Source of the DNA: an uncultured Gammaproteobacteria bacterium
GTDB taxonomy: Bacteria > Pseudomonadota > Gammaproteobacteria > Pseudomonadales > Pseudohongiellaceae
Assembly (NCBI GenBank): GCA_913048385.1
Contig: CAJWVZ010000002.1
Coordinates: forward strand, 124,001-188,000
DNA: 64,000 bases
Direction of reading: 5' to 3'
Positions within the stretch are counted from its first letter, which is position 1. Every line of letters begins with the position of its first letter. The notes below the pieces were generated by a model. It was given only the letters and a program-made list of their open reading frames with translations. It had not been told where the DNA came from and searched no databases. A program made the position numbers and the translations under genes. Below are positions 1 to 64,000 of the stretch, piece after piece.

Positions 1-706
1 TCGTCACACAGTCAGCCAGCGCGGAAATTTCTTCTAACTTATGCGAAATGAACACTACAGCAACACCGTCAGACCTTAATTCTTTTATTCGAGTAAACAA
101 AATGCGACTTTCTTGCTCAGTCAATACAGCAGTGGGTTCGTCTAATATCAGGACTCTCGGGTTTTTTGATAAAGCCTTAGCTATCTCAACCAGCTGTTTC
201 TCGGCCACCGAAAGAGACCCGACTTTGTCCGAGGGTGCTATGTTGCTTTTCAAAATCCTAAGGTACTTTGAAGCGATCTCATCCATGCCAGACCTGTCGA
301 GAAGCCGCAGCCCAAGCACAGAAAAATGTCTAAGACGCTCTGCACCAAGAAACATATTCTCTGCAACAGTTAATTCATCAATAAGATTGAACTCCTGATG
401 AATAAGAATCACGTTTAGAGCTTCCGCTGTTTTTTGATTCCAGACAAATCTCTTTAACAAATCGCCGGCATCTTCAGAATCCAGTGGCTGAACACTTATA
501 GATCCCGAACTTAAATTTTCATAACCCGAAAGAAGCTTTACCAACGTCGACTTCCCAGCTCCATTTTCGCCAAGAATCGCATGCACCTCACCCGACTTTA
601 TAGTGAGATCAATACCATTTAGGACGGATATCGACCCAAAAGATTTGTGAAGCTGAACCGCTTTAATTAGCTCAAGACCAGCTGGCACACTGATACCCAA
701 AGTCAT
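1..706 (-). CDS. Sugar-type ABC transporter ATP-binding protein (RbsA/MglA-like), 3' truncated by window edge
   Basis: Minus-strand translation from ATG at 706: MTLGISVPAGLELIKAVQLHKSFG...LGENGAGKSTLVKLLSG...LSVAEKQLVEIAKALSKNPRVLILDEPTAVLTEQE...VVFISHKLEEI; Walker A, signature-like and Walker B motifs. Not in the ORF track because it runs off the window. Confidence 0.88.
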   Translation of the reverse strand, partial: MTLGISVPAGLELIKAVQLHKSFGSISVLNGIDLTIKSGEVHAILGENGAGKSTLVKLLSGYENLSSGSISVQPLDSEDAGDLLKRFVWNQKTAEALNVILIHQEFNLIDELTVAENMFLGAERLRHFSVLGLRLLDRSGMDEIASKYLRILKSNIAPSDKVGSLSVAEKQLVEIAKALSKNPRVLILDEPTAVLTEQESRILFTRIKELRSDGVAVVFISHKLEEISALADCVT

Positions 707-821
707 TTCACCCGCCAATTACATATTCTAAAAAGTTTTCATTTAGTTTGTATCTTTTAATACGCTCTAGATGTTTGCTAAAGCAGACCAATTCCAGAGC
801 CACAAAGAGGCCACTCTTTAT

Positions 822-2864
822 CTAGTTGACCAGCTTTTTTGTTCCGGGTAGTACCTCAAAATTTTGTTCAAAATCAGCAATTACTGAGGTGAGTTGTGTC
901 AACACCAAAGCGTTTCCCGACACTCTTCCATAACCGGCTTGCAGTTGTGACGCGAGCGTTTCCTGACCACTTATTACAGCCTCTAAGTCTGAACGATTCA
1001 TCTCAATTACAACATCTGGCTTCGCTGCTAAATAACCCTCAAGCACGGAAAGCGTGGCTCCGCTCATCTCTATAACAAAATTCTCTCCGGTATCAGGCGA
1101 AATAAAATTTATAATAAAGCTCATCGCATCAGCTTTCTCACTATCAATCCGAGTACCTATCGCATCCCACCATTGAGCAGTTGTTAAAGCACGCTGTAAA
1201 CTATTACTTCCGGCTGAAGACTGAGGACGCTCCAGTATCCCGTTACGAAGCTCCGCTGCTGATGACAAAAATACATTTCGTAAGCTCGCGCTTTCGTACT
1301 GATAACCAAGTTGTTCAAACACATCAGCAAGTAAATTCTTCGCTCTAATATTATTTGGTTTCGCGTACACAAGTTTATTAAGTATCTCCATCGCTAATCG
1401 ATACCTACCCTCGTTGTAAAGTTGCTCAGCACGCACAATAATAGTCGAGTCACCTCCCATCATTTCTACATATAACGGAGCAGAGTCATAAGGAGAAAGT
1501 GGAACTAGTGTCGCAGGGTTACCATCCCAATAACCAAGATAACGGTTAATCACGGCACGAGCATTATGAAATTCTGAACCATGATATTGTCGCGCACTCC
1601 ATTTTTTTTCTAAACTATTTGGTACTTTATACTCATTATGGATTTCATTGATGGTGACACCATTATTAGCAAGAAATAGCACTTGGTTATTTAGATTTGC
1701 ATAAGCGTCCCTCTGACTTCTCATGACTTCCTGAATACGATCATTGCCCCACCGGGGCCAATTATGTGAAGAGATCATTACTTCAGCTTCCTGACCATAC
1801 TCGTAAAGAGCTCTATTAATTTGCTTAGACCATTCAAGTGCATCGCGCACCAGAGCCCCTCGCAAAGTATAAATATTATGAATAGTAGCCGTAATATTTT
1901 CTGCCGCCCAAAAAACCTTGTGGTCTGGAAACCAAGCATTCATCTCAGCCGGCGCTTCGGTTCCAGGCGTATTTTGAAAAACGATTTTAACACCATCTAT
2001 TGTGTGCTCTTCGAACGCTTCGCGAACGACAACGGTAGGCGGAATTAAGCCTCTAGATCCCCGTGAGAGCCCTTTTCCAATAGCGGAATCCACTTGCCCA
2101 AACGGACTAGAAGGAATATTGCCTCCATATTGAAAACCCGCACGCCGTCCCATCGCGGTTCCGGCATAAATATTTTCAGAGGCGACTTCCCGCATAAATC
2201 CAACCGGGGCATAAATCTCAACCTCTCCGCTTGCGACCTCGGCTTCTTTAACAACTCCTAGGACACCTCCAAAATGATCGATATGTGAATGAGAATAAAT
2301 GACAGCGCTGACGGGTAACCTTCCAAGTTCCTCGTTGATTAATCCCAAAGCAGCGCTGGCCGTTTCTGACGACAAAAGCACGTCAAAAACAATCCAACCC
2401 GTTTCTCCCCGCACAACAGTCATGTTTGCAAGATCAAAACCACGAACCTGGTAAATAAAATCTGGAACCACTTCGTACAACCCATAATTCATATTCAAAA
2501 TAGCTTGGCGCTGCAAGGAAGGATGAATACTATCGAAATCATCTCCATTTAATAAAAAGTCGTATCTTTCTAAATCCCAAACTACTCGACCGGTTGAATC
2601 GCGAACTTGCTTAACCTCGGGGTGTGCTAGGAAACCTCGTTCAGCCTCTGCTTGATCTCGTAGATCAGAAAAAGCCATGGAATCACGTAATTGTTCCTGC
2701 CTCGCGGCCGTTGCAGAACTCGACGCTTTGCCGAGCTCATCAAAATGCACCTGAGCTACTACCGAACCCCCAATAACGTAAAAATTAATAAAAATACCTA
2801 AGCTCACTACGTCTCTTATGCGAGACGCAAGATTTCGGGTCAAAAGCATAATCATATTTTTCAT
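822..2864 (-). CDS. Alkyl sulfatase, SdsA1/BDS1-like (metallo-beta-lactamase fold plus C-terminal SCP2-like domain)
   Basis: 680 aa; SHSHIDHFGG metal-binding motif, AAENITATIHNIYTLRGALVRD, TPR-like dimerisation region, SCP2-like C-terminus; hydrophobic N-terminus suggests export. Confidence 0.88.
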   Translation of the reverse strand: MKNMIMLLTRNLASRIRDVVSLGIFINFYVIGGSVVAQVHFDELGKASSSATAARQEQLRDSMAFSDLRDQAEAERGFLAHPEVKQVRDSTGRVVWDLERYDFLLNGDDFDSIHPSLQRQAILNMNYGLYEVVPDFIYQVRGFDLANMTVVRGETGWIVFDVLLSSETASAALGLINEELGRLPVSAVIYSHSHIDHFGGVLGVVKEAEVASGEVEIYAPVGFMREVASENIYAGTAMGRRAGFQYGGNIPSSPFGQVDSAIGKGLSRGSRGLIPPTVVVREAFEEHTIDGVKIVFQNTPGTEAPAEMNAWFPDHKVFWAAENITATIHNIYTLRGALVRDALEWSKQINRALYEYGQEAEVMISSHNWPRWGNDRIQEVMRSQRDAYANLNNQVLFLANNGVTINEIHNEYKVPNSLEKKWSARQYHGSEFHNARAVINRYLGYWDGNPATLVPLSPYDSAPLYVEMMGGDSTIIVRAEQLYNEGRYRLAMEILNKLVYAKPNNIRAKNLLADVFEQLGYQYESASLRNVFLSSAAELRNGILERPQSSAGSNSLQRALTTAQWWDAIGTRIDSEKADAMSFIINFISPDTGENFVIEMSGATLSVLEGYLAAKPDVVIEMNRSDLEAVISGQETLASQLQAGYGRVSGNALVLTQLTSVIADFEQNFEVLPGTKKLVN

Positions 2865-2925
2865 TAATTTTTCCCCTCATCAACAATGCTATTTGACGTT
2901 ATCAAAAGCACGGATTTAGTTAATC

Positions 2926-3741
2926 TTATTTTGACAAAGCTATTGTTACCCTCTCCAACACACTTTCACACCGTTCTTCGACTTTTAAAGAAAAGAGTCC
3001 ATCCGCACGGGTTTTCCCAGGATTAATACAAGCAACTGGAATTTTTTTTCCAACGGCGTAACGGCAAAAACGAAATCCAGAGAACACCATCAAAGAGCTA
3101 CCGACGACTAATAGCGCATCACTTTCGTCAATCTTTTTATATATTTCTGAGACAATTTCACGCCTGACTGCGTCTCCAAAAAATACCACATCAGGCTTCA
3201 ATATACCGCCACAGCATTCGCAATCAGGTACATGAAATAATTCTACGATACCGTCTGAAACATCAGCGTCTCCATCTGGAGCAATCGTATCGCAATGCGG
3301 CAACCATGAATTCAATGCTTGGATGCGCTCCTGCATTCGGCTTCTTTGCGATTTCTGTCCGCAACTTAGGCAAATTACCTTATCAAGACGGCCATGCAGA
3401 TCTATTACCTTCTGATGACCCGCGCGCTGATGCAAACGGTCAACATTTTGTGTCACCAACAACGATATTTTTTTCTGAGCTTCTAGCTGAACTAAATTCT
3501 CATGCGCTCTGTTTGGCGTAGCATGTCTCACGGCCGGCCAACCTGCATAACTGCGAGCCCAATATCTCTGCCGAGCGATTTCTTTATGCAAAAAGTCATT
3601 ATGTTGGATAGGGTCATTACGTAACCACTGACCAGCACCGTTCCGATAGGTCGGGATGCCCGAATTAAGACTCAACCCAGCACCTGTGAGAACAACTATC
3701 CGTTCTTTCGATTTCAAAAATTGAGTAATGTCACACGACAA
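2926..3741 (-). CDS. Sir2 family NAD-dependent protein deacylase (sirtuin)
   Basis: VLTGAGLSLNSGIPTYR, VTQNVDRLHQRAG, LHGR, paired Cys CLSCG...CECCGG, LKPDVVFFGD, VVGSSLMV. Confidence 0.93.
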   Translation of the reverse strand: MSCDITQFLKSKERIVVLTGAGLSLNSGIPTYRNGAGQWLRNDPIQHNDFLHKEIARQRYWARSYAGWPAVRHATPNRAHENLVQLEAQKKISLLVTQNVDRLHQRAGHQKVIDLHGRLDKVICLSCGQKSQRSRMQERIQALNSWLPHCDTIAPDGDADVSDGIVELFHVPDCECCGGILKPDVVFFGDAVRREIVSEIYKKIDESDALLVVGSSLMVFSGFRFCRYAVGKKIPVACINPGKTRADGLFSLKVEERCESVLERVTIALSK

Positions 3742-3820
3742 AACATATTCTCCTTGTCTTCAAAGAAGATTTCTCAATCAGATATCGTTAATTTTAAAAA
3801 TAAAATTCTAGACATTACAT

Positions 3821-3858
3821 TAAAAAGCCGAAGCGATGAAAAATACATTGCTTCGGCT
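3821..3858 (-). terminator. Rho-independent terminator for the TPR-protein gene
   Basis: On minus strand AGCCGAAGC-aatgtatttttcatc-GCTTCGGCT followed by TTTTT; 9-bp perfect stem extendable through a G-U pair; lies downstream of the 3945-5624 gene. Confidence 0.85.
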
Positions 3859-3944
3859 CTCTTTGCATGGACATTGGAGATACTCAGTATACCTCCCTCC
3901 CAACATGAAACCCTCTAAACCATAATCTTGAATTCCGGGAAGTC

Positions 3945-5624
3945 TTATATTCTTGACCTGTCCAAAATAACATCAGCGTTTCGCCACAGCTCATCGAACT
4001 GACGCTTTATAATCACAGCTTCTTGCTCTTTGCCTTGTGCCTCAAGGGATTGATACAAACCAAAAGTTGACCAACCATTGCGCTGATTCCACTGTAAGTC
4101 TTTTCGGTAAACTTCCTCTGCCTCGACAGGACGGTCTGCACTCAGCAAAGCCGAACCGAGATACAAACGTGCTGACTGCGACCAATCGGGAGGTTCGGTG
4201 TAATTGAGATTCTCTTGAAATTCAACCGCATGACCGTAATGCAAGATCGCTCCGTCAAGGTTTCCCTTAGCTTCCTCTATCTCACCGAGCAATGAGTGCA
4301 TAGCTAATCCGAGCACGTGGTCTGCTGGGGTTGGACCAACACCAGAGTCATTGATTCCATCTGCCACCATTTGTTCTCGGATTACCCCGAGCTCTGCCTC
4401 AGCTGGCCCTATATGGCCTTTTGCAGCATGAGCACTACCCATGACATAAGCCCACATGCCTTTCAAGTAGGGCGTATCAGCCATTGCCTTATTCGCCACA
4501 TTGTCTGCATGGATCTTGTCCCACTTTCCAAAAACCTTATCCATCACCCATGCATGAGCAGTGTTCTTATCCCCTCCACGCCTCGCTCCTGTAGCAGTGC
4601 CTGAATTCCGCACCGCAGCTTCGCTAGAATCTTCATAATTACCTTGAAGCATATTTGCATAACGCACAAAATCCAGAGCGTGAGGCTTATGAATTTTATG
4701 GGAAAGCGGATAAGTGCCGATCATAGGGAAATTAGTGTCTCCCCATATTTCAGCAAACTGGTCATCAACAATTTGTGATCTCTCGTTGGAAAGAATCGCC
4801 TTCTCGTACTCGCCAACTCGAAGGTAGATATGCCCAGGCATATGAACCATGTGGCCAGAAATTGGCAATGTGCCCTCGAGTTTCTGAGCGGCAGGCATTG
4901 CAAGCTCTGGTTGGTCCGATCCCTCCATTAGATGAATGTACAGGTGGTTCGCACCGGGATGATCATGCTCAAGCGTCATAGCCGCCTCAAGGGCATTTTT
5001 TCCTTCGAGCGTGCCGGGCTTGGCAGAGCCGTCTGCCTCCCAGTAATCCCATCGCGTTGTATTCATATATGCCTCACCAAAAACTGTCGCGATGTCAGCG
5101 TCTTCTGGATACTTATCATGTAAACTGCGCATTGCATCTAAAAAAGCAAAATCTCTCTCTCTGTTATCGGGGATTGCATCTTTGTTGTACAAAACAAAAG
5201 TGGCACTAATTAAATCCCTCTCTAGCTGCGTTCCGTTATTCGCTAGATCGAGAGCTTTTCGAATTGCGGCAAGACCAGCACCCTGCGGATCATCTGGCAA
5301 ATTAACATAGCGACTGTTTGGATTGGGCCCAGCAGCGTGGGCTATACCCCAATACGGCATTGGATTTTGAGGATCGAGCCGGGAAGCCTCTTGATATGAG
5401 GCAATTGATTCAGGAAAATAGAAACCCCAAGCCATCCTCAACCCCTGATCAAAGAACTGTTGCGCCATTTCTGAGTCACTGCCAATAGATCTGGAATAAT
5501 CGCCTCCGCCAGGCACTAGAATTGCAAGCTCATCTCCAGACTGTGCAATCGAAAGCGACGATAAAAAGCCTAACTTAACCATTAAAAAAACATACGCCAT
5601 TACACAAATTAATTTCTTACGCAT
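3945..5624 (-). CDS. Secreted tetratricopeptide-repeat protein of unknown function
   Basis: 559 aa, N-terminal signal-peptide-like segment, repeated TPR-like helices (YWGIAHAAGP, HLYIHLMEGS, HMVHMPGHIYLRVGEYEKA). Confidence 0.8.
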   Translation of the reverse strand: MRKKLICVMAYVFLMVKLGFLSSLSIAQSGDELAILVPGGGDYSRSIGSDSEMAQQFFDQGLRMAWGFYFPESIASYQEASRLDPQNPMPYWGIAHAAGPNPNSRYVNLPDDPQGAGLAAIRKALDLANNGTQLERDLISATFVLYNKDAIPDNRERDFAFLDAMRSLHDKYPEDADIATVFGEAYMNTTRWDYWEADGSAKPGTLEGKNALEAAMTLEHDHPGANHLYIHLMEGSDQPELAMPAAQKLEGTLPISGHMVHMPGHIYLRVGEYEKAILSNERSQIVDDQFAEIWGDTNFPMIGTYPLSHKIHKPHALDFVRYANMLQGNYEDSSEAAVRNSGTATGARRGGDKNTAHAWVMDKVFGKWDKIHADNVANKAMADTPYLKGMWAYVMGSAHAAKGHIGPAEAELGVIREQMVADGINDSGVGPTPADHVLGLAMHSLLGEIEEAKGNLDGAILHYGHAVEFQENLNYTEPPDWSQSARLYLGSALLSADRPVEAEEVYRKDLQWNQRNGWSTFGLYQSLEAQGKEQEAVIIKRQFDELWRNADVILDRSRI

Positions 5625-6058
5625 ACCTTCACTCTCTCTATGTCTATTAATATTTGTAACCCCGAAAACTACTTGCTACCGTGTTTCCGACTTCGCAAAA
5701 TTTGTAGCCCAGCTCAATTAAATTTAATGCGAAAAGCTGAAGATTTGGTTCACGAGTCTAACCCAATTTGACAGCCCTGCAAACCAATAATAACCCCCAT
5801 AACATCTCGATATTTACCGTGTATTGTATGCCTGCGTTAATGAGCTTAGTTGCTAATTTAACTCTCCTGACAACCCTTAAAGGAAAAATTGACTCAAAGT
5901 GAACATTTACGCCGTCTTTACAACGATTAACACTGCAGGGCGCGGTCATTTAGCATGTCTAACCCTAAAAATTCAGCAAAATATTGATTTAGACAACTTT
6001 TAGTAAAATTACTCCGAACGCCTCAAAAATTTCGCCTTATTTTTCAGCCTGAGCCAAC

Positions 6059-7270
6059 TTAATCCGCAAGAGCCACGATCCTTTTTTCCAAAAGTCGGCC
6101 AATCTGTTGATCAGACAAACCCAATACTTGAATAAGAATTTCTTCTGTATTTTGCCCTAAAGCAGGCGCGGGCAACGGCTCTTCGGAGGGAAGCGCATGA
6201 AATTTCAATGGCTGTGACGGGGTGAGTAATTCACCTATTCCGGGTTGCTCAATCAGAGAAAAAAGAGGATTTTGAATAGAACAATCAACGTCTTTTGAAA
6301 CCAACTCAGAGAGTGTTTGATAGGGCCCCCAACAAACGCCGGCTGTCGCGAGTTCTTGATGAGCTTTTGCAGTGCTTCTGGCCTTAAACCAAGGCGCAAT
6401 GATTTCGATTAATTGATGCCGTGCAATGAAACGATCACCCTCCTGACAACAGTCTATCTCTAGCTCTATCTCTAACGCCGAAATTTCATTTTTAACACCC
6501 GTCAGCTGAACAAGAGCATTCCATTGACTTAAACTTACCCCTACAATCATCACGCGACCGCCATCAGAACATTCAAAATCATGGCCAAAAGTTCCAAAAA
6601 TAGAATTCCCCATAGGTTGCCGAGCGACGCCACTGACTTGAGCTTCTGCAAGATAACCAAGGTGGCCCATTGTAGCTAACGCAATGTCGGCGAGAGTAAG
6701 CGAGACGAGCTGCCCTTCTCCCGTAAGTCGGCGATGACGCTCTGCAGCTAGCAGTCCAACAGCTATTTGTTGCCCCGCAATAATGTCCCAAGCGGGCAGG
6801 GCACTGTTCAATGGTGTTTTCCCATCCCCATTCAAAAATGGAATTCCAACCTTACTGTTGACCGTATAATCAAGAGCAGAACTGCCATGACGATCACCTG
6901 CAAGACTGACATAAATAAGATCTTCTCGCCGATCTCGCAATTTTTTATCTGCGAGCCAGCCTCGAGCTGGGAAATTACTTACAAAAATACCTCGGTTTTC
7001 ACCTGCTACTGTGATCAAGTCAACAATTAATTCCCTTCCCTCATCACTTTTTAGGTCAACTGCAATTGATCTTTTGCCTTTATTTAAACTGTGCCAATAT
7101 AGGCTGTTGCCCTTTGAGTCGACGGGCCAACGCCTATAATCAATTCCTCCGCCAATTTGATCAAACCGAATAACATCAGCACCCAATTGAGCAACAGTCA
7201 TCCCGCCAGAGGGGGCCGCAATAAAAGCGCTACCCTCAATAATTGTTAATCCTTCTAAAATATTTTGCAT
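6059..7270 (-). CDS. mct: Family III CoA-transferase (CaiB/BaiF), probable 2-methylfumaryl-CoA isomerase
   Basis: LEGLTIIEGSAFIAAPSGGMTVAQLGADVIRFDQIGGGIDYRRWPV...SLNKGKRSIAVDLKSDEGRELI...LPAWDIIAGQQIAVGLLAAERHRRLTGEGQLV resembles remembered Chloroflexus Mct; adjacent to an Mcd-like dehydrogenase. Confidence 0.75.
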   Translation of the reverse strand: MQNILEGLTIIEGSAFIAAPSGGMTVAQLGADVIRFDQIGGGIDYRRWPVDSKGNSLYWHSLNKGKRSIAVDLKSDEGRELIVDLITVAGENRGIFVSNFPARGWLADKKLRDRREDLIYVSLAGDRHGSSALDYTVNSKVGIPFLNGDGKTPLNSALPAWDIIAGQQIAVGLLAAERHRRLTGEGQLVSLTLADIALATMGHLGYLAEAQVSGVARQPMGNSIFGTFGHDFECSDGGRVMIVGVSLSQWNALVQLTGVKNEISALEIELEIDCCQEGDRFIARHQLIEIIAPWFKARSTAKAHQELATAGVCWGPYQTLSELVSKDVDCSIQNPLFSLIEQPGIGELLTPSQPLKFHALPSEEPLPAPALGQNTEEILIQVLGLSDQQIGRLLEKRIVALAD

Positions 7271-7272
7271 CT

Positions 7273-8946
7273 CTAACTCTCAAACTCAGCAAAAGCCGAA
7301 TCAATATAGCCACGCGCGACTACCTTTAATGCGAGCACCTCTTCAGCGCCTTCGAATATTGACAAGACTCTAGCGTCAACGAATAGGCGGCTTACTGCAA
7401 CCTCTTCGGCATATCCCATTCCACCAAAAATCTGCTGCGCTTCGCGTGTTACTTGCTCAGCTGCTCGGCAACTAAACAACTTTACCAAGCTTGCCTCCAT
7501 TTGCCCCTGACCTTCATCCATTAATCGAGCAACTCTATGCGAAAATGCACGAGAGGCTTCTACCATCATCAGTATGCGAGCAAGCTTTATTTGAATTAAT
7601 TGATACTCGTTAATCAGCCTGCCAAATGTGGCGCGCTCTGCGGCATACCGAAGCGCATGCTCATAGGCTGATTGCATTACACCAGTAGCCCGAGCCGCAG
7701 TTTGAATTCTTCCACCTGAAAATCCCGACATCGTATGGTAAAAACCTTTCCCTCTGCCTTTTATACCGCCGACAAGCGCCTCATCAGGAACAAAAAACCC
7801 ATCAAAATTTAAGTCAAACGAATGCATACCTCTGTATCCGAGCGTAGAAATTGATTGACCAGAGAGCTCACCACCAACTGGATTTTTGAAAATAAAATTG
7901 CGCCCTTTAAACGCGGGCTTCTCGACCAGAAATAAGCTCAGGCCCTTATGGCCTAGCGAGTCGTTTGATTCTGTGCGCGCAAGCACCACAAGTAACTCAG
8001 AACGCGCCGCAAAGGTGCACCAAGTCTTTGCGCCATTTAATATCCAGCCTCCTTCCACTGGCGAAGCTCTTAAGTTCACAGAGGCAACATCTGAACCTGT
8101 ATTAGGCTCTGTTATCGATATTGCGCAGAGGGTCTGCCCAGACGCAAGCTTTGGCAACCAACGGGATTTTTGTTGCTCTGTTCCACCACTCAACAACGCC
8201 CGAGCCGCAATCTCAGGCCGCGTGATTAAGCTACCTGCAGCCCCCAAAGATCCACGCGACAACTCTTCGGTAACAATAATCATGCTCAGACTGTCAGGCC
8301 TATCATCCGGCTGGAGTCCTCCGAATTTCTCTGGAATGCAAGTTCCAAAACAGCCAAGTTCTGCCGCAGAAACTAATATTTCATCCGGGACATCTAAATC
8401 TTCACGATGAATTGCCTCAGCCTTCGGTATAACTACCTCATCTGCGAAACGTTTAAATGTTGTTCTCATCAATTCTTTTTCAGTATTCAAATTACTTGAG
8501 AGCTGAGTTATTCCACCGGTACAAAGCTCGGATCCCAAACTCGCAACGAATTCTAACCTTCCATACTTAAATCGCAATGACACGTAGTTTGTGTTGCCGT
8601 AAAACTGAATTATCTCGTCTTCATTAAGACCAACATTCTGGCCAATCCTTAGAAATCGGCTAATACTTCTATTAAAAGTTTCAACCATAAAACATAGCGC
8701 CATCTGATTAACCAGAGAATCGCAGTCTGGGCCTCGGCTGATGAAGGCCTCGGCGGCCGAAATTTCCGCCGACACGAAAGCCAATTCATAACTCGCTTCT
8801 TGAAAATGATCTAAGCCCTCTAGGCTCAGAGATTTCCTATCCGGGGTCATGGAGTTTTTTGCAATAAATGCAAAAGCCTTCAAAAGCAAATTTCGTATCT
8901 CACATATCAGTTCATTCGCTTTTTTTATATCTTTTAAAACCATCAT
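7273..8946 (-). CDS. Acyl-CoA dehydrogenase with N-terminal extension, probable methylsuccinyl-CoA dehydrogenase-like
   Basis: 557 aa; ACAD core (CAISITEPNTGSDVAS, GAKTWCTFA, QIFGGMGYAEE) preceded by about 170 aa extra helical region; 2-nt gap to the mct-like gene. Confidence 0.82.
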   Translation of the reverse strand: MMVLKDIKKANELICEIRNLLLKAFAFIAKNSMTPDRKSLSLEGLDHFQEASYELAFVSAEISAAEAFISRGPDCDSLVNQMALCFMVETFNRSISRFLRIGQNVGLNEDEIIQFYGNTNYVSLRFKYGRLEFVASLGSELCTGGITQLSSNLNTEKELMRTTFKRFADEVVIPKAEAIHREDLDVPDEILVSAAELGCFGTCIPEKFGGLQPDDRPDSLSMIIVTEELSRGSLGAAGSLITRPEIAARALLSGGTEQQKSRWLPKLASGQTLCAISITEPNTGSDVASVNLRASPVEGGWILNGAKTWCTFAARSELLVVLARTESNDSLGHKGLSLFLVEKPAFKGRNFIFKNPVGGELSGQSISTLGYRGMHSFDLNFDGFFVPDEALVGGIKGRGKGFYHTMSGFSGGRIQTAARATGVMQSAYEHALRYAAERATFGRLINEYQLIQIKLARILMMVEASRAFSHRVARLMDEGQGQMEASLVKLFSCRAAEQVTREAQQIFGGMGYAEEVAVSRLFVDARVLSIFEGAEEVLALKVVARGYIDSAFAEFES

Positions 8947-9012
8947 CTAATTTCCAGTACTCCAAAATTCTCGTGATCAATCTTCAATAAACTTATCGCC
9001 GTAACAGTTGTT

Positions 9013-9843
9013 TCACTGCTTTTGGAAGTTCACAGCCGCTTTCCAGTCGAAATTGAGGTCGGCTACCGCGACAAAACTTGGGTTAAGAAGTGAATCTTTA
9101 GTGTTATAGCGCAGCGGCTTAAAATTCAGATCAAAAATATCCCCACCAGCAGCCGCTAACACCGCATGTGCTGCAGCCGTATCCCATTCTGAAGTCGGCA
9201 TAAATCGGGGATAAAGATCTGCACTTCCCTCAGCAAGTAGGCAAATTTTAAGAGAGCTTCCAATACTCTTTGTTCTCACCGGGCCGATACTTTCTTCAAT
9301 CCTCTTTATAAAATTCTCTAAAAATTGTCCTCTGTGACGACGACTTGCAACAACACGCAAGGGATTTTGACACTGACTAGTCTCAATTTTTTCCGCAGAA
9401 TTTAAGCCATCAAAGCACCAAGCTCCGTCCTCGACGCTACCAAAATACGTTTTCTCAGAACAAGGAACGTGGACAACACCCATAATCGGTATCCCATTAT
9501 CTATAAGTGCGATATTGACAGTGAATTCGCCATTTCGATTAATAAATTCTTTGGTGCCATCCAAAGGATCAATCAGCCAGTAACGACTCCATTTCGATCG
9601 TTCTGTAAATTCATGATAATCCCCTTCCTCTGAAAGACAAGGAATGTCTGGGGTCAAAAGCTTGAGCTTTTGATCTATTAACATGTGAGCACGCAGATCT
9701 GCTTTAGTAATTGGCGAATTGTCTGATTTATACTCAACCGACTGCTCTTCTTCACCCATCGAAGCATAAACCTGAGATATCTCAAGTCCAGCCGCAATAG
9801 CAATTTCAATCAAACTAGATCTTTGAAATTTCACTTCATTCAT
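9013..9843 (-). CDS. cysQ: 3'(2'),5'-bisphosphate nucleotidase CysQ
   Basis: Inositol monophosphatase family motifs YWLIDPLDGTKEFINRNGEFTVNIALI and SEWDTAAAHAVLAAAGG. Confidence 0.93.
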   Translation of the reverse strand: MNEVKFQRSSLIEIAIAAGLEISQVYASMGEEEQSVEYKSDNSPITKADLRAHMLIDQKLKLLTPDIPCLSEEGDYHEFTERSKWSRYWLIDPLDGTKEFINRNGEFTVNIALIDNGIPIMGVVHVPCSEKTYFGSVEDGAWCFDGLNSAEKIETSQCQNPLRVVASRRHRGQFLENFIKRIEESIGPVRTKSIGSSLKICLLAEGSADLYPRFMPTSEWDTAAAHAVLAAAGGDIFDLNFKPLRYNTKDSLLNPSFVAVADLNFDWKAAVNFQKQ

Positions 9844-9909
9844 ATATTCTCCTAACTCTCGATCCCCATACTACACCATCAAGCATTTTGTGACTCAAAG
9901 TAAAAACCT

Positions 9910-10620
9910 ATGTCAGTTACGCAACAACCGGAAACAATTCCTTGGAGCAAGATTAAAACCGTCATATTCGATATGGATGGAACTCTATTGGACTTGCATT
10001 TCGACAACTACTTTTGGCTTAGTCTTCTTCCTAAAAGTTATGCCAATGCAAAAAGCCTCTCTTTTAAACAAGCAAAATCGTTAATTGAGGATATTGCTCA
10101 AAAAAATATTGGATCTCTGAATTGGTACTGTTTAGATTATTGGGAGACCGAACTCGATTACGATCTTCGAACACTAAAGAAAACGATCGTTGAAAAAATT
10201 AAGGTGCGTCCAAACGTCGAACCTTTTTTAAATCAGCTGAATGTATGCGGTAAAGATTTAATTTTGGTTACAAACGCCCATCCCTATAGCTTAAAATTAA
10301 AGATGGACCTTACAGGGATTGCAAATTACTTCACGAAATGCATAAGTTCACATGACCTTGGGCTGGCAAAGGAAAATAGAGGGTTCTGGAAAAAACTAAT
10401 AGCTGTTGAACCATATGACCCTCATCAAACGCTGTTATTTGATGACTCAATCGCCGTTCTAAGACAAGCCAAGAGAGAGGGCATCGAAAATTTATGGGGT
10501 GTACACCAACCTGACAGCCATCAAGCCTCGATACAGCAAGCTGAATTTCCATTAGTAAAAGACTTTATGAAACTTATTCCTCTAAATCGACAAAATATAG
10601 AAATTAAAACGAACAGATGA
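9910..10620 (+). CDS. yrfG: HAD hydrolase, GMP/IMP nucleotidase YrfG-like
   Basis: VIFDMDGTLLDLHFDNYFW, LVTNAH, LLFDDSIAVLRQAKREGI; followed immediately by hslR. Confidence 0.85.
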   Translation: MSVTQQPETIPWSKIKTVIFDMDGTLLDLHFDNYFWLSLLPKSYANAKSLSFKQAKSLIEDIAQKNIGSLNWYCLDYWETELDYDLRTLKKTIVEKIKVRPNVEPFLNQLNVCGKDLILVTNAHPYSLKLKMDLTGIANYFTKCISSHDLGLAKENRGFWKKLIAVEPYDPHQTLLFDDSIAVLRQAKREGIENLWGVHQPDSHQASIQQAEFPLVKDFMKLIPLNRQNIEIKTNR

Positions 10621-11042
10621 AAAAAAGTTCCGATTCAAAAAAAAATCCGGCTGATCAATTACTCAAAACTCGGGTTAGATTAGACAAATGGTTATGGGCC
10701 GCGCGATTTTATAAAACAAGAAGTATTGCTAAGCAGGCAATAGAGGGCGGGAAGGTACATTGCGATGGGTCACGAGCAAAACCGAGCAAAGAGATTGAAC
10801 TGCACACAAAGATTAAATTGCGACAAGGACATGACGAGAAGACAATTGAGGTAATTAAGCTCATTGATCAAAGAAAAGGTGCTTCCGAAGCTCAAGGACT
10901 TTACTGCGAAACATCGGAAAGCATTGCCATACGAGAAAAATGTGCAGCAGAGCGGAGAGCGCAACCAAGTTTCCACGATCAAAATGGGAAACCCAATAAA
11001 CGAGATCGTCGGCTAATTCATCGATTCAAGCAAATCGAGTGA
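10617..11042 (+). CDS. hslR: Ribosome-associated heat shock protein Hsp15 (S4 domain)
   Basis: RVRLDKWLWAARFYKTRSIAKQAIEGGKVHCDGSRAKPSKEIELHTKIKLR; overlaps yrfG stop by 4 nt. Confidence 0.92.
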   Translation: MKKSSDSKKNPADQLLKTRVRLDKWLWAARFYKTRSIAKQAIEGGKVHCDGSRAKPSKEIELHTKIKLRQGHDEKTIEVIKLIDQRKGASEAQGLYCETSESIAIREKCAAERRAQPSFHDQNGKPNKRDRRLIHRFKQIE

Positions 11043-11168
11043 GGCTCACGGGCTTATCTCATTAGCACCCCTTAACTTTATTTGACATAATGAACTTTAA
11101 ACTGAGGAGAACAAGACTCCGCAAAATCGAAAACCTGAAGACATAAAACTTATGGAAAAGGTAAAGCT

Positions 11169-12749
11169 TTGGGAAACATAAATACGCAAGCTCTTGAAAG
11201 GTACGGCCTGTCCTCTTTTGATTCTGCTTGGGGCGAGGTCGTCAGAGGCATCGAAAAGGAATGCCTCAGGGTCGCAGCCGATTGCTCCCTGTCAAAGAAA
11301 CCTCATCCCGAAGCATTAGGTTCCCCACTGACCAACCCATTTATTACCACTGATTTTTCTGAAGCCTTGTTAGAATTTATTACCCCTATTTATTCTAACA
11401 TCGACGAATGCCTAGAAATGCTCGATCTAATTCATTGTTTTTCCGCTCAGAATATAGAGCAAAATGAAACCCTGTGGTCAACCAGCATGCCATGCCCTTT
11501 AGGTCTTAGCTCAGAAATCCCCATTGCGAACTATGGTAATTCAAACAATGGTCTGCTTAAAACGCTATATCGAAAAGGTTTAAGCAATAGGTATGGCAGT
11601 ATCATGCAGACCGTCGCGGGTATTCACTACAACTTTTCAATGCCGGAGAGCTTTTGGTTACCGTTCCAAACTCAGCGGGGAGAAAAGGGCAGTCTTCAAG
11701 ACTTCAAAACAAAAAGTTACCTAAACTTAATCCGTAATTTTCATCGCTTTTCTTGGTTGTTAATATATCTCTTTGGAGCGTCACCTGCAGCTGACAGAAC
11801 GTTCGTGCAGAGTCGACAAAATACGTTGGAGACTTTTGACAAAGATACTGTTTTTCTCCCGTTTGCGACCTGTCTTCGGATGGGTCGACTCGGCTATAAA
11901 AGCGAAGCTCAGCAATCGCTTTTTATTTGTTACAACGATCTGCAAAGTTACGTCGATTGCTTAAAGGGAGCAATGAAGACTCCATATCCCGCTTATCAAG
12001 AGATAAGCCAAGAATCAAACGGCAACCATGGTCAGATCAATACCAATCTATTGCAGTTAGAGAATGAATTTTACAGTAGCATTCGCCCGAAACGAAACAC
12101 AACTAATGATCGCAGGCCGCTGGAAGCTTTGCTAAAAGAAGGCATCGAATACATCGAAATCCGATCGCTTGATCTTAACCCATACCTACCCCTAGGCATC
12201 GACGCGGAACAGTGTCGATTTTTAGATACGTTTCTACTACACTGCCTCCTCACAGATAGTCCAGAATGTAACGCTGATGAATTTTTTGAGGTCAGCGCTA
12301 ATGTAACAAAAGTAGTCGAAAGGGGCCGGTCGCCTGGACTAAATCTTATGCAACAAGGGACGGAAAAATCTTTGAGCACGTGGTCTAAAGAGCTTTTGAA
12401 TGATATGCGATATGCTGCGTCATTACTTGAAAAAAGCGATCATAAAGATCGCTATGATTTAGCTATACAGGTGCAGCTACAAAAAATTGATAAACCCGAA
12501 CTTACACCATCAGGAAAAATGATGTCGCAAATTAAACAGTCACAACAATCTTTTACAGAGATTGCTCATCAGCAATCAAAGACACATACCTCTTATTTCT
12601 TAAACAAAACTATCGATTCTGGTAAGTACGAAGAAATGAAAGTAGCCGCTGTGACCTCTATTTCGAAACAAAAACAGATTGAAGCCCTTGCTCAACCCCA
12701 TTTTGACGATTTTTTAAATCAGTGGAATGCTCATCTAGAGGCGCCTTAG
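11169..12749 (+). CDS. gshA: Glutamate--cysteine ligase
   Basis: 526 aa; GIEKECLRV, TDFSEALLEFITP, HYNFSMPESFW, YIEIRSLDLNPYLPLGID. TTG start. Confidence 0.95.
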   Translation: MGNINTQALERYGLSSFDSAWGEVVRGIEKECLRVAADCSLSKKPHPEALGSPLTNPFITTDFSEALLEFITPIYSNIDECLEMLDLIHCFSAQNIEQNETLWSTSMPCPLGLSSEIPIANYGNSNNGLLKTLYRKGLSNRYGSIMQTVAGIHYNFSMPESFWLPFQTQRGEKGSLQDFKTKSYLNLIRNFHRFSWLLIYLFGASPAADRTFVQSRQNTLETFDKDTVFLPFATCLRMGRLGYKSEAQQSLFICYNDLQSYVDCLKGAMKTPYPAYQEISQESNGNHGQINTNLLQLENEFYSSIRPKRNTTNDRRPLEALLKEGIEYIEIRSLDLNPYLPLGIDAEQCRFLDTFLLHCLLTDSPECNADEFFEVSANVTKVVERGRSPGLNLMQQGTEKSLSTWSKELLNDMRYAASLLEKSDHKDRYDLAIQVQLQKIDKPELTPSGKMMSQIKQSQQSFTEIAHQQSKTHTSYFLNKTIDSGKYEEMKVAAVTSISKQKQIEALAQPHFDDFLNQWNAHLEAP

Positions 12750-12811
12750 GACTATGCGTATGCCTACATCAAAAACCGTTGATAAAAAATTCAGCCAAAA
12801 AGGAGACTAGG

Positions 12812-13318
12812 GTGGCGATTTCTTTTCCGAGTAATAGAGTAATTAACATCGGTATATTCACCGGCACTTTAGTTACGATCGCCATCGTATTGTATATGGA
12901 GCATGTGATGCTCCTATCGCCTTGCGGACTGTGCATTACTCAAAGAGTTTTTGTAATTCTGTGCGGTTTAACTTGCGGTATTGCGGCTATTCATAACCCA
13001 AGTTTTTCAACTCAGAGATTATATTCATTCAGTGCAGCTTCATTTTGTGTGCTCGGAAGTTACTTTTCCATCAGGCAAATATGGCTTCAAAACCTTCCGG
13101 AAGACCAAGTGCCCGCATGCGGCCCCGGCCTGACTTACATATACCAAAACTTTCCAATGATTGAGATGTTTAACTTCCTCTTAAAAGGTGATGGCAACTG
13201 TGCAGAAGTTGTATTCCGTTTTCTTGGCATCTTTACAATTCCACAAATGGCTCTGATCGCATTTTTTTTCCTTTTCTCAACATGCGTTTTCACAGCTTTA
13301 AGAAGTGCAAGTAGGTGA
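12812..13318 (+). CDS. dsbB: Disulfide bond formation protein B
   Basis: Four-TM protein with CGLC motif (LLSPCGLCITQR) and second Cys pair region (VPACGPG...GDGNCAEV). Likely GTG start at 12812 inside longer ORF 12722. Confidence 0.87.
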   Translation: MAISFPSNRVINIGIFTGTLVTIAIVLYMEHVMLLSPCGLCITQRVFVILCGLTCGIAAIHNPSFSTQRLYSFSAASFCVLGSYFSIRQIWLQNLPEDQVPACGPGLTYIYQNFPMIEMFNFLLKGDGNCAEVVFRFLGIFTIPQMALIAFFFLFSTCVFTALRSASR

Positions 13319-13334
13319 TGAAAAACTACCGCTA

Positions 13335-15488
13335 TCACCCTCGCCGAATTTTCAGAAAATAAACTAAGATAATTCGTAAGTATTTGGATATATTTTGGCT
13401 CCGCCAACTGCTCGCTAGTAACCTATTACTCTCACTAACGGTTGGATAAATGTGATTGACTTGGGACAAACTTTTAAGACCCATTCGGTGGGTCATTGCG
13501 AAAACAAATTCCGCAATCTGTTCGCTTGCATGATGCCCAACTATAGTGACTCCTAAAATTTCATCTGTTTTTTCAGCAGTGAGTACCGTAACAAAACCGA
13601 ATGCCTCACCTTCGGCCAACAGACGATCGTTCTTAGTCAAATCATAGCTGCTCACATCAAAAGCAATCCCTGCCGCCCTCGCGTCGCGTTCACAGAGCCC
13701 GACTCGAGCAATTTGCGGATCGGTAAATATAGCGTAAGGTACAGCTCTATAATCTGCAGCTAGCCTCCACACCCCTTCGATAATTGAATTTGTTGCTGCG
13801 TAAAACCCTTGATAAGAAGCCATGTTTGTATGCTGATATGGACCCACAACATCACCAACTGCAAAAATATTTGGAAAATTAGTCTGAAGATACGCATTTA
13901 CCGCTATTCCACCACTTTGTGAAATCTTAACGCCAATTTCTTCGAGCCCAAAATTCTCAACGTTTGGACTCCGCCCAGTGGCATATAACACTTGGTCGAA
14001 GGCAATCTTAAGAATTGTCCCATCCGAAAGTCGCTGCACAATTGCAAATTTTTGTTTTCCATTTTTTTTAAACTCTAAGAGCCGATGACCAACTAATACG
14101 TCAACCCCAATCTCCTTGAATTTTTCTTGAATTGCGAGTGAAACTTCGTCATCTTCTTTGGATAACAATCGGTCAGCTAATTCTATTTGAATTACGTTAG
14201 AACCAAAATTTTGAAAAGCTTGGGCCAACTCACAGCCCATTGCTCCCCCGCCTATGATCAGAAATCGATTCGGCAACCGATCGATAGACCAAATAGTTTC
14301 TGAAGTAAGAAAGCTAACTTCAGACGACCCCTCTATTTCCGGTATACATGGTCTTGAGCCAGTCGCTACAACAATAGACCTTGTTGTGATTTCTTTATTA
14401 TCTATTTGGACCATAAAAGGAGTTTTAATAGTTGCCGTTCCTTTTAAGCAATCAACTCCGAGTGATCGATAACGCTCAGAGGAATCGTGTGGCTCAATTT
14501 TCTTAATGATCTCTCTTGTTCGCTGCATTACACTCGGAAAGCTAATACTTCCTTGCGCCTCAATAATGCCAAACTCCGACGCGCGTCTAAGGTAAGACAT
14601 TATTTTACTGCTGCGGATTATCGATTTACTGGGTACGCATCCGGTGTATAGGCATTCGCCACCCTGTTTGTCCTTTTCTATAAGAATAACCTTAGCCTTC
14701 GCATTGGCTGCAACAAGGGAAGTTACAAGACCACCAGCCCCTCCGCCGATCACAATCAAGTCAGCATCGTAAGACAAAGGCCTCGAATAAAGGCGATAAA
14801 TACGATTTTTTTGACACATAGCCACAATCCATCGACTGAGTAGCGGAAGAACTCCTAGGAAAGTAATAGAGAGCAATGATCTTGTACTTAGCAAATCAGA
14901 CGTCGACGTAATATGCGCTAATCCTGACCCCGCGCTAACGTACACAGCAGAACTAATCGCCATTCCTAATTGACTTATAAAATAAAATTTTTTAAGAGAA
15001 ATTTTTGTTAATCCCATTAGGAGATTCACAAGAAAAAAAGGGAAGAATGGGATCATTCGGAGACTAAAAAGATAAAAATCTTGATCTTTTTCAATAGACC
15101 TCATAAAAGATGATAAATGAATTTTAAATCGTTTTCGTATCCAATCATGCAATAAAAATCTTGAAATAGAAAAAGCAACCGTGGCTCCAATAGTGCTTGC
15201 AAAAGACGCCAGTAAAAACCCTTTAAGGAAGCCAAATATCGCACCACCAAGCAACGTCATTACCAACACTCCTGGGATCGACAACGCTGCAACCAAAACA
15301 TATAAGACAAAAAATAACGTTGCAGCAAGAAAAGAATTTTTTGCTTCAAACTGCTCAAGATATCGGTATCTTGTCTTGACATACTCAAGATCAAAATATG
15401 AAGCCATGTCAAACGAAATGTAAGCCCCAATTATTCCAAAAATTAAAACCCAAAAAATAAAATTTTTTCTAGTCAACTTAGATTCCAT
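13335..15488 (-). CDS. Fusion of TVP38/TMEM64 (VTT) membrane domain with FAD/pyridine nucleotide-disulfide oxidoreductase (mercuric reductase/Lpd-like)
   Basis: N-terminal about 220 aa multi-TM with GAIFGFLKGFLLASFASTIGATVAFSISR; then VIGGGAGGLVTSLVAANAKAKVILIEKDKQGGECLYTGCVPSKSII, ATGSRPCIPEI, FAVGDVVG, C-terminal dimerisation domain. Confidence 0.92.
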   Translation of the reverse strand: MESKLTRKNFIFWVLIFGIIGAYISFDMASYFDLEYVKTRYRYLEQFEAKNSFLAATLFFVLYVLVAALSIPGVLVMTLLGGAIFGFLKGFLLASFASTIGATVAFSISRFLLHDWIRKRFKIHLSSFMRSIEKDQDFYLFSLRMIPFFPFFLVNLLMGLTKISLKKFYFISQLGMAISSAVYVSAGSGLAHITSTSDLLSTRSLLSITFLGVLPLLSRWIVAMCQKNRIYRLYSRPLSYDADLIVIGGGAGGLVTSLVAANAKAKVILIEKDKQGGECLYTGCVPSKSIIRSSKIMSYLRRASEFGIIEAQGSISFPSVMQRTREIIKKIEPHDSSERYRSLGVDCLKGTATIKTPFMVQIDNKEITTRSIVVATGSRPCIPEIEGSSEVSFLTSETIWSIDRLPNRFLIIGGGAMGCELAQAFQNFGSNVIQIELADRLLSKEDDEVSLAIQEKFKEIGVDVLVGHRLLEFKKNGKQKFAIVQRLSDGTILKIAFDQVLYATGRSPNVENFGLEEIGVKISQSGGIAVNAYLQTNFPNIFAVGDVVGPYQHTNMASYQGFYAATNSIIEGVWRLAADYRAVPYAIFTDPQIARVGLCERDARAAGIAFDVSSYDLTKNDRLLAEGEAFGFVTVLTAEKTDEILGVTIVGHHASEQIAEFVFAMTHRMGLKSLSQVNHIYPTVSESNRLLASSWRSQNISKYLRIILVYFLKIRRG

Positions 15489-15661
15489 TTATCAGCTTAT
15501 TGATTCAAACGTCTAATTTCGAGTGCTATAGCAAGCGCGCCGGTATAAGATAACTAATATGCTTATTTGACCCGCTTACGATAGCTGATCTTAAAACAGA
15601 ATCAGACGATAGTTGTTTTCTTAACAAGTAAGGTATTATGTATCAATGTTAGGTAAATTAA

Positions 15662-16690
<1,029 letters not shown>

Positions 16691-16742
16691 TAAAAACAAT
16701 TAATGCGGAACTCTTGAATCCGCGAAAATTCTCATTATGATA

Positions 16743-16765
16743 GGTCGTGCAATTCAGGCACGACC
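16743..16765 (+). repeat. Perfect 8-bp inverted repeat / hairpin upstream of trxA
   Basis: GGTCGTGC-aattcag-GCACGACC; no following T tract. Confidence 0.8.
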
Positions 16766-16823
16766 AGTTTCGAAAGCCGGGACTTTTCCTACGCCTCAAC
16801 TAATACAAGAAAAGGGTTTGATT

Positions 16824-17150
16824 ATGAGCGAAGCAATCGTGCACACCTCCGATGACAATTTCGAACAGGATGTGCTGAACGCGGATGGTCCGGTGCTCGT
16901 TGATTTCTGGGCAGAATGGTGCGGCCCATGCAAGATGATTGCTCCAATACTTGAAGAAATTGCCTCAGACTATGGCGATAAAATCAAAATTTGCAAAATA
17001 GACGTAGACGCAAATACCGATACAGCACCAAAATTCGGAATTCGCGGTATTCCAACGTTAATAATTTTCAATAACGGAGAGGTTGCGGGTACGAAGGTCG
17101 GCGCTTTATCAAAATCTCAATTATCAGCATTTATTGACAGCGTAATATAA
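16824..17150 (+). CDS. trxA: Thioredoxin
   Basis: [38 protein letters not shown]. Likely ATG start at 16824 within ORF 16737. Confidence 0.96.
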
Positions 17151-17533
17151 TTTGCGTTTAAATGTGGTCGTCGCTATCATCGTAGTTGTCAGAAGTTTTG
17201 AAGAATTCGTCGTTCTAAAGAATGGTTTACGATTTCCTGACGTCATCGCCAGAATATCCGTTCGACATTTCCGGTGTTTCAATACAAACCAATTTTGGGT
17301 TGTGTAGCAGAACAGAAAAGCGAATTTTGATGCGTTGGTATGTATTTGAAACACCCTCAAGCAAGCACGAACGTAAGCTAATAAGCGAGTTATTATAGAG
17401 CATCATTATCTAACTAAAGTAGATTGATTAGGTTATTTTTAACAGTTCTTCCCCAATTTTTACCAACCAACTCTGTACCCTCCTCATAAACACCAAAGAC
17501 ATAGTCTGTAACCCAAAATAAAGAAGTAAAAAA

Positions 17534-18793
17534 ATGAATCTGACCGAATTAAAGCAAAAACCCATCGCTCAACTTACTCAAACAGCACAAGACATGGGTG
17601 TAGAAAACGTTTCTCGAACACGAAAGCAAGATATTATCTTCGCAATTTTAAAAAAGCATGCAAAAAACGGAGAGGATATTTCGGGCGACGGAGTCCTCGA
17701 GATACTCCAAGACGGCTTTGGCTTTCTTCGTTCTGCAGACTCCTCTTATTTAGCAGGACCCGACGATATCTATGTTTCGCCAAGCCAGATAAGGAGATTT
17801 AATCTTCGTACAGGAGACACAGTTACTGGGAAAATTCGTCCGCCCAAGGATGGCGAGAGATATTTCGCTCTGCTGAAGGTTCATGAGATAAATTTTTCCA
17901 GCACAGAAAATAGTAAAAGCAAAATTCTTTATGAGAACTTAACCCCCTTGTTTCCGCAAGATCGTCTCACTCTGCAAGTAGGTAATGGAAGCACAGAAGA
18001 CTTAAGCGCAAGGGTTATAGAGCTCTGTGCACCCATCGGGAAAGGTCAACGCGGGCTTATCGTATCTCCCCCGAAAGCCGGCAAAACACTTATTTTGCAG
18101 AACATCGCTCAATCAATCGTAAAAAATAACCCAGAGTGCAGACTCATTGTGCTACTTATAGATGAGCGACCGGAAGAAGTTACCGAGATGCAACGATCGG
18201 TAAGAGGTGAAGTCGTTGCAAGCACATTTGATGAACCGCCATCACGGCATGTCCAAGTAGCGGAAATGGTCATTGAGAAAGCAAAGCGATTAGTCGAACA
18301 TAAAGAAGACGTAGTTATCTTACTTGACTCTATGACTCGTTTAGCCCGCGCTTATAACACAATCATTCCCTCCTCAGGGAAAGTTCTAACAGGAGGCGTC
18401 GATGCTCATGCATTAGAGAGACCCAAAAGGTTTTTTGGTGCCGCACGAAATCTCGAAGAAGGCGGGAGCCTCACCATTATTGCGACCGCACTTATCGAAA
18501 CCGGATCCAAAATGGACGAAGTGATTTACGAAGAGTTTAAAGGTACTGGCAACATGGAATTGCTCCTAGATCGAAAAATTGCGGAAAAAAGGGTTTATCC
18601 AGCAATTAATGTACGTCGATCTGGAACACGCCGTGAAGAACTTATAACTAGCGAGGAAGAATTGCAACGAATGTGGATTTTAAGAAAGCTTTTGACTTCT
18701 ATGGAGGATGTTCAGGCGACAGAGTTTATACTGGACAAATTAAAAGATACAAAAACCAATGAAGATTTTTTTAATTCAATGAAAAGGAAATAA
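17534..18793 (+). CDS. rho: Transcription termination factor Rho
   Basis: 419 aa; [73 protein letters not shown]. Confidence 0.98.
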
Positions 18794-18897
18794 CTTAACT
18801 GAGATATATGAAAATAGCTACGCAAGCCCTCATATTTTTAACATACGAATTTCTTCCTCAACCATGATTTTTCCCTCTTTCCAAAGATCTGAATCCT

Positions 18898-20364
18898 ATG
18901 GCCTTTAAAGATTTACGTGAATTCATAAACCTCTTAGAGCAAAAGGGAGAACTGATAAGAATCACGGCTGAAGTTGATCCTGTTTTAGAAATTACCGAAG
19001 TCGCTGACAGAACTCTCCGAAGCAATGGCCCGGCACTGCTGTTTGAAAATCCAAAAGGTCATTCGATACCTCTCCTAGCCAATTTATTTGGTAACACTAA
19101 AAGAATTGCTCTTGCTATGGGTCAAGAGGACATATCGGGATTGAGGGATATTGGGAAACTTCTTGCTTTCTTAAAAGAACCATCGCCGCCCGCCGGCTGG
19201 AAAGACCTCTGGCAAAACTTACCAAACTATAAAAATGTTTTAAACATGCCAGCGCGGATTTTAAAGAATGCTCCCTGCCAAGAGGTTATCATTCAATCTG
19301 CCGACGTAAACCTTAACGCTTTACCGATACAAACTTGTTGGCCAGGCGATATTGCACCGTTAATTACGTGGCCTTTAGTCATTACAAAGGGGCCGGAAAA
19401 AACACGCCAAAACCTGGGCATCTATCGGATGCAATTACTTGGGAAAAATAAACTAATAATGCGCTGGCTTTCTCATCGCGGCGGCGCCCTCGATTTTCGA
19501 GATTGGCAACAGATACACCCCCAAGAAAAATTCCCAATTTCAATAGCGCTTGGAGCGGATCCTGCAACGACCTTGGCTACAGTAACACCCGTGCCCGATA
19601 CTCTCTCCGAGTATGCTTTTGCGGGTTTGCTTCGCGGCAGCAAAACAGAAGTTGTAAAATCGCTCACCAATGACTTGCAGGTTCCGGCGACGGCCGAATT
19701 TATACTAGAGGGGTATCTCGAGCCTAACGAAATTGCTCCCGAAGGACCCTTTGGCGATCACACCGGGTATTACAACGAGGTTGATAACTTCCCGGTTTTT
19801 ACAGTGACATGCATAACTCATCGCCAAGATCCAATTTATCATAGTACATATACCGGCAGACCTCCGGACGAACCTGCTATGCTGGGAGTCGCTCTTAATG
19901 AAGTTTTTGTACCATTGCTCCAGAAACAATTCCCAGAGATACAAGATTTTTATCTACCGCCAGAGGGATGTTCTTATCGTATGGCAATCGTGAGCATAAG
20001 GAAACAATATCCAGGACATGCCAAAAGAGTCATGATGGGCATTTGGAGTTTTTTACGACAATTTATGTACACCAAATTTATTGTGGTTGTAGACGATGAT
20101 GTAGACATACGAACTTGGGAAGACGTTATCTGGGCCATAACGACACGAATGGATCCCTCAAGAGATACATCCATTGTTGAAAACACACCTATTGATTATT
20201 TAGATTTTGCTTCTCCTGTTTCAGGTCTTGGTTCAAAAATGGGTTTGGATGCGACAAACAAGATGCCCGGAGAAAGTAATCGAGAATGGGGAAAACCAAT
20301 TTCGATGACTCCTGAAGTAAAAGCCAGAATCGATAATCTTTGGGAAGATCTTGGAATTAATTAA
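18898..20364 (+). CDS. ubiD: 4-hydroxy-3-polyprenylbenzoate decarboxylase
   Basis: 488 aa UbiD family; [50 protein letters not shown]. Confidence 0.97.
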
Positions 20365-20381
20365 TGAATACCGAAAAATGA

Positions 20382-21662
20382 TTAGAGATTAAAAAAATTA
20401 TTATCAGAAGTGCTTTTATTTTCCTCGGGCAGTAGGACAGGGAAAGACAAATTTTGTAAACCAATATTAGAGACCTTATAAAGCTCTTTCTGAGCCGCTG
20501 CGCTTCCATTCAGATCTTCTAGGCCTCTCAGCAGAAAACTCAGCTCCGCCAGCGCTGCGGCCGTCGGCAGAACACTAATACTAGATTGGTAGTAGTCACG
20601 CGCCTTACCCCACAATTTTAATTTTATTGATAAACGTGCAAGTGTTAGCATTAACAAATGATCCTTTGGATTTTTTCCTAGCCAGCGTTCCGCAACTGCT
20701 AATCCCTCCATCAAGTCCCTTTCTTCCTTAAAATCAATAGTGCCATAGATCAATGCAAGATCACCACTCCATCTATGCGCCTGACATCGTTCAATGATTT
20801 CTCGAGCCCTTCCTTGCGAATTTACATTACAAAATTTTAAAGCAAAGGCTCCAACTACTTCACTATTTAGACGTTGATGCTTAGTAGTATTTTTCCACAT
20901 TCGAGTTAATTCATGTTCAGTGTCAATGTTAGGCTCTGCTGTTAACTTTTTTAGGACTATTTCATTCTGAAATCGGTCAAGTTCTTCCTCCGAAAAAACT
21001 TTGTGCTTTCTTAATACCGGCTCCAAATCTTGGAGTGAGCCCCAATCATTCAATTCCTCATATGTTTTTTTTAAAAATTTTAAAAGCCATGGGTCGTTCG
21101 GTGTTTGATCTCGTAAACTTTGAAGAATGCTAGCACAAGTTTGCAACTCCCCCTTACGAAATAAGAATTTAGCTCGGCATCTTTGAATAGACAATGACTC
21201 AAGAGGGTGGTTTTTCAGAGCCAGATCTAAAATTTCGATAACATTATCGCTCCCTCCCTCCGCAACTGCGATATCCGCCAGGCCCAAATAATTTAAAACA
21301 CTTGAATCATCATCCTTCAAGCCTTTGGTTAAAAATTTTTTCCCTCGGTTGAAATTTCCAGCAACTAAATTAAGGAGTCCCTCGTTCGTATTCGTTCGGA
21401 ATCGAGATCGTCTTTTTTGTTGAAACTTCTTACCCACACGCATCCAAGTAAATGGGTTAATCAAAGTCAGGAGGAGGAAAAAAATACGCACAATCAGAAA
21501 AACTACGATTAATCCAAAGGCAAATGCCAAAAGACTGGTCTCGAAACTATTGTCTCCCAAAACCAACAAAAGATAGCCCGGGTCTTCAAAAAAACGTCCA
21601 TTCAAAGTTACAATCAAGGCGCCAAATATCGCAACCAAACTCAGAATAAAGAGACGGATCAT
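20382..21662 (-). CDS. hemY: HemY-like haem biosynthesis-associated TPR membrane protein
   Basis: N-terminal two TM segments, TPRs, position directly after hemX, overlapping its stop by 4 nt. Confidence 0.85.
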   Translation of the reverse strand: MIRLFILSLVAIFGALIVTLNGRFFEDPGYLLLVLGDNSFETSLLAFAFGLIVVFLIVRIFFLLLTLINPFTWMRVGKKFQQKRRSRFRTNTNEGLLNLVAGNFNRGKKFLTKGLKDDDSSVLNYLGLADIAVAEGGSDNVIEILDLALKNHPLESLSIQRCRAKFLFRKGELQTCASILQSLRDQTPNDPWLLKFLKKTYEELNDWGSLQDLEPVLRKHKVFSEEELDRFQNEIVLKKLTAEPNIDTEHELTRMWKNTTKHQRLNSEVVGAFALKFCNVNSQGRAREIIERCQAHRWSGDLALIYGTIDFKEERDLMEGLAVAERWLGKNPKDHLLMLTLARLSIKLKLWGKARDYYQSSISVLPTAAALAELSFLLRGLEDLNGSAAAQKELYKVSNIGLQNLSFPVLLPEENKSTSDNNFFNL

Positions 21663-22867
21663 AATTGGAGTTCCTCAATTAACTGTGAGGTTAGAGCCAA
21701 TCCTTGACCAACATTAGGCAACACTGGGCGTAATTGAAGGTCTTGCAAACTTTGAATATCTCTAAAGATAAGTCGAATCTGCTCAGAATCCAGTAATACG
21801 GTTCTCTCAAACCAATCAAGCATCTTTAGAATGCAGAGTTGAAACAATTCTTCATTTCCCGAGGACAATGCGAGGTTTGCCTCGCGGATGAGAAGATTAA
21901 CACCGCGTCGATCATTCAAGATCGAATTTAACCCTTCTGCTTTCGGCATAACGTCTGAATCATGTTGCCTCCAGACAAATACTTCGCCTAATAACTCAAC
22001 GAACGAATTCCATTTGCTTGAGCCTAATTCGTCGTTTGATAAAACTTCTAATACGGCTTTGTTTTGCGTTAATCGCCGAGACTCTGCAAAATCTATTACA
22101 TTGAGAGCATCAATGCGACGGGATAATGAAAAAAGTTGTATCTGAATCTCACCGATGTCTAAAATAGGGACCGCGCTAAGTTGTATTACTTCTTCCGCAA
22201 GCACCTCTCGAAGAGGAAGAAACAGTCTACTTTCTGAAGCCGCGAGTAAAGAATTGGTGCTTTCAAAAAGCTTGATCGCGGAACCTACGTCACGTTCAAA
22301 GTTAAGCTTCATTTCAGCTAGTTTAAGCATATACTCGACCTGATATAAAACCCTCAGATCTTTTGCATCATCACCTTGTAATGCCTGCTTGGCTGTGTCC
22401 CCTAATATATCACTTCTAAGGGTCTCAATTTTCGCCTCAAGAGAAGTGATGCGCTTGAGAGCTTCGTTTTCTACTTTAATAATAGAAGCATCAAACTGGT
22501 TTCGTAGCTCAGCTTCAATTTCATCAAATTCCAAAATCTGATCACCACCGTTGGATTGAAGCGATCCTAATTCAAATTCCAGTTTGCGAAGTTGAGCGTC
22601 TCGATCTTGTAGATTTGAAACTAATCCTTTATTACCGTCCATCACCTCATTTAAAGCCTGCTCCAATTTAGATTGCTGAATTATAAGAAAAATTACCGAA
22701 CCAATTATTGGTAATGTTAGCAAGACTAAAAGAACTACCCTAAAGCGTGCATTTCGCTGGCCCCTGGTTGGCTTAATCTTACCTGCCTTTGAAGCGTTTG
22801 ATATCTCGTCAATAATTTTTGCGCTTTCTTGTCCTGATGTTGTTTTTTCTATCACAGAAAACTTCAC
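21659..22867 (-). CDS. hemX: HemX-like membrane protein (uroporphyrinogen III C-methyltransferase-annotated family)
   Basis: Single TM, coiled coil, LYQVEYMLKLAEMKLNFERDVGSAIKLFESTNSLL; synteny hemC-hemD-hemX-hemY. Confidence 0.87.
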   Translation of the reverse strand: MKFSVIEKTTSGQESAKIIDEISNASKAGKIKPTRGQRNARFRVVLLVLLTLPIIGSVIFLIIQQSKLEQALNEVMDGNKGLVSNLQDRDAQLRKLEFELGSLQSNGGDQILEFDEIEAELRNQFDASIIKVENEALKRITSLEAKIETLRSDILGDTAKQALQGDDAKDLRVLYQVEYMLKLAEMKLNFERDVGSAIKLFESTNSLLAASESRLFLPLREVLAEEVIQLSAVPILDIGEIQIQLFSLSRRIDALNVIDFAESRRLTQNKAVLEVLSNDELGSSKWNSFVELLGEVFVWRQHDSDVMPKAEGLNSILNDRRGVNLLIREANLALSSGNEELFQLCILKMLDWFERTVLLDSEQIRLIFRDIQSLQDLQLRPVLPNVGQGLALTSQLIEELQL

Positions 22868-23021
22868 CTTTTATTCTGCATTTAATCAATTTACATAGAT
22901 TAGCTTAACTTTTAAAAAGATAATATTCGATAATCAGAAGCTTTAACTGTTGATTAACGAATCCATCAGCGACAAAATCATAAGATCAGTGTTTACTGTA
23001 GCATGGCAAAAAGACTTTACC

Positions 23022-23786
23022 CTATAGATTCGATACAGAGGCAAGGATGTTTTTTATTTCTGCCCCGTTAGTATTGACAACTTTAGTAAATCCTAAACCA
23101 ACAGCAAAACGGACAAGTCTCACTGATGGCACATACAGAGGCACTTCCCTCATCGCAAAATTAAGTGGAAAAGAGGAGAGCAGCTCAGCGACCTCACCAC
23201 TTAAGCAGATTATCCCATCTACCTTTTTAGAAAATATAGGGACTAACTCTTCCGTTGAAATCTTTCTTTTCTGTCTTTTATATACCTCTAAATAATCGAC
23301 AATACCGCCTCTATTTACGAGCTCATCCCGCAAAAAGTGCCGGCCGGCCAAACCACGAAAAATACCAATATTTTTACCACCGACATCAGACAAATACGGT
23401 ATGTCCAGTAGATCTTCACTTGTCATCCCAACACTCGATTTTTCGACTATATAACCAAAAAGCGATTCGACGGTTCTGGCAGTCGAAGGTCCGATCGCTA
23501 AGTTTTTTGATCCTGATGGAATAATAGACCAGTATTTTTTAACCCATTTAAATCCGATCCTGGCTGCAGTTGGGCTTATAAAAATCAAAGTATCGTACTT
23601 GTTAAGCTTACGAATGTTCTCAACGAGAACCGGAGAACCTTCTGGCTTTTCTATTGGAGTAGGTACAATTTTGATCAAAGGTAGTGATATGGGCGAAATC
23701 CCCACGTCCGAAAGAGCTTGGCAGAGAATTGACTGGCCCTCGAGTGGTCGAGTTACCAGTATTCGCTTTAAGTTTTTCGATTTCAC
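23022..23786 (-). CDS. hemD: Uroporphyrinogen-III synthase
   Basis: [55 protein letters not shown]-like [11 protein letters not shown]; overlaps hemC. Confidence 0.9.
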
Positions 23787-24742
23787 TTATAGGATGCCTC
23801 ACTATTATAGTTGGCCTGGTCCAATAACAGTTGAGCGCCCTGATCAAGAAGCTTTTGGGCGACAGTCCGTCCCAGATCTTCAGCATTATCGCTCGCCATT
23901 CGTCCCTCGGCTAACAATATTTTAATACCCGATACATCGCCCACCATTCCTCTTAAATATAACTCATCCTTTTCCGAATTAAATTCAGCAAAACTAGCGA
24001 TCGGAGCTTGGCAGCCACCGTTCAACGCTCTGTTTAACGACCTCTCAGCTGTCACTTTACATGCGGTTTCTGGATCATGTAAGCATTGTAAGACTGCTAA
24101 TGTTGTTTTATCTGGAAAACGACACTCGACTCCAACCGCTCCTTGTCCACCAGCCGGAAGGATCTCTTCAGACGTAAACCTTTGCAAAATACGACTCTCA
24201 AGGCCAAGTCGAGACAACCCGGCGCTCGCGAGAACTATGGCGTCATAGTCTCCAACATCTAGTTTTTTTAACCGAGTTCCTACGTTACCTCTCAAATCTG
24301 TAATTTGAAGATCTTTACGGATTTGTAACAACTGGCACTGTCTTCTTAAACTCGAGGTGCCGACTTTGGCGCCGATTGGCAAGTCGGTAAGGCTTCTGTA
24401 GTGATTTGAAACAAGTGCATCGCTTGAGTCTCCCCGCCGGCAAATTACCGCTAGCCCCAAGCCGTCCGGGAAGTCCATCGGCACATCTTTCATAGAATGA
24501 ACGGCGATGTCGGCCTCATTGTTCAAAATTGCTTTTTCAAGCTCCTTAACAAATAAGCCCTTACCTCCGATATCAGAAAGTGGCCGATCAATAATCTCAT
24601 CACCCTTTGTAGTCATCGGCAATAATTGAACTTTAAGGTTCGGGTGCTTTTTCTCTAAGCTTTCTTTGACAAAGTGTGCCTGCCAAAGTGCCAATGGACT
24701 TCGGCGAGTCGCAATACGTAGAGTGTTTTCCTTAATGTTCAA
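23783..24742 (-). CDS. hemC: Porphobilinogen deaminase (hydroxymethylbilane synthase)
   Basis: [63 protein letters not shown]. Confidence 0.97.
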
Positions 24743-24942
24743 TTTTTGGGCTCCAATTACTGATATCTGTCAGATACAATATTCACATTTTACGGGATTT
24801 TTTATTAGATTGGCTAAGAGCCAATCAATCTTAAATAAATCTGGTAAGCTTACGCAATATCAGTGCTTGAGTTCTACCAAACAATTAAAAAAAATATTGA
24901 ATACCTAATAATCGACCCTACAAGTGTAAATGAGAAGCTAAA

Positions 24943-26379
24943 ATGTCAAACAAAAAATACAACCGGACTGAACAGTCTCAAGAAGATGAGAAAAATACCC
25001 TTTGGGGAGGGAGATTTACCGAGGCCACTGATACTTTTGTGCAAAGATTTACCTCCTCTATCTCCTTTGATTACCGACTGTACCAACACGATATTAACGG
25101 TTCTATCGCTCATGCGATGATGTTAAACAAAGCGGGAATTTTAACTGATAAAGAAAAAACTGAAATTTTAACCGGCTTAGAGACTATTTATCATGATATT
25201 AAAGACGGGAACTTTAAATGGTCTATAGAGTTAGAAGATGTTCACATGAATATAGAGGCAGCTCTAACTAGTCGAATTGGAGATTTAGGAAAGAAACTGC
25301 ATACCGGACGATCACGTAATGATCAGATAGCAACCGATTTTAAACTTTTTATAAAGGATCAAATCGATTTAGTAGTTAGATTAATAACAGAACTTCAACG
25401 AAGCATCGTAAATTTAGCCGAACAGGAAGCCGGAACAATTATGCCGGGCTTTACTCATCTTCAAGCGGCTCAGCCAATCAGTTTTGGCCATCACTTAATG
25501 GCCTGGTATGAAATGTTAGATCGGGATTACAGTCGACTCATCGACTGCAAAAAACGAGCAAATTTTTCACCACTAGGATCAGCTGCTCTAGCAGGAACCA
25601 CCTATAACATTGATCGTGAATACAGCGCAGAACTATTGGGTTTTGAAGCGCCAACCCGGAATTCACTGGACTCTGTGAGTGATCGGGATTTTGCTATAGA
25701 ACTTGCCAGCGCAGTGAGTTTGATAATGATGCATTTATCTCGCTTCTCAGAAGAGTTGATTCTTTGGTCATCCTCGCAATTTTCTTTTATAGAGATCCCC
25801 GACCGCTTTTGTACCGGTTCCTCTATAATGCCTCAGAAAAAAAATCCTGACGTCCCAGAACTCGTGCGTGGGAAAAGTGGTCGAGTTTTTGGGCATTTAA
25901 CTTCTCTTTTAACTTTGATGAAATCTCAACCGCTTGCCTATAATAAAGATAACCAAGAAGACAAAGAGCCCGTTTTTGATCTATTAGATACAGTAAAGGA
26001 TTGTCTTCTTGCTTATAGTAATATGATCCCAGCCATAATTTGTAATCGCGAAGAGATGGAAGCTGCAGCAATTAAAGGTCATACAACTGCCACTGACCTC
26101 GCTGATTATTTAGTCATTAAGGGCATTCCGTTTCGCGATGCACATGAGATAGTTGGCAAGGCTGTTGGATACGCTATAGAAGGGAAAAAAGACCTTTCTT
26201 CGCTTGATCTCAACGAACTTAAACGATTTTCTGCATTAATTTCAGAGGATGTTTTTGACATTATTACAGTCAAAGGTTCAGTAAACGCGCGAAACCACAC
26301 GGGAGGCACAGCAATTTCACAGGTCCTCTTAGCTACCAAAGCGGCTCGCAAAAACCTTGATACGCGAGAGAATAAGTGA
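24943..26379 (+). CDS. argH: Argininosuccinate lyase
   Basis: [62 protein letters not shown]. Confidence 0.98.
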
Positions 26380-26398
26380 TTTTGTAAATATCGATTGG

Positions 26399-27544
26399 CT
26401 AGCGATCACTCGGAGCTTGTAGTGTTATCGCGTACTGATATGTCCTACCATCTCGGCGTGTACGCACAACCACCTCATCACCTGCTTTGCGCTCTTCCAT
26501 GATATCAGCGTAATCGTTTTCGTTCCTCACTGGGATTCCGTCAATCTCAAATATCACATCTCCAAGTTGGATACGCCCTCGTTGACTGCGAGTGAGTCCT
26601 CGCATACCTTCCATCGCCGGTTCAGAATCTGCTTCCAAAGCCATAACAATAACGCCCTCTATCCCCCACAACTTTCGATAATAATCTGGTTGAGAGATCG
26701 GCGTTATTCCTAAAATCGGAGTCTGTACCCGTCCATATGCTATCAGCTCAGGCACGACTCGATTCACTGTATTGATAGGAATAGCGAACCCGATTCCCGA
26801 ACTTGCTCCACTAGGGCTATAAATAGCTGTATTTACTCCCACAAGTTCTCCTAAAGAATTCAATAATGGCCCCCCGGAATTACCAGGATTAATAGCCGCA
26901 TCAGTTTGAATGACATCTTTTATCTTACGCCTGCTAACTGAGTCGATCTCTCTACCTAAAGCACTCACTACTCCAACAGTCATCGTCGTATCAAGGCCAA
27001 ACGGGTTACCTATAGCGATAACCTTTCTTCCAACTTCCAAAAGCGAGGAGTCGCCCGGCTGAACAGGGATTAGCATCGTCTCTCCTGGATCAATTTTTAA
27101 TACAGCTAGATCTTTATCAGGATCAATACCAATGGGCGTCGCATCGAAAGTTGAACCGTCTTGAAGGGTGACGGTGACTCTACTTGCTTGCTGCACTACA
27201 TGGAAATTCGTTACTATGTGTCCGTCTTGGCTCCAAATGAAACCGGTACCACTTCCCTGGGGAACCTCTTGAGGATTTAATGAGTAGTAAGACCTTATCA
27301 ACCTCGAGTTAGTTATATTAACAACCGACGGGCTTGTGCGCTTAAAAACGTCGATGTTATTCGCCTCATCATTTGTCCTAAACGATTCGTATGCCGAGCC
27401 ACTAGCAGCAAGCGACGACGTCTGAGCTATTAAATGAAAAGGAGCTAAAAAGACACCGCTGACACAAATTACAGGTGTCAAAAATTTAAGAGAAGCTGTT
27501 ACAAAACAAAAAAGTTTAGAACCTAGATAAAACATATATTGCAT
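26399..27544 (-). CDS. Trypsin-like serine protease, HtrA/Deg family with one PDZ domain
   Basis: GSGTGFIWSQDGHIVTNFHVV, DLAVLKID, QTDAAINPGNSGGPLLNSLGELVGVNTAI; PDZ-like C-terminal region; N-terminal hydrophobic segment. Confidence 0.93.
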   Translation of the reverse strand: MQYMFYLGSKLFCFVTASLKFLTPVICVSGVFLAPFHLIAQTSSLAASGSAYESFRTNDEANNIDVFKRTSPSVVNITNSRLIRSYYSLNPQEVPQGSGTGFIWSQDGHIVTNFHVVQQASRVTVTLQDGSTFDATPIGIDPDKDLAVLKIDPGETMLIPVQPGDSSLLEVGRKVIAIGNPFGLDTTMTVGVVSALGREIDSVSRRKIKDVIQTDAAINPGNSGGPLLNSLGELVGVNTAIYSPSGASSGIGFAIPINTVNRVVPELIAYGRVQTPILGITPISQPDYYRKLWGIEGVIVMALEADSEPAMEGMRGLTRSQRGRIQLGDVIFEIDGIPVRNENDYADIMEERKAGDEVVVRTRRDGRTYQYAITLQAPSDR

Positions 27545-27779
27545 TTTTGATTCCTAAAACATGACAGTAAAAGACAACAGTGAAGAGCGTCCTTATCTCG
27601 GCTTCATGCCAAAACCTACGAGACTCCCTAAAGTAGATGGTAAGGACAAATAGAATATATTCAATGCAGACTATATAGAAATATGATGTAATTTAAACGA
27701 ATTATTAGAAAAATAGACAGCGCAACGCAGTCTAAGAGCCTTACATACACTAAATATACCGCCGAGAATCAGTTAATAA

Positions 27780-28754
27780 ATGGCTCTTCATTCAACCGAA
27801 AATCAGAACAACCAACGACTTTCTTACAAATTTTTGGCGCCTAAATTTTGGCCCATGTGGTTAGGCATTGCGCTCATTGCCACAATCGCGAAATTTCCCT
27901 TCAGAATAGCGTTAAAAATGGGCGCAATTCTTGGATGGTTTTCGCTTAAATTTAGCCACCGACGACGTAACATTTGTAATGTAAATCTTAAACTCTGTTT
28001 CCCCGAATTAAGTAAAAAAAGCCTCAACGCACTAATGCGGGCGACGTTTCGAGAAAATGGGATCGGGATAATTGAGGCAGCTATCGCATGGACAAGTGGG
28101 ATTAATAACTTCACAGGTCACGTCGAGGTTGAGGGCCTCGATTTTTTAGAAGCCGCTCAAAATGAGGGCAACGGAGTCCTCTTAGTAGGGGCCCACTATT
28201 CCACACTTGAAATGGGCGGCGCCCTCTTGGCAAGGTATACTGATCTCGATGTAACATATCGAAAGCATAAAAATTTACTTTTTGACCAATTCATGAGGAA
28301 TTCACGACATAAACATTATATCAACGTTATCGAGCGCGAGGACGTCAGAAAAATAGCTCGAAGCTTGCGGAACGGCAACACTGTGTGGTTCGCTCCCGAC
28401 CAGGATTATGGAAAAGCCCATTCTGTATTTGCACCCTTTTTTGGCATAGAAGCCGCAACTATTAAGACGACAGCGCGATTCGCGAGGTTAAATAATTCTC
28501 CGACCCTAATATTTAGCCATCATCGCAAAAAGGACAACTCGGGATATATCTTAAAAATCAGCCAAAAATTGTTGACATATCCAAGTGACGACGAATACGC
28601 TAACGCACTCCAAATCAACCAACACCTTGAAGCTCGCATTCGTGAATTTCCTGACCAATATCTATGGCTTCATAGACGGTTCAAAACACAGCGAACTTCT
28701 GAATCCGGCGCGCTATACAATACCACTGCTAGAAATACGCAAATAATTTCATGA
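27780..28754 (+). CDS. Lipid A biosynthesis acyltransferase (LpxL/HtrB family)
   Basis: GVLLVGAHYSTLEMGGALLARY, RKHKNLLFDQFMRNSR, WFAPDQDYGKAHSVFAPFFG. Confidence 0.92.
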   Translation: MALHSTENQNNQRLSYKFLAPKFWPMWLGIALIATIAKFPFRIALKMGAILGWFSLKFSHRRRNICNVNLKLCFPELSKKSLNALMRATFRENGIGIIEAAIAWTSGINNFTGHVEVEGLDFLEAAQNEGNGVLLVGAHYSTLEMGGALLARYTDLDVTYRKHKNLLFDQFMRNSRHKHYINVIEREDVRKIARSLRNGNTVWFAPDQDYGKAHSVFAPFFGIEAATIKTTARFARLNNSPTLIFSHHRKKDNSGYILKISQKLLTYPSDDEYANALQINQHLEARIREFPDQYLWLHRRFKTQRTSESGALYNTTARNTQIIS

Positions 28755-29827
28755 GTAAGGGTATGAAGGGCAAAAATCAGAAAATTCTTTTATTTCCGAC
28801 TCATTACCTCGGAAATTTTATACTTGGATTGCCTTGGCTGATTTCAGCAATTGACGAGGACCCGACCACAATTGTCGTTCTTGACTCGCGATTTAAACCA
28901 TTTATACAACTCGCCCTTAATAACTATACTGAAATTTTGGAGTATCCGCGCAACGAGCTAAAAAACGAAAAGAACTCTACCCTAAAAAAACTAAATATTT
29001 ATCTAAATTTTTTATCAAAATTACGAAGAATCAAAAGCGAAGATCTTTTTGATCTCGAAGGCGAAAGGTTTACTGGCGTCTTGTCTAGATTAAGCGGCGC
29101 AAAAAATCGGTTTGGACCGATCGGCAAGAATTCCACAATTTTTTATACTAACCCACTTGCTCTGGATTTTCATAACCATCGATTTAATGCTTTTGGACAA
29201 ACACTTTCCGATAAATTTCCTATTAAAAATCCAACGCATATAGTGAACTATCAAATACATCCAACTGCTAAAAATAACGTAACTAACTTTCTTGCTATAA
29301 ATCGAATAAAAAATTCTTTCGTAGTTATTCATTCTGGAGCTAGCGCGGATTATAAAAAATGGCCTGTCGAGAAATTTTCGAAACTTTATAAGATGCTTAA
29401 AGCAATTAACGTAGATGTAGTTTGGATTGGAATGGAAGAAGATCAAAAAATTGTTAAGAAAATTTCAAAGATTTTAAACAATGAAAACTTAAACCAATTT
29501 ACGGAAACAAAATATCCCGAGCTAATCGCCTTGTTAAAAAGAGCCGACGTCTTTATAGGCGGTGATAGTGGCCCGATGCACCTTGCCGCGTCAGTTGGTA
29601 TCGGAGTTATTGCTTTATTCGGCCCAAGCATCGAATCTATTTGGGCTCCTTTGGGCCTACAAAGCAGAGTAATCAGAGGCTCAAAAAGGTGTGGAAAAAA
29701 TTGCGACGCTCACAACTGTGAATTTAACCACCATTGTCTTACATCCTTAAACCCTGAAAGTATTTTAAGTGCGGTAACCGCCATACGAATTTCGAAAATT
29801 ATAAAGACCCCGTCAAATTCCACTTAA
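28751..29827 (+). CDS. Glycosyltransferase family 9 (heptosyltransferase-like)
   Basis: FVVIHSGASADYKKWPVEKFSKL, FIGGDSGPMHLAASVGIGVIALFGPS; overlaps acyltransferase by 4 nt. Confidence 0.9.
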   Translation: MSKGMKGKNQKILLFPTHYLGNFILGLPWLISAIDEDPTTIVVLDSRFKPFIQLALNNYTEILEYPRNELKNEKNSTLKKLNIYLNFLSKLRRIKSEDLFDLEGERFTGVLSRLSGAKNRFGPIGKNSTIFYTNPLALDFHNHRFNAFGQTLSDKFPIKNPTHIVNYQIHPTAKNNVTNFLAINRIKNSFVVIHSGASADYKKWPVEKFSKLYKMLKAINVDVVWIGMEEDQKIVKKISKILNNENLNQFTETKYPELIALLKRADVFIGGDSGPMHLAASVGIGVIALFGPSIESIWAPLGLQSRVIRGSKRCGKNCDAHNCEFNHHCLTSLNPESILSAVTAIRISKIIKTPSNST

Positions 29828-29850
29828 ACCAAAAAAATATTGAGAGTTTT

Positions 29851-30612
29851 ATGAGCGATGAAATTTTAGCAAGCGTTTATATCATAACCCTAAACGAAGA
29901 AGAAAATATTCAGGCCCTCCTCGACAACGTCAAAAATTTCAATGAAGTCATACTGGTTGATAGCGGTAGCACTGATAACACACTCACGCTTGCGGCCCAA
30001 TATAATAACGTATTTATACACGAGCAGGCGTGGCTCGGCTTTAGTGCACAGAAATCATTTGCGCTAAATCTCTGTAAAAACGAATGGGTTCTCAATCTTG
30101 ATGCTGACGAGATTTGTACAAAAGAGTTTGTCGATGAAGCCGCAAACTTAATTAAAGAAAATTCGCACGACGCACTTGAATCTACCCGTCTTCTCCTGAG
30201 ATTTGGGGAGAAAGTCAGGCATTTTGGCGGAGAAGACCGACTAATTCGTTTTTTTCGAAAGTCATGTGGACATTATCAAACTAGAAGAGTTCATGAGAGT
30301 ATTTCGATAACTGGTAGAGTAAAGTCTACGTCGGCAAGCATCTTACACTTCGAAAACTTAACGCTAAGTCGGCGATTTGAAAAAGCAAATAGATATAGCG
30401 AACTAAAAGCCGAGGACAAGCTGGAGAAAGGAGATACTACTTCCGGCATCGTAATTATGGCTATCTTTCCAATAAGCTTTATTCAATTTTTTATAATCAA
30501 AGGTCATTTCCTTGGAGGAATCGATGGTTTTATCACTGCCATGAATGCGGCATTCTACAACTTTATGAAATATTCGAAGCTTAGAGAACTCAGAAAAATT
30601 AAAAATCTCTAA
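29851..30612 (+). CDS. Glycosyltransferase family 2 (WaaE/KdtX-like)
   Basis: SVYIITLNEEENIQALLDNVKNFNEVILVDSGSTDNTLTLA, WVLNLDADEICT. Confidence 0.9.
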   Translation: MSDEILASVYIITLNEEENIQALLDNVKNFNEVILVDSGSTDNTLTLAAQYNNVFIHEQAWLGFSAQKSFALNLCKNEWVLNLDADEICTKEFVDEAANLIKENSHDALESTRLLLRFGEKVRHFGGEDRLIRFFRKSCGHYQTRRVHESISITGRVKSTSASILHFENLTLSRRFEKANRYSELKAEDKLEKGDTTSGIVIMAIFPISFIQFFIIKGHFLGGIDGFITAMNAAFYNFMKYSKLRELRKIKNL

Positions 30613-32365
30613 ATTGAATTTCATTTAAATACGCGTAATGTCCGTTGTTATTCATAAGTTCTTGATGCGTTCCGGACTCTATAATTTTCCCATTATCCAT
30701 TACCATTATTTTATCAGAACTTTCGATTGTCGATAACCGATGAGCAATAACAAAAGTTGTTCTGCCAGCCATGAGAATACGGAGAGCTTCTTGAATATAT
30801 GTTTCTGATTCCGAATCTAAAGCGGAAGTCGCTTCATCCAAAATTAGTATTTGAGAATTCTTGTACAGTGCGCGAGCAATCGCAATCCGTTGGCGTTGAC
30901 CCCCAGATAATAGTGACGCGTCATCACCAATTTTGTGCTCAAATTGATTAGGAAGCCTCTCAATAAATTCAATCGCATGAGCATTCTTCGCCGCTTCGTA
31001 TGCGCGATCTCGATCAATTAAGTCTGCTTCAGCGTAGCAAATATTTTCTAGAATTGATCCGTTAAATAAAACCACGTCTTGACTAACCAGAGCGATTTGA
31101 TTTCGTAAGCTCGTTAATGAAAATTGATCGATTGCATGACCGTTAATATAGATTTCGCCCGCCGACTTATCATAGAAACGGGGGATAAGGCTAAGTAAAG
31201 TACTTTTTCCGCTTCCTGATTTGCCGACGAAAGCGATTTTTTCTCCAGCTCTTACCGAAAAACTAACGCCAGCCACTGCAAAGTGAGTGTTATTTGGCAT
31301 CTCATCGTTTAGCACGAGCTCCTGCTCTTGATATTTGAAAGAGACATTCACAAACTCAATCGAATCAACTCGGCCATTAATTACCTTTGTACCGCCGTCT
31401 GTTTCCTCAGACTCATCTAGGAGCTGAAAGATACTCGAAGCCGCAGCTAATCCCCGCTGTATCACCGAATTAATTTGAGAGAGTTGCCTGATTGGCTTCG
31501 CCAACAGTGCCGCCATAGCCAGAAATGCAACAAATTCTCCTGACGATCTAGTCTCGATATAGGTCGGCGCCATAGAGAACCAAACAAGACATGCAATAGC
31601 AATACTGACAAGCAACTGTATAAGGGGCGTACTGATTGCTTCCGTTGCCGCCATTTTCATATTTTCTAATCTATTACGTTCGCTAGCTGACTCAAATTTT
31701 TTAACGACATGTTTAACAGCATTGAACGTACGGACAACTAATTGACCTCGAATTGACTCTGTCGTAATTTGAGTAACATCTCCCATCGAGTTTTGCATTT
31801 GAGTACTGTATTTCCGGAATTTTTTTGAGGCAATGGCGACCGTTTTCGCTACTATCGGAGCAATTATCAAAAACATCATGCTGAGTTGCCAATCGATAAG
31901 CACTAAGGCTCCGAGCAACCCAATCACTGTCAAACCCTCCCTTAAGATTACAGTGACAGCATTAGTAACAGCACCGGTAACCTGTGTCACATCATAAGTA
32001 ATTTTTGAAATCAACCTTCCAGCTTCGGATCGATCGAAGAAACACACAGGAAGAATTAGAACACGACGAATAATTTCACTGCGAAATCCGTGAATGAGAT
32101 GATTCGCAATAAAAGCGATGGAATAGTTGCCGAGGAATCCGCCCAACCCACGCGTAAGCGCGATAAGAATGCAAAGCACTGGGCTGTACAACCGCCAATC
32201 GGAGTCGTTATTTTCAATTGCATCGACGGTCCAGCCAAGCCATCGTGCTGCGAGAACATTTGTTAAAGCAAATATTATATAGCCCAAAATACTCACAACG
32301 AAAACAGCAAAATGGGGCTTTACGTAGCCCAAGAGTCGCCTGTAGGTTTGCCAACTATTTACCAT
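30599..32365 (-). CDS. msbA: Lipid A export ABC transporter permease/ATP-binding protein MsbA
   Basis: Six-TM domain plus NBD: VAFVGKSGSGKSTLLSLIPRFYD, LLSGGQRQRIAIARALYKNSQILILDEATSALD. Likely start MVNSWQTYRRL at 32365 (ORF extends to 32425). Confidence 0.93.
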   Translation of the reverse strand: MVNSWQTYRRLLGYVKPHFAVFVVSILGYIIFALTNVLAARWLGWTVDAIENNDSDWRLYSPVLCILIALTRGLGGFLGNYSIAFIANHLIHGFRSEIIRRVLILPVCFFDRSEAGRLISKITYDVTQVTGAVTNAVTVILREGLTVIGLLGALVLIDWQLSMMFLIIAPIVAKTVAIASKKFRKYSTQMQNSMGDVTQITTESIRGQLVVRTFNAVKHVVKKFESASERNRLENMKMAATEAISTPLIQLLVSIAIACLVWFSMAPTYIETRSSGEFVAFLAMAALLAKPIRQLSQINSVIQRGLAAASSIFQLLDESEETDGGTKVINGRVDSIEFVNVSFKYQEQELVLNDEMPNNTHFAVAGVSFSVRAGEKIAFVGKSGSGKSTLLSLIPRFYDKSAGEIYINGHAIDQFSLTSLRNQIALVSQDVVLFNGSILENICYAEADLIDRDRAYEAAKNAHAIEFIERLPNQFEHKIGDDASLLSGGQRQRIAIARALYKNSQILILDEATSALDSESETYIQEALRILMAGRTTFVIAHRLSTIESSDKIMVMDNGKIIESGTHQELMNNNGHYAYLNEIQFRDF

Positions 32366-32478
32366 TGTTATTTCCAAAAAAAACAAGTTAGTAGCACTTC
32401 TAGACTTATTTTTAACTTTGACCAAAGATATAAGATGCGAACCTTATCCCATATAAGACCAACCTTCCAGCACGCCGC

Positions 32479-34362
32479 TCACTCAATTTTCTTATCCAAA
32501 GCCTCGCTTAACTCAAACCAAAGTCCTTCTAGCTCCATCACTCTCGTCATGAACTGACTCCTTTCAAGAATAGCTTGTTCCAAATCCTTTTTATTTTTAT
32601 CAAGATATAAAGACGCATCAGTCATTTTATTATCTATCACTGAAATCTCCTTGAGGATTTTGTCAAGATCTTCCTCAACTAGGTTTATTTCTTTTCTCTC
32701 GGTTGTGGTTTGCGCTCGAAGTATTGCAGAATTTTTCCTGCCTATTTTCTTAAAGTTATTTTTACTACTAATTCTTGAATCTTGGTTTTTGTTTTTAAAA
32801 GATTTTTGTAACCAATTCTCATAATCATTAAGATCACCATCATACGGTGCGAAAACACCTTCGTGAATCAAATAAAACTGGTCTACCGTTGCTGATAGCA
32901 GGTGTCGGTTATGAGAAACGATGATAATTGCACCATTAAAACTTTGCAGGGCCGTAGTTGTTGCCTCTATCATTTCAAGATCTAAGTGGTTGGTTGGTTC
33001 GTCCAAAAGCAAAAAATTCGGCTTCATCCACACAAGTCGAGCTAAGGCTAATCTCGCTTTCTCGCCGCCTGAAAAATTACTTATCTGATCATTAACTCGC
33101 TGTCCCATGAACCCAAAGCCACCGAGAAAATTCCGAATTACCTGGGAACTTTCTTTCATATTTACTTTTTGGATTATATCCAGTGGCGAAACATTGCAGT
33201 CTAGTTCATCGATTTGGTGTTGCCCAAAAAATCCTATTCTAGCCCTTTTGGAGACCGATAAGTTGCCGTCCAATTTTTCCATTTTCCCTGCTAACACCTT
33301 TAATAAGGTAGACTTACCACTTCCATTTAATCCCAGAAACCCAACTCTTGAATTACTGGCAAGGTTAATTGTAATTTTATCTACTACGACAGACTCATGC
33401 CCTACCTGCAAAGAATCTGCTTGCATCAAATATCCTGAGGATAGATCGTCGCTAAAAAACCGAAAATTAAACGGCGAATCAATATACGCCGTTGTAATTT
33501 TTTGCATTCTCTCAAGCTCTCTAATCCGGCTCTGCGCCTGACGTGCCTTGCTTGCCTTTGCTGAAAAACGTCTTACAAAATTTTCAATTTCGGAACGCCT
33601 TTTATTTTGCTTCTCAAGTAGTTTTTTCTCGAGTGACATTTTAGTGGCTTTTTCCCTCTCGAAATCACTAAAGTTTCCACTATATTGAACTAAATTGAAA
33701 TTTTCGATAGAAATAATCCCAGTTATAACCGAATCCAAAAAAGCACGATCATGAGAAATTATTAAAAGCATTCCTTGATAACGTTTCAGCCATTGCTCTA
33801 ACCATAAAGTGGTCTTTAAGTCGAGATGATTTGTAGGTTCATCAAGCATCAAGAGGTCTGCAGGCATCATCAAAGTCGCAGCCAGGTTTAAGCGCACCCT
33901 CCAGCCTCCAGAAAATTTCTTTATAGGTAGAGAAAATTCTTTAGACTTAAAGCCAAGCCCGGACAACAATTGCTTCGCATTTATCGCGACGTCATATCCA
34001 CCGATCTGTTCGAAGTCAGCCATCAAATTTGTCAAATCTGATAGATTACCTTTTGTTTCGGCTGTCTTTAAATCAGATTCGATCTTTCGAAAATGTTTGT
34101 GCGCATCAATTACAAAATCTAGTGCCGTTCTATTCATGGCAGGGATTTCTTGGGCCATGATAGAGACCCTCAAATCAGCCGGCACGTTAACTTCACCGAC
34201 TTCAAGGGGAAGCAATCCGGCGAGTACGTTAAAAAGACTTGTCTTGCCGCTACCATTTCGTCCAATAAGGCCAAGTTTTTGATTTTTTTTTAAAACCAAA
34301 CTCGATTCCCGCAACAGAATTTGGGAACCTCTCATTAGTTGAACTTTATTGACTGAGATCAT
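32479..34362 (-). CDS. ABC-F family ATPase (YheS/Uup-like)
   Basis: Two NBDs: LIGRNGSGKTSLFNVLAG and FLGLNGSGKSTLLKVLAG; duplicated LDEPTNHLDL; Arg/Lys-rich linker; C-terminal coiled coil. Confidence 0.93.
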   Translation of the reverse strand: MISVNKVQLMRGSQILLRESSLVLKKNQKLGLIGRNGSGKTSLFNVLAGLLPLEVGEVNVPADLRVSIMAQEIPAMNRTALDFVIDAHKHFRKIESDLKTAETKGNLSDLTNLMADFEQIGGYDVAINAKQLLSGLGFKSKEFSLPIKKFSGGWRVRLNLAATLMMPADLLMLDEPTNHLDLKTTLWLEQWLKRYQGMLLIISHDRAFLDSVITGIISIENFNLVQYSGNFSDFEREKATKMSLEKKLLEKQNKRRSEIENFVRRFSAKASKARQAQSRIRELERMQKITTAYIDSPFNFRFFSDDLSSGYLMQADSLQVGHESVVVDKITINLASNSRVGFLGLNGSGKSTLLKVLAGKMEKLDGNLSVSKRARIGFFGQHQIDELDCNVSPLDIIQKVNMKESSQVIRNFLGGFGFMGQRVNDQISNFSGGEKARLALARLVWMKPNFLLLDEPTNHLDLEMIEATTTALQSFNGAIIIVSHNRHLLSATVDQFYLIHEGVFAPYDGDLNDYENWLQKSFKNKNQDSRISSKNNFKKIGRKNSAILRAQTTTERKEINLVEEDLDKILKEISVIDNKMTDASLYLDKNKKDLEQAILERSQFMTRVMELEGLWFELSEALDKKIE

Positions 34363-34410
34363 TGAGTCCTTGCTATATAGAAGTACAGATGACTATTTAT
34401 ATTTTTAGCA

Positions 34411-34438
34411 GCAATCAGGTATCAGTCTACCTGATTGC
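34411..34438. repeat. Perfect 10-bp inverted repeat in divergent promoter region
   Basis: GCAATCAGGT-atcagtct-ACCTGATTGC between the ABC-F gene (-) and response regulator gene (+). Confidence 0.9.
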
Positions 34439-34521
34439 ATATCACACTTCGACTTAACACCCTTCCTGTAATACAATATTTATAGAAATAGTCGTTTTTT
34501 TAAAAAGGACAAAGAATCGTA

Positions 34522-35220
34522 ATGAAAAAAATACTTATCATTGACGATGACAAAAATCTCGGCGATTTACTGACACAGTACCTTCTTAAAAATGATTTTA
34601 AAGCCTATGTTGCGACTACGCCGAGCCGGGGGTTCGAGCTAATAAAAAAACAAAAACCGGACTTGTTGATTTTAGATGTTATGTTGCCTGAAAAGGATGG
34701 TTTTGAAGTTTGTAGGGAGGTAAGAGCCAAATCGGCGATATACGGGCTTTTACCTATTCTGATGCTTACCGCTCATGCTGAAGTTAATAATCGCATAGTT
34801 GGCCTCGAACTTGGGGCGGATGACTACCTATCAAAACCTTTTGAGCCACGGGAGCTTTTAGCGAGGATTCAAAATATATTGAGACGATACGGCGATGAAG
34901 GAAGCCTAAGAAAAATCCAACCGATCTCGGGACTTAGCGCGGACGTGTTAAGAAGAGAAATTAAAATGGACGGTCTTATCCTTGAATTGACCACTATGGA
35001 ATATGAACTGTTAATCCTTTTTATGAAATATCCAAATAAGACCTTTACTCGCGATGAGCTTATGAATTTACTTCGCGGAATTGATGCGGAATTATTCTCT
35101 CGAGCAGTCGATACTTTAGTTAGTCGACTACGCCACAAACTAAACGACACGTCAAAGAAACCAAGGTTTATAAAAACAGTCTGGGGACGAGGGTATGAAT
35201 TTGTCGGTCAAAGGGATTAA
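34522..35220 (+). CDS. OmpR-family response regulator
   Basis: ILIIDDDKNLGDLLTQYL, LLILDVMLPEKDGFEV, LGADDYLSKPFEPRELLARI, winged-helix ...FTRDELMNLLRG...RAVDTLVSRLRHKL. Confidence 0.96.
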   Translation: MKKILIIDDDKNLGDLLTQYLLKNDFKAYVATTPSRGFELIKKQKPDLLILDVMLPEKDGFEVCREVRAKSAIYGLLPILMLTAHAEVNNRIVGLELGADDYLSKPFEPRELLARIQNILRRYGDEGSLRKIQPISGLSADVLRREIKMDGLILELTTMEYELLILFMKYPNKTFTRDELMNLLRGIDAELFSRAVDTLVSRLRHKLNDTSKKPRFIKTVWGRGYEFVGQRD

Positions 35221-35244
35221 CAATAGTACGGCCGAGACTTTTCA

Positions 35245-36564
35245 ATGAACCTAACGCTGCAATCGGTGCGATATTCGCTATTTCTTCGGCTCCTCGTTAT
35301 CTTTAGCATAACGGTTTTCCTTTTCTTTCTCATTATTTCGTTGTCTCTAAGAGCTATTAATAGAAATGTTAATGCCATTGAGTCGATTCCAGATTTTTTT
35401 GCTCGAAATATTGAGTCAATAATCGAAGATATAGGCACACCCCCCAATCTTCAGAACGCCCTTAGGCTTGCGAACGAGTTAGAGTGGAGTATCACAATAA
35501 GAAATCCAATAATGCGTTGGAGTTCGGACGGCGATAATCGGCTTGACCTTAAAAATTCTTTGTATGTTCGAAGATTATCGAACGATGCAGAAATGCATGC
35601 AGTAAACGGTGAGGATATTATCCAGGTGGAACGAGAGGGCTATGTTTTTTATCTTTATCAGAGAAATTCTAAACCAGACAGTGCCAATTATATCGTACTT
35701 TATATAGGAGTTGCGTTAGCCGCGATGGCGCTTTTCTTCAACTATTTGATGGTCAATCACCTTCTCGATCCAATTCGCAAGTTAAGATTTGGTGCGGAGC
35801 GTCTAACAAGTGGCGATCTAAGCTTTAGAGTCGAAACAGATCGGCAAGATGAGCTAGGAGAGCTGACTGAGAGCATTAATCATATGGCGGATTCATTGCA
35901 ATCAATGCTAGAAGCAAAGAGACAGTTACTTCTCGCGATAAGCCACGAATTACGCACACCATTGACAAAAGCTAAATTAAGACTGGAGTTCATTCCTGAT
36001 AGCGCAGAGAAAGAGGAGTTGAATAAAGACATTAATGAAATAGATCACCTCATTGCGGACCTCATCGAAGCAGAGCGGCTCAACGATGAGCACGTTGTCT
36101 TAACCAAAGAAAAAACTCAGATAAAAGAATTCGTTGCTTCAGTCATAGATTACTATAGAGATTATGAGGGTGGCATACAGACTAACTTTCCAAAGCTTGA
36201 TTCATTCGTTTTGATTGACAAATTACGCATACGACTTTTAATAACAAATTTAATGAACAATGCCATGCGGCATGGCAGAAATAAGCCCATAGAAGTAAAG
36301 ATACTAAGCCTTACCGAGCATGCCGTTATTGAAATAATAGATCATGGCGAGGGCATAGCTGAAGAGCACTTGAAAAATATCAGCGAACCGTTTTATCGAG
36401 CAGATAGTGCGCGCCAAAGGATAACAGGTGGCTTCGGGCTTGGTTTATATTTATGTCGGCTTATAGCAAAAGCTCATGGGAGTGCCTTGAATATAGAGAG
36501 CGAAGAGAATGTTGGCACAAAAATTTCTATTGCTTTACCAAAGATGATGGCTCTTGATTTGTAA
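35245..36564 (+). CDS. Sensor histidine kinase (HAMP, HisKA, HATPase_c)
   Basis: TM segments, HAMP region NHLLDPIRKLRFGAERLTSGDL, LLLAISHELRTPLTKAKLRLE, NLMNNAMRHG, IIDHGEGIAEEHL, GGFGLGLYLCRLIAKAHG. Confidence 0.96.
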   Translation: MNLTLQSVRYSLFLRLLVIFSITVFLFFLIISLSLRAINRNVNAIESIPDFFARNIESIIEDIGTPPNLQNALRLANELEWSITIRNPIMRWSSDGDNRLDLKNSLYVRRLSNDAEMHAVNGEDIIQVEREGYVFYLYQRNSKPDSANYIVLYIGVALAAMALFFNYLMVNHLLDPIRKLRFGAERLTSGDLSFRVETDRQDELGELTESINHMADSLQSMLEAKRQLLLAISHELRTPLTKAKLRLEFIPDSAEKEELNKDINEIDHLIADLIEAERLNDEHVVLTKEKTQIKEFVASVIDYYRDYEGGIQTNFPKLDSFVLIDKLRIRLLITNLMNNAMRHGRNKPIEVKILSLTEHAVIEIIDHGEGIAEEHLKNISEPFYRADSARQRITGGFGLGLYLCRLIAKAHGSALNIESEENVGTKISIALPKMMALDL

Positions 36565-36606
36565 CTGACATTTTTTACAAAGAACCATTTTTTATGGTTA
36601 TCAAAA

Positions 36607-38574
36607 TTACGCGCGCCGCCTTCGATTTCTTAAAGTAACAAAAGAAAATATACCAACGGATAAGATAAAAGGAATACCAAATGCATTCGCCCACTTTAGG
36701 TTATTACCCAACTTATCAATCTCTTCAGTAAGCTTAAACTGGACACTTCGCAGATTGCGACGCGTCTCCAACATCTCATCATTGAATCGGTCAACCTCAG
36801 CCTGGATCTCAGGAGTGATCACCCCAAGGGGTTCACCGTTTGGACTCACACTTAGCTGCGCAATTTGCTCCTCAGTTTCTGCAAGACCCTCAAGCAGCTC
36901 TGATTCTTGGGCTCTCAACCGGTCATCCGCATCTCGCTGCATCTTTAGAACTCGATCAAAAGGTCTCGAATAACGGCCCCTGCTTCGAATACTCACAAGA
37001 TTTGAATCTCCTGCAAGATTGTCAAGTGCATTAATAACAAAGTCTGCATTATTCGCAAATGGTTGAGGAATTCGTTGTCCAAGAAATTGTGAAATCTGGA
37101 CCCATAACCGATCGCTTAAAAAGTCACTGTCTGCAACAATCAATAAATTTGCTTCAATTTTAGAAGATTCTAAATGTGTTTCGCCATTAGCAGTTTCTTC
37201 CTCAGGGTCAGCCGGATTTATTGAAGCCAAGGCAAGAGAATCTTGCTCTTCGGTTTCAATATTGGAATCCTCACTGGCTAATTGTGGCGGCCTGCCATCT
37301 TTAAACGAAGTCTTTAGCGGTCCGCTAACGCGAGCAGCAATAGTATAGACCTCGCCTGTTGGCTCAAACTGGTCAAATAGTGTTGAGGGATCCGAGACTT
37401 CTGAAAAATAACTCACATCCATCAACATCGCCTGCGCTGAAGATTGAACGAGAGGTTGAAATTTCGTGGGCGAGCCCTCGATAGCACTTATAACGCCGGC
37501 AGAAGACAGATTCAATGTCTCCAAATCGCTTGTAATGATGTCATCTTGAGACAGAGCAGACCGTTTAGCTCCAAGCATTCCCAAATGAGCAACTGGCCGA
37601 GAGCCTTGACCCAGCATAACGCGCAGAGCTAGATCGCTATCTGCGAGCACTTTTTGAGAGTCAAATTGAACACCCCAACTTTCAAGCAACCCTGGCAAAG
37701 AAGAACTTAGTCCTGCTGGAACCATTATCCCCTGCGCAGAACGTGCCACCATGGAGTCGGCATTCGGGTCTAAGAAAATCATAGACTTTCCCCCAGTGAG
37801 GACAAATTGATCGATCGCATAAAGTGTCTGCTCAGAAAGGTCCTCTGGATGAATGATCATAAGAATATCAATATCTTCTTCGATAACTGACGCCGCAATG
37901 TCAAGCCGACGGACGGAATAAAGCTGACGAATGATATCCATAATCATCCACGGCTCACTTGGTCTTCCCGAAACAGGATCAAACCCGCCATCAATCGTTA
38001 ATTCGGTTAGGATTCCAATTGTTGGGAGTTCCGGCCGGCTTACTCTTGAAACCAACTTCATCGTTTCGTACTCTAAAAACTCCTCCTGATCAGGCCGAAT
38101 TAGTGGGAGTGTTTCAGATTGCCGTAAATTAAGCTCCAAATCTGATTGGGCTTGAACGGCAACAAGTCCAAAATAGATTCCCTCACCGCCTTGACTTAAG
38201 GGCACGGGTTGGATTCCAAATTGTTTAGCGAGGTCTTCCTCTTCTGAAAATGGCTCTGGATCGATTAACTTAAACGTCAATTGGCCATCGCTTTCAATTA
38301 CAATCTCTCTAAGCAGTTCTTGGACGCGAAATCCATAACTTCTTATTGGCGGATTGTCCTTGGTTGCGGATTCCGAATAAAAGAAAAGTAACTCCAAAGG
38401 TTCCGGAAGAGACGAGACAATTGCTTTCGTCCCGTCAGACAAAGAATACAATTTGTCCTCAGTAAGATCGATACGAAAACTTGGTAAGAAACTTATTAAC
38501 CCAACACACAAAAGCAGTGCTGCAGCAATAACCATCAACCCAATTCGAGAAATCAAAAAATCATAACTCTTCAT
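36607..38574 (-). CDS. GldG-family ABC-system auxiliary protein
   Basis: 655 aa; N-terminal TM, FRIDLTEDKLYSLSDGTKAIVSSLPEPLELLFFYSE, GGKSMIFLDPNAD, C-terminal TM; operon with GldF/GldA-like genes. Confidence 0.88.
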   Translation of the reverse strand: MKSYDFLISRIGLMVIAAALLLCVGLISFLPSFRIDLTEDKLYSLSDGTKAIVSSLPEPLELLFFYSESATKDNPPIRSYGFRVQELLREIVIESDGQLTFKLIDPEPFSEEEDLAKQFGIQPVPLSQGGEGIYFGLVAVQAQSDLELNLRQSETLPLIRPDQEEFLEYETMKLVSRVSRPELPTIGILTELTIDGGFDPVSGRPSEPWMIMDIIRQLYSVRRLDIAASVIEEDIDILMIIHPEDLSEQTLYAIDQFVLTGGKSMIFLDPNADSMVARSAQGIMVPAGLSSSLPGLLESWGVQFDSQKVLADSDLALRVMLGQGSRPVAHLGMLGAKRSALSQDDIITSDLETLNLSSAGVISAIEGSPTKFQPLVQSSAQAMLMDVSYFSEVSDPSTLFDQFEPTGEVYTIAARVSGPLKTSFKDGRPPQLASEDSNIETEEQDSLALASINPADPEEETANGETHLESSKIEANLLIVADSDFLSDRLWVQISQFLGQRIPQPFANNADFVINALDNLAGDSNLVSIRSRGRYSRPFDRVLKMQRDADDRLRAQESELLEGLAETEEQIAQLSVSPNGEPLGVITPEIQAEVDRFNDEMLETRRNLRSVQFKLTEEIDKLGNNLKWANAFGIPFILSVGIFSFVTLRNRRRRA

Positions 38575-38588
38575 ACTGCTTACCCCAC

Positions 38589-39326
38589 TTAATTCGCTTT
38601 CTTTATTTCAATAACAACGCCGCTAGCAAAAAGCCAAGCAAATATAAATACACCGAAAAACAGGATATCGCGTATATCTAAAACCCCCTTGGAAACTGAA
38701 TCGTAGTGAGTTAAAAATCCTAACGCAGCAAAAGAGTCAACAAAAAACTGTGGTATCCACTGAGGAAAAGAATCTAATAGAATTGGAGACCCAATAACTA
38801 TGAAAACAAAACATAAACTGACCGTAAGCACAAAAGCTATGACCGAATTTTTCGTTGTCGCTGACATGCACGACCCAATCGCAAGAAAGCCTCCAGACAT
38901 AAGCCAGCTTCCAATATATGCTCCAGCGATAACGCCATTGTCTGGCTCTCCCAGATAGTTTACCGTAACCCAAATTGGAAAGGTTAAAACTAAAGCCACT
39001 CCCATAAGAGCCCACGCCGCGGCAAACTTACCCAACACTGCATGGTGTAAATTAATCGGTAGAGTAAGCAATAGCTCAATAGTGCCCGATTTTCTCTCAT
39101 CCGCCCATAAGGCCATCGCAAGAGCGGGAACCATAAATAGATAAAGCCAAGGATGAAAACTGAAAAAAGGCAGTAAATCAGCTTGTCCTCGAGCATAAAA
39201 TCCGCCGAGTTCAAAGGTGAAAATTCCATTTGTTATTAAAAAAATAACTACAAAAATATAAGCCAGTGGCGTAGCGAAGTAATTCGCAAATTCACGTCGG
39301 AAAATGATCGATATCATATTCATCAC
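38589..39326 (-). CDS. ABC transporter permease (GldF-like)
   Basis: MISIIFRREFANYFATPLAYIFVVIFL, WADERKSGTIELLLTLP, multi-TM. Confidence 0.9.
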   Translation of the reverse strand: MMNMISIIFRREFANYFATPLAYIFVVIFLITNGIFTFELGGFYARGQADLLPFFSFHPWLYLFMVPALAMALWADERKSGTIELLLTLPINLHHAVLGKFAAAWALMGVALVLTFPIWVTVNYLGEPDNGVIAGAYIGSWLMSGGFLAIGSCMSATTKNSVIAFVLTVSLCFVFIVIGSPILLDSFPQWIPQFFVDSFAALGFLTHYDSVSKGVLDIRDILFFGVFIFAWLFASGVVIEIKKAN

Positions 39327-40255
39327 TGCGCTCCTTGCGTTAATTTAGAAAAGACATCTTCAAGCTGACCTCGAGTAGCGAAAACTTCTTTGATCGGCCA
39401 GTTTTTCCTATAGGCTATCGCAGAAACTGAAGTAAAAAGAGATTCGCCTTTTTCTGAGACCACGCAATATCCTGATGAATTTCCAATCGTTTCTATACTA
39501 AATTCTTCCTTAAGTTCGAGAAGGTCCTCAGAAATATCGTACGGTCTTAAGAGTTTTATAGTTACTGCATTGTGATAGCGAGATTTGCTCTCCAGCTCCG
39601 CTGGCGTTCCATCTGCCACTATTCTACCCTGGGAAATAATTACCGCTCGGGTACAAACTGATGTGACTTCCTCAAGAATATGCGTTGAGATTACGACGAT
39701 TTTATCTTTAGAGAGGCTTTTAATAAGAGCCCGAACTTGTTGCTTTTGATTTGGATCGAGTCCATCAGTTGGCTCGTCAAGCAATAGAATTTGGGGATCA
39801 TGGATAATCGCTTGAGCAAGGCCAACTCGCCTTTTATAACCTTTTGATAGTGTCTCAATTGCTTGCAAACTAACACCCTGCAAATCCACGAGTCCAAGAA
39901 CATAGTTTATCCGTTCTGATAGCTCATCCCCCTTATACCCTCGTATTTCACCAATAAACTTCATAAAGGAAATTACGGTCATATCACCATAAGACGGCGC
40001 ACCCTCCGGTAAATAGCCAATCATTTTCTTTACATCAACGGCATTAGATTCGAGGTCTTGCCCATTTACTTTTATAGTCCCCTTATTTGCGCTTAGAAAT
40101 CCGGTCAAAATCCGCATTGTTGTAGACTTTCCCGCTCCGTTAGGTCCAAGAAATCCGAGAACTTCACCCTTTTCAACCACTAAGCTAAGGTTGTTTAAAA
40201 CGACCGAGTCGCTAAAAGTTTTAGTTAAATTACTAATTTCAATCATTTTTTCCAC
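39323..40255 (-). CDS. ABC transporter ATP-binding protein (GldA-like)
   Basis: FLGPNGAGKSTTMRILTGFL, LSKGYKRRVGLAQAIIHDPQILLLDEPTDGLDPNQ; overlaps the permease by 4 nt. Confidence 0.93.
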   Translation of the reverse strand: MEKMIEISNLTKTFSDSVVLNNLSLVVEKGEVLGFLGPNGAGKSTTMRILTGFLSANKGTIKVNGQDLESNAVDVKKMIGYLPEGAPSYGDMTVISFMKFIGEIRGYKGDELSERINYVLGLVDLQGVSLQAIETLSKGYKRRVGLAQAIIHDPQILLLDEPTDGLDPNQKQQVRALIKSLSKDKIVVISTHILEEVTSVCTRAVIISQGRIVADGTPAELESKSRYHNAVTIKLLRPYDISEDLLELKEEFSIETIGNSSGYCVVSEKGESLFTSVSAIAYRKNWPIKEVFATRGQLEDVFSKLTQGAQ

Positions 40256-40522
40256 GCTTTATTTCAGATATACAACAAACACCATCGCTGATGATTTAAT
40301 TCTTTTCGTAGAATTTTCACTCTAATTACTTAAAGAAATTCTCTTAACTTATTTTTCATCATTTTAATTAGGCATAACTTGGTATCAGCCATGAGGCTAA
40401 AAATATAAGTCCGTTCATTGAAATTTTCAAGCTCAGGGGTGTTATATCATTTTGCTGCGTTTCTTATGCCTGAGCGGTATACTAAGGTTCTATCTTTCGA
40501 ATAGAAATTGCCAAGGATAAAT

Positions 40523-40657
40523 ATGTTGCGAGTTATGTGTACCAATCAAGCTCTAATCATACTATTTTTCATCGCATTTGCATCCTCTGGATGCGGCCAA
40601 AAGGGACAGTTATTGCGACCAGAGAACCCTTCTTTCTCTTATCAAGCTTTCACTTGA
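40523..40657 (+). CDS. lptM: Small lipoprotein LptM/YifL-like
   Basis: MLRVMCTNQALIILFFIAFASSGCGQKGQLLRPENPSFSYQAFT; lipobox then CGQKGQLLRP, just upstream of lysA as in the usual lptM-lysA-dapF order. Not in ORF track (too short). Coordinates may be off by 1. Confidence 0.75.
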   Translation: MLRVMCTNQALIILFFIAFASSGCGQKGQLLRPENPSFSYQAFT

Positions 40658-40703
40658 TAGTGTGTCAAAGTTAATCGAAGTAGATGGGACCCAATTTACA
40701 CTC

Positions 40704-41960
40704 ATGAAACACTTTAATTATATTTCAGGTGAGCTCTGTGCAGAGCAGGTTCCTCTTACTGAAATTGCAACTAAATATGGCACGCCAAGTTTTGTTTATT
40801 CAAGAGCGGCTTTGGAAGAAAACTATAAAGCATATGAAAAATCTCTTGCCGGCTGTAAGTCTCAAATATGTTTCGCGGTAAAAGCTAATTCTAATATTGG
40901 TGTATTAAATGTACTTGCTAGGCTTGGCGCCGGATTTGATATTGTATCTGGCGGAGAGCTGAATCGAGTAATCCGCGCTGGTGGTCAACCCTCTAACGTT
41001 ATATTTTCCGGGTTGGGAAAAACAGCTCAAGAGATCCGTTATGCGCTTGACCTTCAAATTAAATGTTTTAATGTAGAGTCACCAGCAGAATTAGACCGTA
41101 TTGACAAAATTGCAGGCGAAATGGATGTAATTGCGCCAGTATCTCTTCGAATCAATCCTGATATCGATGCGGGAACACACCCCTATATCTCAACTGGCTT
41201 AAGAGACAATAAGTTTGGTATCGAGAGTCAGAAAGCATATGAAATCTACAAAAGCGCCTCTGCTTTGCGAAACATTAATCTAATTGGCGTCGATTGTCAT
41301 ATAGGCTCTCAAATAACTAGTATCGCACCCTTTTTAGATTCAATAGATCTAATGTTAGAAATAGTCGACAACTTAACCGAAAGTGGCGTTAACATCTCCC
41401 ACTTAGATATTGGTGGCGGGCTCGGGGTCCGGTATGGCAGCGAATCAATTCCAAGCCCAGAAGAACTGCTGAATGCCGTAATGCAAAGATTCGTTGATCG
41501 CGATCTTACTCTAATTGTTGAACCGGGCAGATCAATCGCCGCGAATGCGGGAATTTTCCTTACGAGAGTTGAGTATCTTAAATTTGGAACCGAAAAGAAT
41601 TTTGCGGTTGTCGACGGAGCTATGAATGATCTTATTCGACCAGCCCTTTACGGCGCCTGGCAAAAGATAGTCTCTGTTGCTCTAAAATCTCCAACTCCTT
41701 CTCGGTCAACGCGATTCGACGTTGTTGGCCCTATTTGCGAATCCTCAGATTTCCTCGGCAAAGATCGCGATCTGATGATCGATGAGGGGGATCTTCTCGC
41801 GGTCATGTCGGCAGGCGCCTACGGATTCGTTATGAGCTCCAATTACAACACAAGACCCAGGTCCCCTGAGGTCCTTGTCGACGATACAGAAGTTTACCTA
41901 GTTCGAAAAAGAGAAGATATTGATACGCTGTTACAGTTAGAAGACCTACCATCCTTTTAA
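40704..41960 (+). CDS. lysA: Diaminopimelate decarboxylase
   Basis: CFAVKANSNIGVLNVLARLGAGFDIVSGGEL, DCHIGSQI, LDIGGGLGVRY, VEPGRSIAANAG, AVMSAGAYGFVMSSNYN. Likely ATG start at 40704 (ORF 40578). Confidence 0.96.
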   Translation: MKHFNYISGELCAEQVPLTEIATKYGTPSFVYSRAALEENYKAYEKSLAGCKSQICFAVKANSNIGVLNVLARLGAGFDIVSGGELNRVIRAGGQPSNVIFSGLGKTAQEIRYALDLQIKCFNVESPAELDRIDKIAGEMDVIAPVSLRINPDIDAGTHPYISTGLRDNKFGIESQKAYEIYKSASALRNINLIGVDCHIGSQITSIAPFLDSIDLMLEIVDNLTESGVNISHLDIGGGLGVRYGSESIPSPEELLNAVMQRFVDRDLTLIVEPGRSIAANAGIFLTRVEYLKFGTEKNFAVVDGAMNDLIRPALYGAWQKIVSVALKSPTPSRSTRFDVVGPICESSDFLGKDRDLMIDEGDLLAVMSAGAYGFVMSSNYNTRPRSPEVLVDDTEVYLVRKREDIDTLLQLEDLPSF

Positions 41961-42044
41961 CTTAATATTCTTGTAAGCTTTGTGGTGACTTTTATCAGTC
42001 TTAATCGGTATATTAACGGACCAATATTGTACTACTGAAAACAC

Positions 42045-42914
42045 ATGAATGAGATTTCTTTCACAAAAATGCACGGCCTTGGAAATGATTTCGTAATCAT
42101 CAATGCAATTACTCAGCCCGTTTCATTGGCCAAGAAACAAATTCAATTTTTAGCCGATCGAAATTTCGGAATCGGCTTTGACCAACTTCTACTTATAAAA
42201 AAACCACAATCCTCTTCGGTTGACTTCCTATATCAGATATTTAATGCGGACGGTGAAGAAGCTGACCATTGCGGCAACGGCGCTAGATGCCTGGGAAAGT
42301 TTGTCTTCGATAGAAATCTTACAAAAAAACCTGTGATAACTGTTGAGACTAAAAATCGTAAGATGCGTATAACGCGGAATCCAGACAACTTAATCAGCGT
42401 CGATATGGGCACACCAAATTTTTCTCCGCACGAACTTGGTTTCAAGGCCGCCGAACAATTAGTAACGTACCATAGAAATCTAGAACTACAGAACAAGTCT
42501 GATCTTAAGATTTCGTTCAGCGCAATTTCTATGGGTAACCCCCACGCAGTAATTCTTGTTGAATCACTAGACACTGAAGATGTGGAAGGGATCGGCAAAG
42601 CGCTCTCCAAGCACGCAGATTTTACCCGACAAGTTAACGTTGGTTTTTTACAACCAATTTCAAAAACCGCAGCTAATTTGCGGGTATTTGAGCGAGGGGT
42701 CGGCGAGACTCTCGCATGCGGAACAGGAGCCTGCGCCGCGATGGTCGCTGGGCGCATATTAGGAATATTTTGTGAAGAGGTCGTACTCCAACTAAATGGC
42801 GGCCCCCTAAAAGTGCTATGGAAAGGTAGGTCTCACGCTGACCAAGATAACGTCGTAATGACGGGCGGTGCAACTGAGGTGTTTACCGGTTCAATTGATA
42901 TTCCTAATTTTTAA
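42045..42914 (+). CDS. dapF: Diaminopimelate epimerase
   Basis: FTKMHGLGNDFVIIN, ADHCGNGARCLGKF, ERGVGETLACGTGACAAMVAG. Confidence 0.97.
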   Translation: MNEISFTKMHGLGNDFVIINAITQPVSLAKKQIQFLADRNFGIGFDQLLLIKKPQSSSVDFLYQIFNADGEEADHCGNGARCLGKFVFDRNLTKKPVITVETKNRKMRITRNPDNLISVDMGTPNFSPHELGFKAAEQLVTYHRNLELQNKSDLKISFSAISMGNPHAVILVESLDTEDVEGIGKALSKHADFTRQVNVGFLQPISKTAANLRVFERGVGETLACGTGACAAMVAGRILGIFCEEVVLQLNGGPLKVLWKGRSHADQDNVVMTGGATEVFTGSIDIPNF

Positions 42915-42932
42915 AAAGGATGTAACAGCATA

Positions 42933-43691
42933 ATGACAAAAAAATTAACCGCAGAGCAGCGAGCGTTGGGCTCCCATGAAGTACTTTCATACCTGAGAAC
43001 AAACCCAAACTTCTTTATTGAGAATGAAGAAATCTTAAGGGTTGTAAATCTACCACATCAATCCGGCCAAGCTATTTCACTGGTTGAGCGACAAATCAGT
43101 GTTTTACGAAATTACTCAAAAACCGCTGATGAAAGATTCAGCGAATTGATAACTAATGCCACAAATAATGACCAACTCTTCCAAGTAATAAGGAGTTTGG
43201 TTTTGCAAATTTTACAATCGGATCGTATTTCATTAATCCCGAAACTGGTAGAATCTCAGTTTGAGGATATCGAAAATATTGATGCCTGCAGCGTTATTCT
43301 AACGAATTTTTCATTGAAAAGTTCGAATGACAACTTACGAGTAGTATCCAATGATAGTCTTAAAGCTAATTTTTCAGATATTTTCAGACTTAAAAAAACA
43401 TTTTGCGGCGCAATAACACATAAAAAAAAGACATATCTATTTGATGAAACAAACTTAAGCGAAAACTTAAGTAAAAATGATATTCAGAAAGCAAAAAGTA
43501 AATCAAATGACGCTATAGTTAAGAAAATTCAATCTACCGCAATTTGCCCAATAATCCATAATAATGAAATCCTTGGTTTAATTGCATGCGGTAGCAAAGC
43601 TGAAAATCACTTTAGCCCAACACAAGAAACTATTTTTATTGATTTCATTGGCGAGGTAATTGGTGCGGTGTTGACAAAAAATCCAGCCTAA
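42933..43691 (+). CDS. DUF484 family protein
   Basis: VLSYLRTNPNFFIENEEILRVVNLPHQSGQAISLVERQISVLR; GAF-like C-terminus; downstream of dapF. Confidence 0.88.
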   Translation: MTKKLTAEQRALGSHEVLSYLRTNPNFFIENEEILRVVNLPHQSGQAISLVERQISVLRNYSKTADERFSELITNATNNDQLFQVIRSLVLQILQSDRISLIPKLVESQFEDIENIDACSVILTNFSLKSSNDNLRVVSNDSLKANFSDIFRLKKTFCGAITHKKKTYLFDETNLSENLSKNDIQKAKSKSNDAIVKKIQSTAICPIIHNNEILGLIACGSKAENHFSPTQETIFIDFIGEVIGAVLTKNPA

Positions 43692-44647
43692 CCAATGTTA
43701 ATTCTTCGTAATAGCCTATAAATAAGGTATTGCATCAGGCCACTATTTGTCTTCATCCAGGATGATAGCCTTAACACTACTCGAAGTCTTTGAGTCAATT
43801 CATTATTATATCGTTGCTGAAATACCTTTGATTGCTCAGCTACCGAGTATAAATGAGTGCTTATCTCAACGCTTCTTAGAAGAAATAAAATTTCCATAAC
43901 CTTATTAAATTGACTTCTTTTCTGGGAAGGTTTTTTTTTCGCTCCAATTGTATTCACTGCATGTTGACGATACTTTACTAGAGCTTCATCAACAAACCCG
44001 ATTTTCCCAAACGCGGACGCGACAATGGCGATCCACCAATCATGCATGAGGGCATCTCCGGGTATCGGCATAGCAAGCTCAGCTAAGGCCGGATTAAACA
44101 TAGCTGTACACCCAGTAACTAAATTACTAGTGAGCAGACCGGAAAAGTTATTTTTCGAAATTTCCAGTCCTTGGTAACTAATAAGTGAACTCGAAATTCG
44201 TTCTGCTTTCTCGTTAACAACTTCAAGATCACTATGTATCAAAACAGGAAGACTTTTTTTTGTTTTGGACTCCGATTCTATAGAGATCATGGACCCTAGC
44301 TGCTTTTCTAACTTTTTCGAATCCCATATATCGTCTTGATCACAGAATGCAAAATAATCAATCTTAAACTCAATCTGAAAATTAATTCCATAAGTAAGTA
44401 AAAAAGAAAAGTTACCACTTGCTCCAAGAGTGCCTTGCTCTGCATCTACAACTTTTATCTTATCTGGGTAATTGTCTTCATAGCTTCTTAGAATACTACA
44501 AGTTCGATCTGTTGACCGATCATCACGGATAAGTATCAAAATATTCTTATGTGTTTGATTCAGCAAAGAATCCAATTGAGCACCAAGAAAGGTTTCACCG
44601 TTAAATGTGGCGACCAAAATTCCGATTTTTTTATTAGCGTTTTGCAT
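43688..44647 (-). CDS. Glycosyltransferase family 2
   Basis: KIGILVATFNGETFLGAQLDSLLNQTHKNILILIRDDRSTDRT, FAFCDQDDIWDSKKLEKQL. Confidence 0.9.
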   Translation of the reverse strand: MQNANKKIGILVATFNGETFLGAQLDSLLNQTHKNILILIRDDRSTDRTCSILRSYEDNYPDKIKVVDAEQGTLGASGNFSFLLTYGINFQIEFKIDYFAFCDQDDIWDSKKLEKQLGSMISIESESKTKKSLPVLIHSDLEVVNEKAERISSSLISYQGLEISKNNFSGLLTSNLVTGCTAMFNPALAELAMPIPGDALMHDWWIAIVASAFGKIGFVDEALVKYRQHAVNTIGAKKKPSQKRSQFNKVMEILFLLRSVEISTHLYSVAEQSKVFQQRYNNELTQRLRVVLRLSSWMKTNSGLMQYLIYRLLRRINIG

Positions 44648-44649
44648 AA

Positions 44650-45576
44650 TTAATTAAGCGCCTTTACACCCTTCAGGCCGCAAATAATGTTCTTCCCATA
44701 CGCAACTCGGTTTGAAGAAAACACGAGTAAAAAAGCGATTTTCAATAAGAATCGACAAATATCCCTAATCTTCCACCCAAAAGGCGCGTAATTCATTGTC
44801 CACAAATGCACTCGATTTCGACTAGAGTAATAAATTCGGTCTGGATTATGATGAACCATTATTCCAGACAATACTAAAAAAGAATTAATTTGTTCACCGA
44901 TAGCGTGGTAGAGGACGGCAGAATCTGTGCCAACAATCTTAAACCCTTGTCTCCGGGCGCGAAAACACCATTCAAGATCGATATTATCGATAAAGTAGGA
45001 CTCTTTCATCAGTCCAATTTCTGAAAGGTGCCCCAATCTTAACGCCGTGCCCGAGGTGATTATAAAGTCAGCATGAAAGTGCTTCTGAAATTTATCAAAA
45101 TTTTTGTTATCCACTCTGAAGAAACCATTGAAATTTTTGAACCTCGCTCGCTTCAAGTTTTGCGGGTTTACAATCCTAGGTCCCAAAGCAGCAATTTTTT
45201 GCTGTTGACTGTTCTCAATTTCTAAATAAGCATCGAGCATATTTTCAAAAAAAAGATCTTCCGGCTTGCTGTCTTGATCAAATAAAAACGCAAATTCATA
45301 GCCATTTTCTATGCACCATTTCAGCCCGAAATTGAGCGCAGAAGCCAAGCCCGCATTGCTCGAGCGACTAATAAACAGCTTGCATCGAGATAGACTATTA
45401 ACGCTTGAGCTAAATTCGCTAAGGTTAAAGCTGTTATTATCAATTAAAATAAAATCAGTACTAGCGTCAATTTGGCTCACTAACGTTAGAAGCATCTCAA
45501 GGTTCGGATTATATGTGACCACGATGGAGCAACTTGGCGCGCGCATTTTTAATTGATTCTCACTCAGCTTCATCAT
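44650..45576 (-). CDS. Glycosyltransferase family 2, rhamnosyltransferase-like
   Basis: SIVVTYNPNLEMLLTLVSQI...FILIDNNS, NAGLASALNFGLKW, FLFDQDSKP, FIDNIDLEWCFRARRQGFKI. Confidence 0.87.
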   Translation of the reverse strand: MMKLSENQLKMRAPSCSIVVTYNPNLEMLLTLVSQIDASTDFILIDNNSFNLSEFSSSVNSLSRCKLFISRSSNAGLASALNFGLKWCIENGYEFAFLFDQDSKPEDLFFENMLDAYLEIENSQQQKIAALGPRIVNPQNLKRARFKNFNGFFRVDNKNFDKFQKHFHADFIITSGTALRLGHLSEIGLMKESYFIDNIDLEWCFRARRQGFKIVGTDSAVLYHAIGEQINSFLVLSGIMVHHNPDRIYYSSRNRVHLWTMNYAPFGWKIRDICRFLLKIAFLLVFSSNRVAYGKNIICGLKGVKALN

Positions 45577-45813
45577 TTTGTTAATCCTGCTGCAATGGAA
45601 CAGATGTCGCAGTATCTTTGAGGCTACCTAATAAAATACCTAAAGCCCCAAAAGCTTAGAACCCTAGCAAGAAACTTACTAGATTAGCCGTTATCATTCT
45701 ACATTGAAAATTGAGCGATTGACGTTCATCATAGTCATCACTGAGCAATCTGCAGATTTTGTTGCCGGTTAACTTTTTAAAATTTATCTTTATTCTAGAT
45801 TTGGGAGAGCTGT

Positions 45814-46767
45814 GTGAACATTAAGCTTGGTGTCGTTATGGATCCAATCGAGAATATTAATCCGATTAAGGATAGCACACTAGCTATGCTTTTAGCGGCC
45901 CAAACTCGAGGCTGGTCTCTTTATTATATGCTCCCAGAGAGCCTGTGTTTTTCTGAAGGTACCGTAAAAGCAACGTCAACGGAACTGCGAGTCTACGATG
46001 ATGATAAGAAGTGGTTTGAATTTGGGATTACGAAGGATCAGGCGACTAAGGATCTCGACGCCATAATTATGCGCAAAGACCCACCGTTTGATATGGATTT
46101 TATCTATGCGACTTATCTCTTGGAAGAAGCCGCGCGTCAGGGAACGGTTGTTTTAAATGACCCTAAAAGCATTAGAGACTGCAATGAAAAACTTTTTACC
46201 CTCCAGTTCACTGAATGTTGTCCTCCTCTTATTGTCACTGCCTCTCACAAGCGAATTAGAGATTTTTTTGAGGAGCACGAGGATATAATTCTTAAACCAC
46301 TTGACGGCATGGGAGGCGCATCAATATTTCGTGTAAAGCACAATGACCCAAATTTTAACGTCATAGTTGAAACTTTAACCTCTTTTGGCCAGCGCCAAAT
46401 TATGGCGCAACGCTTCATACCTGAAATCAAGGATGGTGACAAAAGAATTCTTCTAATCAACGGAGAGCCAGTTTCCTATGGACTGTCAAGAATTCCATCT
46501 TCTGGAGAAACCCGGGGGAATCTTGCTGCTGGCGGGCGAGGTGTCGTTGAAAAGTTGTCTGATCGTGATAAATGGATTTGCTCCAAAATCGGGCCCACCT
46601 TAAAAGAGAAAGGTTTAGCGTTTGTCGGACTAGACGTAATTGGGGATTATCTCACTGAAATCAATGTGACAAGTCCCACGTGTATAAGAGAAATTGATAA
46701 ATTTTGTGATTTGAATATTGGCGACGACTTTATGGAATGCGTCTTGACTAAAATAGAGTCTGCGTAA
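45814..46767 (+). CDS. gshB: Glutathione synthetase
   Basis: LGVVMDPIENINPIKDSTLAMLLAAQTRGW, MRKDPPFDMDFIYATYLLE, LKPLDGMGGASIFRV, EINVTSPTCIREID. GTG start. Confidence 0.97.
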   Translation: MNIKLGVVMDPIENINPIKDSTLAMLLAAQTRGWSLYYMLPESLCFSEGTVKATSTELRVYDDDKKWFEFGITKDQATKDLDAIIMRKDPPFDMDFIYATYLLEEAARQGTVVLNDPKSIRDCNEKLFTLQFTECCPPLIVTASHKRIRDFFEEHEDIILKPLDGMGGASIFRVKHNDPNFNVIVETLTSFGQRQIMAQRFIPEIKDGDKRILLINGEPVSYGLSRIPSSGETRGNLAAGGRGVVEKLSDRDKWICSKIGPTLKEKGLAFVGLDVIGDYLTEINVTSPTCIREIDKFCDLNIGDDFMECVLTKIESA

Positions 46768-46789
46768 TCAAAGAGCGTCATGGGGAATT

Positions 46790-47359
46790 ATGATGTGTGC
46801 TCAATCGTTACAGAATCACTTTCTTGTAAGCTTGCCTTGTCATACAGATCGTTATTTTCAGAGATCGATTACGTATATATTCCGTCATGACGCTGATGGC
46901 GCAGCAGGCATAGTCGTAAATAAGCCATTGCACAAGAGATTTTGCGACGTCTTCAAGGATTCAAATTTTAAAACCGAAAAGAAAGCTCTAACTCTGAGGA
47001 ATAAAACAATGCTTTTAGGAGGACCACTTTATGAAAACAACGGATTTATTTTGCATGATGAGTCATATCAAGGTCCATCATCTCTTGAAATAAACGAAGA
47101 AATTTTTCTAACGACGAAATTTGAAATTTTTCATGCGATTGATCAAGGAGATGGCCCTACAGATTACTTGATAGCTTTAGGGTGTGCAGGATGGTCGTCC
47201 GGTCAATTAGAGAGCGAGCTTGCGGCGAATGTTTGGCTTACTATCCCTGCCGAAAAAAAGACGCTTTTCGAAGAACCTTATGAGCCAAAATTTGACTCAA
47301 TTATTAGTAACCTAAATTTTGATCTAGGAAGTTATGCCCCACACGTTGGACACTCATAG
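46790..47359 (+). CDS. YqgE/AlgH family protein
   Basis: LQNHFLVSLPCHTDRYFQRSITYIFRHDADGAAGIVVNKPL, LALGCAGWSSGQLESEL; between gshB and ruvX. Confidence 0.93.
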   Translation: MMCAQSLQNHFLVSLPCHTDRYFQRSITYIFRHDADGAAGIVVNKPLHKRFCDVFKDSNFKTEKKALTLRNKTMLLGGPLYENNGFILHDESYQGPSSLEINEEIFLTTKFEIFHAIDQGDGPTDYLIALGCAGWSSGQLESELAANVWLTIPAEKKTLFEEPYEPKFDSIISNLNFDLGSYAPHVGHS

Positions 47360-47857
47360 ATGCGCTCAGCGAATGAAATATACACTGTGAAAAAAATACA
47401 TCTTGACGAATTGGAAGCCATACCGTTTTTTGAGGGAGCGATTAGTGCTCTAGCTTTTGATTATGGATTAAAAAAAATTGGCGTAGCATATGGACAGAGT
47501 ATCACTGGTAGAGCGAAGGAAGTTGATGTATTGAAGGCTCGGGACGGCATGCCAGAATGGAACGATGTAGCTGAAATTATTAATGATTGGAAACCAAATT
47601 TCTTAGTGGTTGGGCTACCTTATAATCTTGACGGTTCTAATAGCGAGCTTCTTTCACGAGCAGTAACGTTTGCCCACCGCTTAAACGGCCGGTTTAATCT
47701 ACCTTGCTATGGATCGGATGAGAGGTTGTCGAGCGCAGACGCACGAATCCAGCAAAAAGGCAAACTCAATATCAGAAAGAAAAATAAAAAAGTACTTATT
47801 GATGATGTGGCAGCAGCAATAATATTAGAAGATTGGTTGAAGAAAATAATAAAATAG
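47360..47857 (+). CDS. ruvX: Putative pre-16S rRNA nuclease / Holliday junction resolvase (YqgF/RuvX)
   Basis: ALAFDYGLKKIGVAYGQSITGRAKEVDVL, LVVGLPYNLDGS, YGSDERLSSADA, DDVAAAIILEDWL. Confidence 0.93.
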   Translation: MRSANEIYTVKKIHLDELEAIPFFEGAISALAFDYGLKKIGVAYGQSITGRAKEVDVLKARDGMPEWNDVAEIINDWKPNFLVVGLPYNLDGSNSELLSRAVTFAHRLNGRFNLPCYGSDERLSSADARIQQKGKLNIRKKNKKVLIDDVAAAIILEDWLKKIIK

Positions 47858-47929
47858 CAGTCCTTTGCTAATAGTTGGTTATTGCGAAAAAATTTGCATT
47901 CCAGTCAGTTAATTAAAACAGGATTAATC

Positions 47930-48628
47930 GTGAGTAATTTAATGTTACAAAAAAACATAGAATCTCTATTGGAGCAACTAAGAAAATACGAGCAGCGATA
48001 CAGAAGAAAAGAGTTTTCCGTAAGTCTTCTTGCCGTCTCCAAGAGGCAATCGATCCATTGTATCCAAAATGCCTTTGAAAACGGCCTAACTCACTTTGGA
48101 GAAAGTTATGCGAGCGAAGCTATAGAGAAAATTGACGGACTAAGAGACTACCCCATTACCTGGCATTTCATCGGGCCTATACAAGCAAACAAGACTCGAT
48201 TATTAGCAGAAAATTTTGATTGGATTCAGAGTGTTGACAGAGAAAAGATAGCGCATAGGCTTAATGACCAGCGCCCGATCGAGAAAAAACCAATCAACAT
48301 TTGCGTACAAGTAAAAATATCCGATGAGTCTAACAAGGCTGGCATCTCAATGTCGCAACTCCATCCGCTATGCGTTCTGGTAGATTCATTACCACGACTC
48401 CGACTACGCGGACTAATGGCAATTCCCGCACCAAAAACTGACCTCAGGGCCCAACAGTCAGTTTATAAACCTCTCAAAGAAACGTTTAACCAGTTGAAAT
48501 CCGAGTTTTTAACATTAGATACCCTCTCGATTGGTATGAGTGCCGATTTCGAAGCCGCAATTGCACAAAATTCTACTCTCGTGCGGATAGGCACTTCACT
48601 CTTTGGCAAAAGATCAGAGTCTGTGTAA
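47930..48628 (+). CDS. YggS family PLP homeostasis protein
   Basis: LLAVSKRQSIHCIQNAFENGLTHFGESYASEAIEKI, WHFIGPIQANKTRLLAENFDWIQSVDR, LSIGMSADFEAAIAQNSTLVRIGTSLFGKR. Likely GTG start at 47930. Confidence 0.93.
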   Translation: MSNLMLQKNIESLLEQLRKYEQRYRRKEFSVSLLAVSKRQSIHCIQNAFENGLTHFGESYASEAIEKIDGLRDYPITWHFIGPIQANKTRLLAENFDWIQSVDREKIAHRLNDQRPIEKKPINICVQVKISDESNKAGISMSQLHPLCVLVDSLPRLRLRGLMAIPAPKTDLRAQQSVYKPLKETFNQLKSEFLTLDTLSIGMSADFEAAIAQNSTLVRIGTSLFGKRSESV

Positions 48629-48725
48629 GAACTGATTATTTTCAAACTTACAACGGAACCAAAAAAAGAAGAGTCATTTGCGTACATTATCGTTAAAACG
48701 TTAAGATCTATCACGGGGGTTTTAA

Positions 48726-49541
48726 TTGAATAAGCAAATTATCGGATTCATTGGTACGGGCAACATGGCGGAAAGTATGATTCGTGGCCTTACTACCAAA
48801 GAGTTTAATTCGAGGATGTTATGGGCAACCGATATCGACGAGGCAAGACTCGCGTATATTGCTGAGAATTACGATGTAGTGCCTAAAAGTTTGGAAACCA
48901 TCGCTAAAGGGGCTGACGTTATAATCCTAGCGGTCAAACCACAAAGCATTGAACTCGTTTTAACCAATCTTGCAGACCATATTCGTCAAGACAAACAACT
49001 GATTATTTCAATAGCAGCAGGTATTACAACATCTGAAATTGAGAGGCACTGCGGGACTACTCTAAGCTTAGTCCGCTGCATGCCCAATACTCCAGCTATG
49101 ATTGGATTTGGAGCGACAGGCCTATTTGCAAACAAGCGAGTAAGCATCAATCAACGACAGGAAGCTGACTCTATTCTTAAAACACTGGGTATAAATGCTT
49201 GGGTAGACAATGAGGATAAAATTGACGTCATAACAGCCATTTCTGGCAGTGGGCCTGCTTATTTTTTCTTGTTTATAGAAGCGTTACAAGATATATCAAC
49301 CGAGTTAGGCCTTGATGACAATCTTTCAAAAAAGCTCGTTAATCAAACTGCGATGGGGGCTGCTCATCTTGCTCAAACGCAAGTTGATGACATTGCTGGC
49401 CTTCGTCAAAAGGTTACATCTCCGGGCGGAACTACCGAAGCCGCTATAAAAGTTTTTGAGTCTGGCGGTTTTAAAAAATTAGTTAAAGAAGCCGCCTTAG
49501 CGGCACATAAGCGATCAGTCAACATTGCCAAAAATAAATAA
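48726..49541 (+). CDS. proC: Pyrroline-5-carboxylate reductase
   Basis: IIGFIGTGNMAESMIRGL, VILAVKPQSIELVL, VRCMPNTPAMIGFGATG, SGSGPAYFFLFIEAL, KVTSPGGTTEAAIKVFE. Confidence 0.97.
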   Translation: MNKQIIGFIGTGNMAESMIRGLTTKEFNSRMLWATDIDEARLAYIAENYDVVPKSLETIAKGADVIILAVKPQSIELVLTNLADHIRQDKQLIISIAAGITTSEIERHCGTTLSLVRCMPNTPAMIGFGATGLFANKRVSINQRQEADSILKTLGINAWVDNEDKIDVITAISGSGPAYFFLFIEALQDISTELGLDDNLSKKLVNQTAMGAAHLAQTQVDDIAGLRQKVTSPGGTTEAAIKVFESGGFKKLVKEAALAAHKRSVNIAKNK

Positions 49542-49579
49542 ACACTTTAATAGAAGAAAAACGCCGTAAGAGAGGGATC

Positions 49580-50176
49580 ATGGATTTTTTTAGTAATTCC
49601 GCAACCTTAGTTATAAGTACGTTGGGGGGACTCTATTTAGGCGCTATCCTACTTCGCCTCTTATTACAGATTGCGCGCGCAGATTTTTATAATCCACTAT
49701 CACAAGCAGTAGTTCAAGTAACAGACCCATTAATAAGGCCGCTGAGAGGATTTATACCCAGCTATAAAAACATAGATCTTGCATGTGTGGTTCTAGCAAT
49801 TTGCATCCATGCTCTAGCTATTTGTGCTCTTATTTTAAGCTACGGAAGCCAAATACCATCCGCAGGCTTAGTACTCACTTGGGCACTCGTTGGAACGATA
49901 CTGGTTGTAATTAAAATATACTACTACGCGATATTGGCTTCGATCATTATGTCATTTGTAATGATGTTTTCAGGATCTATGAACCCCCATCCTATGTTAC
50001 TTTTAATATGGCAACTCACAGAACCGATCATGGCACCGGTCAGACAGGTTATTCCACCATTGGGAGGATTAGATCTTTCGCCAATCTTAATATTTTTAAT
50101 AATTCGATTACTACAGGACTTTTTTATAGGCGCTTTTGATCTTGGCAGATATTCTGCAGTAATTCTTGGATTATAA
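49580..50176 (+). CDS. YggT family membrane protein
   Basis: LRLLLQIARADFYNPLSQAVVQVTDPLIRPLRGFIPSYKNIDLACV, duplicated YggT repeats, after proC. Confidence 0.92.
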   Translation: MDFFSNSATLVISTLGGLYLGAILLRLLLQIARADFYNPLSQAVVQVTDPLIRPLRGFIPSYKNIDLACVVLAICIHALAICALILSYGSQIPSAGLVLTWALVGTILVVIKIYYYAILASIIMSFVMMFSGSMNPHPMLLLIWQLTEPIMAPVRQVIPPLGGLDLSPILIFLIIRLLQDFFIGAFDLGRYSAVILGL

Positions 50177-50241
50177 CTATACTTACGTCGGAAAAAATCT
50201 TACAAACCACCATTTATATATGAGAAAAGAAATTATAAAAA

Positions 50242-51441
50242 ATGGCACATAGCCCCGCTACCTCTGTTGGCATAGTTACACCTCAGGTTTTTCATTTTAA
50301 AGACCCTTTGATTCTGCGCAGTGGCAAAGTCATTCCTAATTACGACTTGATAACTGAGTCATATGGGGAACTCAACAAAAAAAGAGATAACGCCATCCTG
50401 GTATGTCATGCGCTAAGTGGCGATCATCATGCGGCCGGTTTTCATTCGGAAACCGACCGGAAACCGGGTTGGTGGGATAGCGCAATTGGCCCTGGGAAAG
50501 CGATTGATACCAATTTATTTTATGTTATCGCTGTAAACAATCTCGGAGGTTGCGGTGGGAGTACTGGGCCAACCTCTATCAATCCTATAAACGGGAAGCC
50601 TTTTGGACCTGATTTCCCTGTTATTACCGTCGCTGACTGGGTTGAATCGCAAAAAAGGTTAATGGGAATTCTCTCAATTAAACAATGGGCTGCAGTTATT
50701 GGCGGCAGCTTGGGAGGCATGCAAGTCCAACACTGGGCGATTGAGCATCCAAAAAAACTCAAAGCTGCCATTTGCATTGCTTCAGCTGCCAAGCTGTCTG
50801 CTCAAAATATCGCGTTCAACGAAGTTGCTCGACACTCTATCACCAAAGACCCAAACTTCTATGAGGGCCGGTATTTAGAGCATGATTCACGACCTAAGCA
50901 GGGGTTAATGTTGGCTCGGATGATCGGTCATATTACTTATCTCTCTGATTCGGCCATGCGTCTAAAATTCGGTAACGAATTTGCAGACGATCAATTAAAA
51001 TTAGAAAAAAATGTTGGAAGAAACCTTAAATCTGGAGGGCTAAGCTACGGACTGGATGTAGATTTTGAGGTAGAAAGTTATCTGCACTATCAGGGCGAAC
51101 GCTTTTCAAATAATTTTGATGCCAACACTTACCTCCTTATGACGAAGGCTTTAGACTATTTCGATCCGTCAACTGACTTTGATAACGATTTAAGCAAGGC
51201 GTTTGCCAATGCCTCCTGTAAATTTTTGTTGATATCGTTTAGCACAGATTGGCGCTTTCCGCCCGAACGATCGCGAGAACTAGTCGAAATTTTGTTATCG
51301 GCATCCTGTAATGTCAGTTACCTGGAAATCGAAGCAGACGAAGGGCATGACGCATTCCTAATGCCTATCCCCAAATATATGGAAGCGCTCAGGGCATTCT
51401 TGAGTAATATTTTTGTAGAGTTAAAAACTAATGCGTCCTGA
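50242..51441 (+). CDS. metX: Homoserine O-acyltransferase (MetX)
   Basis: [68 protein letters not shown]. Confidence 0.95.
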
Positions 51442-52024
51442 TCTAAAAATTATTACAAGCTGGATAAAAGAGAATGAACGGGTTCTGGATCTGGGATGTG
51501 GCAGCGGCCACTTATTAAAAAAACTTCAGATAGAGCGAAATACATATGGGATTGGTCTTGAAAAGAATCTTAAAAAGATCCAATCGTGTCTCGAAATAGG
51601 TGTCAATGTGATTAACCAGGACCTAGATTCTGGCTTAGAGAACTTCAAAGCAAATAGCTTTGATACGGTCCTTCTTGCTCAGACACTTCAAGCGTTAAGT
51701 CAACCCGACAAGTTAATAGAAGATATGCTGAGAGTTGGAGAGAGGGGAATTATAACATTCCCCAATTTTGGTAACTGGAAGAGTAGGCTTTATCTTTTTT
51801 TCCGAGGAAGGATGCCAATATCTAAGTTTATGCCTCACAATTGGTACGATACTCCCAATATTCATTTTTGCACCGTAAAAGATTTTGATTTAATGTGCGT
51901 CGAAAAAAAAATTACGGTTCTCAATAAAACAGTTGTCAATTTAGAACACCAAGGCAGCTTAGCTATAAAACTTTTCCCAAATTTACTTGGAGAAATTGCG
52001 ATCTATCACATTACAAAGTCGTAA
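51431..52024 (+). CDS. metW: Methionine biosynthesis protein MetW
   Basis: [84 protein letters not shown]; overlaps metX by 11 nt. Confidence 0.94.
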
Positions 52025-52034
52025 AATTCAAATC

Positions 52035-52637
52035 ATGAAAAAAATCGTATTAGCTTCAAGTAACAAAGGTAAACTTCGGGAAATTCAGGCAGTAATTCTT
52101 GACCCATCAATTGAGCTCCTTTATCAAACGGACCTCGGCGTCAAGGACGCTAAGGAAACAGGTCAAACCTTTGTCGAAAACGCAATTATAAAAGCACGAA
52201 ACGCCTGTGCAATTACTGGATTGCCATCAATTGCGGATGATTCAGGCCTCGAAGTCGATGCTTTAGGTGGCCAACCAGGAATTTTTTCAGCGCGATACTC
52301 ATCCGTTTCAGGATCTGAAGCCGATGAAGCAAACAATCAGAAACTACTGAGTGAATTATCGGATGTACCGATAAGCGAAAGAACCGCGCGATTTTATTGT
52401 GCGATCGCATACTTGCGATTTACTGCCGACCCAACCCCACTGATTTGCTTAGGATCCTGGGAAGGCTCTATCCTTCGGGAACCAGTCGGAGAAAACGGAT
52501 TTGGATACGATCCTCTTTTCTACGTCAGTACACACAAATGCTCGTCGGCGGAACTTCTGCCAGAGGTAAAAAATTCAATAAGTCATCGTGCACTTGCTCT
52601 CAGGAGGCTCCAAAAACTTTGGCCTACCCGCCGCTAA
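52035..52637 (+). CDS. rdgB: XTP/dITP diphosphatase (non-canonical purine NTP pyrophosphatase)
   Basis: MKKIVLASSNKGKLREIQAVI, TFVENAIIKARNACAITGLPSIADDSGLEVDALGGQPGIFSARYS, GFGYDPLFY. Likely ATG start at 52035. Confidence 0.95.
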   Translation: MKKIVLASSNKGKLREIQAVILDPSIELLYQTDLGVKDAKETGQTFVENAIIKARNACAITGLPSIADDSGLEVDALGGQPGIFSARYSSVSGSEADEANNQKLLSELSDVPISERTARFYCAIAYLRFTADPTPLICLGSWEGSILREPVGENGFGYDPLFYVSTHKCSSAELLPEVKNSISHRALALRRLQKLWPTRR

Positions 52638-53806
52638 CTCTTTATATCCATATCCCATGGTGTGAGAAAAAATGTCCGTACTGTGACTTTAACTCTCATA
52701 AGAAAACCGGCTCGCTCCCAGAAGCTGATTATATAAAAGCACTTTGTAATGATTTTGATCGGGATTTTGTATTTGCGAATAGAGTATCAGCAAAGTCAAA
52801 TCAAAGCATTACAGAACCACGCCAAATACAATCAATATTTATTGGTGGAGGGACGCCAAGTTTATTTGATCCATTATCAATAAAAACCTTACTTGAGCAC
52901 ATTAAAGCTAGAACGAATTATAGCCCTGAAATTGAGATCACATTGGAAGCGAACCCAGGAACTGCTGAAGCCGCTAAATTTGCTGGATATAAAGAAGCAG
53001 GCGTTAATCGTCTGTCAATCGGCGTTCAAAGTTTCGACGACAAAAAACTAAAAATACTAGGGCGACTTCATACCGGAACGCAAAGTCACAAGGCTATAAC
53101 GCTGGCTAAGGAAGCTGGCTTTAAAAATTATAATGTTGATATTATGCACACGCTCCCGGGTCAAACGGTAGCAGATGGACTCCGCGACCTTGAAACAGCT
53201 CTCGCATTTCAACCTCCTCATTTATCGTGGTATGAATTGACAATCGAACGTAACACTGTTTTTTATTCATTTCCTCCGACGCTACCTAACGAAACGATCG
53301 CTCAAGATCTATATGAATTAGGGAATCAAAAGCTAGATGCCAGGGGATTACGCCAATATGAAATCTCGGCGTATAGTACAAAAAATAGATCTTCCTCTCA
53401 TAATCTAAATTATTGGCAGTTTGGAGATTACCTTGGGATTGGTGCAGGTGCACATGGAAAAATATCATATAGTAATGGGGAAATATATCGGTCAGCCAAA
53501 AGAAAACAACCGGATAAATATCTAAAAAATTTCTTGGATCGCTCAACGTCCGCGAAAATAAATTGTGAATTTACGCTTATTGAGAGCGACCAAATTAGTA
53601 TTGAATTTTTATTGAACAATCTAAGATTACGTAAAGGCTTCACTATTGAGCTGTTTGAGCAGCGTACAAATTTATGTTTCTCTGAGATTTCTGCCAAGGT
53701 CGATCAAATGGTTTCAAAAGGACTAATGAGTAGAGTTGAGAACCACATAACAACTACGCCTGTCGGCTTTTATATGATCGATACAATACTTGAAGAGTTT
53801 TCGTAA
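52619..53806 (+). CDS. hemW: Radical SAM haem chaperone HemW
   Basis: [72 protein letters not shown]. Probable TTG start at 52619 with AGGAGG at 52602; ORF track start 52397 lies inside rdgB. Confidence 0.94.
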   Translation: [395 protein letters not shown]

Positions 53807-53828
53807 AATGCTTTTAGAGGGTGACAAA

Positions 53829-54164
53829 GTGAAACTATCTGAAATGGATACGGATTTTACCAAATTATCAATGAACCCTATTGCCGGAACAAAGTTAAAA
53901 CACGCTTTAAATGAAATTCCTAATTGGAAGCGATATAATGATGAAGAATCTTTTAAGTTAACTAGGACTTTTTACTTTGCAGATTTTAAAACCGCGTTTT
54001 TATTCGCAACAAAAGTAAGTGCGATTTCTGAGCTACAGAACCATCACCCAGTATTGTTAGTCAGATGGGGAAAGGTAGTTGTGAATTGGTGGTCCCATAA
54101 TTTAAAAGATTTGCACTTAAATGATTTTATAATGGCAGCAAAAACAGACTGTTTAATAGACTGA
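53829..54164 (+). CDS. 4a-hydroxytetrahydrobiopterin dehydratase (pterin carbinolamine dehydratase)-like
   Basis: ELQNHHPVLLVRWGKVVVNWWSHNLKDLHLNDFIMAAKTD matches the E-x3-HHP ... W-x-H ... D-x3-A pattern of the PCD family. Exact start uncertain. Confidence 0.8.
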   Translation: MKLSEMDTDFTKLSMNPIAGTKLKHALNEIPNWKRYNDEESFKLTRTFYFADFKTAFLFATKVSAISELQNHHPVLLVRWGKVVVNWWSHNLKDLHLNDFIMAAKTDCLID

Positions 54165-54204
54165 ATAATGCGTTTGAAAATACGCAAATATTTGTAATGA
54201 ATTT

Positions 54205-55572
54205 ATGAAAAATTACTCTAAAGACAAAAATACTTCTGCGAAAAAATCTAAATCCGTGAATAATCAGTCAATTGATTGGTTTAGAAATTCGACCCGCTAT
54301 ATAAACTCTCATCGCGGCTGTACATTTGTTATTGTTATAGAAGGAGAAGCATTTAACTCGCCATATTTTTCAGAATTAATTTCAGATCTTTCACTTCTTA
54401 AAAGCATTGGCGTGCGACTTGTTTTAGTTCATGGCGCAAGGCCACAAATTGCAAAGGCTTATAATCGTCGCGATAATGAAATAATTCATTATGAAGGTAT
54501 GCCGGTTACAAAAAAAGAGGAAATTGACAATATATCTGGAATTGTAGGCACGCTTTCGTCAAAGATAGACGCTATGTTTCTGTCAGGCCGGGCCGCAAAA
54601 TTGGATCAAAATAACGGGATTCGATTGATTAGAGGTAGTTTTCTTGTTGCAAAGCCCCTTGGAGTAAAAAACGGAATCGATTTTCAACAAACGGGGAAAG
54701 TGAGACATATACAGGTGGACTTATTACGCAAACAATTGGATAACGACTGCCTCTTGCTTCAATCCAATATCGGTTATTCTGTAACAGGTGAAGTCTTCAA
54801 TTTATGCGAAATAGAGATTGCAACGGAAATGGCAATCGCTCTGAAAGCTGAGAAAATGATAGTGATGACAGATTGCGACGGCGTAACAGATTCTCAAGGA
54901 GCCTTAATTGCGCACTTGGATCCGGATGAGAGCTCGCTTCATGCATCGAGAATGAAAAGCTCTAAAAATGATAAAGAGCATTTTTTCGGCAAGCAAATAG
55001 AGTACTCGGCTCGCGCTGTTCAATTCGGAGTAAATCGCACTCATATTATAAATTACTGTTCTGATGGGACACTTATCCGAGAACTTTTTACCCCAGAAGG
55101 TTGCGGATCTCTGATCAGTAAAGATGAGTCAAGCATACTTCGCGATGGCAGGATAAGTGACTCCTCAGAAATTTTAAATATAATTAAACCGCTCGAGGAA
55201 AAAGGTCTACTGATAAGTCGGTCAAAAAAATTTTTAGAGTCTGAAATAGATCATTTTCGAGTTATCGAGGTTGAGGGAGAGATTGTTGCCTGTGCGGCAC
55301 TTCATTTTGAGACTGATACATTAGCTGAGATCTCATGTATCGCAACCAGTGACAAGCATCAAAACAAAGGGCTGGGAAAGAGACTTTTAAATTCTTTAGA
55401 GTCGCAAGCAAAGAAGGCAGGGATAACTGAGATCTTTGTATTGACGACTGAGGCTGCTCATTGGTTCATCGAAAAAAATTTTAAAGAAGCATCCTTAAGA
55501 TCACTTCCCAAAAATCGTCAATTACTTTATGACTCTATACGTAAATCTAAGATTCTCCGGAAAAAAATATAA
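54205..55572 (+). CDS. argA: Amino-acid N-acetyltransferase (N-acetylglutamate synthase)
   Basis: AAK domain (LVLVHGARPQIAKAYNRR) plus GNAT domain (ISCIATSDKHQNKGLGKRLLNSLE). Confidence 0.95.
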   Translation: MKNYSKDKNTSAKKSKSVNNQSIDWFRNSTRYINSHRGCTFVIVIEGEAFNSPYFSELISDLSLLKSIGVRLVLVHGARPQIAKAYNRRDNEIIHYEGMPVTKKEEIDNISGIVGTLSSKIDAMFLSGRAAKLDQNNGIRLIRGSFLVAKPLGVKNGIDFQQTGKVRHIQVDLLRKQLDNDCLLLQSNIGYSVTGEVFNLCEIEIATEMAIALKAEKMIVMTDCDGVTDSQGALIAHLDPDESSLHASRMKSSKNDKEHFFGKQIEYSARAVQFGVNRTHIINYCSDGTLIRELFTPEGCGSLISKDESSILRDGRISDSSEILNIIKPLEEKGLLISRSKKFLESEIDHFRVIEVEGEIVACAALHFETDTLAEISCIATSDKHQNKGLGKRLLNSLESQAKKAGITEIFVLTTEAAHWFIEKNFKEASLRSLPKNRQLLYDSIRKSKILRKKI

Positions 55573-55582
55573 TAAATACAAC

Positions 55583-56119
55583 TTACCCTACAGAATTACT
55601 CTGTTGCTTACGAGTTAAGTGGCAAATACTGTAATCGAATTCACTTTGAGAGTTAGCTGGATAATTTTCGCGACTTACTTCTGTCCACTCTTCATCATTA
55701 AACCCTTCTAGAAAAGTATCTCCAGGAACCTCAGCATGAACGCGTGTAAGGAAAAACTCATCTGCAAGTGGCATTGCTTCGGCATAAACCCTCGCGCCAC
55801 CGATTATAAAGACCTTCCCAGCGTTTGAAACTTTGCACTCAGCTCTGGCTATTGAAATTGCCTCTGTTAAATTAGGGACCACAATAGTTCCCTCGGCCAG
55901 TAGGCTTATTCGGCTACTTATTACGATATTAACGCGGTTGGGAAGGGGTCGACCAATTGATTCCCACGTGTTTCGACCCATGATAATACAATGCCCAGTG
56001 GTAACTCGGCGGAAATTCTTAAGATCTTCTGAAAGATGCCATGGTAATTTATTATCTTTACCAATAGAAAGGTTTCTGGCCATGGCACAAATTAAAGCTA
56101 TGTTCATATCGAGTAACAT
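55583..56119 (-). CDS. folA: Dihydrofolate reductase
   Basis: IALICAMARNLSIGKDNKLPWHLSEDLKNFRRVTTGHCIIMGRNTWESIGRPLPNRVNIVIS, VFIIGGARVYAEAMPLADEFFLT. Confidence 0.96.
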   Translation of the reverse strand: MLLDMNIALICAMARNLSIGKDNKLPWHLSEDLKNFRRVTTGHCIIMGRNTWESIGRPLPNRVNIVISSRISLLAEGTIVVPNLTEAISIARAECKVSNAGKVFIIGGARVYAEAMPLADEFFLTRVHAEVPGDTFLEGFNDEEWTEVSRENYPANSQSEFDYSICHLTRKQQSNSVG

Positions 56120-56137
56120 CTTGTGGTGAGATCAATA

Positions 56138-56989
56138 TTATACTGCAAAAGGATAAGTTATTGCTGGGTGGCACTGATAGCCTTCCACAGAAAAGTCATC
56201 CAAAGTGACCCAGCTCTCAAGGTCCTCAATAGTTTTTATCTCACTATTAAGGGTGAGACGTGGTGACTCAAATGGCTCACGCTTCAATTGCTCGTTTCGC
56301 ATCAAGTCAAGTTGGTCCTCATAAATATGTGCATTTACAATCTTGTGATACGCGGTACCCGGGACATGACCTGTGAGCTGCGCTACTAAAGCAAGCAATA
56401 CAAAAACTTGTATTTGATTGAAATTTAATCCTAAAGGCACATCGCAAGACCGTTGGTAACTCGTTAAGTTAAGAGTATTACCAATTAAAGAAAAGGTATG
56501 AGTATGCATACATGGCCGTAAACAACCTAACTCAAACTCACCTGGATTATAAAATGTTAATATCTCACCACGATCATCAACACCTAAAGATAGGTTTCTG
56601 ATGATCTTCTTGAGTTGATCTATTGAACCTCCATTCGGTTTTGCCCAAGACCTTCCCTGAACACCATAAACTCTACCCATGTCATCCTCGCCCTTTCGGT
56701 GAGGATTAGCGAGCCATTCAGGATTTTTGTTAGCATTTAGGTCCCAAGACTTGGTACCGAGCTTACGAAAATCAGCAGCGCTATCGTACCCTCGGAGATA
56801 TCCGAGCAACTCAGCAATTGCTGCCTTCCAATAACTTTTACGCGTAGTTATAAGCGGAAACTTATTAGCACCGACTGAGTATTCAAAATCCGCATTTATA
56901 ACTGTCAAGCATTTCTTTCCTGTGCGCTTGTTATTAATCCACGTACCTTCATTAACAATGCGATGGCAAAGATCTAAATACTGCTGCAT
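56138..56989 (-). CDS. thyA: Thymidylate synthase
   Basis: [64 protein letters not shown]. Confidence 0.96.
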
Positions 56990-57028
56990 AAAACCCTCTG
57001 CGAGAAGCCGCGACCAATTTAATTAAGC

Positions 57029-57817
57029 TTAAACCTGATGATTTCTCAAAGCCGAAATGTATAACAGAATCATTCCGACAAGGATAAGTGGAATAGAAAG
57101 CAACTGCCCTTGCGTCATCCAATCCCACGCTACAAAACCTAAATTAGCATCTGGCTGCCGAAAAAACTCTACGGCAAACCTAAAGGTACCGTACAGCAGT
57201 GCAAACAAGCCAGAAACAGCATATCTTGGGCGTGGTTTCGTTGAAAACAAAAAAAGAATACCAAACATCACAATCCCCTCTAGGCCAAACTGATACAGCT
57301 GTGAAGGGTGCCTTGCAAGTGCGTCAACTTGCGGAAAAACCATTCCCCATGGCAAGTCAGTCGGCCGACCCCAAAGCTCGCCGTTTATAAAATTTCCAAT
57401 ACGACCAGCACCCAAACCAAACGGCACCAGCGGAGCGACGAAATCAAGTACAAAAAAATAGGGCATACTGACTCGGCGTGAAAAAAAATAAATAGCAAGC
57501 ATTACACCTAACAGCCCGCCGTGGAATGACATACCGCCTTCCCAAACGCGAAATAACCAAAGCGGATCCTGTATAAATCTATCAAAATTATAAAAAAAGA
57601 CTGAGCCCAAGCGTCCTCCGAGCACAACTCCAAGAGCTCCATAAAAAACCAAATCAGATAATTGTTCATCCGACCAATTTATAACACCTTGGCGACATCG
57701 ATAACGAGCAAGCCAATAGAACCCAGCAAAAGCAAGAATATACATCAGTCCATACCACTGAACACTCAAGGGCCCGAGAGAAAATGCAACGGGATCCAGC
57801 TGAGGATGAATAAGCAT
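57029..57817 (-). CDS. lgt: Prolipoprotein diacylglyceryl transferase
   Basis: [73 protein letters not shown]. Confidence 0.97.
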
Positions 57818-57951
57818 AAATGAGCACCTAAGTGGTTTGTAAACATGGTTAGACTTGACGTGTAAGGTTATAGAATTTCAAGCCGACTTAACAGACCTTT
57901 TAAATCCTACCGACTGAGTTATACTCTTGTTTTACAGAATGATCCGCATGT

Positions 57952-58764
57952 ATGTGTATAATTACTTTGCAATTTGAACCCACAGGTTCGCATCCACTAC
58001 TGGTGTCAGCCAACAGAGACGAATTTTTCTGCCGCCCAAGTGAAATAGCTCATGTTTGGAAAAAAAGCTCAATAATCGCTGGCAAGGATTTGCAAGGAGG
58101 CGGAACATGGCTTGGGGCGACTTTTTCAGGTAGGTTCGCAGCCGTAACAAATTTTCCAGCACACAAAGCCCTCCCCAGCGCTTCGATTGTTTCGCGAGGC
58201 ACGCTTGTAACTGAATTCCTAATCAGTTCACTTTCACCCGAAAATTACGCCTCTAAAGTATCAAGGGACATAGGAAAGTATGAGGGCTTCAACCTGATAT
58301 TTGGGGATCGTCAATCACTTTTTTATATTACAAACGCACGTCCGGGAGTAGAGAAATTAAACCCGGGAATTTATAGCTTATCCAACAGCTTCTTAGATCG
58401 TACGTGCCCGAGATCTCTGAATGCAGTCACAAAATTCAGTCAAATATCGAAACTAAATATAACAACTGACGTGTTAGTTAACACAATGCGAGACAATAGC
58501 GAACTCGGAGCCTCGAGCCCTTCGAGGCAAAAAAATGATGGCGAGAGGGCAAGCTCGGCCATTTCCTCATCTATTTTCATGAAAGCAATTCCCATGAAAA
58601 ATAAAGAAACAACTTCATACTATGGCACTGTATCAACAACTGCATTGATTATCGCAAAAAACGGTGACACAATTTTTCGCGAGGACCGATACCAAAAAAA
58701 TGGTAAAACAAAAGCCCGCAGCCTAGTAAAATTTCAATTAACGAAGGTAAAACAATCAGTTTAA
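57952..58764 (+). CDS. NRDE (TANGO2-like) family protein
   Basis: MCIITLQFEPTGSHPLLVSANRDEFFCRPSEIAHVW, GGGTWLGATFSGRFAAVTNF. Confidence 0.93.
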   Translation: MCIITLQFEPTGSHPLLVSANRDEFFCRPSEIAHVWKKSSIIAGKDLQGGGTWLGATFSGRFAAVTNFPAHKALPSASIVSRGTLVTEFLISSLSPENYASKVSRDIGKYEGFNLIFGDRQSLFYITNARPGVEKLNPGIYSLSNSFLDRTCPRSLNAVTKFSQISKLNITTDVLVNTMRDNSELGASSPSRQKNDGERASSAISSSIFMKAIPMKNKETTSYYGTVSTTALIIAKNGDTIFREDRYQKNGKTKARSLVKFQLTKVKQSV

Positions 58765-58815
58765 AAAAGTAAAAACAATTTACTCTCTGAGCGGCACTTG
58801 GCTTGAACGCCACTT

Positions 58816-59310
58816 TTAATTAACAAAGGTCTCTAACGAACTTGATAGTTGTTCCAAAGCTTCCTTGTAAACCTCTCTTTTAAAAGAAACCACTTTTTCA
58901 AGAGGATACCAATAATCAACCCAACGCCAATCATCGAATTCTGGCTCGCTATTACAGTCGAGCTTAATACTTTCTTCAGGGCTTCGTAAACCAAGTAAAA
59001 ACCATTTTTGTTTTTGACCTATGCATACCGGTTTAGAGTTCGCTAGATCATTTCGACGGATATATTGCTCGGGCAAATCGTAGTACAACCACTTATTGGT
59101 CTGATGCAGCAACGTAACATCACCTTCGTCAAGCCCAACCTCCTCTTTGAGTTCACGAAATACAGCCTTCTCAATCGTCTCGTCTTTTTTTACTCCGCCT
59201 TGAGGAAACTGCCATGAGCTTTGTCCGATCCGTTTAGCCCAAAGAACTTTTCCAATTTTATTGCAAACTATAATTCCTACATTTGCTCTGTAGCCTTCTG
59301 AGTCGATCAC
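58816..59310 (-). CDS. rppH: RNA pyrophosphohydrolase
   Basis: YRANVGIIVCNKIGKVLWAKRIGQSSWQFPQGGVKKDETIEKAVFRELKEEVGLDEGDV (Nudix box). Confidence 0.96.
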   Translation of the reverse strand: MIDSEGYRANVGIIVCNKIGKVLWAKRIGQSSWQFPQGGVKKDETIEKAVFRELKEEVGLDEGDVTLLHQTNKWLYYDLPEQYIRRNDLANSKPVCIGQKQKWFLLGLRSPEESIKLDCNSEPEFDDWRWVDYWYPLEKVVSFKREVYKEALEQLSSSLETFVN

Positions 59311-59493
59311 AATATGGCCTTGTTTTGCTTATCGAATTTCATTGAATCATAAAAAGCCAAAAGCATGCAATGACTCAACAAAATTTATGTCGGTTTTATT
59401 GCGCGCTATCAAGGTGTTACCCCCACCTTTCCATTCTGAGTTACAATACCGAAAGGCTTTTTGTATTCAAAATGCTTAGCAAGCAGGAAAAAG

Positions 59494-60195
59494 ATGATTA
59501 AAAAAAATGCATCAAGGTCAAAGTCTAGATTAGTTTTATTCGATCTAGACAACACTCTTTTAAATGGTGACAGCGATCATGAATGGGGAGAATTCCTGAT
59601 CCGTAAGGGTTTGGTAGATGAAAAAAAGCATCGTATGCAAAACGATATTTTTTACGAGCAATATCAGAATAGTATTTTAGATATTAACGAGTACGTCCTT
59701 TTTACACTAAAGCCGGTTTTGAAACTTAATCATTCACAACTCAGTTTCATGCATACCGAGTTTATGTCTTCCTCGATAAAGCCCTTAATTCTCTCCCAAG
59801 CGCGTTCACTCGTGAATGATCACTTAAAAGCGAATGACTTCTGTATCATCATTACAGCAACAAACGAGTACATAGCGGCGCCTATTGCCGAAGAGTTTAA
59901 GGTCAATCATTTTTTTGGCACTTCTCTCGTAACGTACTCTCGAGAAAAAGAATTTTTTTATACCGGTGAGATTTTAGGAACACCATGTTATCAGCATGGG
60001 AAGGTAGAGAAAATAAAGCAATGGCTAAAATTTAGGGACGATTTTAACCTGTCGGACAGTATTTTTTATAGTGACTCCATAAACGATCTGCCTTTGTTAG
60101 AACAAGTAAGCACCCCCATAGTAATCGATGGTGACCAGAAACTTATTAAAATCGCAGACGAACGCGGGTGGGAACAGAAATCGCTTCGAAATTAA
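59494..60195 (+). CDS. HAD-IB family hydrolase (SerB-like)
   Basis: LVLFDLDNTLLNGDSDHEWGEFLI, IIITATNEYIAAPIAEEF, FYSDSINDLPLLEQVSTPIVI; next to rppH. Probable ATG start at 59494. Confidence 0.9.
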   Translation: MIKKNASRSKSRLVLFDLDNTLLNGDSDHEWGEFLIRKGLVDEKKHRMQNDIFYEQYQNSILDINEYVLFTLKPVLKLNHSQLSFMHTEFMSSSIKPLILSQARSLVNDHLKANDFCIIITATNEYIAAPIAEEFKVNHFFGTSLVTYSREKEFFYTGEILGTPCYQHGKVEKIKQWLKFRDDFNLSDSIFYSDSINDLPLLEQVSTPIVIDGDQKLIKIADERGWEQKSLRN

Positions 60196-60213
60196 TCTCC
60201 TTAATTAATATCA

Positions 60214-60729
60214 TCACTCAATCTCTATAATAAGATCATCAGCAAGTAGCTCTAGGTTTGTCTTCAATTTTTCGAAATCTAAATTCCTCGGATTCTTTAG
60301 GACGGCATCAAGTTTAAATAGAACGTCCCCCGACATCGGCGCTGCTTCACATACTGTAGCGAAAGACTCTACGTTCACACCCATTTGAGCCAAAGCCTGA
60401 GAAATCTCCATCACAATACCCGGCCTATCATTACCAACAATATTAATATTTAACAAATTGGGTTTAGAGTGCAGTCCCTCTCTCTCATCCGCGTCCCCGG
60501 ATTCAATTTGCAGATTAAAGGAGGTAGAAACGGCACGAAGTTCTTTGGCAAGGAGCTCGGCATTTGCATCATCCACGCTAACCCGAAAGATCCCTGCAAA
60601 TTTCCCAGCCAAATGAGACATATTGCTCTCAAGCCAGTTACCTGAATACTTCGAAACCACCACTGCTAGGTCTTCTATTAACCCAGGCTTATCATCCGCA
60701 ATGAGCGAAACAATTAAATAGCTTTTCAT
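60214..60729 (-). CDS. ACT-domain glycine cleavage regulator GcvR-like
   Basis: MKSYLIVSLIADDKPGLIEDLAVVVSKYSGNWLESNMSHLAGKFAGIFRV...NIVGNDRPGIVMEISQALAQMGVNVESFAT; two ACT domains. ORF extends to 60801 but overlaps upstream gene. Confidence 0.9.
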   Translation of the reverse strand: MKSYLIVSLIADDKPGLIEDLAVVVSKYSGNWLESNMSHLAGKFAGIFRVSVDDANAELLAKELRAVSTSFNLQIESGDADEREGLHSKPNLLNINIVGNDRPGIVMEISQALAQMGVNVESFATVCEAAPMSGDVLFKLDAVLKNPRNLDFEKLKTNLELLADDLIIEIE

Positions 60730-60758
60730 AACAAATGCTTCAGGAGCAAAGATAATTA

Positions 60759-61943
60759 TTAAATCGTCAGCGTTCTTGGAAACTGCGCAAAATCCTCCCA
60801 ATAAGTTACTTGCTCTGGCATGTCTTCCAAAGTAGGTTGAACATTACCGTCAATATCAGTCACTCTTGACACAATTTTGTGCTCTCCGCTTGCTGGGTTC
60901 TCCCAATTCAACGAGAAAAGTTTCCAAGCATATTTTGTGGATCGCGGATTAATTTCTGCACGTTGCCAAGGACCCTCATCAACTTTTACTTCGACACTCT
61001 CTAGAGGCGTACCATTGTTAAGAACGAACCCCTGAATTTTATAAGATCCGGCAGCCTCAACGACGCGGACGATCGAAGACTTTAAGTTCATTTCGCTTAC
61101 TGAATTTTCTACCCATCGTTCGACGCCACCAACGTTATCTTTTTTCAAAGTAACGTAATCCCTTCCCATGAATTTGCCCATATAGCGGGTACTCTGGACG
61201 TGAATCTGAGTTAACCATTTCACATTTGCTACACCATACCAGCCGGGCACAATAAGCCGCACAGGCTTACCGTGGTAGTGAGGCAATGGCTCGCCATTCA
61301 TTTCATACGCCAACATATTTTCTGGGCGAAACGCGTCCTCAATGGACAAGGCCCTAGCAAAGGACTTATCTATTTCCTGCTCTCTAATCGTTTCTTTAGC
61401 CATATCGGCGCCAAAAAAAACAACCTCTTTTGCTCCCTCTTGTATTCCTGCTTCTTCCAAAAGCCGCCGGAGGGTAACTCCTCTCCAGCGCGCGTTGCCA
61501 ATTAAACCCTGGAATAGGCGTCGCCCGTTCCCGCCGCATTCAAACCCAACTTGTTGCTCAAATACATCCCGCTGTTCTAAATCTTCAAGCGACAGTTCAA
61601 TCTCTTTATCAACCATCCCAGTGACGCGTAAACGCCAACTTGTATTATCAATTTCAGGTTGACCATAATGCTGCACTAAATAAAAATCTTCATTATTGGT
61701 GAAGTAGCTGTCAATCTCTCGAGTATCGAGATAATGAACTGCGTTAGGCCTTACAGGACCAACCCGAAAGGTGTCCGGGACGTCTGTGAACGGTACCAAT
61801 CTCTCTCCCTGTGCTAATGCCGGGAAAACAAAACTCGGGAGAGCTGCAACGCTGGCCGCAAACGCTGAGCCACCAACAGCACTTTTTAGCAAGTCTCGCC
61901 GGCTTTTATCCTGCACATTTTCACTGTCATTATCAGAGCTCAT
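60759..61943 (-). CDS. Sulfite oxidase/dehydrogenase family molybdopterin protein (SoxC-like), TAT-exported
   Basis: Twin-arginine SRRDLLKSAVGGSAFAASVAALPSF; VGFECGGNGR active-site Cys region; MLAYEMNGEPLPHYHGKPVRLIVPGWYGVANVKWL; C-terminal Mo-co dimerisation domain. Confidence 0.92.
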   Translation of the reverse strand: MSSDNDSENVQDKSRRDLLKSAVGGSAFAASVAALPSFVFPALAQGERLVPFTDVPDTFRVGPVRPNAVHYLDTREIDSYFTNNEDFYLVQHYGQPEIDNTSWRLRVTGMVDKEIELSLEDLEQRDVFEQQVGFECGGNGRRLFQGLIGNARWRGVTLRRLLEEAGIQEGAKEVVFFGADMAKETIREQEIDKSFARALSIEDAFRPENMLAYEMNGEPLPHYHGKPVRLIVPGWYGVANVKWLTQIHVQSTRYMGKFMGRDYVTLKKDNVGGVERWVENSVSEMNLKSSIVRVVEAAGSYKIQGFVLNNGTPLESVEVKVDEGPWQRAEINPRSTKYAWKLFSLNWENPASGEHKIVSRVTDIDGNVQPTLEDMPEQVTYWEDFAQFPRTLTI

Positions 61944-62337
61944 AGATTTCCCCTATTTTTCAGTAATTTACTAGTTGAAAGCATGGCTGCAAAGTCATAG
62001 CGTTCATAATTAGGTTAGTAAAAAACTATTCGTGCAAGTAATAGTTTTAGGCCCCAAGAGTAACATCACTATCACTTCATGCGCTAGCTGAAAAGAAAGC
62101 TGAGCTCAACAAGCGGCAAACAAATAAGATGAATTAAATATTCCAGCTTGAAGCCCAATCTGATACGTCAATGGGTTTATTTCAAGTATGCCCGAGCCTA
62201 GCTTGGGTCTTAAGATTCCGATATAATAAGCTCGATTGACTCTATCATTCACGCTTAAAAAATTGCGCATAAAAAAGCCGGCACCCAAAAAGGTTCTCAT
62301 TTTTTGGCCTTCATTAACAAATTAGGATTAGATTTCA

Positions 62338-62511
62338 ATGGCTAACAAACCAAAAAAAGAAGCTGTTGCAAGTAGCAAAGAGGATTTGGCGTCTCAAGTA
62401 GAAGAATTTTTAAAAAACGGCGGTAAAGTGCAACAAATTCCATCCGGAGTGAGTGGGCAGACTACGACTAGCGGGCCTCGTCAAATTGTTCTAAGCCACA
62501 AAACTAGCTGA
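62338..62511 (+). CDS. Small SutA-like protein (57 aa) with EEFLxxGGKVQQI motif
   Basis: MANKPKKEAVASSKEDLASQVEEFLKNGGKVQQIPSGVSGQTTTSGPRQIVLSHKTS; charged N-terminus then FLKNGGKVQ as in SutA-type proteins. Too short for the ORF track. Confidence 0.65.
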   Translation: MANKPKKEAVASSKEDLASQVEEFLKNGGKVQQIPSGVSGQTTTSGPRQIVLSHKTS

Positions 62512-62517
62512 GGTTAA

Positions 62518-62874
62518 ATGGCGAAGTTGTTGTTTCACCTGCGAGACGTTCCGAACGATGAGCGAGACGAAGTTAACGCTTTGCTTATCAGCAATAGTAT
62601 CAACTATTATGAAACCACGTCTGGCAATTGGGGGCTTTCGGTTCCTGCTTTATGGGTAAAAACAGAGGCGGAGTATCATCGTGCTCGCCTTTTAATAAAC
62701 GACTACCAAACTAAACGATCACTTCGCGTTCGCCAAGATCTTTTATATAAAAATGATCTCCGCAGCAACACTACTTTTTGGGAAAACCTGAAGACTTCCC
62801 CCGTCCATCACCTGCTAATCTTGCTAGCAATTGCTTTAATAACCTCATTTTCAATAACAATTTTCCCCCACTGA
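62518..62874 (+). CDS. DUF6164-like small membrane protein
   Basis: MAKLLFHLRDVPNDERDEVNALLISNSINYYETTSGNWGLSVPALWVKTEAEYHRARLLINDYQ; one C-terminal TM. Confidence 0.72.
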   Translation: MAKLLFHLRDVPNDERDEVNALLISNSINYYETTSGNWGLSVPALWVKTEAEYHRARLLINDYQTKRSLRVRQDLLYKNDLRSNTTFWENLKTSPVHHLLILLAIALITSFSITIFPH

Positions 62875-62895
62875 TTACCAACTTTTAAATCCTTC

Positions 62896-62924
62896 TTTAC
62901 ACCTCGCATGCACTACGCTATAAA
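62896..62924 (+). promoter_or_regulatory. Predicted sigma70-type promoter
   Basis: TTTACA - 17 nt - TATAAA; 5/6 match in each hexamer, optimal spacing; expected start near 62931. Confidence 0.65.
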
Positions 62925-62930
62925 TACTAC

Positions 62931-63223
62931 AGGTCTTAGCCACTGCTTTTCACAGGGGAAAGTTTTGGCTGTCTTCAATACCCTGAAATTAAAAAGGAGG
63001 TGATCCCATCAATAATCAATCATTTAAGGGAGCCTTTGGTTACTCGCTATAAAAGAGCCTCATTATTCCCCAGCCTAAGCTGTTCGAAAAATGAAATTGC
63101 TTCATAGATCGGGAAACAAAAGAGTTGAATCCTTGAGAAAGAGACAACTTAGCTTCCGAAAACAGTTCTCTGTTCGACGAAACGTTCCGTTAGCGCAATA
63201 TTGCTCCTAACGGAACGTTTTTT
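62931..63223 (+). ncRNA. Candidate small RNA or short-peptide transcript of about 290 nt, unknown family
   Basis: Bounded by the promoter above and a strong intrinsic terminator; no convincing ORF; 5' hairpin AGCCA..CTTTTC-acagg-GGAAAG..TGGCT at 62938-62970; AAGGAGGTGATCC at 62994-63006. Confidence 0.5.
63181..63223 (+). terminator. Intrinsic (Rho-independent) terminator
   Basis: AACGTTCCGTTAG ... CTAACGGAACGTT 13-bp perfect stem followed by TTTTTT. Confidence 0.9.
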
Positions 63224-63279
63224 AAAAAGTTCTACGGATCTTCTACATTTGCATCAAAAAACTCGAAAAATGATTACCC

Positions 63280-64000
63280 ATGCTTGAAGAAAGCTCATTG
63301 AAGGTTTCCATGGAGCTTCTGCGCGCTCGCGCGGAATCTGGCCTCAAAACATTATACGTCGCCGACGCGCTTGCAATGCCTGTGCATTGGTACTATCGCC
63401 CTTACGATATTCAATTACAATTCCCCGACGGTATCACTGATTTCGAAGCCGCTCCCAAATATCATCCCTCTTCAATTATGTCTTTGCATTCAACAAATGG
63501 GGGCGGTCGGCGGTCCAAAGGATCTAATAATGGAAAAGAAATTATTGGCGACGTTATTCTCAAGGGCAAAAGAGACAAGTGGGGCGTACCAAATACTCAC
63601 TATCACCACGGAATGCCTGCGGGCTCAAATACGCTGAATGCTCATTGTGCACGGGCAGTGACCCGCGCCTTAACAACAAACTCAGCAAGGTATTCACAAA
63701 GTGCTTTTTTCGAATCTTATATCTCACTCCTCACTTCCGATCCTCCTGAGCATCCCGACACCTATGCGGAATCCTATCACAGAGCATTTTTCGCAAATCT
63801 CGAGAATGGAGTGCCGCCCAATAAATGCGGTTCAAAAACTCATGATACAGCCTCCATTGGGGGTTTGGTTACACTTGCTCCGATTGTTATTTCTGAGCGG
63901 TTTGCGGGCACAAGCTTAGAAACAACAAAGAAAATATGTATGGAACATCTTTGGCTAACCCATCCTGACAAAGCATTGTCCCAAATTTCTGATGACTACG
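63280..64000 (+). CDS. ADP-ribosylglycohydrolase family protein, 3' truncated by window edge
   Basis: MLEESSLKVSMELLRARAESGLKTLYVADALAMPVHWYYRPYDIQLQFPDG...THYHHGMPAGSNTLNAHCARAV...HDTASIGGLVTLAPIVIS; open reading frame to position 64000, absent from ORF track because no stop in window. Confidence 0.82.
   Translation, partial: MLEESSLKVSMELLRARAESGLKTLYVADALAMPVHWYYRPYDIQLQFPDGITDFEAAPKYHPSSIMSLHSTNGGGRRSKGSNNGKEIIGDVILKGKRDKWGVPNTHYHHGMPAGSNTLNAHCARAVTRALTTNSARYSQSAFFESYISLLTSDPPEHPDTYAESYHRAFFANLENGVPPNKCGSKTHDTASIGGLVTLAPIVISERFAGTSLETTKKICMEHLWLTHPDKALSQISDDY

Follow-up and report, generated by a model that had tools for sequence, protein, structure and literature searches.

A conserved structured RNA that may serve as a micro-mRNA with an extended Shine-Dalgarno sequence and a non-AUG start

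Introduction

Does the DNA at positions 62896-63223, between a DUF6164 gene and an ADP-ribosylglycohydrolase gene of an uncultured gammaproteobacterium (Pseudohongiellaceae), specify a small non-coding RNA, or does it carry a message of its own? The window, by which we mean the whole 64,000-nucleotide stretch of contig CAJWVZ010000002.1 that was analysed, had earlier been read from its letters alone. This sequence-only reading saw an orphan transcription unit with no convincing ORF and proposed an undescribed small RNA (sRNA) or, alternatively, a leader or short-ORF transcript. What looks like a non-coding RNA may turn out to be a micro-mRNA, and genes this short with AUC, AUU or AUA starts escape gene finders and most small-protein surveys.

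Results

The unit begins with a sigma-70-like promoter on the plus strand (62896-62924), read from the sequence, in which TTTACA (62896-62901) is separated by a 17-nt spacer from TATAAA (62919-62924), and from which transcription would start near 62931. It ends in an intrinsic terminator (63182-63223, plus strand), recognized by sequence and folding, with a 13-bp stem and a T6 run. Both elements, together with a 5' stem-loop, lie where the sequence-only reading had placed them, and matches to PF19661 (E 3e-31) and PF03747 (E 9e-18) bear out the DUF6164-like gene upstream and the ADP-ribosylglycohydrolase gene downstream that it had named. A consensus scanner lists neither promoter nor terminator, because its rules accept only a T as the final base of the -10 element and no loop longer than 8. 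Relatives in the genus keep a promoter like the window's (CTTTAC..TRTTATATAA), and the terminator downstream of the RNA is also kept in relatives. The short string CCCATACGT (L003-L030), which follows the 3' hairpin and precedes the terminator, is conserved in most relatives from both of the families in which we find the RNA and is lost in the window. Just 5' of the DUF6164 gene, the window also encodes a 57-aa protein (62338-62511) with a SutA RNA-polymerase-binding domain (PF20661, E 2e-13).

In an Rfam 15 search of the window and its relatives, a check that the sequence-only reading had proposed, no known family is matched: the best scores are 18-22 bits against thresholds of 39-62, and tmRNA, 6S RNA, RNase P RNA, SRP RNA, CsrB and riboswitches all fall short. 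Literature searches returned nothing on this RNA, and a plasmid collection searched for it gave no match. A DNA search of 59 genomes finds the RNA in 31 of the 37 genomes of the same genus, one copy in each, and in none of the 22 outside it; since the genomes without a match were only partly checked by covariance models, a missing match there is not proof of absence. DNA identity among the genus relatives is concentrated on 62979-63044. Covariance model R1 extends the distribution beyond this family, to four genera of a second one in the order. In that second family 35 of 101 genomes carry one copy each. The model gives no match in two sister genera of the window's own family. The genus genomes without a match include the near-complete G006, G018, G021, G022, G030 and G033, and all sampled members of sister genera g24 and g25 are likewise negative, which suggests loss or divergence of the RNA in these lineages.

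Within the genus, 31 of 33 distinct loci have the RNA 3' of the DUF6164 gene. In the other family (L039-L069), the RNA comes after a pyridoxamine-phosphate-oxidase-like gene and is followed by a convergent LysR-type (MetR-like) gene. Because the neighbourhoods differ between the genus and the other family, the RNA forms an independent unit and does not belong to a neighbouring gene. The genes on its 3' side are mostly convergent (in the second family, 29 loci have a LysR-type gene here, and 23 loci of the genus have a different minus-strand gene) and differ from clade to clade. The second family's neighbourhood is stable and differs from that of the genus. The MetR-like neighbour and the SutA domain suggest that these genomes belong to the Gammaproteobacteria.

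The predicted transcript (62931-63223) folds with -81.4 kcal/mol (z = -3.6), and none of 200 shuffles is as stable. Alignment A1 holds genus sequences aligned on their letters alone. The structure has 34 pairs in it, a pseudoknot included, and pairing is intact in 95.1% of cells; 18 of the 34 have changed on both sides, which none of 500 shuffles reaches, and sliding the partner by 1-3 columns drops pairing to 57% or less. The 5' stem-loop, P1 (about 62939-62969, plus strand), is supported by covariation and folding and consists of helices 1 and 2, which are paired in 100% and 96.5% of cells, with 8 of 9 pairs changed on both sides. Its loop carries CAGGG (62953-62957), predicted from the alignment to form a pseudoknot with CCCTG (62981-62985). 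This pairing (62953-62985, plus strand) holds in 99.3% of cells in the genus and is almost invariant, hence its weak covariation; without being prompted, RNAalifold arrives at it both in the other family and in a broad set. Further downstream, covariation defines a 3' domain (63028-63157, plus strand), closed by helix 4 between GGGAGC (63028-63033) and GCTTCC (63152-63157), which is 98.9% paired; its inner helices 5 and 6 covary, with 10 of 14 pairs changed on both sides. The lack of an Rfam match, the strong covariation and the conservation across two families together support an undescribed, independently transcribed, structured RNA, as the sequence-only reading had supposed.

Between the pseudoknot and the 3' domain lies an extended Shine-Dalgarno sequence, AAGGAGGTGATCC (62994-63006, plus strand), a 13-nt complement of the 16S rRNA 3' tail. 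It is the reverse complement of GGATCACCTCCTT, the tail in two RNA-carrying genomes whose 16S genes Rfam confirms as SSU rRNA; we took the tail from relatives because the window's draft genome lacks a 16S end. Of 70 homologues, 63 have a complement of 13 nt or more. The complementarity is nearly invariant and reaches well beyond GGAGG, as at initiation sites of the infC type.

At a normal spacing from this site, a micro-ORF opens with ATC (63008-63052, plus strand: ATC AAT AAT CAA TCA TTT AAG GGA GCC TTT GGT TAC TCG CTA TAA), predicted to encode (M)NNQSFKGAFGYSL. Its frame, length, start and stop are conserved, and its end overlaps the 3' domain. In all relatives, ATC taken as the start opens one frame, with the consensus (I/M)-N-S-Q-S-I-(K/R)-G-A-S followed by variable residues and a stop. 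The start is ATC in 58 of 64 sequences, ATT in four, ATA in one and GTT in one (L065), so that a near-cognate ATC, ATT or ATA is conserved across species in 63 of 64 and ATG never occurs. The first stop falls at codon 14-16 in 61 of 63 sequences (31 of 33 in the genus, the other two, L025 and L033, having longer frames, and 30 of 30 in the other family). None of 2000 column shuffles in either clade gives as high a fraction (maxima 0.82 and 0.80); like the other shuffle controls, this test ignores relatedness. The stop columns belong to the gene's most variable ones, and TAG (35), TAA (24) and TGA (4) are all used. In frame +2 a stop comes already at codon 2, and frame +1 lacks a shared end point; a 3-nt insertion in L042 is in frame and keeps the ORF. 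Synonymous changes make up 41% in the proposed frame against 27% expected, 25% against 23% in frame +1 and 41% against 34% in frame +2, and since frame +2 also shows a modest excess this substitution test is weak by itself. RNA-level constraint coincides with codons 8-12, and variation early in the ORF falls on codon positions 4.3 and 6.3 and on codon 7. An overlapping GTG frame (63000) was rejected, as its end is not conserved and a one-base insertion breaks it in L042.

The claim that the unit has no convincing ORF thus gives way to a conserved frame of 14 codons, which has a 13-nt Shine-Dalgarno sequence and a non-AUG start and had been missed because a search for ATG, GTG and TTG ORFs is blind to it. 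The sequence-only reading had also held that a conserved translated ORF in homologues would speak against an sRNA. The conserved part of that is largely borne out at the level of sequence, where frame, start and stop are kept, and for this reason a plain sRNA is not supported as the main reading; its alternative of a short-ORF transcript fits the conserved frame best.

The micro-peptide is below the length usable in profile searches, and distant relatives were found at the RNA level. A second covariance model returns low-scoring matches with the same leader and Shine-Dalgarno sequence, followed at the same distance by an ATG and a frame of 11-14 codons. The model was built without these sequences, and a 14-codon ORF recurs in four to five of them although ORF length is no part of the score. 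The ATG-started peptides are MSNECINGASGGTC, MSNDSMCAASGATC, MSNRCIIGAPGGTC, MSHRCIIGFSGGAC, MSNGCIEVLTG and MSDGCIEVLTG; a further match, L071, starts with ATT and reads ISIYLKSGSGGFAF. Calculated per genome, in sets that reach 369 genomes, their E-values lie between 4e-6 and 8e-3 and, coming from home-made models, are rough; the scores are modest, so homology is likely but not certain. Our initial idea of a non-coding anti-16S RNA without an ORF was dropped once these ATG-bearing relatives revealed the frame. A third model gave matches in other families (E 0.002-0.04, 369 genomes) at about the number expected by chance, and they look unrelated where checked; the translation of one, L096, reads like 2-isopropylmalate synthase (...INSQSGKGGVAY...).

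Folding predictions suggest that the site may be exposed in stages. When the RNAs are cut after codon 11, GGAGG is predicted to pair with ORF codons with a mean probability of 0.94 in the genus and 0.83 in the other family. The full-length RNAs draw GGGAGC and the codons after it into the 3' helices, which lowers this probability to 0.05. The window has GCC UUU at these codons, and they are predicted to pair with AAAGG instead. The full-length Shine-Dalgarno sequence is still mostly paired elsewhere (unpaired 0.2, with energies that omit the pseudoknot). We hypothesize a folding switch in which the G-A-S codons would bury the Shine-Dalgarno sequence until the 3' hairpin reclaims them; it stays a hypothesis because the pseudoknot does not enter the energies and because pairing persists over part of the freed site.

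Discussion

The promoter and terminator anatomy, the covarying structure, the 16S complementarity, the conserved frame and the avoidance of AUG are all properties of the sequences themselves. What they point to, with moderate confidence, is a stand-alone structured micro-mRNA in which translation of a micro-peptide is deliberately limited at initiation. The RNA would be transcribed from its own promoter and end at its own terminator, and its pseudoknotted 5' leader would present the extended Shine-Dalgarno sequence, which could pair with almost all of the single-stranded 16S tail. This pairing would bring a weak near-cognate start codon, AUC, AUU or AUA, into the P site of the ribosome. During RNA synthesis, codons 8-10 (GGA GCC UCC, with UUU in the window) could bury the Shine-Dalgarno sequence, and the 3' domain, once transcribed, would draw them into its own helices and free it. 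A peptide of 13-15 residues would then be produced, at a low rate that presumably varies with conditions. From strong recruitment combined with a weak start, we propose that output is set by start-codon proofreading of the IF3 type and by ribosome supply; translation, the switch and any role of the peptide are likewise what we infer. A bolder and less probable extension is that the gene senses translation initiation itself: with an ideal Shine-Dalgarno sequence and a poor start, the 14-codon product or the occupancy of 30S subunits would report the IF3 level or the supply of free 30S, and the RNA switch would time exposure.

The main rival is a decoy, in which the RNA holds 30S subunits or free 16S tails through its 13-nt complement, the weak start stalls the complex and the peptide is a by-product. 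The near invariance of that complement, the systematic absence of AUG from 64 sequences and the structured, independently transcribed nature of the RNA all suit it. For a decoy alone a reading frame would be superfluous, so the preservation of frame, length and stop argues against this as the sole function, and the distant relatives use ATG; we consider the decoy rather doubtful. It is unlikely that the RNA acts chiefly by base-pairing of the conserved single-stranded AAUAGUCARUCUAUU with target mRNAs, translation being minor. Nucleotide conservation is high just 3' of the Shine-Dalgarno sequence, an independent transcript with an ORF is present at sequence level, with its own promoter and terminator, and small ORFs are known in other sRNAs, such as VcdP in VcdRP (PMC8672173), but variation in that segment sits on codon positions 4.3 and 6.3 and on codon 7, and the frame is kept.

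A leader peptide or attenuator controlling the downstream gene would account for a short ORF, competing hairpins and a terminator, and in the window a same-strand gene does follow at 63280. The leader that the sequence-only reading had allowed for is nevertheless very improbable, as the terminator follows the RNA, and the downstream genes lie mostly on the opposite strand and differ between clades, with no conserved co-directional gene among them. Chance assembly of promoter-like and terminator-like strings in an intergenic stretch can be set aside almost entirely: counts of these patterns in the region are not above those in shuffles, and as bare patterns they are at chance level, but conservation, covariation and the frame evidence refute it.

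The micro-mRNA reading gains from comparison with known systems. A near-perfect ribosome-binding site with an AUC, AUU or AUA start is otherwise known from few tightly regulated genes. In S. aureus, an extended Shine-Dalgarno sequence supports such starts in infC (AUA), cvfC1 (AUU) and ccpN (AUA), with a yield of about 10% of AUG that depends on the medium in one case (PMC13009471). Our RNA shares with these sites a very long 16S-tail complement close to the start codon and a near-cognate start kept across species, and the expected yield would be low and adjustable. The infC-type sites belong to ordinary genes (IF3, a 61-aa protein and CcpN), whereas here a small structured transcript of its own carries the ORF and no other; the ORF has 13-15 codons, and AUC is its most frequent start. 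VcdRP is a dual-function sRNA encoding the 29-aa VcdP (PMC8672173), and like it our unit is a small independent transcript with a promoter, a terminator and a short ORF. Our ORF is half as long with a non-AUG start, and a pseudoknotted leader lies directly 5' of its Shine-Dalgarno sequence; it is not known to have a base-pairing target.

H-type pseudoknot translational riboswitches place a pseudoknot and competing helices just before and over the Shine-Dalgarno sequence. This arrangement recurs here, but the RNA matches no Rfam riboswitch family, has no known ligand and would control a micro-ORF rather than a metabolic gene. A conserved family tied to a structured RNA and to the longest possible natural Shine-Dalgarno sequence would add a stand-alone class to the few known non-AUG sites, and would offer a natural system in which to study how expression depends on start-codon proofreading and 30S supply.

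The peptide motif NSQSIKG resembles NSQSGKGG of type-II LeuA (2-isopropylmalate synthase) in carriers of the RNA. This is probably a coincidence, to which DNA and function add nothing more. The likeness (L100-L103, L096) extends to the DNA level as AATAGTCAGTC.
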